From contig NZ_FOCO01000008.1 in the NCBI RefSeq assembly GCF_900110135.1, positions 62,001 through 126,000 on the forward strand: a stretch of DNA of 64,000 bases, given 5' to 3'. Shown piece by piece: positions 1-64,000 of this stretch (position 1 is its first letter; every line of letters starts with the position of its first letter). Source of the DNA: Pseudorhodobacter antarcticus. GTDB lineage: Bacteria; Pseudomonadota; Alphaproteobacteria; Rhodobacterales; Rhodobacteraceae. The translations under genes and the position numbers were made by a program. A model generated the notes under the pieces. It searched no databases, was not told the origin of the DNA, and saw nothing but the letters and a program-made list of their open reading frames with translations.

Positions 1-699
1 GCCCACAACCACCACCACAAAGGTCGCCAGCAAAATCTGCTCACCCATGCCGACCTGCACCGACGATATTGGCCCAATCATATACCCCGCCAGCCCCGCC
101 AACAGCGCGCCAAGCCCAAACACCAGCGTATAAAGCCCGCGAATATCCACCCCCAACGCCCGCACCATATCGCGGTTGGTGGCCCCCGCGCGCACCAACA
201 TCCCCACGCGCGTCCGGTTGATCAGCAGGTACAACCCCACCGCCACCAACAGCCCCACGGCGATAATAAAAAGCCGGTAAATCGGGTACGGCAACCCCGG
301 CAACACCTCCACCGACCCGCTGAAAATCTCGGGCAACGGCGTAAACACAGGCTGCCGCCCGAACACCAAAACAATCCCCTGATTGGCAATCAAAATCAGC
401 GCGAATGTCGCCAGCACTTGGTCCAGATGGTCGCGCGCATACAGGCGGCGTATCACCACCGCCTCTACCACAAACCCTGTCATCCCCGCCGCCAACAACG
501 CCGCAGGCAGGCCCAACCAAAAACTGCCCGTCACCCCCGCCACATAGGTCCCCGCATAAGCGCCCACCATAAACAGCGACCCATGCGCCAGATTGATCAC
601 CCCCATAATTCCGAAAATCAGGGTCAATCCGGCGGCAAGCAGAAACAGCATGACCCCGTATTGCAGGCCATTCAGCAGTTGTTCAACGATCAAGATCAT
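1..699 (-). CDS. Branched-chain amino acid ABC transporter permease (LivH type), 3' end cut by window edge
   Basis: Inner-membrane permease of a LivFGHMJ-type importer. The frame opens with MILIVEQLLNGLQYGVMLFL and shows the family hallmark INLAHGSLFM near residue 35, followed by several hydrophobic membrane segments. It stays open for 233 codons to the window edge; full-length members are about 290-340 residues, so the C-terminal part lies outside. It sits 49 bases behind the substrate-binding protein on the same strand, so the two are one operon. The true substrate cannot be read from the sequence; this family also carries aromatic compounds and other small acids. Confidence 0.9.
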   Translation of the reverse strand, partial: MILIVEQLLNGLQYGVMLFLLAAGLTLIFGIMGVINLAHGSLFMVGAYAGTYVAGVTGSFWLGLPAALLAAGMTGFVVEAVVIRRLYARDHLDQVLATFALILIANQGIVLVFGRQPVFTPLPEIFSGSVEVLPGLPYPIYRLFIIAVGLLVAVGLYLLINRTRVGMLVRAGATNRDMVRALGVDIRGLYTLVFGLGALLAGLAGYMIGPISSVQVGMGEQILLATFVVVVVG

Positions 700-748
700 C
701 CGTCAGCCTTCCCGCGTGCAGGGCCGGGCGCAAACCCGGCCCCCAAAA

Positions 749-1903
749 TCACATATTGCACTGCGCGGAATAACTGTCGCCATGATCGGCCAAAATCACC
801 CGGTCGGTCACGGCTTTTGCACCGCCCGCACCATCATCGACGATGTTCAACACATACCAATCATGGATCGGGTGCTGGTTGTTGCCAAAGGCAAAATCCC
901 CGCGCACGGATTCGAAATCGGCGGCTTTCACCGCCAACCGAAACGCCTCCATATCCTCAAGCCCCCCGGTTTTCGCCAGCGCGCTGCCAATCAGCCGCGC
1001 AGTATCGTACCCCTGCGACGCGTAATAGGTGATGGGCCGTGCATATTTCGCATCCCACGCCGCCACAAATTCCGCGTTGGCCGCGTTGTCAAAATCACGG
1101 TTCCAATGCGCAGTTGCGGTCACGCCAATCGCGGCTTCCTTGACTGCGCCCAGCACCACGGCATCCGACGATGGCTCTGGCAACACCATCGGAATTTGGC
1201 CCAGAAAACCCGCCTGCTGGTACTGCTTCAAAAACGCAATCCCAAGGCCGCCGGGGTGAAATTGAAACACCACCTCAGGGGCCGCCGCACGAATTTGCGC
1301 CATTTCCGATGCGAAATCGGTCTGGTCCAGCTGGGTGAAAATCTCCGTCACCTCGCCGCCAAACATCCGCTTGAACCCTGCAATCGCGTCTTTGCCCGCT
1401 TGGTAATTCGGGGCCAGCGCCACGGCGGTCTTATACCCCAATTCCTTGGCCGCAGCGCCCGCCGCCTCATGCAGCGCATCATTTTGCCAGCTTACAACGA
1501 AATAATTCGGGTGGCACGCCTCGCCGGCGAATGTCGATGGGCCTGCGTTCGGGCTAATGTAAATTCCGCCATTGTCCAAAATGTCGGGCACAACCGCCCC
1601 TGCCACGTTGGAAAATATAATCCCCGTCAGCAGCTTAATCCCGTCATCGCCCATAAATTTTTCGGCAATCTGGCGGCCATTGGCGGGCTTTAACCCGTCA
1701 TCTTCCACCACAAATTCCACTTCAACCCCGCCCAGTTTGCCGCCGCCCATTTCCAGCGCCAACAACATCCCATCGCGCGCATCGGCCCCGAGGTATCCGG
1801 CTGGCCCGGACAGCGTTGTGACCACCCCAATTTTCAAAGGCTCCGCCACCGCGCCACTGGCCATCATCGCCAACAAACCCGCTGCAACTATCCGTTTTGT
1901 CAT
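749..1903 (-). CDS. Branched-chain amino acid-type ABC transporter substrate-binding protein (LivJ family)
   Basis: Periplasmic solute receptor of 384 residues that would deliver its ligand to the LivH-type permease encoded just downstream. A signal peptide (MTKRIVAAGLLAMMASGAVA) is followed by EPLKIGVVTTLSGPAG, the typical first strand of the Peripla_BP_6 fold, and the chain ends QCNM. The start at 1903 is chosen because a GGGGGAG ribosome site lies just upstream and the signal peptide begins there; the open frame runs further up with no signal-like sequence. It is divergent from the PhyH-family gene, with 162 bases between start codons. The ligand is unknown; aromatic acids are an alternative to amino acids. 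Confidence 0.88.
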   Translation of the reverse strand: MTKRIVAAGLLAMMASGAVAEPLKIGVVTTLSGPAGYLGADARDGMLLALEMGGGKLGGVEVEFVVEDDGLKPANGRQIAEKFMGDDGIKLLTGIIFSNVAGAVVPDILDNGGIYISPNAGPSTFAGEACHPNYFVVSWQNDALHEAAGAAAKELGYKTAVALAPNYQAGKDAIAGFKRMFGGEVTEIFTQLDQTDFASEMAQIRAAAPEVVFQFHPGGLGIAFLKQYQQAGFLGQIPMVLPEPSSDAVVLGAVKEAAIGVTATAHWNRDFDNAANAEFVAAWDAKYARPITYYASQGYDTARLIGSALAKTGGLEDMEAFRLAVKAADFESVRGDFAFGNNQHPIHDWYVLNIVDDGAGGAKAVTDRVILADHGDSYSAQCNM

Positions 1904-2065
1904 CCCATTTCTCCCCCTGAAACTATGATGTCGCGTAGCATGGCCGCTGCTGGCCCGCCTGCCAACCCCAAACAGCCACAATCGCGCCCCCCAGCGCCCG
2001 CACAATCAGCGTTTGAACTTCGCCACAACTTGCGCCACGCTGCCACAAAGCTGAAAGGATCCGCC

Positions 2066-2860
2066 ATGCACTCCCTGATCACCCAAGACCACATCGACAC
2101 CTACCAACGCGATGGCGTGGTGATGATAAAGGGGCTGTTCGCCGACCACGTTGAAACCCTGCGCGCAGGCGTTGAACGCAATATGGCCGCCCCCGGCCCC
2201 TATGCCGCCGAAAACCTGAAACCGGGCGAAGGGGGGCGGTTTTTTGATGATTATTGCAACTGGCAGCGCATCCCCGAATTTGAAACCGTCATCCGCAATT
2301 CCCCCGCCGCCGCCGTGGCCGCAGATCTGATGGGGTCCGCCCGCGTACAATTGTTTCACGACCATGTGCTGGTCAAGGAACCCGGCACCTCCAAACCCAC
2401 GCCGTGGCACCAAGACGGGCCATATTATTTCGTCGATGGCATCCAAAACGTCAGCTTTTGGTCGCCGCTGGACCCGGTCACCACCGCATCCTTGCGCTGC
2501 GTTGCAGGCTCGCACGCGTGGGAAAAACCTGTGTTGCCAACGCGCTGGATGTCGCAAACCAATTTCTATCCCAACCCCGATGATTATATGCCCGTGCCAG
2601 ACCCCGACGCCGAAGGGATGGACATTCGCGAATGGCAGATGGAACCGGGCGACGCCGTGGCCTTTAACTATGGGACGTTGCACGGTGCGCGCGGCAATGC
2701 GGCAGGCACCCGCCGCCGTGCGTTTTCGTTGCGGCTTGTCGGCGATGATGCCCGCTATGTGCAGCGCCCCGGCCCCACCTCGCCGCCATTTCCGGGCCAT
2801 GATATGCAACCGGGCCAAACCCTGCGGACCGATTGGTTCCCTGTGATCTACCAACGCTAA
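2066..2860 (+). CDS. Phytanoyl-CoA dioxygenase (PhyH) family non-heme iron oxygenase
   Basis: A 264-residue cytoplasmic enzyme of the Fe(II)/2-oxoglutarate oxygenase superfamily. The iron triad is visible: His115 and Asp117 in PTPWHQDGP and the distal His206 in GTLHGARGN, with arginines at 216-218 placed to bind 2-oxoglutarate. The start at 2066 has an AAAGGA ribosome site; the frame extends upstream only as low-complexity Pro/Ala sequence. It is divergent from the ABC binding-protein gene and may act on the imported solute, which is inference from position only. Bacterial members hydroxylate diverse small molecules (for example ectoine), so the substrate cannot be named. Confidence 0.85.
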   Translation: MHSLITQDHIDTYQRDGVVMIKGLFADHVETLRAGVERNMAAPGPYAAENLKPGEGGRFFDDYCNWQRIPEFETVIRNSPAAAVAADLMGSARVQLFHDHVLVKEPGTSKPTPWHQDGPYYFVDGIQNVSFWSPLDPVTTASLRCVAGSHAWEKPVLPTRWMSQTNFYPNPDDYMPVPDPDAEGMDIREWQMEPGDAVAFNYGTLHGARGNAAGTRRRAFSLRLVGDDARYVQRPGPTSPPFPGHDMQPGQTLRTDWFPVIYQR

Positions 2861-2926
2861 CGCCCCCTCACCTTGACAATCGGCCCCCGCACGGGCACCC
2901 ACCCCAAAAGCCAGCAGGGGGCCGCC

Positions 2927-3301
2927 ATGACCGACGACCACGATCACCGCGACGATGAAACGGACACCCCCATCCCAAAGGTCAAAAAACCCTCGCGCCA
3001 ACAAGTCTATACTTTGGTGATAGAGGTGGGGCGCAATCCCGGCGACGGCCTGCCCGCCAAGGCCACCGGGGCCGCGTTGATGATCTATGCCAGCGGCGTG
3101 GACGAAGGCGAGGCGGTGCGCGAAACCGTGGCCATCCTGAAACAGGCCGACATGGCCCCCCTCGACGTGTCCGGCTATGGCACCCTCCAGGAACGTCTGG
3201 AATCAGGCGACGAAATCGACGCTGAGGAGCGCGCGCTTATGGATCGCGCGCTGGCCGAAAACTCGGTCATCGTCGCCTCCATGACCCCGTTTTTCGACTG
3301 A
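2927..3301 (+). CDS. Small acidic protein of unknown function
   Basis: A 124-residue soluble protein that I cannot place in a named family. The first 25 residues are very rich in Asp and His (MTDDHDHRDDETDTPIP), followed by a compact alpha/beta-looking body (QVYTLVIEVGRNPGDGLPAKATG) and an acidic C-terminus. No signal peptide or membrane segment is seen. The start at 2927 follows a GGGG-rich ribosome site; an in-frame upstream start exists at 2873 but its extension is low complexity. It follows the PhyH gene by 66 bases on the same strand. The His/Asp-rich head could bind metal, but that is only suggestive. Confidence 0.7.
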   Translation: MTDDHDHRDDETDTPIPKVKKPSRQQVYTLVIEVGRNPGDGLPAKATGAALMIYASGVDEGEAVRETVAILKQADMAPLDVSGYGTLQERLESGDEIDAEERALMDRALAENSVIVASMTPFFD

Positions 3302-3420
3302 CAGACCCCGCGCTAAATTGCGCGGCAAACCCTGCAATACGGCTGCGATTTAAGGGCAATCTCAGGTTAAAATTTGGTAAACGTTTTTTGCAAATCTGTG
3401 GAAGATCAAACGATTAGCGG

Positions 3421-3440
3421 GCGCATCGCGCGCGATGCGC
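3421..3440. repeat. 20-bp perfect inverted repeat
   Basis: GCGCATCGCG is followed directly by its exact reverse complement CGCGATGCGC with no spacer. It lies between the small acidic protein gene and the 3' end of the degenerate Hint gene. A weaker hairpin, CCGCGC-TAAATT-GCGCGG, stands at 3308-3325. Neither is followed by a T tract, so a classical terminator is not evident; a protein-binding site or a GC-only terminator is possible. Confidence 0.5.
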
Positions 3441-3457
3441 ACCCCGTATCGCACCCC

Positions 3458-4522
3458 TCACGCAGCCGTGCGCCGCCCCGTCCGGCCCAGCATATCCAAC
3501 AGCGGAATCGTCTCATACCCCATGATCACCTTATGGGGCAGGGTGGCCGCATCCCATCCGGTGGCCTGTCCTGTGCCCTGCCCTGTGGCCTGCCCAAATC
3601 CCCGCAGATGATTGTGGGTCAACAGCCGGCAATCATCCGCCCGGATCAATTGCGGCGGCCCAATATCCAGCGAAATGCAGGCCGTGACCGCGCGCCGCAA
3701 ATCCATCATCGCCGCGCGCCCATCGGTGACGTGCCGCGCCTCGGTCAGCACGGTTTCATCCCAAAACAAATACTCCACCTCATCGCCCGACAGCGCGATC
3801 AACTGGTCTGATGATACCAAAATATCCGTTTCCACCCCAAAATATGGCGCGCGCAGCATGACCGGGCTGAACGACCCGCGGCTGGGCAAATCCATACGCC
3901 GCAACGACCGCAGGCAGGCATAATCGCCGCTTTCCGTCAGCAGCAAATCACCGGGCCGCAGGTTGCCCGCCGCACAGGGGCCGCCCGCCGTTTCAATCGG
4001 GGTGGTCAGGCCAATCCATGGCGCGCGTTCCGGCAAGGTGCTACCTTCGGTCACGCCAAACCACAGCACCGATTTGTGGCGCCGCGCGCGGTCCGACCCG
4101 GCGCAAATTTGCAGGATATCATCCATCATCAACGGCATCGGATTGCGGCCGCGCGTGCTGCGCCCCTCACCTTGTCCGGGCAAATCCAGCGCCAGCGTCC
4201 AGCTTTTGTTCGGGGCATCCCAGCTAAAAGAAATCCGCGCCACCCCCACGCTGGGCAAACCCAACGGGCCGGGCAGGCTGTGGCGCAGCAACCGCTCGGC
4301 TTGGCGGTGCAACACCACAACCCCCGCCGCCTCATCGACAAAAATCGACAAGGTTCGGGGCCAGGCGTCATCGCTTTTGAAATCCAGCAAAATGGTGGAC
4401 CCTTGCAGCGGCAGTTCAAATTCCAAGACCAAACTTGCCTTGGACAGCAAGCTAAGGCCCGCCGCCCCATCCAGCGGGGTCGCGCGATCGGACAAAGCCA
4501 CCCATTGGGTCATCCCGGCCAT
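3458..4522 (-). CDS. Hint-domain-like protein lacking Hint catalytic residues
   Basis: A 354-residue protein starting 2 bases after its partner's stop codon. Residues 25-115 look like an all-beta domain (jelly-roll or LamG-like). Residues about 168-305 follow the course of a Hint domain: TPIETAGGPCAAGNLRPGDLLL matches the block TAILTPDGEVAVESLLPGDL of the neighbour, and APYFGVETDILVSSDQLI matches AGTFGPHADLMVSPLHRI. The nucleophilic Cys expected just before TPI is absent (PWIGLT) and the His of SPLHRI is Gln240. Self-splicing or cleavage is therefore not expected. A short repeat, QATGQGTGQATG, stands near 310-322. No signal peptide. The role may be structural or as partner of the upstream protein. 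Confidence 0.75.
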   Translation of the reverse strand: MAGMTQWVALSDRATPLDGAAGLSLLSKASLVLEFELPLQGSTILLDFKSDDAWPRTLSIFVDEAAGVVVLHRQAERLLRHSLPGPLGLPSVGVARISFSWDAPNKSWTLALDLPGQGEGRSTRGRNPMPLMMDDILQICAGSDRARRHKSVLWFGVTEGSTLPERAPWIGLTTPIETAGGPCAAGNLRPGDLLLTESGDYACLRSLRRMDLPSRGSFSPVMLRAPYFGVETDILVSSDQLIALSGDEVEYLFWDETVLTEARHVTDGRAAMMDLRRAVTACISLDIGPPQLIRADDCRLLTHNHLRGFGQATGQGTGQATGWDAATLPHKVIMGYETIPLLDMLGRTGRRTAA

Positions 4523-4524
4523 CC

Positions 4525-6099
4525 CTATGCCGCGCGGCTGTCTGGGAACAGCAAATGCGCCTCAAACGGGCGCAGGGTGCGGCGGGCGGCGGGGCTGTAT
4601 CCATTGCCCGTTTCGGGGTCGATTTCTGGGAACAAGGCGCAAATCTCGGCCATGATATCGGCCTCAAAACTCTTGGTGGTTTGCGGGCCGGGCAAAAAGC
4701 TTTCGGTGGCCAGCCCTTCTGAGAAAATCACTTGATGGCGGTCAAACAGCAAGTGAACATATTCAACCTCCCCCCCCTCCATATAGCGGACGGAGCTGCC
4801 ATTGACCAAATCTTTGGCGGCCACCAACACGTCGGTTTCGCCGAACAGCAGTTCTGCCAAACTGTCGCGGATCAGGATGCGGTGCAGGGGTGACACCATC
4901 AAATCCGCATGCGGGCCAAAGGTGCCTGCCCGAATATGGACCGGGGCAAAGCTGCCCGTGGCCGCCACCACACGCCGCCCAATCCAACGCAACGGCTGCG
5001 CGCCATCATCATGGGTCATCACCAAATCGCCGGGCAGCAAGCTTTCCACCGCCACCTCCCCATCCGGGGTCAAAATCGCGGTGCCCGCCACAAAACAGGG
5101 GATAGAGTTGACTGTGACAAAACCGACATCCGTGTTCCCCAACCCGTCAGAAATCGTATAGGTGAAGGTCTTGGATTCGATCTGCCCGTCGCCGATGACG
5201 GTAAAGGTTCCATCCGCGTTCAACTGCACGGTTTGCCCCGATGGCAGCGTGACGGTGGACCCCACCGTGACCGCCACCCCATTGATATGGGTGATCACCA
5301 GCGTGCCGCCCGGCAGCATCAGATCATTGTCCAGCACGTTGACGGTTTTGGACCCGTAAGGGTTGATGTTTACGTTGTCATCGGTGGCAATCAACACCGT
5401 TTGGACAGAGTTGGCAGCGATCAACAGGTTGCTGTCATAATTCGCATCAGCAGCGTCGGCAATGCCGATACGGATGGAATTTGTCACGCCTGCGTTGACC
5501 GGCATGGTCAGCGACAGCGTGATGGTGAACCCATCCATTTCGGTGTTGAACGCATCATTTGTGTTGCTGACGAACAGGTTTTGCTGGGTGTTGCCGTTGA
5601 TATTGTTGACCGACGTGGCCCCATTGCCAACCGTGATGGGCACATGTGTGCCGTTCACCCAAACGCCGACTACATCATTGAACTGGCTGTTGATAAATTC
5701 GGGGTATTCTTCAGAGGAGAATACAAAGCTCATCGTCATGGTGTTGCCGGTGGGCGTAAAATCCACGTCCATCCACACCGCATCATAGGTGTTGGTGCCG
5801 GCGATGGTGTTGAAATCTGATCGGTTGTCGAACCCCGAGGTGTTGGTCGATGTTCCTGTGGATCGGTTTGGGTCGCCACTGCTTTGGGTAAAGTCGCGGA
5901 CGTTGCCGGTCGACATGATCACCCCTGTTTGCGACGGCGTCACACCTGCCGACAGCCCACCGTTGGTGTAAATCGCCGAGGAATTGGCCGGCCCGGAATA
6001 GCTGGCACTGTTCACAGTGACGCCCGGCCCGAAAATAGTATTCGCCATCGCCAAAGCCGAAGCGTTGGTTTGATAGCCGAGTTCTGCACCTGTCGCCAC
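4525..6099 (-). CDS. Secreted choice-of-anchor L / cadherin-like / Hint-domain protein
   Basis: A 524-residue, probably exported protein. With the start at 6099, residues about 10-235 form a choice-of-anchor-L domain (ANTIFGPGVTVNSASYSG; MSFVFSSEEYPEF), 240-332 a cadherin/VCBS-like domain (VNVLDNDLMLPGG; TFTYTISDG), and about 333-480 a Hint domain opening PCFVAGTAILTPDGEVAVE with the nucleophile Cys335 and a later SPLHRI with His406. Hint domains perform protein autoprocessing. No N-terminal signal is seen; type I secretion is usual for such proteins (inference). The GTG at 6099 has a GGGGA ribosome site; the frame extends to a TTG at 6132 without one. It forms a two-gene operon with the degenerate Hint gene. 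Confidence 0.85.
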   Translation of the reverse strand: MATGAELGYQTNASALAMANTIFGPGVTVNSASYSGPANSSAIYTNGGLSAGVTPSQTGVIMSTGNVRDFTQSSGDPNRSTGTSTNTSGFDNRSDFNTIAGTNTYDAVWMDVDFTPTGNTMTMSFVFSSEEYPEFINSQFNDVVGVWVNGTHVPITVGNGATSVNNINGNTQQNLFVSNTNDAFNTEMDGFTITLSLTMPVNAGVTNSIRIGIADAADANYDSNLLIAANSVQTVLIATDDNVNINPYGSKTVNVLDNDLMLPGGTLVITHINGVAVTVGSTVTLPSGQTVQLNADGTFTVIGDGQIESKTFTYTISDGLGNTDVGFVTVNSIPCFVAGTAILTPDGEVAVESLLPGDLVMTHDDGAQPLRWIGRRVVAATGSFAPVHIRAGTFGPHADLMVSPLHRILIRDSLAELLFGETDVLVAAKDLVNGSSVRYMEGGEVEYVHLLFDRHQVIFSEGLATESFLPGPQTTKSFEADIMAEICALFPEIDPETGNGYSPAARRTLRPFEAHLLFPDSRAA

Positions 6100-6446
6100 T
6101 GCTGTCCCCAATTTTATGAGAGGACAGGCCAAACGCCTTCACTGCCGGTTATCCCGGCTTAAGTCACTTGCTAACCTACTCGTTCGGGCACGTTGGCCCA
6201 GCGTTCGCCCTGCCTCAGGACTTATTATTAAGGTTTATTAACCTTTCGTGCAGGGCTTTGTCACGGTTTTATAATTTTGTTTGCCTTTCGTTAACGGTTG
6301 ACGCTGCATAATCGTGACACCTTTGCAACAATGGGTTTGCCTTTTGGGCCTTGGGGTTCATCTTAACACTGGTTGCGCGTTGGGGGATGTGCGGGTAACG
6401 GTTGCGTGATGATATCCCCGCGCCGCATCCAAACCGGACCATATTC
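6100..6446. other. Divergent intergenic region upstream of the Hint operon and dapE
   Basis: 347 bases with no convincing gene. The middle is AT-rich and must hold the promoters for both directions. An inverted repeat AAGGTT-TATT-AACCTT lies at 6230-6245, and TTAA-N6-TTAAC overlaps it, close to but one base short of the alphaproteobacterial CtrA pattern TTAA-N7-TTAAC. The small palindrome CGTTAACG follows near 6290. These are candidate regulatory sites only. Confidence 0.4.
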
Positions 6447-7604
6447 ATGACCCAAATCCATCCCCCCGTAGACCCCGTAGCACTGACCGCCGCATTGATC
6501 CGTTGCCCGTCGGTCACCCCGGCCGAGGGCGGCGCGCTGGTCTTGCTGGAGGCGCTGCTGACAGAGGCGGGTTTTGCCTGCACGCGGATTGATCGGGGCG
6601 GGATTTGCAACCTGTTTGCGCGCTGGGGGCGGGCCGGGGCGAACCGGACCTTTGGGTTCAATGGGCACACCGATGTGGTGCCTTTGGGTGATGTGGCGGC
6701 GTGGACGCAAGACCCGTTTGGCGCGGCGGTGGTGGACGGGTTCATGTACGGGCGCGGCGCCACGGATATGAAATCGGGCGTTGCCGCCTTTGCCGCCGCT
6801 GCCATTGATTTCGTGCGCAACACCCCGCCCGATGGTGCTGTGGTGCTGGCGATCACGGGCGATGAGGAGGACGTGGCGCTGGATGGCACCGTTGCCCTGC
6901 TGGATTGGATGGACGCCAATAATGAAGCGATGAGCGTGTGTTTGGTGGGCGAACCCACTTGCCCGAATGTGATGGGTGAAATGATGAAGGTGGGGCGGCG
7001 CGGGTCGCTGACCGCGCATTTTGTGGCCCGCGGCGTGCAGGGCCATTCCGCCTATCCACACCGCGCCAACAATCCGCTGACCGCGATGGTCGCGCTGATA
7101 GACCGTTTGGCCCGGTATGAATTGGACACAGGCACCGACCATTTCGACGCCTCCACCCTTGCGATCACCACGATTGATACGGGCAACACGGCCACCAACG
7201 TCATCCCCGCGCAATGCCGCGCCACGGTGAACATTCGGTTCAATGATGCCCATTCGGGGGCCAGCATTTCGGATTGGCTGCGCGCGCAGGCGGGCAAAAC
7301 CAGCGCTGCAACCGATGTGGCATTTGATGTGACCATCAAAGTTTCTGGCGAGAGTTTCGTGACCCCGCCCGGCGCGCTGTCGGATTTGGTGGCGGCGGCG
7401 GTGCAGGCCGAAACAGGCATCACCCCCACGCTGTCGACCACAGGCGGCACATCCGATGCGCGCTTTGTCAAAGATCACTGCCCGGTGGTGGAATTTGGTC
7501 TGGTTGGCAAAACCATGCACCAAGTTGACGAACGGGTGGAGGTGGCGCAGATCCACCAGCTTAAATCCATCTACACTCGTATTTTGACGGATTATTTTGC
7601 ATGA
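6447..7604 (+). CDS. dapE: Succinyl-diaminopimelate desuccinylase
   Basis: Zinc-dependent amidohydrolase of the M20 family, 385 residues, releasing LL-2,6-diaminopimelate from its N-succinyl form in lysine and peptidoglycan precursor synthesis; cytoplasmic. Metal and catalytic residues are visible: GHTDVVP with His74 and Asp76, [10 protein letters not shown] with the bridging Asp107, and [11 protein letters not shown] with Glu140/Glu141. The C-terminal KTMHQVDE carries the last zinc His. Length matches the family (about 375-385). The start at 6447 fits the family N-terminus ([18 protein letters not shown]); an upstream in-frame start at 6402 is less likely. The next gene overlaps its stop (ATGA). 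Confidence 0.96.
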
Positions 7605-8023
7605 CCCCACAGATCTCCGTGACACGCGATATTGACACATGTCTGGCCCTGCGCCGCGTGGTGTTTATCGACGAACAAGGCGTGTCCGAAATTGACGAAC
7701 GCGATGATTTGGATGACAGCGCGGTGCATTTGCTGGCCATCGTGGGCGGTGTGCCCGTGGGGTCTGCGCGCCTGTTGTTGTTGGGCGATATGGGCAAGGT
7801 GGGGCGCGTGTGCGTGCTGCGCAGCCAGCGGGGCACGGGCCTTGGGGCCGCGCTTATCCGGGCTGCGGTCGATCAGTTTCGCGCGATGCCGGGCATCACA
7901 ACTGTCAAGTTAAGCGCGCAAAGCCATGCGACCGGGTTTTATGAAAAGCTGGGATTCACCGAGTTTGGTGGCGAATATGAGGATGCAGGCATCCCCCACC
8001 GCGACATGACCTTTCCCCTCTGA
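7601..8023 (+). CDS. GNAT family N-acetyltransferase
   Basis: A 140-residue acetyl-CoA-dependent acetyltransferase of unknown substrate. The acetyl-CoA loop is seen as [14 protein letters not shown], preceded by the strand GKVGRVCVL and followed by [17 protein letters not shown], a typical GNAT C-terminus; the whole resembles the ElaA-like subgroup. Its ATG overlaps the dapE stop by 4 bases, so it is translationally coupled to dapE. A link to lysine or peptidoglycan metabolism cannot be inferred from position alone. Confidence 0.88.
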
Positions 8024-8063
8024 CATCTTTCCCCCGCAAGCGCCGCGTGTTAGGGCTGCGCTT

Positions 8064-10313
8064 ATGGAACAAATGCCTTCAAAACCCCAGATCGTTCAAT
8101 GGTTGGCGGATAACCCCGGCCTTACCTCCAAACGCGATATCGCCAAGGCGTTCGGCATCAAAGGCAGCGCCCTGCGCATTGAGCTGAAGCGGATGCTGCG
8201 CGAGCTGGAGGGGGAAGGCACGCTGGTCAAACAGCACCGCAATTTCCGCGACCCCGATGCCCTGCCGCCCGTGTCCTTGCTGGCGGTTTTGGCGCCTGAT
8301 GCGGATGGGGATTTGTTTGCCAGCCCTTTGGAATGGACCGGGGACGGTGATGCGCCGCGCATCCTGATTGTTACCAAATCGGGTGACCCGGCGATGGGGG
8401 CAGGCGACCGGATTTTGGTACGATTGGAACCTGTGGGCGGCAAAGATTACGCTTATGAAGCGCGCCTTATCCGCAAGCTGGGGTCAAACCCACTGAAACT
8501 GCTGGGGATTTTCCGCGCGGAAAGCGAAGGCGGGCGGATTGTGCCTGTCGACAAGAAAGCCGACAAAGAATGGCGTGTGATGCGTGACGGCACCATGGAC
8601 GCCCGCGATGGTGAATTGGTAGAGGCGGAACAGGCTGGCCCCAAGCGCATGGGCCTGCCCACCGCGCGCATCACGGCCCGTTTGGGCGACCCAAGCGGCC
8701 CGCGCGCGATTTCTCTGATCGCCATTCACCAACACGGCATCCCCGACCAGTTCCCCGACAAGGTGGTGGCCGAGGCGGACGCGGCCCAACCCGCCCCCAT
8801 GGCCAAACGCGAAGATCTGCGCGACATGCCCTTGGTCACCATCGACCCCGTGGACGCGCGTGACCGCGATGATGCGGTTTTGGCGATGCTAGACACCGAC
8901 CCCGCCAACCCCGGCGGCCATGTGATTTGGGTCGCGATTGCCGATGTGGCCCATTACGTTCGCCCCGGTTCGCAATTGGACCGCGAGGCGAAAAAGCGCG
9001 GCAATTCCAGCTATTTCCCTGACCGTGTGGTGCCGATGCTGCCTGACACGCTGTCGGGCGATCTGTGCAGCCTGCACGAAAACGTCGACCGCGCCTGCAT
9101 GGCCGTGCGGATGGTGCTGGACGCCCATGGGCGCAAAATCAGCCACCGCTTTACCCGCGGGATGATGCGGTCGGTCGCGTCGCTGTCCTATGCGCAGGTT
9201 CAGTCCGCGATTGATGGCAACCCCGATGCTGTGACCGAACCTTTGCTGGACGTGCTGCGCCCGCTTTATGCGGCCTACGCTGCGTTGAAACTGGCCCGCG
9301 CCGAACGCCAACCGCTGGATTTGGACCTGCCCGAACGTAAGATTATTCTGTCCGACGAAGGCACGGTGTTGTCGGTCGATTATTACCAACGCTTCGACGC
9401 GCATAAGGTGATTGAGGAGTTTATGATCCTCGCCAATGTCGCCACCGCCGAGGAATTGGTGCGCATGAAAACGCCCCTGTTGTTCCGCGTGCACGAAGAA
9501 CCCAGCCCCGAAAAACTGCAAGCGCTGCGCGAAGTGGCGGAGGCGTCTGGGTTTGTGCTGGCCAAGGGGCAGGTGCTGAAAACCTCGCACCTGAACAAAC
9601 TTTTGGCGCAGGCGGCGGATACTGAATTCAACGAATTGATGAACATCACCACCCTGCGGTCGATGACCCAAGCCTATTACAACCCGCAAAACTTTGGCCA
9701 TTTCGGGCTGGCGCTGCGCAATTATGCGCATTTCACCTCGCCCATCCGCCGCTATTCGGACTTGATCGTGCACCGCGCCTTGATCGCCGCACATCGTTGG
9801 GGCGATGATGGGCTGACCGCTGACGATATTGCGGAGTTGGGCGATACGGCCAAGCAAATTTCCGATACCGAGCGCCGTTCCATGATCGCCGAACGCGACA
9901 CCACCGACCGCTATTTGGCCGCCTATCTGGCCGACCGGGTGGGTGCGTCGTTTGAAGGGCGGGTGTCGGGCGTCCAACGCTTTGGGCTGTTCGTGAAGTT
10001 GAACGATTCAGGTGCGGACGGGCTGGTTCCCATCCGGTCCGTGGGGCGCGAATTTTTCCATTTTGATGCCGATGCGCAGACCTTAATGGGCGCGGACACG
10101 GGCCTGACCATCGGCATAGGCCAGCGCGTGACGGTGCGGTTGACCGAGGCGGTGCCTGTGACGGGTGGCTTAATCTTGGAGCTGCTGGAGATTGAAGATC
10201 GCGCCTTGCCCCGTGGCCCCACGCCGCGTGGCCGGGGTGGCCCGCGCAAACCGGGGGCGGCGGCGGCGAAAAGCCGGGCGATCAAGCGTAAAGTGGTGCG
10301 GCGGCGCAAATAA
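8064..10313 (+). CDS. rnr: Ribonuclease R
   Basis: Processive 3'-5' exoribonuclease of the RNB family, 749 residues, degrading structured RNA in the cytoplasm. An N-terminal winged helix (PKQIVQWL-like start, TSKRDIAKAFGIKG) precedes cold-shock-type OB domains, then the RNB domain with the metal-binding signature ITIDPVDARDRDDAV-like run at about 258-272, and HFTSPIRRYSDLIVHRAL near 565. An S1 domain follows (FEGRVSGVQRFGLFVKLND), then a basic Arg/Lys/Gly tail (KRKVVRRRK) that would bind RNA. A second Met at codon 4 is an equally possible start. It stands alone between the dapE pair and the transglycosylase gene. Confidence 0.96.
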   Translation: MEQMPSKPQIVQWLADNPGLTSKRDIAKAFGIKGSALRIELKRMLRELEGEGTLVKQHRNFRDPDALPPVSLLAVLAPDADGDLFASPLEWTGDGDAPRILIVTKSGDPAMGAGDRILVRLEPVGGKDYAYEARLIRKLGSNPLKLLGIFRAESEGGRIVPVDKKADKEWRVMRDGTMDARDGELVEAEQAGPKRMGLPTARITARLGDPSGPRAISLIAIHQHGIPDQFPDKVVAEADAAQPAPMAKREDLRDMPLVTIDPVDARDRDDAVLAMLDTDPANPGGHVIWVAIADVAHYVRPGSQLDREAKKRGNSSYFPDRVVPMLPDTLSGDLCSLHENVDRACMAVRMVLDAHGRKISHRFTRGMMRSVASLSYAQVQSAIDGNPDAVTEPLLDVLRPLYAAYAALKLARAERQPLDLDLPERKIILSDEGTVLSVDYYQRFDAHKVIEEFMILANVATAEELVRMKTPLLFRVHEEPSPEKLQALREVAEASGFVLAKGQVLKTSHLNKLLAQAADTEFNELMNITTLRSMTQAYYNPQNFGHFGLALRNYAHFTSPIRRYSDLIVHRALIAAHRWGDDGLTADDIAELGDTAKQISDTERRSMIAERDTTDRYLAAYLADRVGASFEGRVSGVQRFGLFVKLNDSGADGLVPIRSVGREFFHFDADAQTLMGADTGLTIGIGQRVTVRLTEAVPVTGGLILELLEIEDRALPRGPTPRGRGGPRKPGAAAAKSRAIKRKVVRRRK

Positions 10314-10394
10314 CCGCCCATTCCTTTGCCTCGGCGTTGCCAATCGCGGCCTGTGCCTTACACTGTTTCGAAATATAAAAAGCGAGGCAGCGGT

Positions 10395-11618
10395 ATGCGT
10401 ATTCTTCTTACTTTGGCGGTGGCGTGCATGGCATCAACTGGTTTTGCAAATCCAACCCCGGTGAATGTCAGCGCCACGGTCCAAGCGGCGGGCGGCGATA
10501 CGGCGGGCCTGCAAACGTGGCTGGCCGCGTTTCGCACCCGCGCCGCTGCAGTGGGGATTACGGCGGCCACGATGGACGCGAGCCTGGTGGGCTTGGACTA
10601 TGATCCCGATGTCATCCGCCGCGACCGCAATCAGTCGGAATTTACCAAGACGATTTGGGATTACCTCGACACCGCCGCCTCCGATGATCGTGTCGCCAAC
10701 GGCCGCGCGGCGTTGCAAAAACATGGGGCCGTGCTGGACCAGATCGCGGCGAAATACGGCGTCGATAAAGAGGTTGTGGTGGCAATCTGGGGCCTCGAAA
10801 GTGCTTATGGCACCTTTCGCGGTTCTGTCCGCACCCTGCAATCGCTGGCAACCTTGGCCTATGACGGCAGGCGCGCCGCGTTTTTTGAAGGCGAATTGCT
10901 GGCGGCGTTAAAGATCTTGCAAGCGGGCGACACGGTGGCGGCGAATATGCAAGGCAGTTGGGCGGGTGCTATGGGGCACACGCAGTTTATGCCCTCGTCC
11001 TTCCTCGCCTATGCGGTGGATTTTGATGGGGATGGCAAGCGCAACATCTGGGGCGATGACCCCACCGATGCGCTGGCCTCAGCCGCTGCATACCTCGCAG
11101 GCTTTGGCTGGACCAAAGGCGCGCCTTGGGGGCTGGAAATCACCCTGCCAGCGGGGTTTGATTATGACCAAACCAGCGAGCGGGTGAAAAAACCTGTGGC
11201 CGATTGGCAAGCGCTGGGCGTGCGACCCGTGGGCGGCGGCGATTTGCCCGATCATGGCGCGGCGTCTGTGTTGCTGCCCGGTGGGGCGCGGGGGGCGGCG
11301 TTTTTGATTTTTTCCAACTTCCAAGTGATCGAACGCTATAACACCGCCGATGCTTATGTCATCGCAATTGGGCATCTGGCCGATATGCTGAAAGGCGGGC
11401 CGCGCATTGCAGCCAGCTGGCCCCGCGACCTGCGCGCGTTGACCATGGACGAACGGCTGGATTTGCAGACCCGGCTAACGGCGGCAGGGTTTGACACAAA
11501 GGGCGTTGACGGCCGCATGGGGCCAAACACCATCGCAGCTGTCAAAGCGTTTCAGCGGTCCAAGGGCATCATCCCCGATGGTTATCCCAGCACGGAAATT
11601 CTGCAAAAACTGCCGTAA
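10395..11618 (+). CDS. Lytic murein transglycosylase (MltB/SLT_2 type) with peptidoglycan-binding domain
   Basis: A 407-residue exported enzyme that cleaves the MurNAc-GlcNAc bond of peptidoglycan. A signal peptide (MRILLTLAVACMASTGFA) is followed by the SLT_2 domain with the catalytic Glu in AIWGLESAYGTFRG and the substrate-site run GSWAGAMGHTQFMPSSF. A PG_binding_1 domain closes the protein (LDLQTRLTAAGFDTKGVDGRMG). No lipobox Cys is seen, so it is likely soluble periplasmic. The start at 10395 is chosen for the signal peptide and the GAGG ribosome site; 23 codons of open frame upstream do not look like protein. Confidence 0.93.
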   Translation: MRILLTLAVACMASTGFANPTPVNVSATVQAAGGDTAGLQTWLAAFRTRAAAVGITAATMDASLVGLDYDPDVIRRDRNQSEFTKTIWDYLDTAASDDRVANGRAALQKHGAVLDQIAAKYGVDKEVVVAIWGLESAYGTFRGSVRTLQSLATLAYDGRRAAFFEGELLAALKILQAGDTVAANMQGSWAGAMGHTQFMPSSFLAYAVDFDGDGKRNIWGDDPTDALASAAAYLAGFGWTKGAPWGLEITLPAGFDYDQTSERVKKPVADWQALGVRPVGGGDLPDHGAASVLLPGGARGAAFLIFSNFQVIERYNTADAYVIAIGHLADMLKGGPRIAASWPRDLRALTMDERLDLQTRLTAAGFDTKGVDGRMGPNTIAAVKAFQRSKGIIPDGYPSTEILQKLP

Positions 11619-11639
11619 GGGGCGGTTCCCCGCCCCCTT
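11617..11639. terminator. GC-rich hairpin between convergent genes
   Basis: AAGGGGCGG-TTCC-CCGCCCCCTT folds into a 9-10 bp stem with one unpaired base. It begins within the stop codon of the transglycosylase gene and faces the 3' end of the aldo/keto reductase gene. There is no T run, so termination efficiency is uncertain. Confidence 0.45.
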
Positions 11640-11648
11640 GGCGATCTG

Positions 11649-12677
11649 TTATTCAGCGGATGATCGCGCCCAAAGGTTAATATCTTCCTCGGCGGAAATG
11701 CGGTCAATCTCGGCCAATTCAGTGGCTGTAAACTCCAGATTGCCAATGGCGCCTGCGCAATCCACCACCTGTTCGGGTTTTGAGGCACCGATCAACGCCG
11801 TGGTAATCCCGCCACCCCGCAGCACCCAGGCAATCGCCATTTGCGCCAGCGTTTGGCCCCGCGCGGTTGCCATCGCATCCAGCGCCCGCACCGAGTCTAA
11901 CGCGCGATCCGTAATCGTTTCCGGCCTCAAGGATTTGCCCTGCGTGGCCCGGCTGCCCTCCGGGATGCCGCCCAGATATTTCTTGGTCAAAATGCCTTGT
12001 GCCAAGGGGGTAAAGGCGATGGACCCAATCCCCAAATCCGCCAGCGTGTCTTTCAACCCGTCCTTTTCCACCCAACGGTTCAGCAAATTATAGCTGGGCT
12101 GGTGGATCACGCAGGGCGTGCCCAAATCCTTCAAAATCGCCGCCGCTTGCCGCGTGCGGGCCGAATTATAGCTGGAAATCCCCACATAAAGCGCCCGCCC
12201 CGACCGCACGATATGGTCCAGCGCGCCCATGGTTTCTTCCAACGGCGTATCAGGGTCAAAACGGTGGGAATAAAAAATATCGACGTAATCGAGCCCCATC
12301 CGCTTTAGCGATGCGTCACAAGACGCAATCAAATACTTGCGGCTGCCCCATTCGCCATACGGGCCCTGCCACATGTTATACCCCGCCTTGGAGGAGATGA
12401 TTAGCTCATCCCTATACCCCCGAAAATCGGTCGCCAAAATCTCGCCAAACGCGCTTTCCGCGGAACCGGGGGGCGGGCCGTAATTGTTGGCAAGGTCGAA
12501 ATGCGTGATGCCGTGGTCGAACGCGGTTTGACATATCGCGCGCTTGGTCGCGTGCGGCGTGTCATGGCCAAAATTGTGCCACAGCCCCAGCGACACGGCG
12601 GGCAGTTGCAGGCCCGACTTGCCGCAACGGCGATAGCTCATGCGGGAATAACGGTCCTCGGCGGGGGTATATGGCAT
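11649..12677 (-). CDS. Aldo/keto reductase, YghZ-like (L-glyceraldehyde 3-phosphate reductase type)
   Basis: A 342-residue NADPH-dependent aldehyde reductase of the AKR superfamily, cytoplasmic. The tetrad is visible: Asp and Tyr in HFDLANNYGPPPGSAE, Lys in IISSKAGYNMW, His in FYSHRFDPDTP. The run WQGPYGEWGSRKYL is typical of the YghZ/AKR14 group, which reduces L-glyceraldehyde 3-phosphate and methylglyoxal. The start at 12677 follows AGGAG by 6 bases; a TTG one codon upstream is too close. It is the last gene of the xyl operon direction, 108 bases after xylA, and may detoxify aldehydes formed during pentose use (inference). Confidence 0.88.
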   Translation of the reverse strand: MPYTPAEDRYSRMSYRRCGKSGLQLPAVSLGLWHNFGHDTPHATKRAICQTAFDHGITHFDLANNYGPPPGSAESAFGEILATDFRGYRDELIISSKAGYNMWQGPYGEWGSRKYLIASCDASLKRMGLDYVDIFYSHRFDPDTPLEETMGALDHIVRSGRALYVGISSYNSARTRQAAAILKDLGTPCVIHQPSYNLLNRWVEKDGLKDTLADLGIGSIAFTPLAQGILTKKYLGGIPEGSRATQGKSLRPETITDRALDSVRALDAMATARGQTLAQMAIAWVLRGGGITTALIGASKPEQVVDCAGAIGNLEFTATELAEIDRISAEEDINLWARSSAE

Positions 12678-12741
12678 CAATCACTCCTAAATCTGGTATG
12701 GCAGTTTTGCAGCCAGCGGATCAAAGCGCAAGCCTTGCCCA

Positions 12742-12762
12742 TTCATCTTGGTCCAAATACCT
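12742..12762 (-). repeat. Gene-end element, copy A
   Basis: Read on the minus strand: AGGTATTT, GGA, CCAAGATGAA. It lies 24-44 bases after the xylA stop. Near-identical copies occur at 46054-46074 (plus) and 53182-53202 (minus), each downstream of a gene on the same strand. Confidence 0.6.
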
Positions 12763-12785
12763 CTCCGCCGCTGACCACAACAGCG

Positions 12786-14087
12786 TTAGACGAATTTATT
12801 CCACAGGTTTTCCAACCGTTCCTGCCGCCCCGATTTTGGCTGCGGATTAACATTGCGGGCCAACACATCGGCGGTGATGCTGGTTAAATCGGACTGCAAC
12901 ATCGCGCGCGCACCCTCAGACTCCCAACCCGCATAGCGGTCCCGGCGCAGGGTTTCCAAACTGCCATCGGCCAGCAGCGCCGCCGCCGATTTCAGCGCCC
13001 GCGCGCAGGTGTCCATGCCGCCGACATGGGCCAAAATCAAATCCTCAGCGTCCAGCGATTGCCGCCGGATTTTCGCGTCAAAATTGGTGCCCCCGGTGGT
13101 GTAGCCGCCCGCGCGCAAAATCTCATAAAACGCCAAGGCTTTTTCGGCGTGGTTGTTGGGAAATTGGTCGGTATCCCAGCCCGATTGGTAATCATTGCGG
13201 TTCATATCGATGGAGCCGAAAATCCCCAAACTCGCCGCCGTGGCAATCTCATGCTCAAAGCTGTGGCCTGCCAAAATGGCGTGGCCCTGCTCGATGTTCA
13301 CCTTCACCTCTTTTTCCAAACCATAGCGGCACAGGAACCCGTACACCGTGGCCACGTCATAATCATACTGGTGTTTGGAGGGTTCTTGCGGTTTCGGCTC
13401 AATCAAGATCGCGCCTTTGAAGCCGATTTTGTGCTTATATTCGACCACCATCTGCAAAAAGCGGCCCATATTGTCGGCTTCCACCCGCAAATTGGTGTTC
13501 AACAGCGTCTCATACCCTTCGCGCCCGCCCCACAGCACATAGTTTTCACCGCCAAGGCGTTGCGTGGCGTCCATGCAGCCTTTCACCGTGGCGGCGGCAT
13601 AGGCGAACACCTCGGGGTCGGGGTTGGTGGACGCGCCCGACATCCAGCGTTTGTGGCTGAACATATTGGCGGTGCCCCACAGCAGCTTGGTTTTCGACCC
13701 CTCCATCTTGGCGGCGAAATAATCGGTGATTTCTTCAAGGTTGCGCTGGCTTTCCTTGAACGTCGCCCCTTCGGGCCGCGCATCGGCATCGTGGAAACAA
13801 AAGTACGGCGCGCCAAGGATATCGAACATTTCAAACGCGACATCGGCCTTCATCCGCGCCAAATCCATGGTGTCGCCAAACCATGGGCGGTCCAGCGTTT
13901 GGCCACCAAAGGGGTCGCCGCCGGGCCAGGCAAAACTGTGCCAATAGGCGACAGCAAAGCGCAGATGATCCTCCATCCGCTTGCCCATCAACACCTCATC
14001 GGGGTTGTAATGACGGAACGCAAATTCGTTGTCGCTGTCTGGCCCTTCATATGTGATGGTGGGGATGGATTTGAAAAAATCGGTCAT
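12786..14087 (-). CDS. xylA: Xylose isomerase
   Basis: Converts D-xylose to D-xylulose in the cytoplasm; metal-dependent TIM barrel of 433 residues, matching the long (class II) type of about 440. Diagnostic runs are visible: [21 protein letters not shown], the catalytic His/Asp in [39 protein letters not shown] and [17 protein letters not shown]. The start ATG overlaps the stop of xylB (ATGA), so it is the fifth gene of the operon xylF-H-G-B-A. Regulation is expected from the ROK regulator encoded divergently at the head of the operon. Confidence 0.98.
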
Positions 14088-15520
14088 GTCAGGGCCTTTA
14101 TTGCGGTTTGGGCGGCGCGGAATCGGGCATGGCCCGCGTCAAACGCCTGAATTAAGGATGGGTCTGGGTCAACTTGGCGGGCAATCGGGGGCAGGGTGGC
14201 GATTTCGGCACCCGCCCCCGTGGCGGCCATAATGGCAAGGCGGGCAGCCCCAAACGCGCCACCAAAATCGCCTGCGCGCGGCACCAACACGGGCACATTC
14301 AACGCGGTGGCAATCGCGGCCAGCCAATAATCGGACCGCGCACCACCGCCAACCGCGATCAGTTTTTCCACCCGCGTGCCCGTGGCAGCCAGCGCATCGC
14401 GGCAATCGCGGAACGCATATGTCACCCCTTCCAGCACGGCGCGGGTTGCGGCCGCGCGGTCGGTGGCATGTTCCAGCCCGATGAACGCCCCGCGAATGGC
14501 GGCATCGTTCAAAGGCGTGCGCTCACCGCCCAAATATGGCAAAAACAACGGCTTGCCGGGGGCGTGCAGCGCGCCAAGGCCGCCCGTCAGGTTCGCCGCC
14601 GTGTCGCCCACTAGCCCCGCGTACCAGTTCAGCGCATCAGTGGCGGACAGGATTACCCCCATTTGGTGCCACGTTCCGGGCAGCGCGTGGCAAAACGCAT
14701 GCACGCCCAAATCGGGCTTGGGTTGATAGCCTGCATTGGCAGCAAACAGCACGCCCGAGGTGCCAAGCGACACAAACGCCTCACCCGCACGCACCACGCC
14801 CATGCCCACGCCGGATGCGGCGTTATCACCGCCGCCACCCGCCACGACCACACCCGCAGGCAGGCCCCAACGCGCGCCCAACGCGCTGCGCAGGGTGCCC
14901 GACACCGCCGACCCTTCGACCAGCCGGGGCATCTGCGCGCGTGACAATCCGGTGGCTGCCAACAGGTCATCCGACCAATCGCGGGTGCCGGTGTCAAACC
15001 AACTGGTGCCCGCCGCGTCCGACATTTCGGCGACTTTTTCACCCGTCAACCAAAGGCGCAAGTAATCCTTGGGCAGCAGCACCGTTGCCACGCGGTCCCA
15101 ATTGCGGGGCTCATGCGCGCGCACCCATGCCAGTTTTGGCGCGGTGAAACCGGGGAACACGATGTTGCCTGTGATGCGACGAAACATTGGGTCGCCGTCC
15201 AGTTTGGCCGCTTGCATTGCGCTGCGGGTGTCGTTCCACAGCATGCAAGGGCGTATCACCTCATCCGCCGCGTCCAGCAGGGTCGCGCCGTGCATTTGCC
15301 CTGATAGGCCGATACCACGCACCGCACCAAGTCCATGCTCCGCCAGCGCGTCCATCACGGTTTCCGCCGCCGCAATCCAATCGGCGGGGCTTTGTTCGGC
15401 CCACCCATCATACGGGCGTTGCACGGTCAGGGGCGCTGTCGCCTCGGCCAACACAACCTGTGCATCGTCAATCAAAACACCCTTCAGGCCCGATGTGCCC
15501 AGATCGAGGCCAATATACAT
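14084..15520 (-). CDS. xylB: Xylulokinase
   Basis: ATP-dependent phosphorylation of D-xylulose to xylulose 5-phosphate, feeding the pentose phosphate pathway. A 478-residue FGGY-family kinase: the phosphate-binding loop [15 protein letters not shown] opens the protein, followed by [15 protein letters not shown], and the second-domain ATP site by [15 protein letters not shown]. The ATG at 15520 lies inside the TGATG junction with the upstream ATPase gene; a GTG one codon earlier is also possible. Its stop overlaps xylA, indicating coupled translation. Confidence 0.97.
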
Positions 15521-16278
15521 CACGTGGCCTTTTCGGGTTTTTTGCCCAAAATGATCATGCTTAACAAATCTTCGTCCGTCACCTCATCCACCTTGACCGT
15601 ACCCACCAACTGCCCATTTTTCATCACCGACGCGCGGTCGCACAGCTTCATCACGTTGTGAATGTCATGTTCGATCAGGAAAATCCCAAGGCCCTGCTTT
15701 TTCAGCTCCTCAATCAACTCCGATACCATTTGGGTTTCTTGCGGGCCAAGGGCGGCGGTGGGTTCATCCATAATCAAGATGCGGGCGTTGAAATACACCG
15801 CGCGCGCGATGGCCACCGATTGGCGCTGCCCACCCGAAAGCGCCGACACCGGTACGTTGAACTTTTTGAAATTCGGGTTCAAACGGTGCATGATCTTGCG
15901 GGTTTCCGCCTCCATCAAGCTGTCGTTCACAAAACCGAATTTGCTGACCAATTCGCGCCCCAAAAACAGGTTCGATGCGGCGTCCAGATTGTCGGCCAGC
16001 GCCAAAGTCTGATAAATCGTCTCAATATTTTGCGCCCGCGCATCGCGGGGGTTTTCGATGCTGACAGGTTTGCCATCAATCAAAATTTGCCCTGAATCGG
16101 CTTGGTACGCGCCTGACAGGCATTTGATCAACGTCGATTTGCCCGCGCCGTTGTGGCCCAGCAACCCGACCACCTCGCCGGGGTACAAATCCACCGTCAC
16201 GCGGTCAACCGCCTTGATGCCGCCAAAGGAGATGGAGATGTCGCGCAGTTCCACCAAAGGCTGGTTTGAATTGGTCAT
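15520..16278 (-). CDS. Sugar (xylose) ABC transporter ATP-binding protein, single-domain type
   Basis: The ATPase energising the xylose importer, 252 residues. Walker [10 protein letters not shown], signature [14 protein letters not shown] and Walker [13 protein letters not shown] are all intact. It is half the size of E. coli XylG, which has two fused ATPase domains; this one matches the single-domain FrcA-like form and would act as a homodimer. The ATG at 16278 has an AAAGGG ribosome site; a GTG at 16293 is in frame but overlaps the permease stop. It sits between the permease and xylB genes. Confidence 0.93.
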
Positions 16279-16289
16279 GGTGGGCCCTT

Positions 16290-17597
16290 TCACTTCACGG
16301 TTTTGCGGTAAAGGTTGTCGAGATACACTGCCAAAACCAGCACCGAGCCGACGACGATTTGCTGCACAGACGTGTCAAATCCGATCAACACCATCCCGGT
16401 TTGCAGGCTTTGCATCACCAGCGCACCCAGGATTGCGCCATAAATCGTGCCCACGCCCCCTGCCAGTGAGGTGCCCCCAATCACGGCGGCGGCGATAACG
16501 TACAGCTCATCAAACACCCCCAGCGCGTTGGTCGCGGAATTGAGGCGCGCCGATGCAACGACCCCCGCCAAGCCTGCCAGCATCCCCATCAAAGCAAAGA
16601 TTTTCAGCGTCATCCACTTGGTGTTGATGCCCGCCAGTGCCGCCGCTTCGGGGTTGCCACCGATCGCAAACACATAGCGGCCAAAGCGGGTGCGGGTCAT
16701 CAAAATGGTCATAAAGATACCCACCGCGACCAAAATCAGCACGGGAATGGCAAAGCCGTGGCTGATAAACAGCCCCTCAGGTGGCACAGTGATGTTGTTG
16801 GCGGTGGCATAGGCGTTGACGATGCCGCGCGGCCATGGATAGGCGTTGACCAGCAGCACCGCGCCAATGATCGTGCCGCAGCCGACCACGGCCAAAAACA
16901 CCTCGGCCCACATTGGGCGCAGTTTGAAATCATGCTCTTGGCGCAGTTTGCGGCCCGAATGCAGCATCCACACCACGCCCACGCAGGCTAAAATACCCGC
17001 AATCCAACTGCCCGTTTCGCCCACCGCGCCATAAGGGCCACCGCCCAGCAATGCAAAGCTTGGGTCCACTGGCGAAATCGTGCGACCGCCCGCAGACAGG
17101 AACGCGCATCCGCGCCACACCAACAGGCCGCCCAGCGTCACGATGAACGCTGGGATGCCGCGATAGGCAATCAACCAGCCTTGGAATGTGCCAATAATCG
17201 TGCCCGCAATCATGCCAACAACCACCGTGATCACCCAGATCATCGGGTGCCCCAGTCCAAGGTACTGCGGCAAGATGTTGACCTGCAAAATCCCCATGAT
17301 CATCGCGGTCAGGCCCAACACGGCCCCCACAGAAAGGTCAATGTTGCGGGTCACAATCACCAACACCATGCCCGTGGCCATAATTCCGATCGATGATGTT
17401 TGCACCGACAGGTTCCACAAGTTGCGCGGCGTTAGGAAATAGCCGCCATTGCCAAATATCGCGCCGTAAAAATGAAAGCCGAACCAGATCAGCATCAGCG
17501 CGCCGATCATCCCCAGCAGGCGGGTGTCAATTTCCGTGGCGCGCAAAAACCGCGTCAGGGGCGATCCATTCTGGCCTTGTGGGGATGTATCACTCAT
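16290..17597 (-). CDS. xylH: Sugar (xylose) ABC transporter permease
   Basis: Inner-membrane subunit of the xylose importer, 435 residues with about ten or more hydrophobic segments. Family marks are [36 protein letters not shown], and the EAA-like [17 protein letters not shown] longer loop near residues 255-290 ([15 protein letters not shown]) is usual for XylH compared with RbsC. No strong ribosome site precedes the ATG at 17597, and a terminator-like hairpin lies between it and xylF, so its expression is probably lower than that of xylF. Confidence 0.93.
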
Positions 17598-17683
17598 GTC
17601 CAGGTCCGCGCGCTTGCAGGCATGACAACGGGCAGGGGCCGGATGGGCCCAAGCGGTGTCAGTCTGTGGATGAAGGAAAAAAT

Positions 17684-17710
17684 CGGCACCGCAACATGTG
17701 TGCGGTGCCG
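17684..17710 (-). terminator. Intercistronic hairpin with T tract between xylF and xylH
   Basis: CGGCACCGCA and TGCGGTGCCG pair over 10 bases around a 7-base loop. Read on the minus strand (the direction of xyl transcription) the hairpin is followed by ATTTTTTCC, the form of an intrinsic terminator. It lies just after the xylF stop and 87 bases before xylH, so it is likely a partial terminator or 3'-end stabiliser that raises xylF mRNA relative to xylHGBA. Confidence 0.7.
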
Positions 17711-17725
17711 GACAGAAAGGGTCGC

Positions 17726-18751
17726 TTACATGCAGGCAGCAACGCCCGCAGCCGCACCTTCACAGGCCATTTCCTTGGTGATGTGACCTGCGTCAATCGC
17801 CTCACCCAGCGTGTCTTTGGTGATCGGGGTTGGCGACAACAGAATGGCGTTCATCTCAATCCCTTTTTCGCCGCCATTGAACTTGCCAGCACCTGCAATC
17901 GCGTCCAGCGCCGTGCCATTGGCCAGTGCGGATGCAATTTCACCCGCTGCTTTGCCCAACTGACGGCTGTCTTTCCACACCGAAACGGTCTGGCTGCCAC
18001 GCGCCACACGGTTGATCGCGGCCAAATCGCCGTCCTGGCCGCCCACGGGAATAACCAAGCCCTGTGCTGCCAGCGCTGCAATCGCACCACCCGCCATGCC
18101 GTCGTTTTGCGACAGAACCGCATCCACGCCGTTGTTGTTGGCGGTCAGGATTTGCTCCATGTTCTTTTGCGCATTTTCAGGCTTCCAGCCGTCAGAAAAC
18201 GCCTCGCCCACGATTTTGATCTTGCCGGATGCCACATCCGCGCCAATCACTTCCATCATGCCCGACAACAGGAAAGCTGCGTTCGGATCACCGGGGTCGC
18301 CCTTGATGATCGCGTAATTGCCTTCTGGCACCAGCTTTTGCACCTCTTGCGCGATGATCGAACCGACACCTTTGTTGTCAAAGGTCAGATAAAACGTGCG
18401 ATCATCTTCGATCAGGCGGTCATAGCCGACCATCGGCACGCCTTCGGATGCGGCTTTGTCAATCGCTGGCCCAATGGCGTCTTTGTCCCAGGCGTTGATG
18501 ATCAGCGCGTCAACGCCTTGCGCCAGCAGCGCCTCGATGTCGGTCAACTGCTTGGCGGATGATGATTGCGCATCGGACGAAATATAAGTGTCGCCCGCCG
18601 CTTCAATCGCGGTTTTCATCGCGGCTTCGTCAATCTTCCAGCGCTCTTCTTGAAAGCTGGCCCAAGATACGCCGATCTTTTTACCTTCGGCCAGTGCTGC
18701 CGATGAAAATCCAACTGTGGCCATAACGGCCAGCAAAATTGCGTTACGCAT
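17726..18751 (-). CDS. xylF: D-xylose ABC transporter periplasmic binding protein
   Basis: Periplasmic xylose receptor, 341 residues. Signal peptide MRNAILLAVMATVGFSSAALA is followed by EGKKIGVSWASFQEERWK, the XylF-type start; IINAWDKDAIGPAIDKA and IPVGGQDGDLAAINRVARGSQTV are characteristic. A start at 18751 with GGGAGG upstream is clear. First gene of the operon, under a promoter with a TTGACA box (18841-18846, minus strand). Context (xylose isomerase, xylulokinase and ROK regulator) supports xylose over other pentoses. Confidence 0.95.
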   Translation of the reverse strand: MRNAILLAVMATVGFSSAALAEGKKIGVSWASFQEERWKIDEAAMKTAIEAAGDTYISSDAQSSSAKQLTDIEALLAQGVDALIINAWDKDAIGPAIDKAASEGVPMVGYDRLIEDDRTFYLTFDNKGVGSIIAQEVQKLVPEGNYAIIKGDPGDPNAAFLLSGMMEVIGADVASGKIKIVGEAFSDGWKPENAQKNMEQILTANNNGVDAVLSQNDGMAGGAIAALAAQGLVIPVGGQDGDLAAINRVARGSQTVSVWKDSRQLGKAAGEIASALANGTALDAIAGAGKFNGGEKGIEMNAILLSPTPITKDTLGEAIDAGHITKEMACEGAAAGVAACM

Positions 18752-18790
18752 GTTTTTCCTCCCTGTGGAAACGACCCTTTGCGGGCCGGT

Positions 18791-18806
18791 CCGACGGATT
18801 CGTCGG
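18791..18806 (-). promoter_or_regulatory. Leader hairpin of xylF
   Basis: CCGACG-GATT-CGTCGG forms a perfect 6-bp stem between the predicted -10 box and the xylF ribosome site. It may stabilise the leader mRNA; a role is not shown. Confidence 0.35.
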
Positions 18807-18816
18807 TACAAGCAAC

Positions 18817-18846
18817 AAAATAGGCGATAATAAATTCAGTTGTCAA
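18817..18846 (-). promoter_or_regulatory. Predicted sigma-70 promoter of the xyl operon
   Basis: On the minus strand TTGACA (18846-18841), an 18-base spacer, then TATTTT (18822-18817), ahead of xylF. The -35 box lies inside an imperfect inverted repeat, TTGTCAAAATA (18840-18850) and TATTTGCCACAA (18855-18866), a good place for the ROK repressor to bind. Confidence 0.55.
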
Positions 18847-18911
18847 AATAAAAATATTTGCCACAATGGCGAAAACATCGATCAGCCCAAATTTTGCTGC
18901 AGCGCGGCGGG

Positions 18912-18928
18912 ACATTTTGGGAAAATGT
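18912..18928. promoter_or_regulatory. Inverted repeat in the xylF-xylR divergent region
   Basis: ACATTTT-GGG-AAAATGT is a perfect 7-bp-arm palindrome 40 bases before xylR. It is a second candidate operator for autoregulation by the ROK protein. Confidence 0.4.
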
Positions 18929-18967
18929 TGAAAATATGGTGTTTTTAATTCGAGAAGTGAAAATAAC

Positions 18968-20257
18968 ATGCCGCAAGTGCGAAATGACCTCGCGATAAAC
19001 GCCGTGCCGGGCTGTGGCCCGCTTATTCCGGCGCTGTCTGATTCTTTGCGTCCCTTGCGTCAGCAAATCTTTGAACGGGTGCGCGCGGCAGGCACAATCG
19101 CGCGGGTGCAGGTCGCCAAAGAGCTGTCTGTCAGCCCCGCCTCGGTCACTTTGGGCGTGTCGGAACTGATCGACGCGGGCTTGGTAGAGGAAGGTGTTTC
19201 CCCGCGAGAGGGGGACGCAGGGCGCGGTCGGCCTGCGGTGGCGCTGGGCGTGCGGGCAGATGCGCACCGGGTCGCGGGGATGAAGCTGTCGGACCGCGAA
19301 CACACTGCCGTTATCCTTGATTTTGCCGGAAACTTAATCGCAACGGAATCTGCCCCCCGCACCCCCGGCCCGATGCCCCAATCCCAGCTTTTGGCCGCAA
19401 TGACCGATCTGTTGGACCGCGTTTGCGCCAATGCGGGCCTGTCGCGCGGTGATCTGTCCGCGCTGGGCCTTGGCCTGCCGGGGTTTGTGGATGCGCAAAA
19501 GGGGCAGGTGATGTGGTCGTCGGTGATGGCGGACCGGGGCGTTGATCTGGCAGCGATCGCCACGCGTTATTTGGGCCTGCCCGTGCATATCGATAACGAC
19601 GCCAATGTGGTGACGCTGGCAGAATTGTGGTTCGGCGCGGGGCGGGGCCTTTCGGATTTTGCCGTGGTGACCATCGAACATGGCGTGGGCATGGGCATCG
19701 TTATCAACCACCGCATTTACCGCGGCGCGCAAGGGTTGGGGATGGAATTGGGCCACACCAAGGTGCAGTTGGATGGTGCCCTGTGCCGCTGCGGCCAGCG
19801 CGGCTGCCTAGAGGCCTATGTCGCCGATTACGCCCTTGCACGCGAGGCGACCACCGCACTGAACTGGACCGCCAAAGACGGTCAATCCATAAACGTTTTG
19901 CTGGAAAGCCTGCATGACCACGCCAAGGCGGGCAATGCCGCCGCGCGGTCCATTTTTCACCGGGCGGGGCGGTATTTGGCTGTGGGGCTGTCGAATGTTG
20001 TCAACATCTTTGACCCGTCGCTGATTATCCTGAGCGGCGAGAGAATGCGATACGATTATCTTTATGCCGCCGAAACGCTGGCCGATATGGACAATTTGGC
20101 GATTGTGACGGGCCGTCCCCGCCCGCCTATCCAAATCCATGCGTGGGGGGATATGCTGTGGGCGCAAGGGGCCGCCGCATTGGCCTTATCTGCCGTGACC
20201 GATAGCCTGTTGTCGGGCGCGCGCGATGTCGCGACCCGAGAGGTGGCCGCCGAATGA
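18968..20257 (+). CDS. xylR: ROK-family transcriptional regulator of xylose genes
   Basis: A 429-residue DNA-binding regulator. A winged helix occupies about residues 28-85 (RQQIFERVRAAGTIARVQVAKEL, SPASVTLGVSELIDAGLV), followed by a sugar-kinase-like ROK domain. The ROK zinc motif is intact in CRCGQRGCLEAY, preceded by GLGMELGHTKV. ROK regulators release DNA on binding the sugar; here xylose is inferred from the divergent xylF-HGBA operon. Its stop overlaps the next gene start (ATGATG), so the secreted CRTAC1-like gene may be co-transcribed, although a functional link is not obvious. Confidence 0.9.
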   Translation: MPQVRNDLAINAVPGCGPLIPALSDSLRPLRQQIFERVRAAGTIARVQVAKELSVSPASVTLGVSELIDAGLVEEGVSPREGDAGRGRPAVALGVRADAHRVAGMKLSDREHTAVILDFAGNLIATESAPRTPGPMPQSQLLAAMTDLLDRVCANAGLSRGDLSALGLGLPGFVDAQKGQVMWSSVMADRGVDLAAIATRYLGLPVHIDNDANVVTLAELWFGAGRGLSDFAVVTIEHGVGMGIVINHRIYRGAQGLGMELGHTKVQLDGALCRCGQRGCLEAYVADYALAREATTALNWTAKDGQSINVLLESLHDHAKAGNAAARSIFHRAGRYLAVGLSNVVNIFDPSLIILSGERMRYDYLYAAETLADMDNLAIVTGRPRPPIQIHAWGDMLWAQGAAALALSAVTDSLLSGARDVATREVAAE

Positions 20258-21759
20258 TGCGCCTGTGTTTTGCCCTGCTGGCCCTGCTTGCCGCCCCCGC
20301 CCAGGCCGACCCGCGTTTTACCAACCGCGCCGCAACCCTTGCCAACCCGCCGATTTATGGGGGGGAGTGGGAGCATTTCGTTGGCGGCGGCGTGGCGATC
20401 TTTGACTGCGATGCGGATGCCCGCCCCGATCTGTTTGTCGCAGGCGGCACCAACCCCGCACACCTGTTGCGCAACACCAGTGCGCCCGGTGGCGAAGTGG
20501 CCTATGGCCCGGTGGATATTGCGGAAACGCTGGGCGTTACAGGTGCTTACCCCATCGACATCAACGGCGATGGCATCCTTGACCTTGCTGTTTTGCGTGT
20601 CGGCCCCGACCAATTTTGGCAAGGCTTGGGCGATTGCAAATTCCGCGATGCGACCGCCGATTGGGGCCTGACCAATGGTGATCGTTGGTCCACCGCCTTT
20701 ACCGCGACGTGGGAGGCGGGCCAAGATTGGCCCACGTTGGTGATCGGCCATTACGTCGACCGCAACCGCCCCGATGGCCCGTTTGAGGCGTGCGATGACA
20801 ACAGCCTGTACCGCCCTACGCCGCAGGGATATGGCGAGGAAACCACCATCTCCCCCGGCTATTGCGCCTTGTCGATGCTGATTTCCGATTGGACCCGCAG
20901 CGGTACCCCCGACCTGCGCATTTCCAACGACCGCCATTACTACGTTCGCGGCGGGTATGAGGAGATGTGGCACCTGAACCCTCTTGCCCCCTATGATCCC
21001 GCCGAATGGCCGCGGATATCGCTGTGGGGCATGGGCATCGCCAGCCGCGATATTACGGGCGATGGGTTGCCCGAGGTGATGATGACCTCGATGGGCGACC
21101 AATTGCTGCAAATCAACCGGGGCGGGCGGATGGAAAATGCGCCCTTTGGCATCGGCACCTATGCGCACCAGCCGTATTTGGGCGATGATGGGCGGCCCAG
21201 CACGGGCTGGCACGCCGAATTTGGCGATATGGACAATGACGGGCGCGATGATCTGTTTATCGCCAAGGGCAACGTTGATCAAATGCCATCCAACGCGATG
21301 CGCGACCCCAATAACCTATTGATGCAAGGCGCGGATGGGGTGTTTGTGGAGACGGGCGCACAGGCGGGCATCGCCACGCTGGACCGATCACGCGGCGCCG
21401 GGCTGGTTGATTTGAACGCCGATGGGCGGCTTGACATCGTGGTGGTGAACCGCCGCGCGCCCATGGAGATTTGGGAAAATCAGGGTGACGCGGGCAACTG
21501 GCTGTCCGTCCTTTTGCAAGGGGCTGGGCGCAACACGCAGGCGGTGGGCGCATGGGTCGAACTGCGCGTGGGCGAAAGGGTCCAAGCGCGTGAGGTGACG
21601 GTGGGTGGTGGCCATGTGTCGGGCCAAGCGGGGCCGCTGCATTTCGGCCTTGGCACGGCGGATGCGGGCGACATTAGGGTGATCTGGCCCGATGGGACGG
21701 TGGGCGATTGGCAAGCGGTGCAAGCCAACACACCCATCACCCTTACCGCGCCGAACTAG
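20254..21759 (+). CDS. Secreted CRTAC1-like FG-GAP/VCBS repeat protein with ASPIC/UnbV-type C-terminus
   Basis: A 501-residue exported protein of unknown role. A signal peptide (MMRLCFALLALLAAPAQA) precedes a seven-bladed-propeller-like series of calcium-type repeats: FDCDADARPDLFVAG, IDINGDGILDLAVLR, ITGDGLPEVMMT, MDNDGRDDLFIAKG, LNADGRLDIVVVN. The end (NWLSVLLQGAGRNTQAVGAWVELRVG ... IRVIWPDGTVGDW) is the ASPIC/UnbV domain. It is unusually rich in Trp. It overlaps xylR at its start and, tail to tail, shares CTAG with the stop of the di-heme peroxidase gene. Confidence 0.88.
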   Translation: MMRLCFALLALLAAPAQADPRFTNRAATLANPPIYGGEWEHFVGGGVAIFDCDADARPDLFVAGGTNPAHLLRNTSAPGGEVAYGPVDIAETLGVTGAYPIDINGDGILDLAVLRVGPDQFWQGLGDCKFRDATADWGLTNGDRWSTAFTATWEAGQDWPTLVIGHYVDRNRPDGPFEACDDNSLYRPTPQGYGEETTISPGYCALSMLISDWTRSGTPDLRISNDRHYYVRGGYEEMWHLNPLAPYDPAEWPRISLWGMGIASRDITGDGLPEVMMTSMGDQLLQINRGGRMENAPFGIGTYAHQPYLGDDGRPSTGWHAEFGDMDNDGRDDLFIAKGNVDQMPSNAMRDPNNLLMQGADGVFVETGAQAGIATLDRSRGAGLVDLNADGRLDIVVVNRRAPMEIWENQGDAGNWLSVLLQGAGRNTQAVGAWVELRVGERVQAREVTVGGGHVSGQAGPLHFGLGTADAGDIRVIWPDGTVGDWQAVQANTPITLTAPN

Positions 21760-23078
21760 CGATCAATCGGCAAACCACTTGGCACAGCGTCGGGTATCCC
21801 CAACCGCCCGGCAATTGCTGTGGGATCGGTCAAACTGTTCAAAAACGCCATGATCGCATCGGCGTCATCCGCCGTCAGCACCACGTCCGGGGTGGCTACG
21901 GCGGCCACAATCGCAGCGCCCTCCGCCACATCGCCCAACACGGCCCAATCAGGCTTTTTCGCTTCAAACACAGGCAAGGTTGCCGCCGCGACATATCCCG
22001 CATAGCCCGCGTTGGGGGCTGCGTGATAGGTCACGAACTCGCGCAAATCGGAATGGCCGCCCGCATGACCCCACGGCCCGGTCGCGGTTACGTTGCGCAA
22101 GGACGGCGTGCGAAAGGCATAGGCATCCTCCGCCCGGTTGGTTACGCGCATCCGGCCTTTGTCTTGCTGGCTCAACTCAAACCGTTCCGCCTTGCCGGGG
22201 CCCAGCTGCGGCGCGCCCATCGCGTGGAAACCCTGATCGGTCAACAGCGGCCCCGAATGACACGCAGCACAGCCCGCATCGCCGTAAAACAGCGCGGCCC
22301 CTTTGGCGGCCAGTGGTGGCAATTCGCCCCCCGCCAACCACCCATCAAACGGCGCGTCGGTGGCCCGCCATTCCACGCTGATAAACGCCGCAATCGCGTT
22401 GGAAATATCGGTGAAATGCACAGGTTCGCCGCCCGCAATCGCCGGGTACACCGCCTTGAACTGCGCGTCATAGGCGGGAATGGCCGCCACCCGCGCCGCA
22501 ATTTTCTCCCACGCGCCATTTGGCCCGGTCAATTGCCCGGTGCGCACCGCCTTGGACACTTCGTTTTCGCCGTAATGCCCGGCCATTTCATCCGGCGACA
22601 GCACCGGAAACATGCTTTGCGCTGACAAGAGCGAGGCGAAACCGCTGACCATTTCATCCTCCAGCGGGGTGCGAAAACCAGATGCGCGGGTGGCGTCCGC
22701 CTCAATCCGGCCATCGTGGAAAATGGTGCGCAGGTCGATTATGCCAAGGTTGAACAACGCGGGCGCGTTGCGCGGGATGCGCTGTTCGGGCAAATTATCC
22801 GCATCGCCCACGCGTGCAGGCCCAAGGCCACGCCCGCCTTCGCCCAGCGACAAAGACACCCCATCGCCTGTGCCGAACTTTGGATGATGGCAGGTGCCGC
22901 AGGAAATATTGCGGTTGCCCGACAGTTCGGCATCCCAAAACAACTGCTGGCCCAAAGTCACCTCTGCCGCGCTGTGGGCGCGAAAATCGGCATCGGTCAA
23001 AGGGGCGGGACGGGTCTGGGCAACGGCGGGCAAGGCAAAGCTGGCGCAGAGTAAAGCAAGGGGCAGGTGATGTGTCAT
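21756..23078 (-). CDS. Di-heme cytochrome c peroxidase (CcpA/MauG-like) family protein
   Basis: A 440-residue periplasmic di-heme enzyme. Signal peptide MTHHLPLALLCASFALPAVA; heme sites CGTCH (Cys60, Cys63, His64) and CAACH (Cys270, Cys273, His274). Between them PRNAPALFNLG, RTIFHDGRIEAD and the later FRTPSLRNVTATGPWGHAG are family signatures. The start at 23078 has AGGAGG upstream; the longer open frame is not signal-like. Members either reduce H2O2 or, like MauG and MbnH, oxidise residues of a partner protein. Its convergent neighbour is a secreted Trp-rich protein, which makes the second role worth testing; this is inference. Confidence 0.9.
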   Translation of the reverse strand: MTHHLPLALLCASFALPAVAQTRPAPLTDADFRAHSAAEVTLGQQLFWDAELSGNRNISCGTCHHPKFGTGDGVSLSLGEGGRGLGPARVGDADNLPEQRIPRNAPALFNLGIIDLRTIFHDGRIEADATRASGFRTPLEDEMVSGFASLLSAQSMFPVLSPDEMAGHYGENEVSKAVRTGQLTGPNGAWEKIAARVAAIPAYDAQFKAVYPAIAGGEPVHFTDISNAIAAFISVEWRATDAPFDGWLAGGELPPLAAKGAALFYGDAGCAACHSGPLLTDQGFHAMGAPQLGPGKAERFELSQQDKGRMRVTNRAEDAYAFRTPSLRNVTATGPWGHAGGHSDLREFVTYHAAPNAGYAGYVAAATLPVFEAKKPDWAVLGDVAEGAAIVAAVATPDVVLTADDADAIMAFLNSLTDPTAIAGRLGIPDAVPSGLPIDR

Positions 23079-23239
23079 GGGTCCTCCTGCCCGCAACATA
23101 AGCGATATTTTTGATTCTGCGGAACCAAAAACGCCATGGATTGTTTCACTTGAGTACACGATCACCGATTCGTTTCGTTGTATGTTCACGGATAAAATGC
23201 GATGTTGGGAAAAATAAAAAACCAAAAGGCATGCGGCGG

Positions 23240-25045
23240 ATGGTAAAGGTCAAGGACCAAGGATGGGGGGCCGCGGCACTTGTGCTTGGCGCAGGGTTGT
23301 TTGTCACGCCTGCCCACGCCTTGGATCAGGTGGATTTCACGGTGCTGGGCGGGGACGCGGCGGTTGAAACCAGCTTGCGCGGTGCCTCCTTTTTGCTGGC
23401 CGCACAGGCCGAAGGCAGCAGCAATGACCAAGATTTGTTCGCCACCGCCCGCGCCGAATATGGCCGCCTTTTGGGTGCGCTTTATGCGATGGGCCGCTAT
23501 TCTGGCGTCATCGAAATTCGCATTGATGGGCGCGAGGCGGCGGATATCGCCCCCTTGGACACCCCCAAAAACATCCGCCGCATCGCGCTCACCGTCAATC
23601 CCGGCCCTGCCTTTACCTTTGATGTGGCGCGCGTTGGCCCGCTGGCGGCGGACACGGCCCTGCCCAAAGGTTTTGCCAAAGGCCAAGTTGCGCAAAGCGA
23701 TGTGATTTCGGTTGCGGCAGGGGCGGCGGTGGATGGGTGGCGTACGGCGGGCCATGCCAAGGCCACGGTCACGGACCAAGACATCACCGCCGATCACGCA
23801 GCGGCCACGCTGGACGCCAAACTTACCGTCACCGCTGGCCCTCGCCTGCGCTTTGGCCCCTTGGCGGTGCAGGGGCAAGACCGCATGGAACTGCGCCGCA
23901 TCGTCAAAATCGCGGGCCTGCCCACGGGCGAACAATTCAGCCCCGAGGCGTTGGAGGATGCGGCGGAACGTCTGCGCCGCACCGGTATTTTCCGTTCCGT
24001 GGCGCTGGAGGAAGATGCAGACATCACCGCCCCCGACACTTTGGGCATCACCGCAAAGCTGGTCGAGGAACGGCCCCGCCGGTTCGGTTTCGGGGTCGAA
24101 GTGGCCAGCAGCGAAGGCGCCAAAGTCAACGGGTTCTGGCTGCACCGCAACTTGCTGGGCGGGGGCGAACGCCTGCGCGTTGACGGCGAAATCGCCCAGA
24201 TCGGTGCGCAAAACAGCGGCGTCGATTACAGTCTTGGCGTCACCTTGGACCGCCCCGCCACCCTTAGCGCCGATACCACAGGCACCGCGTTTTTCCGCAT
24301 CGGCCATGAGGCGGAGGAGGATTACACCCAAGATTTTGTAGAAACCGGCCTTGGCTTCACACAGTATGTTTCGCGCGAAATGACCGCGCGGGTGGGGCTT
24401 GAATATTCGCAATATCAGGTGAAATTTGCCACAGGCAGTGTTGATTTTCGCACCCTTGGCCTGCCCGTTGGCGTGAATTGGGACAAACGCAATTCCAAAA
24501 CTGACGCGACAAAAGGGTTCTATATTGATGCCGAGGCGGCACCGTTTTTGGGCTTTGGCGGCACTGCATCGGGGCTGCGGCTGGAACTGGATGCGCGCGC
24601 CTATCGCGGTTTTGGCGTGAATGACCGCATCACCTTGGCCGGGCGCGTGCAATTGCGCGGGGTCGAAGGCGGCGACATCACCACCCTGCCGCCGGAATAT
24701 TTGTCCTATTCGGGCGGTGGCGGCACCGTGCGCGGGCAGGAATACCGATCGCTTGGTTTTGCGTCCGCGCGCACGGGGCGATTGACGGGCGGCACCGGGT
24801 TTGTCGGCGCATCGGTAGAGGTGCGCACGAAAGTGACCGACACCATCGGCATCGTCGGTTTTGCCGATTATGGGCGCATCGCCTCATCAGGGTTGTTTGG
24901 CGGTCAAACGCTGGACCATGCGGGGGCGGGGCTTGGCGTGCGCTATGCGACCGGATTGGGGCCAATTCGGCTGGATGTTGCTGCCCCGGTGTCGGGCGGT
25001 AAGGGCGGCGTGCAAATCTACATCGGCATTGGACAGTCGTTTTGA
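23240..25045 (+). CDS. tamA: Outer-membrane assembly protein TamA (BamA/Omp85 family)
   Basis: About 601 residues; the outer-membrane part of the translocation and assembly module, working with TamB. A signal peptide (ending FVTPAHA) leads to POTRA domains (VDFTVLGGDAAVETSLRGAS; LRRIVKIAGLPTGEQFSPEALEDAAERLRRTG) and a 16-strand Omp85 barrel that ends with the aromatic C-terminus GIGQSF. The motif VRGQEYRSLGF is the lid-lock region. An ATG at 23231 is an alternative start; 23240 is better spaced from AAAAGG. The stop overlaps the tamB start (TGATG). Confidence 0.93.
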   Translation: MVKVKDQGWGAAALVLGAGLFVTPAHALDQVDFTVLGGDAAVETSLRGASFLLAAQAEGSSNDQDLFATARAEYGRLLGALYAMGRYSGVIEIRIDGREAADIAPLDTPKNIRRIALTVNPGPAFTFDVARVGPLAADTALPKGFAKGQVAQSDVISVAAGAAVDGWRTAGHAKATVTDQDITADHAAATLDAKLTVTAGPRLRFGPLAVQGQDRMELRRIVKIAGLPTGEQFSPEALEDAAERLRRTGIFRSVALEEDADITAPDTLGITAKLVEERPRRFGFGVEVASSEGAKVNGFWLHRNLLGGGERLRVDGEIAQIGAQNSGVDYSLGVTLDRPATLSADTTGTAFFRIGHEAEEDYTQDFVETGLGFTQYVSREMTARVGLEYSQYQVKFATGSVDFRTLGLPVGVNWDKRNSKTDATKGFYIDAEAAPFLGFGGTASGLRLELDARAYRGFGVNDRITLAGRVQLRGVEGGDITTLPPEYLSYSGGGGTVRGQEYRSLGFASARTGRLTGGTGFVGASVEVRTKVTDTIGIVGFADYGRIASSGLFGGQTLDHAGAGLGVRYATGLGPIRLDVAAPVSGGKGGVQIYIGIGQSF

Positions 25046-28000
25046 TGCGCGCGTTTTGGATATCGCTGTTGTGCCTTTTGGTGCTGCCTTTCACCGTTTT
25101 GGCGCAATCGGATGACCGCGATGTGCTGACCGCGTTTATCGAGGATAATCTGTCCGGCGCGGGCCGAAAGGTCACTGTCACAGGCTTCAGCGGGGCGTTT
25201 TCATCGCGCGCGGAAATCGAAACCTTGACCATCGCGGATGAAACCGGCGTTTGGCTGACCCTGAACAAAGTTGTCTTGGATTGGAGCAGGGCCAGCCTGC
25301 TGGTCGGCGTGGTTGATGTGACCGAACTGGTCGCGGATGAAATTATCGTGGCGCGCAAACCCATTGCCCCCGCCAACGCTGTGCCAACGCCCGAAGCGCA
25401 GGGTTTTTCCCTGCCCGAACTGCCCGTGTCCATCAGCATCAAACAGCTGGAGGCCAAGCGGATTGTCCTTGGCGAAACCGTCATTGGCCAGCCGATCCAA
25501 GGGTCGCTGACCGCGTCTGCCAATCTGAATGGCGGCGAAGGCAGCGTCGATCTGGATATTTTGCGCGATGATGCCGGGCCGGATGGTCGCGTCACCCTCA
25601 AGGCCACCTATGCCAACGCCAACCGCGAACTGACGCTGGATTTAAGCGCTGCGGAAGGTGCGGATGGCATCGCCGCCAACCTTTTGGACCTGCCGGGCCG
25701 CCCCTCGGTCGATCTGACGGTGGCAGGCAGCGGCCCCTTGGATGATTTTGCCGCCACGCTTGATTTGCGCACCGACGGCGCGGACCGTTTGCAAGGGATG
25801 TTGACCCTGCAAGGCGAAACCGATGGGGCGCAACGCCTGTCGGTGGATATTTCGGGCGATGTCGCCCCCTTGTTCCTGCCCGATTATGCCGCCTTTTTCG
25901 GCCCCGAAATCGCGGTAACGGCAGCGGCGCTGCGCCAACCTTCGGGTCAGTTGGACCTGACCGCGCTGTCCATCCAAGCCCGCGCACTGCAACTGCAAGG
26001 GTCGGCCATCATCGCCACCGATGGTCTGCCGCAGCGCTTGGCCTTGACCGGAACGCTGGGCCTGCCCGATGGCAGCCCGGTGTTGCTGCCTTTGGGCGGT
26101 GATATGGAAACCCGCGTGGTGGGGGCCGATATTTCGTTGGGGTTCGATGCCACGACAGGGGATGGTTGGAAAACCGCCCTGTCCCTGCGCGGTCTGTCGC
26201 GCGCCGATGTCACGCTGGACCGCGCCACCCTAAAAGGGTCCGGGCGCATCAACCGCCGGGCGGGTGCGGGCGGCACGGTTGTGGGCGGCACGCTGAATTT
26301 CGCCGCCACGGATGTGGATTTGACCGATGCCGCATTGGCGCAAGCATTGGGGCGCGATCTGACCGGGCGATTGGTGTTTGACTGGCAGCAAGGCGGGTTG
26401 GGCCTGCGCATTGGGCGGCTGGAGCTGGTTGAGGATGGCTATACCATCGCCGCCTCTGCCCGGTTTGATGATTTTGAAAGTAGGTTTCGCACGCGCGGCA
26501 GCGTTGATGCGCAATACCGCGATTTGGGTCGGTTGACCGCGCTGGCTGGCCGCCCCCTAAGTGGTGAAGCCGCCTTTCGCCTTAGCGGGCAAGTGATCCC
26601 GCTGGGCGGCCAATTTGATGTGACGGGCAGCGTGGCGGGCACAAATATCACCTTGGACGTGGCCGAGGTGGACAATTTGCTGCGCGGTGGTTCAACCATC
26701 AGCTTTGCCGCCGCCCGGTCCAAACAAGGCACGTTTTTGCGCCAATTGGATGTGACCGCGCAGGCATTGACCGCCAGCGCATCGGGCAAATTGGCATCGG
26801 ATGGCAGCGACATTACGGCCAAGCTGCGGTTCGATGATCTGGCGGTTTTGGGTGGCCCGTACCGTGGCGCGCTGTCGGCGGATGCCAGCTTTTCGGGCAC
26901 GCCTGCGCTGGGGCGGCTCACGCTGGACGGGATCGGCACCAATCTGAAAATTGGCCAAGCACAGGCCGATGCGCTGACCACAGGCGACAGCCGCTTGGCG
27001 CTGGTTGTCGGATTGCGCGATGGACGGTTGGATTTGGAAACCGCTACCTTGTCCAACCCGCAAATCAGCGCCGATGCCAAAGGGTTTTATGACGCGGCAG
27101 GCAGCGATATCACAGCGCAGATCAGCTTGCCCAACCTTGCGCCGCTTGGCCCCGGCTACCGCGGCGGGTTGAAAGCCGTTGCCACCGCCAAAGGCACGCT
27201 GGACGCGGGCCGGGTCGATGTGACGGGCACGGGCAGCAGCCTTGCGATTGGCAATGCGCAGGCCGACAGCCTGCTGCGCGGCCAAACCACGCTGACCGCT
27301 GGTGCCACTTTTCAAAACCGCCGCATCCAGATTGAACGCGCCACCCTGTCCAACCTGCAACTGCAAGCCAGTGCCACAGGCAGTGTCACCGACGCCCTGC
27401 GCGAGGTGAAATTAGAGGCGCGGCTAGCCAATCTTGCACTGCTGGTTCCCGATTTTGCGGGCGCTGTCACGGTGTCGGGCCGCGCCAGTGAAAACGGCAA
27501 CGGCGTGACGCTGGATTTGCAAAGCACCGGGCCGGGCGGCATTGATGCGCGGGTTGCGGGGCGGCTTGCCCCAGGATTTCGCAACGCGGATTTGACGATC
27601 ACGGGCAGCGCGCAGGCCGCCCTTGCCAACGCTTTCCTTGGGGCGCGGTCGGTGTCGGGGCAAACCCAGTTTGATCTGGCGCTAAATGGCCCCTTGGCGC
27701 TGTCGTCGCTGTCTGGCACGGCGCGGCTGTCGGGGGGGCGTTTTTCCGCGCCAAACCTGCCCTTCAACCTTGAAAACCTAACCGCAACCGCCACGTTGGG
27801 CGGCAATGCCGTGCAAGTGAATGTGGCCGCAAACCCCAACATGGGCGGCAATTTGTCCGTCACAGGCGGGGTTGGTCTGTCGGCACCCAACACCGCCAAT
27901 CTGCAAGTGGCGCTGCGCGATATGATTTTGAAAGACCCCGATCTTTATCAAATCCAACTTAGCGGTGATCTGACCGTGACAGGCCCGCTGGCAGGGGGCC

Positions 28001-28893
28001 GACAGACTGGGGGCGCTATGATTGGCGGCCAAATTTCGGTGCGCGAGGCCGAGTTTCGCGTGCCTACCAGCGGGTTTTCGGCCATCGGCTCCCTGCCGGG
28101 GCTGAAGCATAAAAATGAAACTGCCGCCACGCGCCAGACCCGTTATAAAGCCGGATTGATCGACCTTGGCGCGGGCGGCGCCAGCCCCCAATCCCGGCCT
28201 TTTGGGCTGAACGTAACAATCGACGCCCCATCGCGCCTGTTCATTCGCGGGCGGGGCATTGATGCCGAAATGGGCGGGCGTGTCGCGCTGCGTGGCGATA
28301 CCAATGCGGTTGTTCCCAGCGGCAGCTTCGATCTGATCCGGGGGCGCTTGGACATTTTGGGCAAGCGGATGGTACTGGACCAAGGGCAATTGCTGCTGCA
28401 AGGCGATCTGATCCCCACCATCGACATCACCGCCAGCAATGATGCGGATGGCGTGACCACCCGCGTGATGATCAAAGGCCCGGCAGATGACCCCGAAATC
28501 ACCTTCGGTTCCACCCCCGAATTGCCGCAAGAGGAGGTATTGGCCCGCCTGCTGTTTGGCAAAGGCATCCAGACCATTTCAGCCTTGCAAGCGGCGCAAT
28601 TGGCAAACGCCGTGGCCACCCTTGCGGGTCGGGGCGGCGAAGGGATTGTGTCAAAGCTGCGCAAAAACTTTGGGTTGGATGATTTCGACGTGACCACCGA
28701 TGCCGATGGGAATGTGTCGGTCAGGGCCGGGAAATACATTTCCAAACGGGTTTATACAGAGGTGGAGGTGGACCAAAAGGGCCGCAGCCAGATCAACCTG
28801 AACCTTGATCTGAAAAAGGATGTGACGGTGCGCGGGTCGGTGGGGGCTGATGGGCAAGCGGGCATCGGCGTGTTTATTGAAAAAGATTATTAA
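25045..28893 (+). CDS. tamB: Translocation and assembly module protein TamB
   Basis: A 1282-residue AsmA-like bridge protein spanning the periplasm from inner membrane to TamA; implicated in outer-membrane protein insertion and phospholipid transport. One N-terminal membrane anchor (MRAFWISLLCLLVLPFTVLA) is followed by long repetitive beta structure rich in GxLxLxG patterns and the conserved C-terminal DUF490 domain (FDLIRGRLDILGKRMVLDQGQLLLQGDLIP; PEITFGSTPELPQEEVLARLLFGKG; GVFIEKDY at the end). The start is the ATG inside the tamA stop TGATG. The stop overlaps the convergent brkB-type gene by 4 bases. Confidence 0.95.
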   Translation: MRAFWISLLCLLVLPFTVLAQSDDRDVLTAFIEDNLSGAGRKVTVTGFSGAFSSRAEIETLTIADETGVWLTLNKVVLDWSRASLLVGVVDVTELVADEIIVARKPIAPANAVPTPEAQGFSLPELPVSISIKQLEAKRIVLGETVIGQPIQGSLTASANLNGGEGSVDLDILRDDAGPDGRVTLKATYANANRELTLDLSAAEGADGIAANLLDLPGRPSVDLTVAGSGPLDDFAATLDLRTDGADRLQGMLTLQGETDGAQRLSVDISGDVAPLFLPDYAAFFGPEIAVTAAALRQPSGQLDLTALSIQARALQLQGSAIIATDGLPQRLALTGTLGLPDGSPVLLPLGGDMETRVVGADISLGFDATTGDGWKTALSLRGLSRADVTLDRATLKGSGRINRRAGAGGTVVGGTLNFAATDVDLTDAALAQALGRDLTGRLVFDWQQGGLGLRIGRLELVEDGYTIAASARFDDFESRFRTRGSVDAQYRDLGRLTALAGRPLSGEAAFRLSGQVIPLGGQFDVTGSVAGTNITLDVAEVDNLLRGGSTISFAAARSKQGTFLRQLDVTAQALTASASGKLASDGSDITAKLRFDDLAVLGGPYRGALSADASFSGTPALGRLTLDGIGTNLKIGQAQADALTTGDSRLALVVGLRDGRLDLETATLSNPQISADAKGFYDAAGSDITAQISLPNLAPLGPGYRGGLKAVATAKGTLDAGRVDVTGTGSSLAIGNAQADSLLRGQTTLTAGATFQNRRIQIERATLSNLQLQASATGSVTDALREVKLEARLANLALLVPDFAGAVTVSGRASENGNGVTLDLQSTGPGGIDARVAGRLAPGFRNADLTITGSAQAALANAFLGARSVSGQTQFDLALNGPLALSSLSGTARLSGGRFSAPNLPFNLENLTATATLGGNAVQVNVAANPNMGGNLSVTGGVGLSAPNTANLQVALRDMILKDPDLYQIQLSGDLTVTGPLAGGRQTGGAMIGGQISVREAEFRVPTSGFSAIGSLPGLKHKNETAATRQTRYKAGLIDLGAGGASPQSRPFGLNVTIDAPSRLFIRGRGIDAEMGGRVALRGDTNAVVPSGSFDLIRGRLDILGKRMVLDQGQLLLQGDLIPTIDITASNDADGVTTRVMIKGPADDPEITFGSTPELPQEEVLARLLFGKGIQTISALQAAQLANAVATLAGRGGEGIVSKLRKNFGLDDFDVTTDADGNVSVRAGKYISKRVYTEVEVDQKGRSQINLNLDLKKDVTVRGSVGADGQAGIGVFIEKDY

Positions 28894-29732
28894 AGCGCGC
28901 GGTTAGGGGCGGCGCGCTGCGCCTCCAATTCTGCGTTCAACGCGGCCCCCAACAGCACCACAAACGCCGATAGGTAAAACCACATCAACAGCGCCACCAC
29001 CGCCCCGATGGAGCCGTAAACCTGATTGTAATTGGCGAAATTCGACAGATAAAACACCAACCCCCGCGACACCGCGACCCATAAAACCACCGACAACAAC
29101 AGACCCGGTATCACCTTGCGCTGGTCGTGATCTTGTTTCGTGCGGTTGGGCCCAAGGCGGTATGCCAGCGTAATACTGGCCATCACCAACATCATTCCCA
29201 GCAAAAAATTGGCTGCCCCCAAGGCGATCACAGCCGACTTGCCCAAAGGCAAAAACCCCAGCACCAAGGGCACGATAACCGCCAACACCATCCCCGACAG
29301 CACCAAGCCAATCAAAACCAACGTCAGCACAAAGGCGCGCAGCACATGGCGCAACCCGCTGCGATGCGGCAACCCGTGGATTGCATTCAACCCTGAAATC
29401 AGCGCACTTACTCCCGCGCGCGCCGACCACAGCGCAAACAGCGTGGACAGCAAGGTGGTTACCCCCAAGCTGCTGGTATTGGTCGCTAAAATGCGCTGCA
29501 CTTGCCCGTTCAGCAAATCAAACGCATCCTTTGGCAAATAGTTTTGCGCCAGTGCCAATTGGGTTTCCACCACTGCCGGATCTGCGGCAAACCCCCAAAT
29601 CGTAATCACTGCCGCCAAGGCTGGGAAAATCGCCAGAAAGCCGAAAAAGCCAATGCCCGCCGCGATCAACCCAATTTCTGAATGTGTGACACGCTGCCAG
29701 ACGCCGTGGATCGTCTTTAAGGTGAGGGTCAT
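28890..29732 (-). CDS. YihY/BrkB-family inner membrane protein
   Basis: A 280-residue polytopic protein with about six membrane segments. Family marks: SEIGLIAAGIGFFGFLAIFPALAA near the start, LWSARAGVSALISGLNAIHG in the middle, and FYLSNFANYNQVYGSIGAVVALLMWFYLSAFVVLLGAALNAELE near the end. The function of this family is unsettled (once called ribonuclease BN in error, now treated as a possible transporter). It converges on tamB with overlapping stop codons. Confidence 0.9.
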   Translation of the reverse strand: MTLTLKTIHGVWQRVTHSEIGLIAAGIGFFGFLAIFPALAAVITIWGFAADPAVVETQLALAQNYLPKDAFDLLNGQVQRILATNTSSLGVTTLLSTLFALWSARAGVSALISGLNAIHGLPHRSGLRHVLRAFVLTLVLIGLVLSGMVLAVIVPLVLGFLPLGKSAVIALGAANFLLGMMLVMASITLAYRLGPNRTKQDHDQRKVIPGLLLSVVLWVAVSRGLVFYLSNFANYNQVYGSIGAVVALLMWFYLSAFVVLLGAALNAELEAQRAAPNRAL

Positions 29733-29785
29733 GCAAAGCCTAATGTTGTTAAAATATAATTTTAACAGCGCCTTGCCCGAAATGC

Positions 29786-29812
29786 AAAAAGCCCGTCAAA
29801 GACGGGCTTTTT
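29786..29812. terminator. Strong bidirectional intrinsic terminator
   Basis: AAAAAGCCCGTC-AAA-GACGGGCTTTTT is a perfect 12-bp stem with a 3-base loop, flanked by A and T runs on both sides. Read on the minus strand it follows the YjbE-like gene by 22 bases and would end the exopolysaccharide operon; it also insulates the brkB-type gene promoter. Confidence 0.9.
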
Positions 29813-29834
29813 GACACTCTGACCAAGCTGCAGA

Positions 29835-30071
29835 TCAGTGGCTGCCGGAATCGGATTCCGCTGCGGCGACGCTTGCAACAGCAGCGACAACTGCAACTGC
29901 AACGGTGACGGCTGTCGTAACGCCGATACCTGCAATTGTGCCGGTTGCTGCTGTTGTTGTCACAGCGCTGCCTGCTGCTGCAGGTGCTGGTGCGGGCGCA
30001 ACGGCCTGCGCCATAGCAAAGGAGGACGACGCAATAACTGCGGAAACGGCAAGGGCGGCGACGGTTTTCAT
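29835..30071 (-). CDS. Small secreted Ala/Thr/Val-rich protein, YjbE-like
   Basis: A 78-residue protein with a clear signal peptide (MKTVAALAVSAVIASSSFAMA) and a mature part made almost only of Ala, Thr, Val, Gly and Pro, ending AAAESDSGSH. Its size, composition and location beside YjbF- and YjbH-type genes match YjbE of the E. coli yjbEFGH exopolysaccharide operon; low complexity makes direct homology hard to prove. It is the last gene of its operon, 21 bases after yjbF and just before a strong terminator. Confidence 0.7.
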   Translation of the reverse strand: MKTVAALAVSAVIASSSFAMAQAVAPAPAPAAAGSAVTTTAATGTIAGIGVTTAVTVAVAVVAAVASVAAAESDSGSH

Positions 30072-30092
30072 CTCAATAATCTCCAGATGGGG

Positions 30093-30821
30093 TCAATATA
30101 GTATTTCGGCTAACACAGCGGTTCTTGCCAAGAAAGTTTTTAATACATTTTTTCGTAGATGCTCAACTACAACAAATCCAATGCTTTCACCAATCCATTG
30201 GCGCGATCGGCGCAATTTTCCGCCGGTCTCTACCCAAAAGTCGTTTTTATGGGCACCCGTTGGGCCAACACAGGTTTCCGTGATGCGCTGCGTGGCAAAG
30301 CGCAAATCGACAATCGTGATGGTTTCGGCACCAACACGGGCTGTCTGGCAGTCAAACTGCTGCATCATAATCTGGTCATCCCCGCTTAACACGCCGTAAC
30401 GGCGGGTATAGGGCTGCCCCGGCTTCATAACTTGCGACAGGCGTGGCACCTGCGCCGACATCAAATCCCCCGCAAAACCGCGTGTTGCCAAAATCATCCC
30501 ATCGCGCATCGACAAGGTCAGGTTGTCGATTGATGCCCAGGTTTCCACGTCCCCACTGGTCCCCAGCTTTCCGATCACGCCTTGCACCCCCGCTTTTTCC
30601 ACCAGCACCAGATCAACCGGGCTGGTGATGGTGTTCAGCACATCGCGTGTGACGCGCGCGGGGGGCGCAGGTGACGTGGGGGTTTTCAAACCACCCACAA
30701 GGGCGGAGGCCGAGGTTTGCATCGACCTTATCGTCGCGGTTGCATCGCGATCCGTCCCGCAGGCCGTGACCGCGAACAGGGCCATGACACCTGCCAAAAG
30801 CGGAAAGGGGTGGCGCATCAT
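30093..30821 (-). CDS. YjbF/GfcB-family outer-membrane lipoprotein
   Basis: A 242-residue lipoprotein of the exopolysaccharide export accessory family. The lipobox is FAVTACG with the modified Cys near residue 21. The body carries the family core DQIMMQQFDCQTARVGAETITIVDLRFATQRITETC and FWVETGGKLRRSRQWIGESIGFV. The function proposed for YjbF/GfcB is in polysaccharide secretion at the outer membrane. Its start overlaps the stop of the yjbH gene (ATGATG), which shows coupling. Confidence 0.88.
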   Translation of the reverse strand: MMRHPFPLLAGVMALFAVTACGTDRDATATIRSMQTSASALVGGLKTPTSPAPPARVTRDVLNTITSPVDLVLVEKAGVQGVIGKLGTSGDVETWASIDNLTLSMRDGMILATRGFAGDLMSAQVPRLSQVMKPGQPYTRRYGVLSGDDQIMMQQFDCQTARVGAETITIVDLRFATQRITETCVGPTGAHKNDFWVETGGKLRRSRQWIGESIGFVVVEHLRKNVLKTFLARTAVLAEILY

Positions 30822-33037
30822 TTCCAGAACCTTCCAAATTGATTGTCCAGCTCGCGGGCATGATAGCCGCGCACAGTTTCATACAACCGATTGTCGATTT
30901 CCAGCTTTGCCCCGCCATCGCGGCGGAACGGGCGCAGAACGAACGGCGTTGTGCTGCGCGTCGGCGTCCCCAAACCCCAGTTCAGCGGAATTACAACCCG
31001 GATGCCCTTGTCAAACGACCCGCTGCCAAAATCTGCCGCCGATACATTGGTTTTGGTCGCAAAGGCCCCAACACGCCACCCATTGGCAAATTCGCGGTCT
31101 AATGAAAATGTCGCGCCAATATCCCCCGCCAGATATTTCCCCACATCAAGCTGCGCGTGGAACCCCTGCCCAATTTCGTAATAGGCCGACACATGCCCGC
31201 CCAGCGTGGTGTAGCTGGCAGGGCCAGCCTTTGGCCCGCTGTCGGTCGCATAAATCTCGGCGGGCAGCGCAAACCCAAATTTTTGGTCTGGCGCGCGCTG
31301 TTTTACATAATTCAGTTCCGCCCCCAGCGCCCAACGGCTGCCGGCTGGTTTCCACAACACTTCGGTGGAAATGCCGCCAAACATCCGCTCCAAATACCCG
31401 GCAGACGCGCGCGCATACACGTCTTGCGCCAGCTTTACGTTCCAATCCAACGCCAGCTTTTCAATCGCGGTGCCACCATCGCGGTCATAGAAATAAACGG
31501 CGGATCGCACGGCCTGCAATTTGCCCCGATCCGGCAAAGGCGGGCGATCGGACAAGTTTCCGGCAAGGCGTTGCGTCACCTCGCTCGCGATCACCAAACC
31601 GGGGCGCAGTTCAAACCGCCCGGTCGCGCGCACGCCCACATCGCCTTTGAAGGGGGCTGTTTGGTCAAAAAACCGCAAGCGCGTGGTGGGGGCCAGCGAC
31701 CAAGTGAATCTGGGGTATAAATCAGGGTCTTGGTTGAATCCCTGCGCAGATCCGGTATCGCCGCTAACCGTGATGCGCTGCGCCATTTTTGTGCTGGCAT
31801 CGGCGTCAAATTCCAAATTCTCCAGATCCGCGCGGCGCAGGGTGATTTTGGACGCCGCAATGCCATTGGCCATTGGCACAATTTCAAACTGTTCGACGGA
31901 TGCTGGCATCACATGGCTTAACGCGCGGGCGGTGCGGCCAATCGCTTGGGCATTGTTCAAATAGCGGGTGTTGCGGATGCGCACCTGCACGCTGTCGCCG
32001 GTGGTGTAGCCGATGGAGTCCACCACAATCCCGTCGGGTTGCAACCGTAACGCCAAATTGTTGCGCAAAATGGGCGCTGCATCGGTCTGCGCCACCCAAA
32101 CGGGCGAATAAGCCGTCTCATTCCCGGCCCGATTGGGGCGGATATTGACCAAGGCAGGCGCGCTGTCGGTCACCCCGCCCATCGGCCGCTTTTTGGGGTT
32201 GATGAACAGGTGCCCGCCAATCCCCACCGTATTGCCGTACATATAATAGGCACCCAGCCGGAAATAATCATTCGGCTGGTATTCAACCCCAAGGTTCACC
32301 GGGCCTTTCTGCGCAAAGGTGCCGCGGGTGCCCGCCTCTTCAACATATTTGTCGGATGAATATTCTGCCTTTACCGTCCATTGATCGTTGATTTGCCATT
32401 CCACGCCGCCAAACGGGGCCGCCGGGCCGCGAAACCACTGCTTTGCATTGAAATTGCCACCAAACCCCACAACGATCGGCGGCCGTATCCCCAGGGGGGA
32501 GCCGATGTTGCCTTCGCTGCCCAAACGCCCCCAGCCCAGACCCGCCGTGACCTTCAGGTTGGGGGTCAGCGTTTTGGTCGCCGCCACATATTCGCCCGAC
32601 AAAACACCCGTTCCCGCAAAATCTTGCAGGCCAATTGTTACGCTGGGCAAAAAGCGTGTTTCGTCCAATGCCTTGAATCGCAAGTCAAAACTGCGGTCAT
32701 AATAAGTGTCAAACTGCTCCACCCCGGTCAGGGGGCGGCCTTTTGCCCGCGCCACTTGGTTCCAGTCGCGGATGCCCAAAAAGCGAAAGCTGGCAGACAG
32801 GCGTGGCGTGATCTGAAACGACAGGGTGTTGCGACGGATTGGCCCGAATTGGCTGGCGCTGATCGACAGTTGCCCATCCGGCTGCGCCTCACCCGAGGGC
32901 ATGTCGATCAACCCGGTCGCCCCATACATGTTCAACGATGGCCGCATTTCGGCATGGGCAAAGGGCGCAAAGCCAAGGGTGCTGGTCAAAAGGACCATCA
33001 CCGTCAAACGGGGGGATTTGCGCAAACTAACCTGCAT
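30818..33037 (-). CDS. YjbH-family outer-membrane exopolysaccharide protein
   Basis: A 739-residue protein exported through a signal peptide (LTVMVLLTSTLGFAPFAHA). The mature start MRPSLNMYGATGLIDMPSGEAQPDG and SFRFLGIRDWNQ are typical of the YjbH (DUF940) family, predicted to be an outer-membrane beta-barrel for polysaccharide export. The start at 33037 has GAGG 5 bases upstream; a longer frame exists but is not protein-like. It lies between the FlaA1/CapD-like enzyme gene and yjbF, all on the same strand. Confidence 0.9.
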   Translation of the reverse strand: MQVSLRKSPRLTVMVLLTSTLGFAPFAHAEMRPSLNMYGATGLIDMPSGEAQPDGQLSISASQFGPIRRNTLSFQITPRLSASFRFLGIRDWNQVARAKGRPLTGVEQFDTYYDRSFDLRFKALDETRFLPSVTIGLQDFAGTGVLSGEYVAATKTLTPNLKVTAGLGWGRLGSEGNIGSPLGIRPPIVVGFGGNFNAKQWFRGPAAPFGGVEWQINDQWTVKAEYSSDKYVEEAGTRGTFAQKGPVNLGVEYQPNDYFRLGAYYMYGNTVGIGGHLFINPKKRPMGGVTDSAPALVNIRPNRAGNETAYSPVWVAQTDAAPILRNNLALRLQPDGIVVDSIGYTTGDSVQVRIRNTRYLNNAQAIGRTARALSHVMPASVEQFEIVPMANGIAASKITLRRADLENLEFDADASTKMAQRITVSGDTGSAQGFNQDPDLYPRFTWSLAPTTRLRFFDQTAPFKGDVGVRATGRFELRPGLVIASEVTQRLAGNLSDRPPLPDRGKLQAVRSAVYFYDRDGGTAIEKLALDWNVKLAQDVYARASAGYLERMFGGISTEVLWKPAGSRWALGAELNYVKQRAPDQKFGFALPAEIYATDSGPKAGPASYTTLGGHVSAYYEIGQGFHAQLDVGKYLAGDIGATFSLDREFANGWRVGAFATKTNVSAADFGSGSFDKGIRVVIPLNWGLGTPTRSTTPFVLRPFRRDGGAKLEIDNRLYETVRGYHARELDNQFGRFWK

Positions 33038-33125
33038 CACTGCCTCATTCTTGTTTGGGGGAACCATAATCGGTTTGGCGCAACACAACACCGATACAAG
33101 GCAAATGGACTTATTTTCTGCGCAT

Positions 33126-35084
33126 CTATTGCGCCATTGCCACCGCGATGGGCGCATCCAAGGCATCAAATCGGTGAACGATCTGTGGATCTGGGGGTTG
33201 GTAACCCTCCACATAGGTCAAAACGACACCGCGCGCCTCATCTGCGGCCCCGGTCGCCACAGCGGCCCGCAGGGCGCGCAAGGCGGTGGCCATTTGCAAT
33301 TCCGTCAGGCTTTGCTCTTGGGCACGCAGAATTTTAGGGTGCGGCGTGGTTAACAAACCCTCGCCAATCAACAACTCCTCATGAACTTTTTCGCCGGGGC
33401 GCAGCCCGGTCACCACAATTTCGATATCCCCGTCCGGCGCACGCGCATCGCGCACGGTTAGGCCCGCCGCCTCTATCATTTGCTGTGCCAGGTCACGGAT
33501 TTTCACCGGGTCGCCCATGTCCAGCACGAACACATCACCGCCGCCATGCCCCACGGTGGTCGCGTCGGAATAGGATCCGGCCAGCAAAACCAACCGCGCC
33601 GCCTCGGCGAGTGTCATGAAATACCGCGTCACATCTTCATGCGTCAGCGTCACAGGGCCGCCCTGCGCGATCTGTTCCTTGAACAACGGAATGACCGAAC
33701 CCGATGACCCCAATACATTGCCAAAGCGCACCATCGAAAACACGGTGCCTTGCGATCGTTTGGCAAGGTCTTGCACCACCAATTCCGCCAACCGCTTTGA
33801 CCCGCCCATGATGTTGGTGGGGCGCACGGCCTTGTCGGTCGAAATCAGCACAAACTTTTTCACCCCCGCCTCATTCGCGGCATCGGCCAGCGTGCGGGTG
33901 CCCAAAACGTTGTTGGCCAGCCCCGCAATCGGGTTCGCCTCCACCAAGGGCACATGTTTATAGGCCGCCGTGTGAAACACGATGTCGACCTTGTGTTCGG
34001 CCATCACCATGCGGGCCATCCGGCTGTCTGTCACGGATCCCAGCACCGCCACGATCTGCGTCTGCCCATCTGTAACCAGCGCGGACAAATTCCGGTCAAT
34101 GGTATAAAGCGCGATCTCGCTCACCTCAAACAACACGATGCAGGCGGGTTTGCTTTTCAACAATTGGCGACACAGCGCCGACCCAACCGACCCCCCCGCA
34201 CCCGACACCAAAACCACGCGGCCGTGATACGGGTCCGCCCCTTGCGGCATGGTTTTTTCAACGGGATCGCGGCCCAGAAACATGTTCGGCTCCACCGGGG
34301 TCAGCGTGTCCACTAAACTTTCAATGCCCACCAATTGCGCAAAGGATGGCACGGTCATTACCGTCAGCCCCAGCATTTGCAACCGCCGCGCAATCTGTGC
34401 CAGCTTTGGGCCGGGCACCGATGGCATCGCCAACAACACCCGGTTCACGTTGCGCTGTGCGGCCAGATCGGCGATCTTGTCAGACCCGAAAATCCGCAAC
34501 CCGCCCGCGGACATCGAGTGAAGCGCTGGGTTATCATCGACATAGGCCACAGGCAAAATCCGGTCATGCGCGCGCAGCGCTGCCAACAGCTGCATCCCCG
34601 TGGTCCCCGCGCCATAAATCAGCACGCGCTGCCGGGTTTGCCCCGCCCGCAGCACCCATAGCAACACATGCAGCATCGCAAATCGCGTGCCAACCGCCAG
34701 CAGGAAAAACAGCAGCCCAAACAGGATAACCGCCATGCGCGAAGGGGCCAGGCTGGACCAATGCGCCACCACCGACAGCGCCGCCGTTACCAAAGCGGCC
34801 ATCAATCCCGTACGTAAAATTTCACGTGATTCGTAGGCGTTCAATTTGATGTTCGGCATCTTCAGCGCGATGGACGCAACCCCCGCCAGCGCTGCCAACG
34901 TAACCAACACGCCCAGATTGTGGGTGATGAATGGGCCGGTCGGAAGCCGTTCATACAGCACAACCAAGGATAGAATGAAGGCGAGTGGGGCCAAAACAAC
35001 GTCGATTGACGCCAAAACCACTTTTTTTTGCCAGCGAGACAATTTATCAACAAATTTAAAAAGTGGGAGCTGGATAAGCTGCAT
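33126..35084 (-). CDS. Membrane-bound nucleotide-sugar 4,6-dehydratase (FlaA1/CapD/WbpM/PglF family)
   Basis: A 652-residue inner-membrane enzyme that would make a 4-keto-6-deoxy UDP-sugar, the first step to many bacillosamine- or fucosamine-type residues. About four membrane segments fill residues 20-145, a CoA-binding-like Rossmann domain follows (RVLIYGAGTTGMQLL), and then the SDR catalytic domain: NAD loop VLVSGAGGSVGSALCRQ, FHTAAYKHVPLVE and the catalytic run LISTDKAVRPTNIMG, in which Lys replaces the usual YxxxK context as in PglF/WbpM. A GGGGA ribosome site supports the ATG at 35084. First gene of the exopolysaccharide operon. Confidence 0.92.
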   Translation of the reverse strand: MQLIQLPLFKFVDKLSRWQKKVVLASIDVVLAPLAFILSLVVLYERLPTGPFITHNLGVLVTLAALAGVASIALKMPNIKLNAYESREILRTGLMAALVTAALSVVAHWSSLAPSRMAVILFGLLFFLLAVGTRFAMLHVLLWVLRAGQTRQRVLIYGAGTTGMQLLAALRAHDRILPVAYVDDNPALHSMSAGGLRIFGSDKIADLAAQRNVNRVLLAMPSVPGPKLAQIARRLQMLGLTVMTVPSFAQLVGIESLVDTLTPVEPNMFLGRDPVEKTMPQGADPYHGRVVLVSGAGGSVGSALCRQLLKSKPACIVLFEVSEIALYTIDRNLSALVTDGQTQIVAVLGSVTDSRMARMVMAEHKVDIVFHTAAYKHVPLVEANPIAGLANNVLGTRTLADAANEAGVKKFVLISTDKAVRPTNIMGGSKRLAELVVQDLAKRSQGTVFSMVRFGNVLGSSGSVIPLFKEQIAQGGPVTLTHEDVTRYFMTLAEAARLVLLAGSYSDATTVGHGGGDVFVLDMGDPVKIRDLAQQMIEAAGLTVRDARAPDGDIEIVVTGLRPGEKVHEELLIGEGLLTTPHPKILRAQEQSLTELQMATALRALRAAVATGAADEARGVVLTYVEGYQPPDPQIVHRFDALDAPIAVAMAQ

Positions 35085-35398
35085 TGTTTTCCCCGTTCTG
35101 GTGAGGAGAACAACTATTCAAAAACAGTTAATGAAAGATTAATAAACCTAAGGTTGTTATGCAATCATATGAGGTTGTGTTTACTAGCATTTATTGCACG
35201 GCCAAGATGTGCTGGCTCCCGGCTCTGAGTTTCTACGCTTTAGTTGTCTTTTTTGGGGGGAGCGAAAGAATGTGAGCGGTAACACAAACGGTGCTGGCGG
35301 GGGCAGGCGGAATTGGTTACGCATTTGATGTACTGGAGTTTCGCACCCCGCCACAACCTGTGGCGGAGCCCCATCATTTCTGCCGAAAGGACGCTGCA
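35085..35398. other. Divergent intergenic region before the polysaccharide operon and the hydroxyacid dehydrogenase
   Basis: 314 bases with no convincing gene. The left half is AT-rich and should hold the minus-strand promoter of the polysaccharide operon. A run of T then G (TTTTTTGGGGGG) stands near 35250. Next to the dehydrogenase start, CCGCCACA-ACC-TGTGGCGG at 35348-35366 is a perfect 8-bp stem-loop, a possible operator or leader hairpin. Confidence 0.45.
35348..35366 (+). promoter_or_regulatory. Leader stem-loop of the hydroxyacid dehydrogenase gene
   Basis: CCGCCACA and TGTGGCGG pair perfectly around ACC, 33 bases before the start codon and just ahead of the AAAGGA ribosome site. It could be a repressor site or limit translation; no T tract follows. 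Confidence 0.4.
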
Positions 35399-36346
35399 AT
35401 GACCCTTCCCACCCTGCTTGCCGTCGGAACGTTCAACGACTGGGATGTGCCAGATATGCGCAACGGGTTCGATTTGGTCACAATTGCGTCCATCACCGAT
35501 CTGGCGGGGTTGGATGCGGGTTTGCGCGGGCAAGTGCGAGCCGTGGCCTACAAAGGTCATAAACCCTTTGACGGTGCGCAGATGGACCTGCTGCCAGCGC
35601 TGGAAATCATTGCCAATTACGGTGTCGGCTATGACGCGATTGATGTGGTGGCGGCAACCGCCCGCAAGGTGCGCGTCACCAATACGCCGGATGTTTTGAA
35701 TGATGATGTGGCGGATTTGGCGGTCGGGATGCTGTTGTCCTTTACCCGCAACATGGCGGCCAATTCGGCATGGCTGGCGCGCGGCGATTGGGCGGAAAAG
35801 GGCGATCCACCGCTGGCGCGTAAACTTAGCGGCACGCGCGTGGGCATCATGGGGCTGGGCCGCATTGGCCGCGAAATTGCCGACCGTCTGGCCGCGTTCA
35901 AGATGGAAATCCACTATCACAGTCGCACGGCCAAGGATACGCCCGCAGGCTGGGTCTGGCACGCCACGCCGGAATCACTGGCGGCCAGTTGCGATTATAT
36001 GGTCGTGGCGCTGGTTGGCGGCAAAGCGACCGAAGGGTATGTTTCCGCCTCGGTCATCGCGGCAATGGGCGCGGATGCCGTGATCGCCAACATCTCTCGC
36101 GGCTCCACGATTGATGAAACCGCTTTGCTGGACGCGCTGGAAAATCGCCGCATCCGGGGGGCCGCATTGGATGTGTTCCGCGTAGAACCTGCGCTGGATC
36201 CGCGCTTTTTGGCGCTGTCCAACGTGTATTTGCAACCGCACCAAGGGTCCGCGACGATTGAGACGCGCAAGGGCATGGGCGCATTGCAACGCGCAAACAT
36301 CCGCGCGCATTTGTCGGGTCAGCCGTTGCTAACACCTGTCAACTGA
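35399..36346 (+). CDS. D-isomer-specific 2-hydroxyacid dehydrogenase (glyoxylate/hydroxypyruvate reductase type)
   Basis: A 315-residue NAD(P)-dependent cytoplasmic enzyme reducing a 2-keto acid. The nucleotide loop is GIMGLGRIGREIA; the catalytic residues are Arg in ANISRGSTIDE, Glu in RVEPALD and His in LQPHQGSAT. NYGVGYDAIDV is the usual substrate-side motif. Length is normal. Hydroxypyruvate, glyoxylate or 2-ketogluconate are the likely substrates given the sugar-acid genes that follow. The start at 35399 has AAAGGA upstream. Its stop overlaps, convergently, the GntR regulator's stop by 8 bases. Confidence 0.9.
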   Translation: MTLPTLLAVGTFNDWDVPDMRNGFDLVTIASITDLAGLDAGLRGQVRAVAYKGHKPFDGAQMDLLPALEIIANYGVGYDAIDVVAATARKVRVTNTPDVLNDDVADLAVGMLLSFTRNMAANSAWLARGDWAEKGDPPLARKLSGTRVGIMGLGRIGREIADRLAAFKMEIHYHSRTAKDTPAGWVWHATPESLAASCDYMVVALVGGKATEGYVSASVIAAMGADAVIANISRGSTIDETALLDALENRRIRGAALDVFRVEPALDPRFLALSNVYLQPHQGSATIETRKGMGALQRANIRAHLSGQPLLTPVN

Positions 36347-36998
36347 CCGCCTGTTCCTTTTGGGCGAAAATATCGGTGATGTTCAACACCAGATGGCGCA
36401 TGTGGCTCTCCACCTCGGCACTGACCAAGGTCACATCGCGCGTCATCAACCCTTTCACAATCGCCGCGTGCTGTTGCAACACACGGGCACGGTCGCTGCG
36501 CAGGCTGGCGGCCAAAAACCGGGGCCGCCACAGCCGCGCCATATAGGCGGCATGCGTATCAATCAGCGCATTGTTGTGCGACGCGGCGGTGATCAGTCGG
36601 TGAAACCGCATATCGACCTCAAAATAATCCACAGCGTCGGCGGTGTCCGAAATATCCAGCATTTTTTGGTGCAACGCCCGAATGTCCGCCAGCTCGCCTT
36701 CAGTCACGCAAGCGCAGGCCAACCGCGCGCCCAGTGATTCCAGCGTGTTCATCACGATCAGATCATCAGTGATCTCTTTCAACGTGGGGTCCGCCACCAC
36801 CGGGCTGCGCGACGGGCGCAGCGTCACCAACCCCTCGCTGGCCAAAATCCGAATGGCCTCGCGCAGCGGTGTGCGGCTGACCCCGCGCCCCACCGAATTA
36901 TCCCGCTCCTTGATCAGCGCGCCGGGGGGCAACACACCCAACAAAATATCGCGGCGCAGGCTGTCTGCAATTTCCTCGGCCAAGGGTCGTTCTGACAT
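36339..36998 (-). CDS. GntR-family (FadR/FCD type) transcriptional regulator
   Basis: A 219-residue repressor/activator. The winged helix (residues 5-70: EEIADSLRRDILLGVLPPGALIKE ... VSRTPLREAIRILASEGLVTLRPSR) is followed by an all-helical FCD ligand domain with the metal-binding pattern in YFEVDMRFHRLITAASHN and later LQQHAAIVKGL and VESHMRHL. It is divergent from the TRAP transporter genes; the shared region contains a perfect TTTGGTATACCAAA, a classic FadR-type operator shape (GT...AC). The same site recurs twice elsewhere in the window, so this protein probably controls a sugar-acid regulon. The inducer is unknown. Confidence 0.9.
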   Translation of the reverse strand: MSERPLAEEIADSLRRDILLGVLPPGALIKERDNSVGRGVSRTPLREAIRILASEGLVTLRPSRSPVVADPTLKEITDDLIVMNTLESLGARLACACVTEGELADIRALHQKMLDISDTADAVDYFEVDMRFHRLITAASHNNALIDTHAAYMARLWRPRFLAASLRSDRARVLQQHAAIVKGLMTRDVTLVSAEVESHMRHLVLNITDIFAQKEQAVS

Positions 36999-37106
36999 AT
37001 ACCGTCCAATTTCTTGCAGCCCATTCTAGGCCCTGTCGCGGTCCCATGGGCCCTGCACACTTCCCAACACATATCGCCAAACCAGATTAAAATGAAAAAC
37101 AAAAAA

Positions 37107-37120
37107 TTTGGTATACCAAA
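37107..37120. promoter_or_regulatory. Probable GntR/FCD operator, site 1
   Basis: TTTGGTATACCAAA is a perfect 14-bp palindrome between gntR and dctP. A half site, TTTGGTA, follows at 37131-37137. The palindrome is identical to 62532-62545 and shares TGGTATACCA with 47154-47163. Confidence 0.75.
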
Positions 37121-37162
37121 ACGGTTGCATTTTGGTACGACTGCTTTAGCGTTGGGTCAGGT

Positions 37163-37178
37163 GCGGGGAAAACCCCGC
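37163..37178 (+). promoter_or_regulatory. Leader hairpin before dctP
   Basis: GCGGGG-AAAA-CCCCGC, a stable tetraloop hairpin 51 bases before the dctP start and downstream of the operator. It may protect the mRNA 5' end or act in attenuation; no T run follows. Confidence 0.4.
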
Positions 37179-37228
37179 CCGGTCGCCGAAATGCGCCACG
37201 GCCATTCACAACCGTTCTGGGAGGAACC

Positions 37229-38236
37229 ATGAAATTTAGCACCTACCTTGTGCCAGCAGTCGTTGCAGCCAGCTTTGCTGTGCCCGCAAACGCTGAAATC
37301 CTGCGCATTCAAAACCATTACGCGCCAGAAACAGTCTCTGGCAAAATGATCCAGCAGTTCGTTGACGATGTCGAAGTGATGTCTGGCGGCACGCTGGATA
37401 TTGAAATGTTCTACTCCTCCTCCGTTGTCAAAACGGTGGAAACCTTTGATGCGGCCGCCACAGGCATCCTCGATTGCGACATGACCGGCGGCGCGTACCA
37501 GACCGGCAAAAACCCTGCGTTCCAGTTCGTGGGCGACATCATGGGCGGCTATGATACCCCATGGCAGCAATATGCGTGGCTGTACAACGGCGGGTTTGAA
37601 GCGGCCGACAACCTGTACGGCCAATACGGGATGAAACTGATTGGCTGGTCGATCTATGGCCTTGAATCTTTTGCCTCGACCAAGCCGATTGCAGGCATGG
37701 CCGATCTGAAGGGTTGGAAATTCCGTTCCCCCCCCGGTCTTGAAACCGAAATCTTTGCGTCCTTGGGTGCAAAGCCTGTCGTGATGGATTTCACCGAAAT
37801 CTTTACCGCGCTGGAAACCGGTATCATTGACGGCGCCGATGCGTCGGGCCTTGCCAACAACATGGGCATGGGCCTGTATGATATCGCCAAAAACGCGAAC
37901 TTCCCCGGCTTCCACTCCATGCCGTCGGACCACCTTGCGTGCAACAAAGCGAAATACGACAGCCTGTCCGAACAGCACAAGCGCATCCTGGAAGCGGCGA
38001 TGCAAAAGCTGTCCTTCCAAATCGCTTTGACATTTGAGGTGAAAAACCTCGAAGCCAAAGCAACGCTGGAGGCCCAAGGCGTTACCATTTCCGACTGGTC
38101 CGAAGAGGACCGCGCCGCATTCCGTGCCGCAGCACAGGCCGCATGGCAGGGTTGGGCGGAAAAAACACCAGAAGCCCGCGCGCTGGTCGACAGCCATATG
38201 GCCTTCTTGACCCAGCTTGGTCTGGTCAAAAAATAA
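37229..38236 (+). CDS. dctP: TRAP transporter solute-binding protein (DctP family)
   Basis: Periplasmic receptor of a TRAP (tripartite ATP-independent) importer, 335 residues. Signal peptide MKFSTYLVPAVVAASFAVPANA, then ILRIQNHYAPETVSGKM. The conserved core includes LKGWKFRSPPGLETEIFASLGAKPVVMDFTEIFTALETGIIDGADA, where Arg and the GxxDG run bind the carboxylate of the ligand. GGGAGG precedes the ATG. It heads the operon with two permease genes and sugar-acid enzymes, so a sugar acid such as a hexuronate or aldonate is the likely ligand (inference). Confidence 0.93.
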   Translation: MKFSTYLVPAVVAASFAVPANAEILRIQNHYAPETVSGKMIQQFVDDVEVMSGGTLDIEMFYSSSVVKTVETFDAAATGILDCDMTGGAYQTGKNPAFQFVGDIMGGYDTPWQQYAWLYNGGFEAADNLYGQYGMKLIGWSIYGLESFASTKPIAGMADLKGWKFRSPPGLETEIFASLGAKPVVMDFTEIFTALETGIIDGADASGLANNMGMGLYDIAKNANFPGFHSMPSDHLACNKAKYDSLSEQHKRILEAAMQKLSFQIALTFEVKNLEAKATLEAQGVTISDWSEEDRAAFRAAAQAAWQGWAEKTPEARALVDSHMAFLTQLGLVKK

Positions 38237-38349
38237 GGGGTTCGCCCTGATATATGGCGGCAGGCGGGGCAACCGGCCTGCCGCTTTTTGCGCCCCAAGC
38301 GGGGCGAGGCACCACCAGCCGCGAATTACCATCAGAACGGGGAAACACC

Positions 38350-39141
38350 ATGCGCGCATCCAGTGCCACACGCGAATTGCTTTGGCCTTTGGTCTTTATG
38401 GCCTCTGCCGGGTATCTGGCTTGGTACACGCCGCGCCTGATCATTTGGTGGGGCAACGCGTCTGACGCGATGATCAACCGTTTTCCTGTCGCAGGCGCGC
38501 CCGAATTTCTGGCCCTTGCCGCGTTCGTTTTGTCCCTGATTATGGGCCCCCTAACCATCCGCCCCACGGTGCAAGAGGGGACAAATCAAACCGTCTTTGA
38601 CCGCCTGTCCCTGTTCATGGGCCGCGTGACGATGTTGTTGATCGTGTCCCTCGTGCTGGTCATGTTCTATGAAGTGATCGCGCGCTATGTGTTTGAGGCG
38701 CCAACCCTTTGGGCGAATGAACTTTCTTTGTGGATGGCCGGCGCGATCTTTCTGTTTTCGGGCCTTTACGCCATGCAGCAACGATCGCACATCCGCATTT
38801 ACCTTTTGTATGACATGATGCCCCGCAATGTGCAGCGCCTCTGCGATACGTTTTCGGTCTCATTGATTGTTGGCTTTGCCTTCATCATGCTATGGGGCAG
38901 CTATAATGAGGCGCGCGATAAATTCCTGCGCTGGGAAACCTTTGGCACCGCGTTTGACCCGCCCATCCCCGCCACCATCAAACCTTTGTTGATCGTGTTC
39001 ATCTGCCTTGTGGCGCTGCAGGCGGTCGTGAACCTGATCTGCGATTGGAACAAAGACAAAGAGGTTCATTCGGTGGTGGATGAAGCCGAGATTGAAGAAT
39101 ACGTGCAGGAAATGGGCGAAAAGCTCAAGAAAAAGGGCTGA
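38350..39141 (+). CDS. dctQ: TRAP transporter small permease (DctQ family)
   Basis: A 263-residue inner-membrane subunit. Hydrophobic segments stand near residues 12-30, 55-75, 95-120, 135-155, 175-195 and 215-235, more than the four of the minimal family. The conserved DctQ region is MLLIVSLVLVMFYEVIARYVFEAPTLWANELSLWMAGAIFLF with the RYVF..P..W..E pattern. The start at 38350 has GGGGAAA upstream; an in-frame upstream extension lies in the leader. The C-terminus is charged (EEYVQEMGEKLKKKG). Confidence 0.9.
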   Translation: MRASSATRELLWPLVFMASAGYLAWYTPRLIIWWGNASDAMINRFPVAGAPEFLALAAFVLSLIMGPLTIRPTVQEGTNQTVFDRLSLFMGRVTMLLIVSLVLVMFYEVIARYVFEAPTLWANELSLWMAGAIFLFSGLYAMQQRSHIRIYLLYDMMPRNVQRLCDTFSVSLIVGFAFIMLWGSYNEARDKFLRWETFGTAFDPPIPATIKPLLIVFICLVALQAVVNLICDWNKDKEVHSVVDEAEIEEYVQEMGEKLKKKG

Positions 39142-39145
39142 TCAG

Positions 39146-40741
39146 ATGTTTGATATTTCCACCATTTCGCTGGTCCTCCTCCTCGCCATGCTGTTCCTTC
39201 TCGCCATCGGCATGCCGCTTGGCTTTGCCTCCGCAGCCCTTGCGGGGCTGGTGATGTTCATGAAGTTCGGGCCGGACTTTTTGTTCAGCAGCTTTGGCAC
39301 CGGCCCCCTCGGCATCTTGTCGCAACGCATCTACGGGTTGATGACGGATTATGTGCTCATATCAATTCCGCTGTTCATCTTTATGGCCAACTTGCTAGAG
39401 CGTTCTGGCATCGCGGGCCAAATGTATGACAGCCTCAACATCTGGCTGTCTCGCACCCGTGGTGGCATTGCGATTGTCACCTCGATCATGGCCGTGATCA
39501 TGGCCGCCATGTCAGGCATCATCGGCGGCGAAGTTGTGCTGCTGGGCCTTATCGCGCTGCCCCAGATGCTGAAACTCGGCTACAACCAAAACCTCGCCAT
39601 CGGGGTTATCTGCGCCTCCGGCTCGCTTGGCACCATGATCCCGCCGTCCATCGTGCTGATCATGTATGGCCTGATCACCGAAACCTCGATCAAGGCGCTG
39701 TTCACCGCGTCCTTTTTGCCCGGCTTCATGCTGGCCTCGTTTTTCATCATCTACATCATCATCCGCACGCAGCTGCACCCCGAAGATGCGCCTTTGCCGC
39801 CCGATGATCCGAACGACCCCAAAGGCCGCGAAAAAACCATGCTGTTCCTCACCTTCCTTGCCACACTTGCGGCGGGTATCGGGGCGGCGCTGTGGGTGCG
39901 CGTGGCGTTTTTCACCGTCACAGGCCAAAACCGCTTTATCCAAGGGGTGGATCCCATCGCCCTTGGTACGCCCGAATATGTCTGGAAACTGGGCGCGTTC
40001 GTACTGGCCAACGTGGCGCTGATCGTCTTTGTTTTTGGCATTAACCGCATGAAGGTTGCTTGGGGCATGGGCAAAGGTCTTGTCGCGCCCACGCTGGTGA
40101 TCGGTGTCGTTCTCGGCTCCATCTATGGCGGGATTACCGGGATTACTGAGGCGGCTGGCATGGGCGTTATCGCCGTGTTCGTCATCGCCGTGCTGCGCCG
40201 TGAAATGACCGGCAGCTTGCTGTGGGACAGCCTGAAACGCACGCTGAAATCCACGGGCACCATCATTTGGGTCACCATCGGGGCCACCGCCCTTGCGGGT
40301 GCTTATACCATCGCGGGCGGCCCCGATTACATCGCCAGCGCGATCATCGGGCTCGACGTGCCCGCCATGGGGATCATCCTTGTGATGATGCTGATCTTCC
40401 TTATCCTTGGCGCATTGATGGATTGGGTGGGCATTGTTTTGCTGGTCATGCCGGTGTTCCTACCCATCGTCCTAAAACTCCCGATTGAAGAAATTGGCCT
40501 CTTTGGCGAACTCAACCCCCGCCATGTCGCAATCTGGTTTGGGGTGGTGTTTTGCATGAACATGCAGGTGTCGTTCTTGTCGCCGCCCTTCGGCCCCGCC
40601 GCATTTTACCTGAAATCCGTGGCCCCGGCGCATATCTCGCTCACGGATATTTTCAAAGGCTTCTTGCCCTTCATCGGCATCCAGCTTTTGGCGCTCTCGG
40701 TCCTACTGATCTGGCCACCCATCGTCTCTGTCTTCCTTTAA
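39146..40741 (+). CDS. dctM: TRAP transporter large permease (DctM family)
   Basis: A 531-residue, roughly 12-14 segment membrane protein that drives solute uptake with the sodium gradient. Typical DctM runs are MLFLLAIGMPLGFASAALAGLVMF, YVLISIPLFIFMANLLERSGIAGQMYDSL and LAIGVICASGSLGTMIPPSIVLIMYG. A charged loop at about 215-235 is longer than in the shortest members. It begins 5 bases after dctQ. The upstream in-frame ATG at 39080 lies inside dctQ and is rejected. Confidence 0.95.
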   Translation: MFDISTISLVLLLAMLFLLAIGMPLGFASAALAGLVMFMKFGPDFLFSSFGTGPLGILSQRIYGLMTDYVLISIPLFIFMANLLERSGIAGQMYDSLNIWLSRTRGGIAIVTSIMAVIMAAMSGIIGGEVVLLGLIALPQMLKLGYNQNLAIGVICASGSLGTMIPPSIVLIMYGLITETSIKALFTASFLPGFMLASFFIIYIIIRTQLHPEDAPLPPDDPNDPKGREKTMLFLTFLATLAAGIGAALWVRVAFFTVTGQNRFIQGVDPIALGTPEYVWKLGAFVLANVALIVFVFGINRMKVAWGMGKGLVAPTLVIGVVLGSIYGGITGITEAAGMGVIAVFVIAVLRREMTGSLLWDSLKRTLKSTGTIIWVTIGATALAGAYTIAGGPDYIASAIIGLDVPAMGIILVMMLIFLILGALMDWVGIVLLVMPVFLPIVLKLPIEEIGLFGELNPRHVAIWFGVVFCMNMQVSFLSPPFGPAAFYLKSVAPAHISLTDIFKGFLPFIGIQLLALSVLLIWPPIVSVFL

Positions 40742-40756
40742 CCAAAAGGGTCACCC

Positions 40757-41698
40757 ATGCTTTCCCCTACCCAAATCCAGCAGTTTGAAACCACCGGATA
40801 TCTGGTCGTCGATAACGTGCTGGATGCGGACAGGCTGGCGGCGATCAAGGCCGAATACAGCGTTTTGATGGACCACCTTTATGCCAATTGGCACGGGGTG
40901 GGCCGCGTGCCGGATGGCGCAAACCTTGATTTTTGGGGCAAACTGCTGGCCGCCTACAGCGCGGGCTGCGATTGGTTCCAACCAATGGATATCTCGCTGC
41001 CCGGCGAACAAATCCAACTCGATACGCCGTTCCATTTTGGCCCCGCCGTGTTCGATATGGTCACCAACCCGCGCCTTTTGGACATGGTGGAACAGCTTAT
41101 CGGCCCCGAAATCACCTCCAACCCCATCCAGCACGTCCGCATCAAACCGCCCAGCACCACCCTGCGCGACACCGAAATCCGCGCCCACATCACCACCACC
41201 GACTGGCACCAAGACCGCGCCGTGGCACTGGAGGTGGCGGATCAAACCCAAATGGTCACTGTCTGGTTGGCGATCACCGATGCCACGCTGGAAAACGGCT
41301 GTTTGCAGGTGCTGCCGGGCAAGGTGGGCATGCTGCCCCATTGCCCCAAAACTCAAACCGCCATCGCGGACGGTTTCATCGACCCCGCCCGTGCGCAACC
41401 GCTGCCGGTCAAGGCCGGGGGTGCGGTGATCTTTCATCCCCTCACGCCCCACGCCTCGCTTGCCAACCAAACCGACGGATTTCGCTGGTCGTTCGATCTG
41501 CGCTATAACGTGACGGGCCAAAACACCGGGCGCAGCCATTTCCCCGACTTTATCGCCCGCAGCCGCACGAGCCCAAGCGCCGAACTTCATGACTGGCAAG
41601 CATGGGCGCAGATGTGGCACGCTGCCCGCACCCGCCTTGCCACCGCCCCCCAAACCCCCATCCACCGCTGGCACGCCAACAGCCCCGCCTGCGCCTAA
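40757..41698 (+). CDS. PhyH-family non-heme iron oxygenase in the TRAP operon
   Basis: A 313-residue enzyme with the Fe(II)/2-oxoglutarate oxygenase fold. The iron ligands are His151 and Asp153 (TTDWHQDRAV) and His232 (LTPHASLAN), with Arg243 (DGFRWSFDLRYN) to hold the co-substrate. AAAGGG lies 8 bases upstream. It is placed between the TRAP transporter and a UxaA-type dehydratase, an unusual companion for sugar-acid enzymes, and may hydroxylate or demethylate the imported compound before it joins the pathway (inference). It is not close in sequence to the other PhyH protein in the window. Confidence 0.88.
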   Translation: MLSPTQIQQFETTGYLVVDNVLDADRLAAIKAEYSVLMDHLYANWHGVGRVPDGANLDFWGKLLAAYSAGCDWFQPMDISLPGEQIQLDTPFHFGPAVFDMVTNPRLLDMVEQLIGPEITSNPIQHVRIKPPSTTLRDTEIRAHITTTDWHQDRAVALEVADQTQMVTVWLAITDATLENGCLQVLPGKVGMLPHCPKTQTAIADGFIDPARAQPLPVKAGGAVIFHPLTPHASLANQTDGFRWSFDLRYNVTGQNTGRSHFPDFIARSRTSPSAELHDWQAWAQMWHAARTRLATAPQTPIHRWHANSPACA

Positions 41699-41710
41699 CT
41701 GGAATACCCC

Positions 41711-43198
41711 ATGACCCCGATAATCCTTGATGCCACTGACAACGTTGCCACCGCCACCCGCAGCCTGAAACCTGGCGAAGATGGCGCAACCCAGCCCATC
41801 CCCCGCGGCCACAAACTGGCGCGCGTGGCGATTGCCAAGGGGGATGCCGTGCGCAAATACGCGCAAATCATCGGCTATGCGGCAGCGGATATCGCGGCGG
41901 GCGACCACATCCACACCCACAACCTCGACTTTCGTGCCGTTGATCAAGATTATGCGTTTGGCACCAACCTGCGCCCCGTTGCCCCCGCCAAACCCGATCA
42001 TTTCCGGGGCTACCGCCGCGCCACGGGCCGCGTGGGCACCCGCAATTATATCGCTGTCCTCACTTCCGTGAACTGTTCTGCCACCGCCGCGCATCGCATC
42101 GCCGATCACTTCACCCCCGAACGTCTTGCCGCCTATCCCAATGTGGATGGGGTGGTGGCGTTCGCCCACGGTACAGGCTGTGCGATGGGCGGCAATGGCG
42201 AAGGGTTTGAGGCGCTGCAACGCGTCCTGTGGGGCTATGCCCGCAACCCCAATATCGGCGGCGTGGTGCTGGTGGGCCTTGGCTGCGAAATGATGCAAAT
42301 CGACTGGCTGATCGAAAGCTATGGCCTCAAACCCGGCCCCTTGTTCCAATCCATGAACATCCAAGATGTCGCGGGCCTGCGCCGCACCATTGATCTGGGC
42401 ATTGAAAAAGTCGCCGCCATGCTGCCCGTGGTCAACGCCTTTGAGCGGGAGGATTGCCCCGCGTCCGAGCTGATGGTCGCCCTGCAATGCGGCGGGTCTG
42501 ATGCCATGTCGGGCATCACTGCCAACCCCGCGCTGGGCTATGCCTGCGATCTCTTGGTGGCCCAAGGCGGCACAGGTGTGCTGGCCGAAACGCCCGAGAT
42601 TTACGGCGCCGAACATCTGCTGACCCAACGCGCCGCCACCCCCGCCATCGGCGAAAAACTATTGGGCCTGATAAAGTGGTGGGAGGATTATACGCTGCGC
42701 AACAAAGGCAGCATGGACAACAACCCCAGCCCCGGCAATAAAACCGGCGGCCTTACCACCATCCTCGAAAAATCGCTGGGGGCGGCGTCCAAAGGCGGCA
42801 CCACGCCCCTGAACGGCGTCTATAAATACGCCGAACCCGTCACCGCGCGCGGGTTCACTTTCATGGACAGCCCCGGCTACGACCCCGCATCCGTCACCGG
42901 GCAAATCGCCTCTGGCTGCAACCTTGTGGTGTTTACCACCGGGCGTGGCTCGGCCTTCGGGGCAAAACCGTCGCCCTCGCTGAAGGTTGCCACCAACACC
43001 GAAATGTTCACCCGGATGGAGGCGGACATGGACATCAACGCAGGCACCATCCTGTCGCACGGCAAAACGGTGGAACAGGTCGGCCGCGAGATCTATGACA
43101 TGCTGCTGGCCGTGGCATCGGGCCAACAAACGAAATCCGAGGCCGAAGGGCTGGGCGATTACGAATTTGTGCCGTGGCAAATTGGTGCGGTGATGTGA
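41711..43198 (+). CDS. UxaA-family sugar-acid dehydratase (altronate/galactarate dehydratase type)
   Basis: A 495-residue dehydratase forming a 2-keto-3-deoxy acid. The N-terminal SAF domain (residues 1-95: HKLARVAIAKGDAVRKYAQIIGYA) is fused to the catalytic domain: GYRRATGRVGTRNYIAVLTSVNCSATAA, FAHGTGCAMG, LVGLGCEMMQ, VALQCGGSDAMSGITANPALG and FTTGRGSAFGAKPSPSLKVATN. Conserved cysteines would bind iron. This is the full-length UxaA architecture. The exact acid (altronate, galactarate or a shorter aldonate) cannot be decided. Confidence 0.92.
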   Translation: MTPIILDATDNVATATRSLKPGEDGATQPIPRGHKLARVAIAKGDAVRKYAQIIGYAAADIAAGDHIHTHNLDFRAVDQDYAFGTNLRPVAPAKPDHFRGYRRATGRVGTRNYIAVLTSVNCSATAAHRIADHFTPERLAAYPNVDGVVAFAHGTGCAMGGNGEGFEALQRVLWGYARNPNIGGVVLVGLGCEMMQIDWLIESYGLKPGPLFQSMNIQDVAGLRRTIDLGIEKVAAMLPVVNAFEREDCPASELMVALQCGGSDAMSGITANPALGYACDLLVAQGGTGVLAETPEIYGAEHLLTQRAATPAIGEKLLGLIKWWEDYTLRNKGSMDNNPSPGNKTGGLTTILEKSLGAASKGGTTPLNGVYKYAEPVTARGFTFMDSPGYDPASVTGQIASGCNLVVFTTGRGSAFGAKPSPSLKVATNTEMFTRMEADMDINAGTILSHGKTVEQVGREIYDMLLAVASGQQTKSEAEGLGDYEFVPWQIGAVM

Positions 43199-43211
43199 AA
43201 AAGGACAAATA

Positions 43212-44180
43212 ATGCGGGTATTGATCACAGGCGGCGGCGGATTTTTGGGCCAAAAACTGGCCCGCGCGCTGGGCACCACAGGCCAGTTGCGCGGCCAACC
43301 CATCACGCAGCTTACGCTGGCCGACCTTGCCGCCCCCGCGCCGCTAACCCTGCCGTTCCCCGCCACAAACACCGCTTGCAACATCACCGACCCCGCCGAT
43401 GTGCAAACCCTTATGGCGCAGCCCTTCGACGTCATCTTCCACCTCGCCGCCATCGTGTCCGGCCAAGCCGAGGCTGATTTTGACCTAGGCCTCAACGTCA
43501 ACCTTTTCGGCACCTTGAACCTGCTGCAAGCCGCCCGCACCCACGCAAACGCCCCCGTGGTCGTCTACGCCTCCTCTATCGCCGCCCATGGCGGAGAGGA
43601 GCCTGCGCATATCGTCGACGGGGTGGAGTTGAACCCACAAACCTCCTACGGCACGCAAAAGGTGATGGGGGAATTGCTGCTGAACGACATGACCCGGCGT
43701 GGCATGGTCGATGGGCGCGGGTTGCGCCTGCCCACCGTCACCATCCGCCCCGGTCGCGCCAACGCCGCCGCATCCAGCTTTATGTCGTCCATTTTCCGCG
43801 ACACGCTGCAAGGCGAAACCTCCAACTGCCCGGTCGCCCCCGATTACCCGATCTATCACACCGCCCCCCGCACCGTGGTCGCCAACCTTATCCACGCCGC
43901 CAACCTAAATTGCGCGGATTTCGGCACCAACCGCTGCATCAACCTGCCGGGCCGCAGTGACACTGTGGCGCAAATGATCGCCGCCATGACTGATGTGACA
44001 GGCCCCGATGCCGAAAACCGCATCACATGGCACCCCGATGCAGCGGTGCAAACAATCGTTAAAGGCTGGCGCGGCCATTGCACCCCCACCAAGGCGCTGG
44101 CACTGGGGTTCGCCCAAGACGCGTCATTCGCCGATACCGTGCGCTGGTTTCTGGCCGATGACATCGCAAAGGCCCCCTGA
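43212..44180 (+). CDS. NAD-dependent epimerase/dehydratase family dehydrogenase, DenD-like (D-erythronate dehydrogenase type)
   Basis: A 322-residue extended SDR. The NAD loop is MRVLITGGGGFLGQKLARAL; the catalytic pair is in TSYGTQKVMGE with a preceding VVYASSIAAHGG. The family that includes D-erythronate 4-phosphate-free dehydrogenase DenD has this start and the RPGRANAAASSFMSSIFRDTLQG motif. DenD oxidises D-erythronate to 2-oxo-tetronate, which kinase OtnK and later enzymes then use; those genes are not in view. AAGGAC precedes the ATG. The next gene's start overlaps its stop (TGATG). Confidence 0.82.
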   Translation: MRVLITGGGGFLGQKLARALGTTGQLRGQPITQLTLADLAAPAPLTLPFPATNTACNITDPADVQTLMAQPFDVIFHLAAIVSGQAEADFDLGLNVNLFGTLNLLQAARTHANAPVVVYASSIAAHGGEEPAHIVDGVELNPQTSYGTQKVMGELLLNDMTRRGMVDGRGLRLPTVTIRPGRANAAASSFMSSIFRDTLQGETSNCPVAPDYPIYHTAPRTVVANLIHAANLNCADFGTNRCINLPGRSDTVAQMIAAMTDVTGPDAENRITWHPDAAVQTIVKGWRGHCTPTKALALGFAQDASFADTVRWFLADDIAKAP

Positions 44181-45094
44181 TGCAGCCCAAAGCCCGCGAA
44201 GATAACCCGATGCTGGGCCTAGGCCTAATGTGTGCGGCGCTGGCGATGTTCACCTCCATCGATACGTCCGCCAAATGGCTTATTCTGTCGGGCCTGCCCA
44301 TCTTGCAGGTGGTTTTCGTGCGCTACGCCGGGCATTTCATCGCCTCCAGCCTTGCCTTCATCCCACGCGAAGGGATAGAGGCGTTTCAGTCCAACGCGCC
44401 CCGCCTGCAACTGCTGCGCGCGGTTGTGCTGCTTGCCAGCACCGTGTTCAATTTTGCGGCGCTAAAATATCTGCCCATCACCATCACCACCGCGATCTAT
44501 TTCGCGTCCCCCATCATCATTACCATCCTGTCCGTGCTGTTCTTGGGCGAACGCATCGGTGCGCGCCGGGTCGCGGCCATTCTGGTCGGTTTCGCCGGGG
44601 TCATGGTGGTGGTCCAACCGTGGGGCGCTGCCTTTCACCCGGCCATGGCCCTATCGCTCTGCGGTCTTTTATGCGCCGCGACCTATTTTGTCATCACGCG
44701 GCGTTTGGCAGGGGTGGAAAGCAATTCCACCAGCCAACTTTGGGCCTCTGGCCTTGCCACACTGGTGCTGGCCCCGTTCGGCGTGATGGTCTGGGTCTGG
44801 CCACAAACCGGCACCGAATGGGCCGTGCTGTGCATGATCGGGGTGTTTGGGGCTGCGGGCCACGGCATCGCGGTAGCCGCCCACCGCTTTGCCGATGCGT
44901 CCAGCTTGGCCCCCATGACCTATATCCAAGTGATCTATGCCACCGCGTCCGGCTTTTTCATCTTTGGCAATCTGCCGACATGGGTCACCGCGTTCGGCAC
45001 CACGATCATCATCGCATCGGGCGTCTATATCTGGCGGCGCGAACGCGCGCTGATGCTGCAACGGCGGCGGGTCGAAGCCGCCGCACTGACCTGA
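44180..45094 (+). CDS. EamA/DMT-family membrane transporter
   Basis: A 304-residue protein with ten predicted membrane segments in two EamA repeats, for example LGLMCAALAMFTSIDTSAKW, VVFVRYAGHFIAS, AALKYLPITITTAIYFASPIIITILS and FADASSLAPMTYIQVIYATASGFFIF. DMT carriers move metabolites, often outward. It is coupled to the preceding dehydrogenase gene by a 1-base overlap and followed 12 bases later by another dehydrogenase, so it belongs to the operon; its cargo is unknown. Confidence 0.9.
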   Translation: MQPKAREDNPMLGLGLMCAALAMFTSIDTSAKWLILSGLPILQVVFVRYAGHFIASSLAFIPREGIEAFQSNAPRLQLLRAVVLLASTVFNFAALKYLPITITTAIYFASPIIITILSVLFLGERIGARRVAAILVGFAGVMVVVQPWGAAFHPAMALSLCGLLCAATYFVITRRLAGVESNSTSQLWASGLATLVLAPFGVMVWVWPQTGTEWAVLCMIGVFGAAGHGIAVAAHRFADASSLAPMTYIQVIYATASGFFIFGNLPTWVTAFGTTIIIASGVYIWRRERALMLQRRRVEAAALT

Positions 45095-45106
45095 AAGAGG
45101 GACACC

Positions 45107-46021
45107 ATGACCAAACCAAAGATCGGCTTTATCGGCCTTGGCTTTATGGGGGTCGGCATGGCCGCGAACCTTGTGGCCAAAGGATACCCCCTGATGGTGC
45201 GCGGCAACCGCAACCGCGCCCCCATTGACCGCCTGCTGGCCCTGGGCGCGGTGGAGGCTTCATCCCCCCGCGCCATGGCCGAGGCGTGCGACATCATCCA
45301 TTTGTGCCTGCCCGACAGCCCGGCGGTGGAGGCTGTTCTGCGCGGCCCTGACGGCATCATGGCCAGTGGCAAGGCGGGCTTGATCGTGATCGACGCCACC
45401 ACCGCCGACCCAAATTCCACCGTGGCATTGGCGGCGGAAATGGGGGCGTTGGGTATGGTGCTGGTCGATGCCCCCCTTGGCCGCACGCCAGCCGAGGCTG
45501 AGGCAGGCACGCTGGACGCCATGGTTGGCTGCGATGATGCGGTGTTAGCGCAAATCCACCCCGTCATTTCCACATGGGCGGGCAATATCAACCACATGGG
45601 GCCAGTGGGGTCTGCGCACCGCATGAAACTGGTGATGAACTTTATCGGCATGGGCTATGCAGCGCTGTATTCCGAGGCGTTGGTGATGGCGGTGAAATCT
45701 GGCCTGTCGCCACAAGATGTGCAGCGGGTGATAGGCTCCTCGCGACTGACCAATGGGATGTTCGACAGCTTTATGAAATATGCCGTGGGTCGCGATGTGA
45801 ATGCGCATAAATTCACCATCCAAAACGCGGCCAAAGACACCCGTTATATCGCCGGCATGGCAATGGCTGCGGGTATGGCGAACCCGATGGGGGCCGCCAT
45901 ACGCAACGCATTTGCGCAGGCAGAGGCGGCGGGCAAGGGTGGCGATTATGTACCGTCGCTGTCTGATCACGTCGCCGCGTTGAATGGGTTGGACTTGGCT
46001 GCGGCGGTGAAAAAGGGCTAG
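45107..46021 (+). CDS. Beta-hydroxyacid dehydrogenase (3-hydroxyisobutyrate dehydrogenase superfamily)
   Basis: A 304-residue NAD(P)-dependent enzyme. The Rossmann loop is IGFIGLGFMGVGMAANL and the catalytic Lys stands in GSAHRMKLVMNFIGMG. The substrate loop reads DAPLGRTPAEAEAGTL rather than the usual DAPVSGG, marking a distinct subgroup from tartronate semialdehyde reductase. Together with the neighbouring DenD-like enzyme it suggests oxidation of short sugar acids. AAAGAGGG precedes the start. It is the last gene of the plus-strand operon and is followed by a hairpin and gene-end element. Confidence 0.88.
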   Translation: MTKPKIGFIGLGFMGVGMAANLVAKGYPLMVRGNRNRAPIDRLLALGAVEASSPRAMAEACDIIHLCLPDSPAVEAVLRGPDGIMASGKAGLIVIDATTADPNSTVALAAEMGALGMVLVDAPLGRTPAEAEAGTLDAMVGCDDAVLAQIHPVISTWAGNINHMGPVGSAHRMKLVMNFIGMGYAALYSEALVMAVKSGLSPQDVQRVIGSSRLTNGMFDSFMKYAVGRDVNAHKFTIQNAAKDTRYIAGMAMAAGMANPMGAAIRNAFAQAEAAGKGGDYVPSLSDHVAALNGLDLAAAVKKG

Positions 46022-46043
46022 GGTTTGCCGTGTGGCCAGCATG

Positions 46044-46062
46044 CCTGCGGCGCAGGTATTTT
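46044..46062 (+). terminator. Hairpin with short T tract after the TRAP operon
   Basis: CCTGC-GGC-GCAGG followed by TATTTT, 22 bases after the stop of the beta-hydroxyacid dehydrogenase gene. The stem is only 5 bp, so termination may be weak. It runs into the gene-end element at 46054-46074 and meets the 3' end of azlD. Confidence 0.5.
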
Positions 46063-46074
46063 AGCCAAGATGAA
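46054..46074 (+). repeat. Gene-end element, copy B
   Basis: AGGTATTT, TAG, CCAAGATGAA on the plus strand, 18 of 21 positions shared with the other two close copies. On the opposite strand it encodes the last residues of AzlD (FHLG and stop). Confidence 0.6.
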
Positions 46075-46399
46075 ATTGCGAGGTCAGGTATTGCAGGCCC
46101 CACAGCGTGCCCATGCCCACCACAATCGCCCAGACCACGCCCAGCCGCCAGCCAGCCCACATGGCGGCGGCAGCGGCGATCATGCGCAAAGGGTCCAGCT
46201 GGCCGCCGTTGGCAGCGGGCCAAAGGATCATCGGGGTAACAAGCGCGGGCAGCACCGCCACGCCGACATAGCGCAGATGCACCAGCAGCCAATCGGGCAA
46301 TTGCCGCCCGCCTAGCAGGCCAAGGAAGGAAAAGCGGATCAGATAGGTGCCAACGCCCAGCACCGCCGTTACAAACCAAAAGGTGCTGTCGGGGATCAT
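46061..46399 (-). CDS. azlD: AzlD-family branched-chain amino acid exporter small subunit
   Basis: A 112-residue membrane protein with about four segments, forming an exporter with AzlC. The start MIPDSTFWFVTAVLGVGTYLIRFSFLGLLGG and RYVGVAVLPALVTPMILW are characteristic. Its ATG overlaps the azlC stop (ATGA). Its last codons fall inside the repeated gene-end element. The natural substrate in this setting is uncertain. Confidence 0.9.
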   Translation of the reverse strand: MIPDSTFWFVTAVLGVGTYLIRFSFLGLLGGRQLPDWLLVHLRYVGVAVLPALVTPMILWPAANGGQLDPLRMIAAAAAMWAGWRLGVVWAIVVGMGTLWGLQYLTSQFHLG

Positions 46400-47118
46400 A
46401 GCTCTGCCCCCCTTGCTTTGCGCCGCTGCCAAAACTCTACCTGCGCGCCTGCGATCATCGCCAGCACGGCCGCGATGATCAGGCCAAAATTCCATGGCAC
46501 CCAGGCAAACGCCACCGCCGCCAGCACCGATACCCCCGCCGTCACGACATGGGGCAGAGTGCGCAGCATGGGGGCGACCAGCGCGATAAAGCAAATCGGC
46601 ACCGCAAAATCGGGCGACAGAGACGTGGGAATCGCTTGGCCCAACAGCGCACCCAAAAAGGTGCAAATGTACCAAGGGATGCACACCACCACGATGCAAC
46701 CAAAATAATAGGCGATCTTTTGGTCCAGCGGCATCTCTGGCTCCGCCTCAAACGTCTGCACGGATACGGCGAATGTTTGATCGACCATCACATAGGCCAT
46801 CAACGCCCGCAGCCGCAAAGGCGCCGCACCGATATGCGGCACCAGTGCCGCCGAATACATCGCCATGCGCATGTTCACCGCGAGGGACGCCAGTAACACC
46901 ACGAACACCGGTGCGCCTTCTTGCAACAGCGACAGTGCCGTGAACTGCGCCGACCCCGCAATCACAATCGCCGACATCGCTACGACTTGCAAAATATCCA
47001 ACCCCGCATCGCGCGCCACCACGCCAAACAGCGTAGAAAACGGGATCACTACCACAATAAACGGGCTGCAATCCTTCAACCCCCGCCAAAAGGCCGCTTT
47101 GGTTTCGACACTTGCCAT
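46396..47118 (-). CDS. azlC: AzlC-family transporter large subunit
   Basis: A 240-residue inner-membrane protein exporting branched-chain amino acids in characterised cases (AzlCD, YgaZH). Family runs: FWRGLKDCSPFIVVVIPFSTLFGVVARDAGL, AGSAQFTALSLL and LAVNMRMAMYSAALVPHIG. The start at 47118 (MASVETKAAF) follows AGG at normal distance; a longer start at 47136 is possible. It is divergent from the IlvD/Edd dehydratase with the GntR-type palindrome between, so export may be co-regulated with sugar-acid catabolism. Confidence 0.9.
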   Translation of the reverse strand: MASVETKAAFWRGLKDCSPFIVVVIPFSTLFGVVARDAGLDILQVVAMSAIVIAGSAQFTALSLLQEGAPVFVVLLASLAVNMRMAMYSAALVPHIGAAPLRLRALMAYVMVDQTFAVSVQTFEAEPEMPLDQKIAYYFGCIVVVCIPWYICTFLGALLGQAIPTSLSPDFAVPICFIALVAPMLRTLPHVVTAGVSVLAAVAFAWVPWNFGLIIAAVLAMIAGAQVEFWQRRKARGAEL

Positions 47119-47153
47119 TTTGCCTGCAACTTTCATCAATAGCGGTTGCGATA

Positions 47154-47163
47154 TGGTATACCA
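47154..47163. promoter_or_regulatory. Probable GntR/FCD operator, site 2
   Basis: TGGTATACCA, with flanks ATA and AAA, midway between azlC and the dehydratase gene. It matches the 10-bp core of sites 1 and 3; one outer base pair of the 14-bp palindrome differs. Confidence 0.7.
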
Positions 47164-47209
47164 AAATGCAGTATAGCCGCAAATGCACCCGTAGCAGAAA
47201 GCACATACC

Positions 47210-48991
47210 ATGTCCGATACCCGCGCGCGCAAGAAATACCGCTCTCAGGAATGGTTCGACAATCCCAATAATCCGGGCATGACCGCGCTGTATCTGGAAC
47301 GCTATTTGAACCAAGAATACACGCGCGAGGAATTGCAGGGCAACCGCCCCGTGATTGGCATCGCGCAAACCGGGTCGGACCTGACGCCGTGCAACAAAAT
47401 CCATGTGTTTTTGATGGACCGCATCAAGGCAGGCATCCGCGATGCGGGCGGCGTGCCGATGGAATTTCCTGTGCATCCCATCCAGGAAACCGGCAAACGC
47501 CCCACGGCTGCATTGGACCGCAATTTGGCGTATTTGTCGCTGGTGGAGGTGCTGCACGGCTATCCGCTGGACGGGGTTGTGCTGACCACGGGCTGCGACA
47601 AAACCACGCCCGCGATGCTGATGGGGGCAGCCACCGTGGACCTGCCCGCGATTGCGCTGAACGGCGGCCCGATGCTGGACGGTTGGTGGAACGGCGAACG
47701 TACGGGGTCCGGCACCATCGTTTGGGAAAGCCGCCGTTTGCTGGCCGATGGCAAGATTGATTTGGAAGAATTCATGTCGCGGGTCTGCTCTTCCGCCCCC
47801 TCCCTTGGCCATTGCAACACCATGGGCACCGCCAGCACGATGAACGCGATGGCCGAGGCGCTGGGCATGTCGCTGCCCGGCAACTCTGCGATTCCGGCCC
47901 CGTTCCGCGAACGTATGGCCATGGCCTATGCCACCGGAAAACGGATCGTTGAAATGGTGGAGGAGGATTTGAAACCCTCTGACATCCTGACCCGCAAAGC
48001 GTTTGAAAACGCAATCGTGGTCAACTCTGCGATCGGCGGCTCCACCAACGCACCGCCGCATTTGCAAGCGATTGCTCGGCACGCAGGCGTGGAATTGCAC
48101 GTGACTGATTGGCAGAAAATCGGGTTTGACGTGCCGCTTCTCGCCAACATCCAACCCGCTGGCAAATACCTAAGCGAGAGTTTTTACCGCGCAGGCGGCG
48201 TTCCCGCCATCATGGGCGAACTTTACGCAGCAGGCCGTTTGCACGGCGATGCGATGACTGCCGCTGGCAAACCCGTGTCGGAAACCATCGGCCATTGGCG
48301 CAGCCGCGATACGGAAGTCATCCTGCCCTACGATGCCCCCATGCGCAAAAACGCTGGCTTTCTGGTGCTGTCCGGCAACCTGTTTGACAGTGCCTTGATG
48401 AAAACCAGCGTGATCAGTGCCGATTTCCGCAGCCGTTTCCTGTCGCAACCCGGCGCGGAAAACATCCATGAAGCCCGCGCCATCGTGTTTGAAGGCCCCG
48501 AGGATTACCACGACCGCATCAACGACCCCGCTTTGGGAATCGATGAACACTGCATCCTGTTCATCCGCAATGTTGGCTGCGTCGGCTATCCCGGCTCCGC
48601 CGAGGTAGTCAACATGCAGCCGCCAGATGCGATGATCAAAGCGGGCATCAACCACATGCCCACCGTGGGCGATGGTCGCCAATCGGGCACCTCCGAAAGC
48701 CCCTCCATCCTCAACGCCTCCCCCGAGGCCGTGGTGGGCGGCGGCCTTGCCCTGTTGAAAACGGGCGACCGCGTGCGGCTCGATCTGAACGCCAGCACTC
48801 TGAACGCTTTGGTCGATGACGCCGAATGGACCCAACGCCGCGCCGCTTGGGTCCCGCCAGAACTGCATCACCAAACACCGTGGCAAGAGATTTACCGCCA
48901 ACATGTCGGCCAGCTTTCCGACGGCGGCTGTCTGGAACTCGCCACAACCTATCACCGCGTGGTCAAGGATTTGCCGCGCGACAACCACTAG
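47210..48991 (+). CDS. IlvD/Edd-family sugar-acid dehydratase (xylonate/arabinonate dehydratase type)
   Basis: A 593-residue iron-sulfur dehydratase converting an aldonic acid to its 2-keto-3-deoxy form. Cluster-binding cysteines stand in DLTPCNKIH, TTGCDKTTPAMLMGAATVDLPAIALNGGPMLDG and SLGHCNTMGTASTMNAMAE. The runs ERTGSGTIVWE and PRFRER-like APFRERMAMAYATGKRIVEM set it with D-xylonate/L-arabinonate/gluconate dehydratases rather than the amino-acid enzyme IlvD. Length agrees with Caulobacter XylD. It is followed by an SDR and the convergent KDG kinase, and preceded by a GntR operator. Confidence 0.9.
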   Translation: MSDTRARKKYRSQEWFDNPNNPGMTALYLERYLNQEYTREELQGNRPVIGIAQTGSDLTPCNKIHVFLMDRIKAGIRDAGGVPMEFPVHPIQETGKRPTAALDRNLAYLSLVEVLHGYPLDGVVLTTGCDKTTPAMLMGAATVDLPAIALNGGPMLDGWWNGERTGSGTIVWESRRLLADGKIDLEEFMSRVCSSAPSLGHCNTMGTASTMNAMAEALGMSLPGNSAIPAPFRERMAMAYATGKRIVEMVEEDLKPSDILTRKAFENAIVVNSAIGGSTNAPPHLQAIARHAGVELHVTDWQKIGFDVPLLANIQPAGKYLSESFYRAGGVPAIMGELYAAGRLHGDAMTAAGKPVSETIGHWRSRDTEVILPYDAPMRKNAGFLVLSGNLFDSALMKTSVISADFRSRFLSQPGAENIHEARAIVFEGPEDYHDRINDPALGIDEHCILFIRNVGCVGYPGSAEVVNMQPPDAMIKAGINHMPTVGDGRQSGTSESPSILNASPEAVVGGGLALLKTGDRVRLDLNASTLNALVDDAEWTQRRAAWVPPELHHQTPWQEIYRQHVGQLSDGGCLELATTYHRVVKDLPRDNH

Positions 48992-49001
48992 GGGCCGATC
49001 T

Positions 49002-49736
49002 ATGCAATCCATCATCATCACGGGCGCAGGCTCCGGCATCGGCCGCGCCACGGCCACGGCTTTCCTTGACGCAGGCTGGCGCGTGGGCCTGCTGGGTCGC
49101 CGCGAGGCACCCTTGCAGGAAACCGCGAACGCCAACCCTAACGCTCTCATCCTGCCCGCCGATGTGACCAACCCAACCCAAGTCGACGCCGCCTTTGCCA
49201 CAGCCGCCACCCAATGGGGCCACATCGACGCGCTCTTTAACAACGCCGGCGCATCGCTCCCCTCCACCCTGATTGATGAGATTAATGTCGACGATTGGCT
49301 CCACCTCTCCAACGTCAACATCACGGGCATGTTCCTGTGCGCCCGCGCCGCCTTTCGCCACATGCGCACCCAAACCCCGATGGGCGGGCGCATCATCAAC
49401 AACGGGTCCATTTCCGCCCATGTCCCGCGCCCCGGCTCTGCGCCTTACACCATGTCAAAACACGCGGTCACGGGCCTCACCCGCACCCTGTCGCTGGATG
49501 GTCGCCCCTTTAACATCGCCTGCGGTCAAATTGACATCGGCAACGCGCTAACCGATATGGCCGTGGCGATGACCAAAGGGGTCCCCCAAGCGAACGGCAC
49601 CAACGCGGTGGAACCCGTGATGGACGTGAAACACATCGCCACGTCCATCCTGCACATGGCCGGCCTGCCACTCGATACCAACGTGCAGTTTATGACCGTG
49701 ATGGCCAGCGCCATGCCCTTCATCGGGCGCGGCTAA
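49002..49736 (+). CDS. Short-chain dehydrogenase/reductase
   Basis: A 244-residue classical SDR. NAD(P) loop IIITGAGSGIGRATA, NNAGA at about 84, catalytic Ser in NNGSISAHVP and Tyr/Lys in PYTMSKHAVTGL. The C-terminus LPLDTNVQFMTVMASAMPFIGRG is distinctive. The start at 49002 follows AGGGG; upstream open frame overlaps the dehydratase gene. It lies 10 bases after the dehydratase and probably oxidises the sugar or reduces a keto-acid in the same pathway. The exact substrate is unknown. Confidence 0.9.
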   Translation: MQSIIITGAGSGIGRATATAFLDAGWRVGLLGRREAPLQETANANPNALILPADVTNPTQVDAAFATAATQWGHIDALFNNAGASLPSTLIDEINVDDWLHLSNVNITGMFLCARAAFRHMRTQTPMGGRIINNGSISAHVPRPGSAPYTMSKHAVTGLTRTLSLDGRPFNIACGQIDIGNALTDMAVAMTKGVPQANGTNAVEPVMDVKHIATSILHMAGLPLDTNVQFMTVMASAMPFIGRG

Positions 49737-49737
49737 A

Positions 49738-49758
49738 TCATCTCTTTCTAAATATCCT
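49738..49758 (-). repeat. Diverged gene-end element, copy D
   Basis: On the minus strand AGGATATTT, AGAA, AGAGATGA, 29-49 bases after the KDG kinase stop. It resembles the three closer copies in its AGG(A)TATTT head and AGATGA tail only. Confidence 0.4.
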
Positions 49759-49767
49759 CAGGGGGTT

Positions 49768-49788
49768 AAGGGGGCAGAATGCCCCCTT
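49768..49788. terminator. Hairpin between convergent SDR and KDG kinase genes
   Basis: AAGGGGGCA-GAA-TGCCCCCTT, a perfect 9-bp stem with a 3-base loop that overlaps the KDG kinase stop codon by 2 bases. It can terminate in both directions. Confidence 0.7.
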
Positions 49789-50698
49789 ACTCAAAAACCT
49801 CACACAGCGCCCCGCGCTGCCCAATCACCCGCGCCGCCAACTGCGCGCCCGCCCGCACTGACGCCGCCGCATCGCCGCCCACCAACCACGCGCTCAAAAA
49901 ACCCGCGTTAAAACTGTCGCCCGCCGCCGTGCTGTCCACCACGGCAACCCCAACCTCCGGCGCGTGCAACCCAACGACCCCATCCTCCAGCGTCATCATC
50001 TCCCCGCCGCCATTCTTCACCACAACCAACCCGGCTCCAGCCTTGGCATAGCGTGCCGCCGTCGCCGCCACATCCACATCACCAAAAAACGCTGCCTCAT
50101 CCTCATGCGATGGCAACACGATGTCCGACAGCGCCGCCGCCTGCATCACCACATCACACATCGTCGCCGTGTCATCCCACAGCCGGGGCCGCAAGTTCGG
50201 GTCAAACACCACTACGGCCCCTGCCGCACGCGCCACGCGCAACGCCGCAAACAGCACGTCCCGCCCATCCCCTTCCAAGATCGCCAAGGTGATCCCCGAC
50301 AAATACACCACCCCCGCGCCGTCCAACCCCCGCGCCAACCGCCCCGCATCTGCCAGCAACCGCGCCGCCGACTGCCCGCGCCAATAGGCAAAGCTGCGCT
50401 CACCGTCCCGCAATTCGATCATATAAAGCCCCACGGTCCGCCCCGGCAGCCGCGCGATATGGCCCACGCCAATCCCCGCCGCACCCAAAAACCCGACCAT
50501 CCGATCCGACACCCCATCCTGCCCCAGCGCCGTGAAATACTCCACCGACCAGCCCTCGGGCAAAACCCGGCGCGCATACCACGCGGTGTTCAGCGTATCC
50601 CCCGCAAACCCCATCTGGTACGCGCCGCCCGCCAATGGTGCCATCTCCACCATCGCTTCACCAATCGCCACCATCCGCTGCATCTTTGGCCGCATCAT
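49787..50698 (-). CDS. kdgK: 2-keto-3-deoxygluconate kinase (PfkB family)
   Basis: A 303-residue ribokinase-fold enzyme that phosphorylates 2-keto-3-deoxygluconate to KDPG for the Entner-Doudoroff aldolase. Family runs: MVAIGEAMVEMAPL, MGFAGDTLNTAWYARRV, VFDPNLRPRLW, VVKNGGGEMM and the catalytic DSTAAGDSFNAGFLSAWL with the base Asp. The start at 50698 overlaps the stop of the DUF2478-like gene (ATGATG). It would use the products of the two sugar-acid dehydratases; KDPG aldolase is not in the window. Confidence 0.92.
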   Translation of the reverse strand: MMRPKMQRMVAIGEAMVEMAPLAGGAYQMGFAGDTLNTAWYARRVLPEGWSVEYFTALGQDGVSDRMVGFLGAAGIGVGHIARLPGRTVGLYMIELRDGERSFAYWRGQSAARLLADAGRLARGLDGAGVVYLSGITLAILEGDGRDVLFAALRVARAAGAVVVFDPNLRPRLWDDTATMCDVVMQAAALSDIVLPSHEDEAAFFGDVDVAATAARYAKAGAGLVVVKNGGGEMMTLEDGVVGLHAPEVGVAVVDSTAAGDSFNAGFLSAWLVGGDAAASVRAGAQLAARVIGQRGALCEVFE

Positions 50699-51183
50699 CG
50701 CCCCATCTCCTCCCGACAAAATCCCAAAACGTCCGCGTCAACCGGGGCCAACGCTCGGCCCATCCCATCCGCAAATTCCTCAAACGCCGCCAAATACCCG
50801 TCCCCCACGGACAACAGCACGGGCACCCCCGCGCCCAACGCCGCCCCAATCAAAGGTCGAAACCCGCGCCCCGCCGCCTCTTGCTTGCCAAACTTGTTCA
50901 CAATCACCACATCTGCCCCTGCGGTCAGCTGCGCTTCAACCAATCCCACCGCGCGCTCCAACCCCGCCGCATCCAACCGGCACCCGCGCGACAACGTCCC
51001 CAGCGACTGGCTAATCCGCACCAAATCCCCGCCCAAAACCTGCAAATCCATCGCCCCGCGCGCGCCTGTATTCACCTGCACCACACCCGCCACGCGCACG
51101 CCCTCAGCCTGCAACGCCGCCGCCACGCAACCCAATAAATCATTCGCCTGCCCCTCGGCAAACCCGGTGATATAGCCCAGCAT
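50695..51183 (-). CDS. DUF2478-like protein
   Basis: A 162-residue protein of the DUF2478 type, often found near molybdenum genes. It opens MLGYITGFAEGQANDLLGCVAAALQAEGVRVAGVVQ, a strand-helix-strand that looks like a degenerate P-loop, and continues ADVVIVNKFGKQEAAGRGFRPLIGAALGAGVPVLLSVG, similar to nucleotide-binding THEP1/MobB-like proteins. The function is unknown. It lies between the KDG kinase gene, with which it overlaps, and the divergent mobA cluster. Confidence 0.78.
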   Translation of the reverse strand: MLGYITGFAEGQANDLLGCVAAALQAEGVRVAGVVQVNTGARGAMDLQVLGGDLVRISQSLGTLSRGCRLDAAGLERAVGLVEAQLTAGADVVIVNKFGKQEAAGRGFRPLIGAALGAGVPVLLSVGDGYLAAFEEFADGMGRALAPVDADVLGFCREEMGR

Positions 51184-51233
51184 CGCGGCCCTCTTGCAAA
51201 CTCAACCACTGGCATACAAGATACCCAAACCTG

Positions 51234-51764
51234 ATGAAAGCACCCATCCCCCCTATGATCACCGCACGTTTCACAGTGACCAAAGATGAACTGGCCGAAG
51301 GGCTTGGCGTTTCCAGACACTTGCTTTTGACCCCCACCCAGCGCGGCATCATAAAAGGCTGGTCGATCTGGCGCGACTTTCTGTCAGGTATGGCCCCGTT
51401 GCTGCTATTCTGGGCAATCAGCATCATCGCCACGGGTCAAACCACCCTCGCCCCTTGGCTTATTGCGATCGGTGTCACAGCTACCTTTGCCAATATGCAA
51501 TATTACCGGGTTTTGGTGGCTTGGATGGCCGCCAATGCAACAAGCGCCCCTGTTGAGACCGAGTTGACAGCCTCCGAAAGCGGTGTTGCACTCCGCGCAC
51601 CTGCCGAGACACGTCATCTTGAATGGCCCGCGACCCAAGGCATCATCAAAGGTAAAACAGCGATCTTTCTCAACGTCAGTGGCGCGGTTTACCCCCTGCC
51701 TCTGCGCGCGCTGGAAAACCCCGATGCCACCTTCGCCCAACTCACCGCTTGGCGCGGTACATGA
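51234..51764 (+). CDS. Small two-segment membrane protein, YcxB-like
   Basis: A 176-residue protein with two adjacent membrane segments at about 50-90 (MAPLLLFWAISIIATG; LAPWLIAIGVTATFANMQYY) and a soluble C-terminal part (TELTASESGVALRAPAETRHLEWPATQGIIKGKTAIFLNV) like the YcxB domain, in which a beta-sandwich follows the hairpin. Its function is unknown. The mobA start overlaps its stop (ATGA). A second Met at codon 8 (51255) is an alternative start. Confidence 0.72.
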   Translation: MKAPIPPMITARFTVTKDELAEGLGVSRHLLLTPTQRGIIKGWSIWRDFLSGMAPLLLFWAISIIATGQTTLAPWLIAIGVTATFANMQYYRVLVAWMAANATSAPVETELTASESGVALRAPAETRHLEWPATQGIIKGKTAIFLNVSGAVYPLPLRALENPDATFAQLTAWRGT

Positions 51765-52354
51765 CCCCCCAAATCTTCCCCGCAATCATCCTCGCAGGTG
51801 GCCGCGCAACCCGCATGGGCGGTGGTGACAAAGGGCTCTTGATGCTCAACGGCCAAACCCTGCTCGCCCATGTTATCGCGCGGCTGCACCCCCAATGCGC
51901 GCCCCTTGCGATCAACGCCAATGGCGATGCCGCGCGCTTCGCACAGTTCAACCTGCCCATCCTGCCCGACACCATCCCAGATCACGCAGGCCCGCTGGCA
52001 GGCATCCTCGCAGGCATGGATTGGGCGGCCAGCTTCGGCCACCCCGCCCTCATCACCGCCGCCGCCGACACGCCGTTTTTCCCGCAAAACCTCGCTGAAA
52101 TGCTGCACGCCAACGCAGGCCCCAGCGGTCTGTGCATCGCCGCCACGGCCGACGGCCTGCACCCCACGTTCGCTCTCTGGCCCACGCATTTGCGCGACGA
52201 TCTGCGCAGCGCCCTCACCCATGGCCAGCGCAAAGTCCGCGATTTCACCACCCGTCACAGCGCCACCACCGCCACGTTCGACGCCGCGTTTGACCCGTTC
52301 TTCAACATTAACACGCCCAACGACCTTATCACCGCGCAAAACCATGCAGTTTGA
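51761..52354 (+). CDS. mobA: Molybdenum cofactor guanylyltransferase
   Basis: Adds GMP to molybdopterin to make the guanine dinucleotide cofactor of DMSO-reductase-family enzymes; 197 residues, cytoplasmic. The nucleotide loop AIILAGGRATRMGGGDKGLLMLNG and the metal-site run AGPLAGILAGMDWA are typical, followed by ITAAADTPFFP and HPTFALWP. The ATG at 51761 lies in the ATGA overlap with the upstream gene; the TTG at 51749 is rejected. The next gene overlaps its end by 11 bases. Confidence 0.95.
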   Translation: MTPQIFPAIILAGGRATRMGGGDKGLLMLNGQTLLAHVIARLHPQCAPLAINANGDAARFAQFNLPILPDTIPDHAGPLAGILAGMDWAASFGHPALITAAADTPFFPQNLAEMLHANAGPSGLCIAATADGLHPTFALWPTHLRDDLRSALTHGQRKVRDFTTRHSATTATFDAAFDPFFNINTPNDLITAQNHAV

Positions 52355-53204
52355 CAACATCCTGATCGTCGATTGGTCCGGCGGCAATGACCGTGGCAAA
52401 TCCCCGAAAAAAGACGCAATCTGGTCCACCCTCATCGATGGCAGCACCCCCGTCAAACCCATCTACCACCGCAACCGCCAAGTGGTGGAAGCCTACCTCC
52501 ACGCCCTCTGCACAGAAATCCTCGCAAAAAACCAAACCCTCCTCGCAGGCTTCGATTTCCCCTTCGGCTACCCCGGCACGTTCGCCGCACAAATCACAGG
52601 CAGCGAAAATCCCTTGGCCTTGTGGGACCATTACGCCGCCCACCTCACCGACACACCAACTCAAAACAACCGCTTCGCCCTCGCCAACCAACTCAACCAA
52701 CTTTTCCCCGGCATTGGTCCATTCTGGTTCAACGCAACAAAACAAACCCTGCCGCACCTGCCGCACAAAGGCACCGCCCGCACCAACCATGGCCTGCCCG
52801 AAAAGCGCTTATCTGAAACCATGGCAAAAGGTGCTTTCACCTGCTGGCAACTCGGCGGGGCAGGGGCCGTCGGCTCCCAAGCCATAACGGGCATGGCCAG
52901 CCTCTCCCGCCTGCGCGCAGCTTTCCCCACCCAAATCGCGGTCTGGCCGTTCGCCCCCCTCACCAAACCGATCACGCTGGTCGAGGTGTGGCCCTCCCTT
53001 TACGCCCCAGAAATCCGCGCCGCCCAACACCTCGATGAAATCAAAGACGCCGCCCAAACCCGCATCACCGCCCAAATCATCGCCGCCGCGCAATCAGGCG
53101 GCACGCTGGCAACCCACCTCGCCGCCCCCCCCGCCATCGCGCAAAAAACCGAAGGCTGGATTCTGGGCCTGCCCTGCCCAATTCATCTTGGCAAAAATAC
53201 CTAG
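52344..53204 (+). CDS. MobA-linked protein with RNase H-like (DUF429-type) features
   Basis: A 286-residue protein of unknown function that follows mobA. It begins MQFDNILIVDWSGGNDRGKSPKKDAIW, where Asp stands on the first strand as in RNase H-fold nucleases, and continues LLAGFDFPFGYPGTFA, RTNHGLPEKRLSE, CWQLGGAGAVGSQAITGM and LVEVWPSLYAPE. Proteins like this are often labelled as molybdopterin-guanine dinucleotide synthesis proteins because of this gene order; I see no nucleotidyltransferase motif. Its last residues (IHLGKNT) are encoded by a gene-end element of the opposite strand. Confidence 0.78.
   Translation: MQFDNILIVDWSGGNDRGKSPKKDAIWSTLIDGSTPVKPIYHRNRQVVEAYLHALCTEILAKNQTLLAGFDFPFGYPGTFAAQITGSENPLALWDHYAAHLTDTPTQNNRFALANQLNQLFPGIGPFWFNATKQTLPHLPHKGTARTNHGLPEKRLSETMAKGAFTCWQLGGAGAVGSQAITGMASLSRLRAAFPTQIAVWPFAPLTKPITLVEVWPSLYAPEIRAAQHLDEIKDAAQTRITAQIIAAAQSGGTLATHLAAPPAIAQKTEGWILGLPCPIHLGKNT
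53182..53202 (-). repeat. Gene-end element, copy C
   Basis: On the minus strand AGGTATTT, TTG, CCAAGATGAA, 9-29 bases after the TusA-like stop. It overlaps the 3' end of the convergent MobA-linked gene. Confidence 0.6.
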
Positions 53205-53210
53205 AAATCC

Positions 53211-53441
53211 TCAGCCGCGACAAATCAAATACGCCTGCCCGCCCGCAACCTCAGCCATGCCCAAAAACCCATGCCCGCCCTGTGTGCAAAAATGCGGCAA
53301 ATCCACCACCGCCATCGGGTCACTCGCCAAAACCCGCAGCACTGCGCCGGGTTTCATCCCCATCAACGCTTTGCGCGCGCGCAAAACGGGCAGGGGGCAC
53401 AACAGCCCCAGCGCGTCCACTTCCACGTCCCAATCGCTCAC
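53211..53441 (-). CDS. TusA-family sulfurtransferase-like protein
   Basis: A 76-residue protein with the TusA core: VDALGLLCPLPVLRARKAL, in which the Cys of CPxP carries persulfide sulfur, then GAVLRVLASDPMAVVDLPHFCTQGGHGFL. It starts with GTG inside the stop of the Rieske oxygenase gene (GTGA overlap), so it belongs to that operon. TusA proteins deliver sulfur for tRNA thiolation or molybdenum cofactor maturation; here it may serve the Rieske protein or the catabolic route, which is not established. Confidence 0.88.
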   Translation of the reverse strand: MSDWDVEVDALGLLCPLPVLRARKALMGMKPGAVLRVLASDPMAVVDLPHFCTQGGHGFLGMAEVAGGQAYLICRG

Positions 53442-54469
53442 GCCCGCTCCGCCGCGATCATCCGCTCCACCAGCTTGCGAAACCGCATCGCGCCTGCATC
53501 CAACCCCAAGTTCAGCGGCACGCCCTCAATGGCCATGCCCCGCTGCACCGCCTCCAAAATCGCCTTATCCTCATTAAACGCCATGGTGGCCCCGGCAAAC
53601 ATCCGCTCCGCCATATCCGGCCGCCCCGGAATGGCGTTGCAATGCTGAAACCAGAAATAGAGCGTATTCTCCGCGTCCACAGGCGTCATGAAATTATACG
53701 AAAAATTCCGCAACGCCGCATCCGGCAGCCCGTCATCGCGCCCACCCGTCCCCACTGGCGTATAAATCGACCCGTTAATCGCCACGGCAGGCAGGCGACA
53801 TTCATAATGCTGCTTGCGGTCGCAATTCCCCGCAAAAGCCAAAAATGGCTGGTAATAAGGCGACGCGGGCGCATCATAAATCCAGCGCGACACAATCACC
53901 CGGTCCGCGCCTTCAAACATATCCAACGGCGCGTTGTCGGTCCCCGCCCCGGCAAAAGATGTCAAATGCACCCATGCCACATGGCTGGGGTCCAGCAAAT
54001 TATCCACCACCCACAGGTAATTGCAGCCAATCGACAGCGAACCCCGCGCGGTTTTTCCCCAGTTCGGGTTATCGAAATTCGGAATGTCCAGCATCAGGTC
54101 CACATCCGCCCGCGCCGCATCCCCCGGCCAAATCCACACAAACCCGTACCGTTCCACAATCGGAAAGCTGTGCACCCGCGCGCGTTTGGGTATCGCATCT
54201 GGTTGCGTGGGGGCGGCCACACACGTGCCCGACCCATCAAACGTCAACCCGTGATATCCGCAAACCACACGGTCATCCACCAGCGTCCCCATAGACAACG
54301 GCAGTTTGCGGTGCGGGCAGGCATCCTCCAACGCAACAACCGGGCCGGCCGCGCTGCGGTAAAACACAATCGCCCGCCCAAACAGCCGCAGCGCGCGCAA
54401 GGAATGGTCAAAATCCTCCGCCCGCCCGGCCACATACCAACAATTCAACGGATACTCGCCTGAAAACAT
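53438..54469 (-). CDS. Rieske-type oxygenase, VanA-like alpha subunit
   Basis: A 343-residue terminal oxygenase. The [2Fe-2S] cluster ligands are in CPHRKLPLSMG and CGYHGLTFDGSGTC; the mononuclear iron ligands are expected in NLLDPSHVAWVHLTSF (two His). Its size and the WYVAGRAEDFD start fit the one-subunit demethylase group (vanillate O-demethylase, dicamba demethylase). No VanB-type reductase is nearby. It lies in one operon behind an amino-acid-type ABC transporter and an M29/NicX-like gene, suggesting attack on an imported N- or O-methylated or aromatic compound. Confidence 0.9.
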   Translation of the reverse strand: MFSGEYPLNCWYVAGRAEDFDHSLRALRLFGRAIVFYRSAAGPVVALEDACPHRKLPLSMGTLVDDRVVCGYHGLTFDGSGTCVAAPTQPDAIPKRARVHSFPIVERYGFVWIWPGDAARADVDLMLDIPNFDNPNWGKTARGSLSIGCNYLWVVDNLLDPSHVAWVHLTSFAGAGTDNAPLDMFEGADRVIVSRWIYDAPASPYYQPFLAFAGNCDRKQHYECRLPAVAINGSIYTPVGTGGRDDGLPDAALRNFSYNFMTPVDAENTLYFWFQHCNAIPGRPDMAERMFAGATMAFNEDKAILEAVQRGMAIEGVPLNLGLDAGAMRFRKLVERMIAAERA

Positions 54470-54494
54470 CGCTGTGCCTCGCTGCTTAAATCAC

Positions 54495-55616
54495 TCACGC
54501 ATAGGCAGGCAAAAACCGCGCCATATCAACCCCAATGTCCCGCGCAGGCGCAGCAAAACACGCCGCCGCACAAGGATAGCGTGCCAAAATTGCTGCGCCG
54601 CCGGGCACGCGGTCGGGCTGCAGTTGCCCGTTTTCCCACACGGCCACGCCATCAATCCAAATGGTCGGATCGATAATGTTCCACGAAATTTCGCCCGGTG
54701 CCTCTACCCCGCAGGTGTGGAAATGCAAAATGCGCGGGTTGCCAAAGGCCGCACCGCCCCACCGCAAATAATCCTCCTCCACGGGCTGCGGATGCGCACA
54801 GCCCGGATGGATGCCCGCGTGCCACGAATGAACTGCGCCTGCATCGAGATCAAACCGGGCGGCCACGTCCAACACATGCGCTGTGGCGCGTGCCACATCG
54901 TCGGGCCGCCCTTCAAACCGCTGCAACCGCCCACCCTCAAACACCGCAAGCAGGGGCGCTTGCAACGCGCAGCCATAAGGCGCGTAGTACCGCGACCCCG
55001 TGCCCATCAAAAACCCCGCCAACGCCGCGCGCCCCGAAAACCCCACTGCAGGTACGGGCGCAAACACCGACATCGGGAACCGCGCCACGGTTACATCACA
55101 CGGTGCAGAAGAATGGGCCACCGCCGAACCGTTGCCCCGAAAATCGGTCCCAAGCGGGCAGGTCACCCGCACCTCTCGCGCGCCCGACACCATCGCATCC
55201 ACCGCCCGCTTTAACGCCACAAATGCCGCGTAATGCGCGGTGCCATAGGTGGAACAAAACGCCGCCATATCAAGCGCATAACACACCACGGCCCGCACCC
55301 CGCGGGGCAGGGCACGAAACCGCATTTGATCGCCCAAGCGCGCAAAGAATATGGTGCAGGTGGCGGCTTCCATCATCGCCACCTCGGCGTCATTGATGCC
55401 CCGGACCATCTCTTGGAACGGCACCATCACTGATGCCACCTCGATCCCGCGGGCCCGCGCCGCATCCGCCACCCTTTGCGCGGTAATCCCGTCATAATAG
55501 CCAAATTCAGCGCTTTCGGCCACAATCAGCAGCCTGTCCCCCGCGCGCAACGCGGCGCAATGGGTCAAAAGGTTCGTCACAGCAAGGTCAAACGACAGGT
55601 CTGTGGGGGCGGACAT
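54495..55616 (-). CDS. M29 aminopeptidase-like / NicX-like enzyme
   Basis: A 373-residue cytoplasmic protein. The start LTHCAALRAGDRLLIVAESAEFGYYDGITAQRVADAARARG matches the N-terminal domain of M29 aminopeptidases and of NicX, the iron-dependent 2,5-dihydroxypyridine 5,6-dioxygenase built on that fold. Potential metal ligands are in SWHAGIHPGC and LHFHTCGVEAPGEI. Whether it is a peptidase or ring-cleaving dioxygenase cannot be told from these residues. It lies 25 bases before the Rieske gene and 100 after the ABC permease gene. No strong ribosome site is seen. Confidence 0.65.
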   Translation of the reverse strand: MSAPTDLSFDLAVTNLLTHCAALRAGDRLLIVAESAEFGYYDGITAQRVADAARARGIEVASVMVPFQEMVRGINDAEVAMMEAATCTIFFARLGDQMRFRALPRGVRAVVCYALDMAAFCSTYGTAHYAAFVALKRAVDAMVSGAREVRVTCPLGTDFRGNGSAVAHSSAPCDVTVARFPMSVFAPVPAVGFSGRAALAGFLMGTGSRYYAPYGCALQAPLLAVFEGGRLQRFEGRPDDVARATAHVLDVAARFDLDAGAVHSWHAGIHPGCAHPQPVEEDYLRWGGAAFGNPRILHFHTCGVEAPGEISWNIIDPTIWIDGVAVWENGQLQPDRVPGGAAILARYPCAAACFAAPARDIGVDMARFLPAYA

Positions 55617-55716
55617 ATGGGAACCAGAAATAAAAGGGGGCAGGGTCTTGACCCCGCATCATTTCACCCTAGCCGCTGCAAAAATTCACGCAATTCCAAA
55701 TACATAATGTCACCCA

Positions 55717-56607
55717 TTAGCGGGGCTTATGTTTGCCGCCTGTTTCCAACCGTCGAAACAGCAGTGACAACCCAAAACACAGGATAAAATACAGGCAGGC
55801 CGTGGCGATCCACGCCTCAAATATCATCCGCGTCGATGCGACCAATTCCACCGTCTTATACGTCAATTCCTGCACCGAAATCAGCGAGATGATAGAGCTG
55901 TCCTTGACCAAGGAAATAAACTGGTTCGACAGCGGCGGCAGCACTTTGCGCAACGCTTGCGGCATCACGATAAACCGCATCTCATCGGTCCAACTCATCC
56001 CGATGGACCGTGCCGCCTCACGTTGTCCGCGCGGGATGGATTGTATCCCCGCCCGCACAATTTCCCCCACAAACGCAGACTCAAACAGTGCCAGCACAAT
56101 CACGCCCGAAATCAGCGATGGAAACCGCCGCATATCGCCAAAGAAAAATTCCCAAACCGCAATGTCATCTTGCCGCGCAATGCCGCGCGCCCAGGTTTCC
56201 ATATTCAACACCGCAATCAATTGTTGCGACAGGAAAAAGAAAAAGATGAACACCACCACAACGGGTGGAATGTTGCGCAGCACCTCTAGGTAGGTCCGCG
56301 CCAGCATCCGAATGACAAGGTTTGTGGACGTGCGCGCAATCCCCAGCAGCGTCCCCAAGATCAGCGCCAGAATGCCGGAATAAATCGCGATGCGAATGGT
56401 GGTGATCAACCCTTGCAAGAGCAGGTTGGCCACCCAGCGCCCGTCCGCCTCATCCCAGCGCAAAATATAATTGGGGATGCGTTCCCACTGCCATTTATAG
56501 TTCAGCGTGCCGGATATGCGCAGCCAGATCACCGCGATGAACGCGACAACCACGGCTGCAATCAAATAATCCAGCCAATGCAAGGAACGGCGTTTTGTGC
56601 GGCGCAT
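55717..56607 (-). CDS. Amino acid ABC transporter permease (HisMQ type)
   Basis: A 296-residue inner-membrane protein of the polar amino acid family. The EAA loop is GIQSIPRGQREAARSIGMSWTDEMRFIVMPQALRKVLPPLSNQFISLVKDSSI, and TYLEVLRNIPPVVVVF is the typical first-domain motif. It follows the binding-protein gene by 56 bases. Together with the second permease it would form a heterodimeric channel, in contrast to the GlnP homodimer. Confidence 0.93.
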   Translation of the reverse strand: MRRTKRRSLHWLDYLIAAVVVAFIAVIWLRISGTLNYKWQWERIPNYILRWDEADGRWVANLLLQGLITTIRIAIYSGILALILGTLLGIARTSTNLVIRMLARTYLEVLRNIPPVVVVFIFFFFLSQQLIAVLNMETWARGIARQDDIAVWEFFFGDMRRFPSLISGVIVLALFESAFVGEIVRAGIQSIPRGQREAARSIGMSWTDEMRFIVMPQALRKVLPPLSNQFISLVKDSSIISLISVQELTYKTVELVASTRMIFEAWIATACLYFILCFGLSLLFRRLETGGKHKPR

Positions 56608-56663
56608 GGGCCCCCGAAACCTAGGCGGTTAAAATGGCCCGGCACAACACCGGGCCAGTGGTT

Positions 56664-57497
56664 TTACTGATCGACTTGGTCAGCCCATTCGGTGCCTTTG
56701 AACCAATAATCATTACGCTCTTTCAACCAGCCATTGGCCCAGTTCACACCAATCCAGTTGTTGAAAAAGTTGGTCGCATCCGGGTCGCCCTTGCGATACG
56801 CAAAAGCCTCACCCGTGGCCAAAAATGTCTGGTCAAACGGCACAGACACGGTTTCGGGGTTGTTGCGTGCTTCCATCGACGGGCTTGGCTCCGACATCAT
56901 GGTCGCGTGCGCGTTGCCGTTCAACACTTCTTGGGTCGCGGCCCCATCTTCATCAAACAGCAGCAACGTCGCCTCAGGGAACAACTGCCCGATCACGGTC
57001 GCAGGGGTCGCTCCACGGCGAGCGGCAAAGGTGATCTCGGGCTTATTGTAATCTTCCAGCGCCATGCCCGTGGTCATTGCGGTATTGGCCAAAATGGTCA
57101 CACCCGAATAGGCATAAGGGTCCGAGAAGTTGACCGTCAAGTTGCGCACAGGCGTCACCGACATGCCCGAAATGATCACGTCAAACGTGCCCGACACCAG
57201 CGCCGGAATAATGCCGTCCCATGCGGTTGGGATAAACTCCACCTCAACGCCCATATCGGCGGCCAGCTTGCGGCCCACGTCCAATTCAAACCCAATCAGC
57301 TCGCCGGTTTTGTCGCGCATCGACCACGGCACAAACACCGACAGGCCAATCTTGATCACGCCAGCTTCTTTGATCTGCTCAATCACGCTGGTTTTCGACA
57401 GGTCCGCGCGGGCATCTTGTGCCACGGCGGGCAGGGCCAACCCGGTGGCCAATGCCATCCCAAGGGTGGCGGTCATCATGCGTCGTGTCAGTGTCAT
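56664..57497 (-). CDS. Amino acid ABC transporter substrate-binding protein
   Basis: A 277-residue periplasmic receptor. Signal peptide TRRMMTATLGMALATGLALPAVA; the SBP_bac_3 core runs IKIGLSVFVPWSMRDKTGELIGFELDVGRKLA, AWDGIIPALVSGTFDVIISGMSVTPVRNLTVNFSDPYAYSG. In amino acid binders an Asp near the end and an Arg after NFSDPY-like sequence bind the alpha-amino-carboxylate; the position PVRNLTVNF supplies the Arg. GGGAG lies upstream of the ATG. The ligand could be an amino acid or a betaine-like derivative. Confidence 0.92.
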   Translation of the reverse strand: MTLTRRMMTATLGMALATGLALPAVAQDARADLSKTSVIEQIKEAGVIKIGLSVFVPWSMRDKTGELIGFELDVGRKLAADMGVEVEFIPTAWDGIIPALVSGTFDVIISGMSVTPVRNLTVNFSDPYAYSGVTILANTAMTTGMALEDYNKPEITFAARRGATPATVIGQLFPEATLLLFDEDGAATQEVLNGNAHATMMSEPSPSMEARNNPETVSVPFDQTFLATGEAFAYRKGDPDATNFFNNWIGVNWANGWLKERNDYWFKGTEWADQVDQ

Positions 57498-57527
57498 CTG
57501 GGGTACTCCCGTTGGTTGAAAAACGTC

Positions 57528-58301
57528 TTAATCCGTCACGGCATAGCGCCGCTCAAGGTAGCTTGCAAAACTGGAAATGATAAGCGTAAGGGCCATATAG
57601 ACCGCCGCAATGGTAAACCAAATCTCAAAGCTCAGATATGTGTCGGAAATGATGTTGCGCCCCACGGTTGTCAGCTCCACCACCGCAATCACACTCACAA
57701 TTGCCGAAGATTTAATCATATTCACAACTTCGCTGGTCATCGGCGGCAGCATAAACCGCACCGACTGCGGCAGAATGATGTATCGGTAAATCTGTGCCGT
57801 GCTCATCCCAACCGATTTCGCCGCCTCCCACTGCCCCAGTGCGACCGCCGCAATGCCCCCCCGAAAAATCTCGGACATCAGGGCACCATGGAACACCGCA
57901 AGGCACAAAACGCTTGCCACATAGCGGTCCATCCCGAAAATCGGTCCAAAAACGTAGTAGAAAACATACAGCAGCACCAACAACGGAATGTTGCGCACAA
58001 TTTCCAAAAACACCCGCGCCACGGCCCGGCCCACAATCAAATCTGACAGTCGCAACAGCGCCACCAACAGCCCAATCCCAACCGCCAGCGCAAACGCCAT
58101 GGTCGACAGCGTGATCGTCCCCACCAACCCCCACGGGATTTCGCCAAGCACAATGCCTGCGTCGCCGTCCTCAAAGAAATACTGCGGGATGCGATACCAT
58201 TGCCAATTATACCCCATCGCCTCGGCACCCTTCAGTGCCGTTTCAACGATCAAAAACATCACAATCAAATAGATCACAACCGACACGGGCGTTGACGCCA
58301 T
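57528..58301 (-). CDS. Amino acid ABC transporter permease (second subunit)
   Basis: A 257-residue membrane protein with the EAA loop GGIAAVALGQWEAAKSVGMSTAQIYRYIILPQSVRFMLPPMTSEVVNMIKSSAI. IVRNIPLLVLLYVFYYVF is the usual domain-1 motif. The ATG at 58301 is taken as start, but a GTG at 58337 would add a positively charged head (VARAGKRGLRRV) and leave only 1 base to the ATPase stop; both are possible. It lies between the ATPase and binding-protein genes. Confidence 0.9.
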   Translation of the reverse strand: MASTPVSVVIYLIVMFLIVETALKGAEAMGYNWQWYRIPQYFFEDGDAGIVLGEIPWGLVGTITLSTMAFALAVGIGLLVALLRLSDLIVGRAVARVFLEIVRNIPLLVLLYVFYYVFGPIFGMDRYVASVLCLAVFHGALMSEIFRGGIAAVALGQWEAAKSVGMSTAQIYRYIILPQSVRFMLPPMTSEVVNMIKSSAIVSVIAVVELTTVGRNIISDTYLSFEIWFTIAAVYMALTLIISSFASYLERRYAVTD

Positions 58302-58338
58302 AACCCGCCGCAACCCCCGCTTGCCCGCCCGCGCCACC

Positions 58339-59085
58339 CTAATGCTCCAAGATTTGGTCAAGGAACATGCGCGCACGGTCACTTTTCGGCGCGGTGAAAA
58401 ACTCACCGGGTGGTGCGGTTTCCACAATGCGCCCGGCCTCCATAAACACCATCTTATCGGCCACCCGCCGCGCAAACCCCATTTCATGCGTCACACAAAC
58501 CATGGTCATGCCGGAATTGGCCAGCTCCACCATCGCCTCCAAAACCTCGCTGATCATCTCGGGGTCCAAGGCACTCGTCGGCTCGTCAAACAGCATAATC
58601 TTGGGTTCCATACACAGGCTGCGCGCAATCGCCACGCGCTGCTGCTGGCCGCCCGACAACTGGCTGGGGAACTTGTCCGCTTGTTCAGGGATATGCACCC
58701 GGTCCAAATACTTGCGCCCCAACGCCTCTGCCGCGGCCTTGTCCATCTTGCGCACGCGAATGGGGCCAATGGTCAAGTTCTCCAAAACCGTCAAATGCGG
58801 AAACAGGTTGAACTGCTGAAACACCATCCCAACATCTTGGCGCACCGCCCGAATATCCTTGGTATCATCGCCCAGCAAAATCCCATCCACAGTGATCGTG
58901 CCCGCGTCATGCTCCTCCAGCCTATTGATACACCTAATCATCGTGGATTTGCCCGACCCCGACGGCCCGCACACCACAACTCGCTCTCCCTGCCGGACGG
59001 CAAAGTTGATGTCGGTCAGCGCTTGGAATGGGCCAAAGTACTTGTCCACATGGCACAATTCAATAATCGGTGGCGCGGCGGTCAC
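58339..59085 (-). CDS. Amino acid ABC transporter ATP-binding protein (GlnQ type)
   Basis: A 248-residue ATPase. Walker A CGPSGSGKSTMIRCINRLE, signature LSGGQQQRVAIARSLCMEPKIMLFDEPTSALDPEM with Walker B, and the H-loop in VCVTHEMGFARRVA. The start is GTG at 59085, 7 bases after AAGGGA. It is the first gene of a seven-gene operon running to the TusA-like gene; its promoter should lie in the 107 bases to the right. Confidence 0.95.
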   Translation of the reverse strand: MTAAPPIIELCHVDKYFGPFQALTDINFAVRQGERVVVCGPSGSGKSTMIRCINRLEEHDAGTITVDGILLGDDTKDIRAVRQDVGMVFQQFNLFPHLTVLENLTIGPIRVRKMDKAAAEALGRKYLDRVHIPEQADKFPSQLSGGQQQRVAIARSLCMEPKIMLFDEPTSALDPEMISEVLEAMVELANSGMTMVCVTHEMGFARRVADKMVFMEAGRIVETAPPGEFFTAPKSDRARMFLDQILEH

Positions 59086-59192
59086 AGCAATTCCCTTCGG
59101 TCAGATCACACGCATGTGGTGTAATTGTAACCTTCAACCGGAAAATGACCACCCCGCCCGCATGACAAAGGCAAAGATTGCCGAAAATCGTG

Positions 59193-59765
59193 TCACCGCA
59201 CATCCACGGCCAGCATCCCCGCCGCGCGCGCAGCCTGCATCCCTTGGTCGCTGTCCTCCAGCACCAAACAATCGGCAGGGGCCACACCCATCCGCGCTGC
59301 GGCCAGCAAAAACATCGCCGGGTCGGGTTTCGCCACGCCCGCATCATCCAGACTGACAATGGGGTCAAACAGCGCGCCCAAATCGCACGCTCCCAGCATC
59401 GCGCGCAAAACCGCCCCTTCGGCGTTGGATGCCACGGCCATGGGCACCCGGCCAAACCATGCCCGCGCCAAATCCACCACGGGCGCGTTGGGCGCACAGA
59501 CCGCCGCCGCCCCCAATGTCGCCTCAATGCTGCCTTGCACCGCGCGCGCCACGTCCAACCCCGGCTGCGCCTCGGCCAACGCGCCCAGCAAATCGCGCCG
59601 CGCCAGCCCCGTGCGTGCGCCGTACCATGCCGGATCCATCACAAACCCCTGCCGCGCCAGCGCCACATTAAACGCCGCGAAATGCAAATCGGCGCTGATC
59701 ACCAGCGTGCCGTCGCAATCAAAGATCAGCGCTTTGAACGCGGGCAAATCGCCCAAATTCGCCAT
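59193..59765 (-). CDS. HAD-superfamily phosphatase (beta-phosphoglucomutase/sugar phosphatase type)
   Basis: A 190-residue hydrolase. Motif I ALIFDCDGTLVISADLH with the nucleophile Asp, motif II AVASNAEGAVLRAML, motif III Lys in DAGVAKPDPAMFLLAAARMGV and motif IV LVLEDSDQGMQAARAAGM. The short helical cap places it among subfamily IA enzymes that act on sugar phosphates or phosphoglycolate. GAGGGGG precedes the ATG. It lies 10 bases behind the class V aminotransferase-fold gene on the same strand. Confidence 0.9.
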   Translation of the reverse strand: MANLGDLPAFKALIFDCDGTLVISADLHFAAFNVALARQGFVMDPAWYGARTGLARRDLLGALAEAQPGLDVARAVQGSIEATLGAAAVCAPNAPVVDLARAWFGRVPMAVASNAEGAVLRAMLGACDLGALFDPIVSLDDAGVAKPDPAMFLLAAARMGVAPADCLVLEDSDQGMQAARAAGMLAVDVR

Positions 59766-59775
59766 AAATTCCCCC

Positions 59776-61212
59776 TCAGGCGGCGGGCCGAAACCGCGCT
59801 GTCGCTGCGTCACAGCAATACACATCCGCCATGGGATAAGGGTTGCGCGCCAAGCTGTCCACCGCCGCGATCACCCGGTCGGCCTTTGCATCATCCATCA
59901 ACGCCGACAGGTTCAACCGCGTCCAGCCGGGTTTTTCCATCTCCTCCCCGCTGAGTATCGCCGCGCGAATGGCGTCTGATTGCCCCACCTCAATCCCCAG
60001 CAAACGGTGCGCATATGGCCCCGCACAGGCACAGCCACCCCGCGCCTGTATCCCATGCACATCCGACAACAGCCGCGTGAACAATTGGTGGTGCAACACC
60101 CCGCCCCGCGCGCTGTCGCGCACCCGAAATGAGAAAATCGGCAGGGCAGGGGCCTGAACATTCCCCATAATCTGCAAATTCGGGTTTTGCCCCCAAACCG
60201 CCAGCGCCCGCGCCCGCAATGCGCCATGGCGCGCGTCCATAAACGCTTGGCCCATCGCCGCCTTCACCATGAAACACAGCGCTGCGCGAATATCGCCCAC
60301 CACATTCGGCGTCCCCGCCTCCTCGCGCACCGTAATATCGCTGCTGTAATCATGCGCTGTGGGCGACACAAACCGCACCGTGCCGCCGCCGGGCTGGAAC
60401 ATGCGCGCGCTGCAAACAGCCGCCTTGCGCACAATCATCACGCCCGATGCGCCCGGCCCGCCCGGAAACTTATGCGCCGATACCACCACCGCATCTTTTT
60501 CCGCGTCCGTGCCCGCCCGCATATCAATCGGCAGGTACGGCGCAGCCCCCGCATAATCCCAAACCGCCCGCGCCCCGTGGGCCTTCAATAATCGCGTCAC
60601 CGCATCTGCGTCCGTCACAATCCCCGTCACATTCGATGCCGCCGAAAACGCCCCCACAATGGGCCGCCCCTTGGCCGCCATCAATAACGCCTCCAGCGCG
60701 CCCAAATCTGGCCCGCCCATCGCCGCCTCCGGCACCTCCACCACCTCCGCTCCACTTTCGCGCCATGGCAGGATGTTGGAATGATGTTCATACGGCCCAA
60801 TAATCACCAAGGGCCGCGCGCCCGCCGCCACCGCCTCTGCCACGCCCAGCAAATGCACCAAACGGTTCAACCCCGCCGTGGCCCCCGCCCCCGCAAACAC
60901 GGTCGCAAACCGATCATCCGCCCCGCACGCAGCCGCGATAATCGCCCGCGCCTCGCGCCGCATCCGCGTCATTTCCCCCCCGCAATGGGATGCTTCGGTA
61001 TGGCTGTTGGCGTAAAACGGCAGCACGCGTTCCATCACAAACCCCTCCACTTGGCGCAACGCCCGCCCCGACGCCACATAATCGGCATAGGTCAACTTTT
61101 GCGTGCCAAACGGCGTTTCAAACGCCGCCCCTTCGCCAATCACCCCCGCTTGCAGCCGCGCGATCACATCATCCGTGGCAAGGCTCTCGGCAAAATCGGT
61201 CAGGGCAGTCAT
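59776..61212 (-). CDS. Class V aminotransferase-fold PLP enzyme (cysteine desulfurase-like)
   Basis: A 478-residue PLP enzyme. The Schiff-base Lys is in VVVSAHKFPGGPGASGVM; PYEHHSNILPWRESGAEVVEV and AFSAASNVTGIV are typical of the SufS/CsdA group, and ARGGCACAGPYAHRLLG carries cysteines at the position of the mobile active-site loop. It is longer than SufS (about 410) and stands apart from any suf genes. The start at 61212 has GGAG upstream. A divergent Lrp-type regulator suggests control by an amino acid, perhaps its substrate. Confidence 0.85.
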   Translation of the reverse strand: MTALTDFAESLATDDVIARLQAGVIGEGAAFETPFGTQKLTYADYVASGRALRQVEGFVMERVLPFYANSHTEASHCGGEMTRMRREARAIIAAACGADDRFATVFAGAGATAGLNRLVHLLGVAEAVAAGARPLVIIGPYEHHSNILPWRESGAEVVEVPEAAMGGPDLGALEALLMAAKGRPIVGAFSAASNVTGIVTDADAVTRLLKAHGARAVWDYAGAAPYLPIDMRAGTDAEKDAVVVSAHKFPGGPGASGVMIVRKAAVCSARMFQPGGGTVRFVSPTAHDYSSDITVREEAGTPNVVGDIRAALCFMVKAAMGQAFMDARHGALRARALAVWGQNPNLQIMGNVQAPALPIFSFRVRDSARGGVLHHQLFTRLLSDVHGIQARGGCACAGPYAHRLLGIEVGQSDAIRAAILSGEEMEKPGWTRLNLSALMDDAKADRVIAAVDSLARNPYPMADVYCCDAATARFRPAA

Positions 61213-61316
61213 GGGGCTCTCCTGTGCTGGGGTCATGCGATCATACCCTGCACGCCAATGGGTAAACTTCCCCTTTTTACCTTGCCAAGCGCGCTAATAT
61301 TGGGTCAATTGACCAC

Positions 61317-61781
61317 ATGAAAACCATAAAGCTAGATCAGATTGACCGTGCGCTGCTGCGCGCCTTGCAACGCGACGCCTCGCAATCGCAGCGCGATCTG
61401 GCGGAAACCGTTGGCCTGTCGCAAAACGCCTGCTGGCGACGCCTCAAAACCCTCCAAGATTCCGGCCTCATCCGCAACCACACCCTGCGCCTGAATGCCC
61501 CCCGCGTGGGTCTTGGCCTCACGGTGTTTGTCATGGTCCGCACCCGCCACCACAGCGCCGATTGGCTGGCCATTTTCCGACGAGAGGTGCTGAACATCCC
61601 CCATGTCATCGACTTTTACCGCATAGCGGGCGATTACGATTACATGCTGAAAATCGTGGCCGAGGATATGAACGCCTTTGATCAAATCTATCAACGCCTT
61701 ACCGCCCGCGTCGAACTGGAAACCGTCACGTCGTATATAACGATGGAGGCGATTGCAGACGCCCGCGACCTACCCGTTTAA
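61317..61781 (+). CDS. Lrp/AsnC-family transcriptional regulator
   Basis: A 154-residue DNA-binding protein: helix-turn-helix at 8-60 (LDQIDRALLRALQRDASQSQRDLAETVGLSQNACWRRLKTLQDSGLI) and a RAM ligand domain (VFVMVRTRHHSADWLAIFRREVLNIPHVIDFYRIAGDYDYMLKIVAED). Such proteins sense amino acids. It is divergent from the PLP enzyme gene, with 104 bases between, and probably regulates it. Its 3' end overlaps that of the convergent membrane protein gene by 12 bases. Confidence 0.93.
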   Translation: MKTIKLDQIDRALLRALQRDASQSQRDLAETVGLSQNACWRRLKTLQDSGLIRNHTLRLNAPRVGLGLTVFVMVRTRHHSADWLAIFRREVLNIPHVIDFYRIAGDYDYMLKIVAEDMNAFDQIYQRLTARVELETVTSYITMEAIADARDLPV

Positions 61782-62465
61782 CCAAACCCAGCCGCTAAAC
61801 AGCCCAATCAAAATCGGCTGATGCACCAGATAAATCATCAAGCTGTGCCGCCCAATAAACCCAATCCCCCCCGCATCCCCGCGCGCCAAATTCCCCCGCG
61901 CCAAAACGAGCTTCGCCACAGCCATCCCAATCAGAAACGGCCCAAACCACGGGAACAGCGGCTCAAAATCCATCGACGGGCGCACATAGGGCGACAACCC
62001 AACCCACCACAGCATCGGCGCATCAAACGCCTCACTGCGCCAAACCATCGGCAGCGCAATCACCCCCGCCGCCGCCACGATCAACACCCCCGCAGGCAGC
62101 CGCAAAAATGCCAACCCCAACAGCGACGACACCGCGATGGAATGCAGCACGCCATAGTAAATAAATTGCCCCGGCATCACAAAATACGTGGCCAGCGTCA
62201 CCAACCCCGCCGCCCCCGCCACTATCCCAAACCGCCGCCAAAACCGCGCCCAGCCAATGCCTTGCCCATGCGACAGCACCAACCCAAACCCCGCCAGCGC
62301 AATGAAACTGCCCGCCACTGCCCGCGCAAACAGCGCCCAAAACCCGGTCACTGGGGTCTGCGGATCGATATAGCCAAACATCGCCAGATCGAATGTGAAA
62401 TGGTAAACCACCATCCCCAGCACCGCCACCGCCCGCGCCACATCCAACCAAACAATCCGCTGCAT
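61770..62465 (-). CDS. DUF1624/heparan N-acetyltransferase-like membrane protein
   Basis: A 231-residue protein with about seven membrane segments. It begins MQRIVWLDVARAVAVLGMVVYHFTFDLAMFGYI, with the conserved His in segment 1 typical of membrane acyltransferases of this group, and ends FIGRHSLMIYLVHQPILIGLF. The function is unknown; members are proposed to transfer acetyl groups to sugars. GGAGGG precedes the ATG at 62465. It is divergent from the aldose 1-epimerase gene, with GntR site 3 between. Confidence 0.85.
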   Translation of the reverse strand: MQRIVWLDVARAVAVLGMVVYHFTFDLAMFGYIDPQTPVTGFWALFARAVAGSFIALAGFGLVLSHGQGIGWARFWRRFGIVAGAAGLVTLATYFVMPGQFIYYGVLHSIAVSSLLGLAFLRLPAGVLIVAAAGVIALPMVWRSEAFDAPMLWWVGLSPYVRPSMDFEPLFPWFGPFLIGMAVAKLVLARGNLARGDAGGIGFIGRHSLMIYLVHQPILIGLFSGWVWLNG

Positions 62466-62531
62466 AACGACCCTCCGTTTCCCAACCCATACCGAACCCC
62501 CACCACAAAGCCGATAGAAAAAGCACCGCCA

Positions 62532-62545
62532 TTTGGTATACCAAA
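62532..62545. promoter_or_regulatory. Probable GntR/FCD operator, site 3
   Basis: TTTGGTATACCAAA, identical to site 1, placed 61 bases before the TTG start of the aldose 1-epimerase gene and 66 bases before the divergent membrane protein gene. Confidence 0.72.
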
Positions 62546-62606
62546 CCACTTGTCATTCCAGCCCGACCGCGCAAAGATACCCCAAACTGCAACAGGGGCG
62601 CGCATC

Positions 62607-63572
62607 TTGACACAAATCACCCCTTTCGGGCACGCCCCCCACGGCCCCGTCCACCAAATAACCCTGCAAAACGATCACCTCACCGCGCATATCCTCACGC
62701 TCGGCGCCACCCTGCGCGACCTGCGCCTGCACGGCCACGCCCCGCCCTTGGTCCTCGGTTTTGAAATCCTAGACCCCTACCTCACCCAACCCGGTTACTT
62801 CGGGGCCACCGTGGGCCGCTGCGCCAACCGCATCGCCCAAGGCCGCTTTATGCTCGACGGCCAGCCACACCAACTCGACATCAACAACGCCCCCAACCAC
62901 CTGCACGGCGGCGCAAACGGCATTTCCACCCAAATCTGGACCATCGCGGACCACACGGAAAACACCCTCACCCTCACCCTCACCGATGCCCCAAACCCCT
63001 ATCCGGGCACCCTAAACATCACCCAAACCTTCCGCCTCACCAACGCCACCCTAGACATCACCATCACCGCCACCACCGACCAACCCACCCTGTGCAACAT
63101 CGCGCACCACAGCTATTTCAACCTTGGCGCACCCGATATCCGCGACCACACGCTCACCATCAATGCCCCCCACCACCTGCCCACGCAAAATCAAATCCCC
63201 ACAGGCACCCTCACAATGCCGCGCGATTTCGACTTCCAAACCCCCCGCCGCCTGCGGGATGCCAACCCCGCGATCGACCATAATTTCTGCCTCACACCCG
63301 GCCACGCACCAAACGCGACCCTGCGATACAACGGCCTGCAAATGGACCTGCACACCGATCAGCCGGGCCTGCAAATCTATGATGCCGCCCGCATGCACAC
63401 CACCGCGCCGGGTCTTGCAGGCCACCCCTACGGTCCCTATGCGGGCCTCGCGATGGAACCCCAATTCTGGCCCGATGCGATCAACCACCCAGATTGGGCG
63501 CAACCCATCCTGCGCCCCGGCCAAACCTACCGCCAATCCACCCAATTCACCTTTATCAAAGGCACCCCATGA
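62607..63572 (+). CDS. Aldose 1-epimerase (mutarotase)
   Basis: A 321-residue cytoplasmic enzyme equilibrating alpha and beta anomers of hexoses or pentoses. Family marks: FGATVGRCANRIAQGRFMLDG, NHLHGGANGISTQIW with the catalytic His, NIAHHSYFNLGAPDIRDH with the second His, and GLAMEPQFWPDAINH with the catalytic Glu. The start is TTG at 62607, 8 bases after AGGGG; the long open frame upstream is not protein-like. Its end overlaps the next gene (ATGA), forming an operon behind GntR site 3. Confidence 0.92.
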   Translation: MTQITPFGHAPHGPVHQITLQNDHLTAHILTLGATLRDLRLHGHAPPLVLGFEILDPYLTQPGYFGATVGRCANRIAQGRFMLDGQPHQLDINNAPNHLHGGANGISTQIWTIADHTENTLTLTLTDAPNPYPGTLNITQTFRLTNATLDITITATTDQPTLCNIAHHSYFNLGAPDIRDHTLTINAPHHLPTQNQIPTGTLTMPRDFDFQTPRRLRDANPAIDHNFCLTPGHAPNATLRYNGLQMDLHTDQPGLQIYDAARMHTTAPGLAGHPYGPYAGLAMEPQFWPDAINHPDWAQPILRPGQTYRQSTQFTFIKGTP

Positions 63573-64000
63573 TCCCCAGAACCGCCATCATCGGCCTCGG
63601 CTCTATGGGCTATGGCATCGCCGCGTCCATCCTGCGCGCAGGCCACCACGCCCACGGGTTTGACGTAAACCCCGACCAAACCGCACGGTTCGCAGCGCAG
63701 GGCGGCCAACCCGGCACGCTGGCCGAAATCACCCCCGCCCTTACCGCCGCCGTGATCGTGGTGCTGAACGCCGCACAAACCGAAACCGTGCTGTTCGGCC
63801 CCAACGGCATCGTGCCCCACATGCAGCCGGGCGCGGTCGTCATCGCCTGCGCCACCGTGCCCCCCGACTTTGCCCGCCAAATGGCCGCCCGATGTGAAAC
63901 CCACGGCGTCCACTACCTCGATGCGCCCATCTCGGGCGGCTCCGCCAAGGCGGCATCCGGCAAACTTTCCGTCATGGCCTCCGGCACGCCCGCCGCCTTT
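63569..64000 (+). CDS. LtnD-like beta-hydroxyacid dehydrogenase (L-threonate dehydrogenase type), cut by window edge
   Basis: The first 144 codons of an NAD-dependent enzyme: RTAIIGLGSMGYGIAASILRAG is the Rossmann loop and LDAPISGGSAKAASGKLSVMASG the substrate loop. These match L-threonate dehydrogenase LtnD and relatives more than the beta-hydroxyacid dehydrogenase at 45.1-46.0 kb. LtnD genes usually precede otnK, otnC and otnI, which would lie beyond the right edge. It is coupled to the epimerase gene by a 4-base overlap. Confidence 0.85.
   Translation, partial: MIPRTAIIGLGSMGYGIAASILRAGHHAHGFDVNPDQTARFAAQGGQPGTLAEITPALTAAVIVVLNAAQTETVLFGPNGIVPHMQPGAVVIACATVPPDFARQMAARCETHGVHYLDAPISGGSAKAASGKLSVMASGTPAAF

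Follow-up and report, generated by a model that had tools for sequence, protein, structure and literature searches.

BIL domains and the Hog domain of Hedgehog proteins have the Hint fold in common, together with an N-terminal cleavage chemistry. Inteins carry a C-terminal His-Asn, and a Pro at position -1 of the scissile bond is unfavourable in those that have been studied. In class 3 inteins, a WCT motif with a block-F Cys makes up a catalytic triad with the block-B His (PMC7664689). Hint_2 domains (PF13403) are reported to be over-represented in fast-responding marine Rhodobacteraceae (PMC12487129), and a search for literature on the function of Hint_2 or on Hint pseudoenzymes found nothing direct.

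The window analysed here, a stretch of 64,000 nucleotides from Pseudorhodobacter antarcticus, contains two neighbouring genes on the minus strand whose products, P1 and P2, both match Hint_2. P1 (4525..6099; 524 amino acids) starts at a GTG, in place of which its orthologues have an ATG, and P2 (3458..4522; 354 amino acids, ATG start) lies directly downstream on the same strand, with 2 bases between the two genes. On the plus strand, the neighbours are a divergent dapE gene (6402..7604), which encodes an M20 peptidase and is also found beside P1/P2 in other genomes, and, convergent with P2, a gene for a small conserved protein without a Pfam match (2873..3301). No signal peptide was evident in P1 or P2 when the sequences were inspected by eye.

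Profile searches of P1 identified a choice-of-anchor-L domain (residues 18-232; NF038133, E 3e-48), a Big_9 domain (residues 237-331) and a Hint_2 domain (residues 334-471, corresponding to converted coordinates 4687..5100; E 4.7e-52), all on the minus strand and followed by a C-terminal tail that holds an RPFEAHLL motif. With a score of 176.7 bits against a curated cut-off of 28.4, and with Cys335, Ser403, His406, His449, Asp453 and His455 all kept, including the catalytic Cys335 and His406, P1 is a clear member of the Hint_2 proteins of Rhodobacteraceae. No known toxin domain was found in P1 using the Pfam and NCBIfam profiles, with which families outside these libraries would be missed. The AlphaFold2 model of P1 was poor (pLDDT 58), and P1 and P2 were therefore compared by alignment rather than by superposition.

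P2 also scored above the curated Hint_2 cut-off (51.6 versus 28.4 bits; E 1.8e-13, residues 174-280), its match beginning at profile position 7, past the Cys; Hint_2 matches were obtained in 19 out of 19 P2 orthologues, with E-values of up to 1. The AlphaFold2 model of P2, built with 15 sequences as input, had a pLDDT of 88 and a pTM of 0.83. In this model, residues 164-308 (3599..4033, minus strand) have a predicted Hint fold, for which the best structure match was BIL2 of T. thermophila (Z 12.6, rmsd 2.4 over 126 residues), with further matches to the MchDnaB intein (Z 12.5) and a C. thermocellum BIL (Z 12.0). The structural alignment, which is independent of the sequence alignment, placed intein residue 1 on residue 169 of P2. 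Residues 1-162 (4037..4522, minus strand) are predicted to form a ConA-like jellyroll of the CBM40/LamG type, matching the NanB lectin domain (Z 11.9, rmsd 3.3 over 140 residues) and CBM40s (Z about 11); no Pfam match was found for this N-terminal domain in the 19 orthologues. Matches to Botulinum neurotoxin binding domains, which had lower Z, were taken as common jellyroll matches and not as a sign of kinship.

The alignment of the two proteins paired Cys335 of P1 with Trp169 of P2, at the nucleophile position, and His406 with Gln240, at the position of the TxxH His. Among 64 P1s adjacent to P2, Cys335 was kept in 63, and Trp372, Ser403, His406, His449, Asp453 and His455 in all 64. Among the P2s, Cys was lost from the nucleophile position in 98 out of the 101 sequences and kept in 3, with Ser present in 19; the block-B His position was occupied by Gln in 81-83 of the 99-101 P2 rows (83 out of 101 in the larger set) and by His in 12 out of 101, a pattern beyond chance. 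Substitutions were also found at other sites that are invariant in P1, His449 being replaced by Gln in 62 out of 99 P2s and Asp453 by Pro in 55 out of 99, and Ser403 was replaced by Ala in 58 P2s (99-101 rows). The scaffold was mostly kept, as seen at Gly347, Gly357, Asp358, Thr362, Tyr447, Gly462 and Glu466 (P1 numbering). The P2 of the window has neither the N-terminal Cys or Ser nucleophile nor the block-B TxxH His of a self-processing Hint domain, and its block-F position holds Ser284; across the P2s this position is mostly Gln, and Cys was not among its commonest residues in 99 sequences. Rescue of P2 by a class 3 intein mechanism is unlikely in view of Ser284 at block F, and because the class 3 triad needs the very His that is absent from P2 (PMC7664689). 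Not all P2s appear to be dead, since one small subclade (L063, L107 and L134, with L079 added by eye) keeps both the Cys and the His.

The preliminary description of this stretch was accurate as to the coordinates of the two genes, their spacing, the presence of Cys335 and His406 in P1 and, in P2, the missing Cys and the replacement of the His by Gln240. Its view of P2 as a degenerate Hint protein was likewise borne out by superposition of the model on solved Hint structures, which points to a real fold. It did not include the N-terminal jellyroll or the substitutions at His449 and Asp453.

To determine the distribution of P2, we used a profile built from 19 P2s on 296 genera sampled from the Rhodobacteraceae-type family. 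Full-length P2 was found in 137 of the 296 genera and full-length P1 in 112; 90 genera had both proteins, 47 had P2 only, 22 had P1 only and 137 had neither, giving an odds ratio for co-occurrence of 12 when genera are counted as independent and kinship is ignored. Relatives carrying P2 include Pseudorhodobacter, Rhodobacter sp. SW2, Szabonella and Tabrizicola. A plasmid search gave no match to P2.

About 100 P2 loci from relatives were compared, of which 99 were inspected for neighbouring genes. The gene order was rnr, dapE, P1 (where present), P2 and the small convergent ORF; dapE adjoined the P2 locus, in divergent orientation, in 98 out of the 99 loci, and the small ORF was near P2 in 80. 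P1 lay directly upstream of P2, on the same strand, in 67 loci, so that the pair, for which relatives had been proposed as a check, is conserved in the family; P2 stood alone in the remaining 32. In 27 of these 32 P2-only genomes, no full-length P1 was found anywhere in the genome, and each of the 27 holds at least five further Hint_2 domains. At least 11 genomes show the reverse arrangement, with P1 beside dapE and no P2. On a DapE tree, the presence of P1 needs 24 changes, about 8 of which are forced by well-supported branches, the tree itself being weakly resolved.

Several loci differed in other respects. At about 26 loci of relatives, P2 is followed immediately by a same-strand ORF of about 373 amino acids, which by eye resembles a transporter substrate-binding or ion-channel protein, and 18 loci (e.g., L110, L122 and L135) have a second P1-like gene a few kb downstream of P2. 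At one locus (L059, genome G017), P1 is split into two frames and P2 is without its N-terminal part.

The dN/dS of P2 (NG86) ranged from 0.06 to 0.17 against its three closest orthologues and was 0.30 against the more distant L051, values that are rough because dS is near saturation. As judged from these sequence comparisons, P2 is under purifying selection, and the breadth of its distribution (137 out of 296 genera) together with the dN/dS speaks against its being a recent pseudogene. Its gene is inherited vertically in the Rhodobacteraceae-type family, keeps a fixed locus and persists where P1 is missing.

The genome to which the window belongs gave 17 Hint_2 matches. Elsewhere in this genome, a degenerate Hint_2 domain without the Cys keeps the His (L009; G000:C26:50049-50474), and another (L015; G000:C35:101946-102329), which groups with a domain from another genome of the same genus, has lost both. 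A further Hint_2 domain extends across two overlapping frames, probably through a frameshift (L014/L016; G000:C109:3429-3867).

The pair had previously been read as a duplication followed by loss of autoprocessing in P2. In a phylogeny built from 82 Hint domains (139 columns), those of P2 formed one clade (support 98/88). A 99/91 branch stood between it and P1, with almost every other Hint_2 domain on the P1 side; two further Hint_2 domains of the window genome joined the P2 side. Forcing P1 and P2 into one clade cost 18.8 log units and was not rejected (AU p 0.25). This result, the presence of Hint_2 in both proteins and a similar FEA-type motif at both C-termini, detected by a regular expression, are compatible with a recent tandem duplication of P1, with P2 decaying and being retained as an immunity-like protein. 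We nevertheless consider such a history very improbable: the P2 clade is family-wide and stands apart from P1, the N-terminal domains of the two proteins are unrelated, P2 is under purifying selection and occurs without P1 at 32 loci, and P1 has no recognised toxin domain. Insofar as the Hint sequences can tell, P1 is not favoured as the sister of P2, and there are better readings of its origin than a recent local duplication.

Adjacency in 67 loci, with a gap of only 2 bases in the window, and the strong co-occurrence across genera (kinship ignored) hint at a joint function of P1 and P2. P2 might partner P1, or perhaps other Hint_2 proteins, several of which are retained in the P1-less genomes; the dead Hint domain would then hold an active one uncleaved until export, or the proteins would co-assemble at the surface. 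This is the main alternative to the reading favoured below and appears rather unlikely, as P1 and P2 have been lost independently at the same locus and Gln was about as common at the dead site without P1 (28 out of the 32 loci) as with it (53 out of the 67 loci). With 32 loci that have P2 but no P1, and at least 11 that have P1 but no P2, there is no support for either protein depending on the other. Of the role as binding partner, inhibitor or immunity-like protein suggested in the preliminary description, the obligate form is not supported in view of these independent losses, which do not agree with the obligate linkage of toxin and immunity genes; a looser partnership with other Hint_2 proteins may still apply. 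It is also improbable that Hint chemistry persists in P2 in a slowed or modified form, for instance in the subclade with Cys and His. That subclade (L063, L107 and L134) and the varied active sites tolerated in the Hint superfamily (PMC7664689) would agree with such a chemistry, but the P2 of the window has neither Cys1 nor the TxxH His, nor the His449 and Asp453 that are invariant in P1, and at the block-F position Cys is not among the commonest residues in 99 P2s.

On balance, we consider P2 somewhat likely to be a conserved Hint pseudoenzyme, namely a lectin-like protein that retains its C-terminal module, encoded beside a presumed Hint-processed secreted adhesin, P1. P2 has kept the predicted Hint fold and lost the residues for the N-to-S acyl shift, and self-cleavage would be absent. 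Because these residues are lost, the ConA-like lectin domain would stay joined to an inert Hint module, with no release; its jellyroll, judging from the fold, may bind glycan. If P1 behaves like Hedgehog and BIL proteins, it would be cut in front of Cys335, and the cut would release or transfer its adhesin-like head (choice-of-anchor-L and Ig). This N-terminal cleavage is plausible from the intact residues of P1; it is not assured, because residue 334, which would directly precede the scissile bond (position -1), is Pro in 63 out of the 64 adjacent P1s, a residue unfavourable in the inteins studied.

Export of both P1 and P2 may be Sec-independent and type I-like. This route is suggested by the lack of an evident signal peptide in either protein and by a P1-type head associated with RTX elsewhere in the genome. 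In the latter protein (L183; G000:C43:3602-4612), a choice-of-anchor-L and Big_9 head is followed by RTX nonapeptide repeats, with no Hint domain, and the presence of RTX in place of Hint points to exported cargo. Type I secretion (T1SS) HlyD genes exist in the genome, none of them on the contig of the window.

More tentatively, it is possible that P2 represents a family-wide Hint pseudoenzyme in which, with the catalytic positions removed, the retained Hint fold would serve non-covalent binding or retention instead of self-cleavage. The same cell has many active Hint_2 surface proteins, which such a module might regulate or assemble with. A conserved, inactive, lectin-fused Hint domain would offer a natural control for roles of the Hint module besides cleavage. 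Moreover, the three natural states of the locus (P1 with P2, P2 alone and P1 alone) make the question of partnership directly testable.

Compared with other Hint_2 proteins, P2 is without the nucleophile and the block-B His, and has a lectin-like domain instead of RTX or choice-of-anchor-L parts. Among Hint structures, it is nearest to BIL2 of T. thermophila and to class 3 inteins; the N-terminal cleavage chemistry of BIL and Hog domains would fit P1, whereas P2, without Cys1 and the His, differs from them. Where inteins have their C-terminal His-Asn, P1 has Glu-Ser in an alignment made by eye, so intein-type C-terminal cleavage is not expected. Residues 1-162 of P2 are predicted to have the same jellyroll as the CBM40, LamG and pentraxin ConA-like lectins (Z about 11-12), with 8-15% identity and no Pfam match. 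The head of P1 matches the choice-of-anchor-L proteins (NF038133), but its C-terminal part is Hint_2, whereas the paralogue in the same genome has RTX repeats. P2 is a lectin-fused member of Hint_2 without the catalytic residues, independently maintained and otherwise of a known Hint_2 kind.
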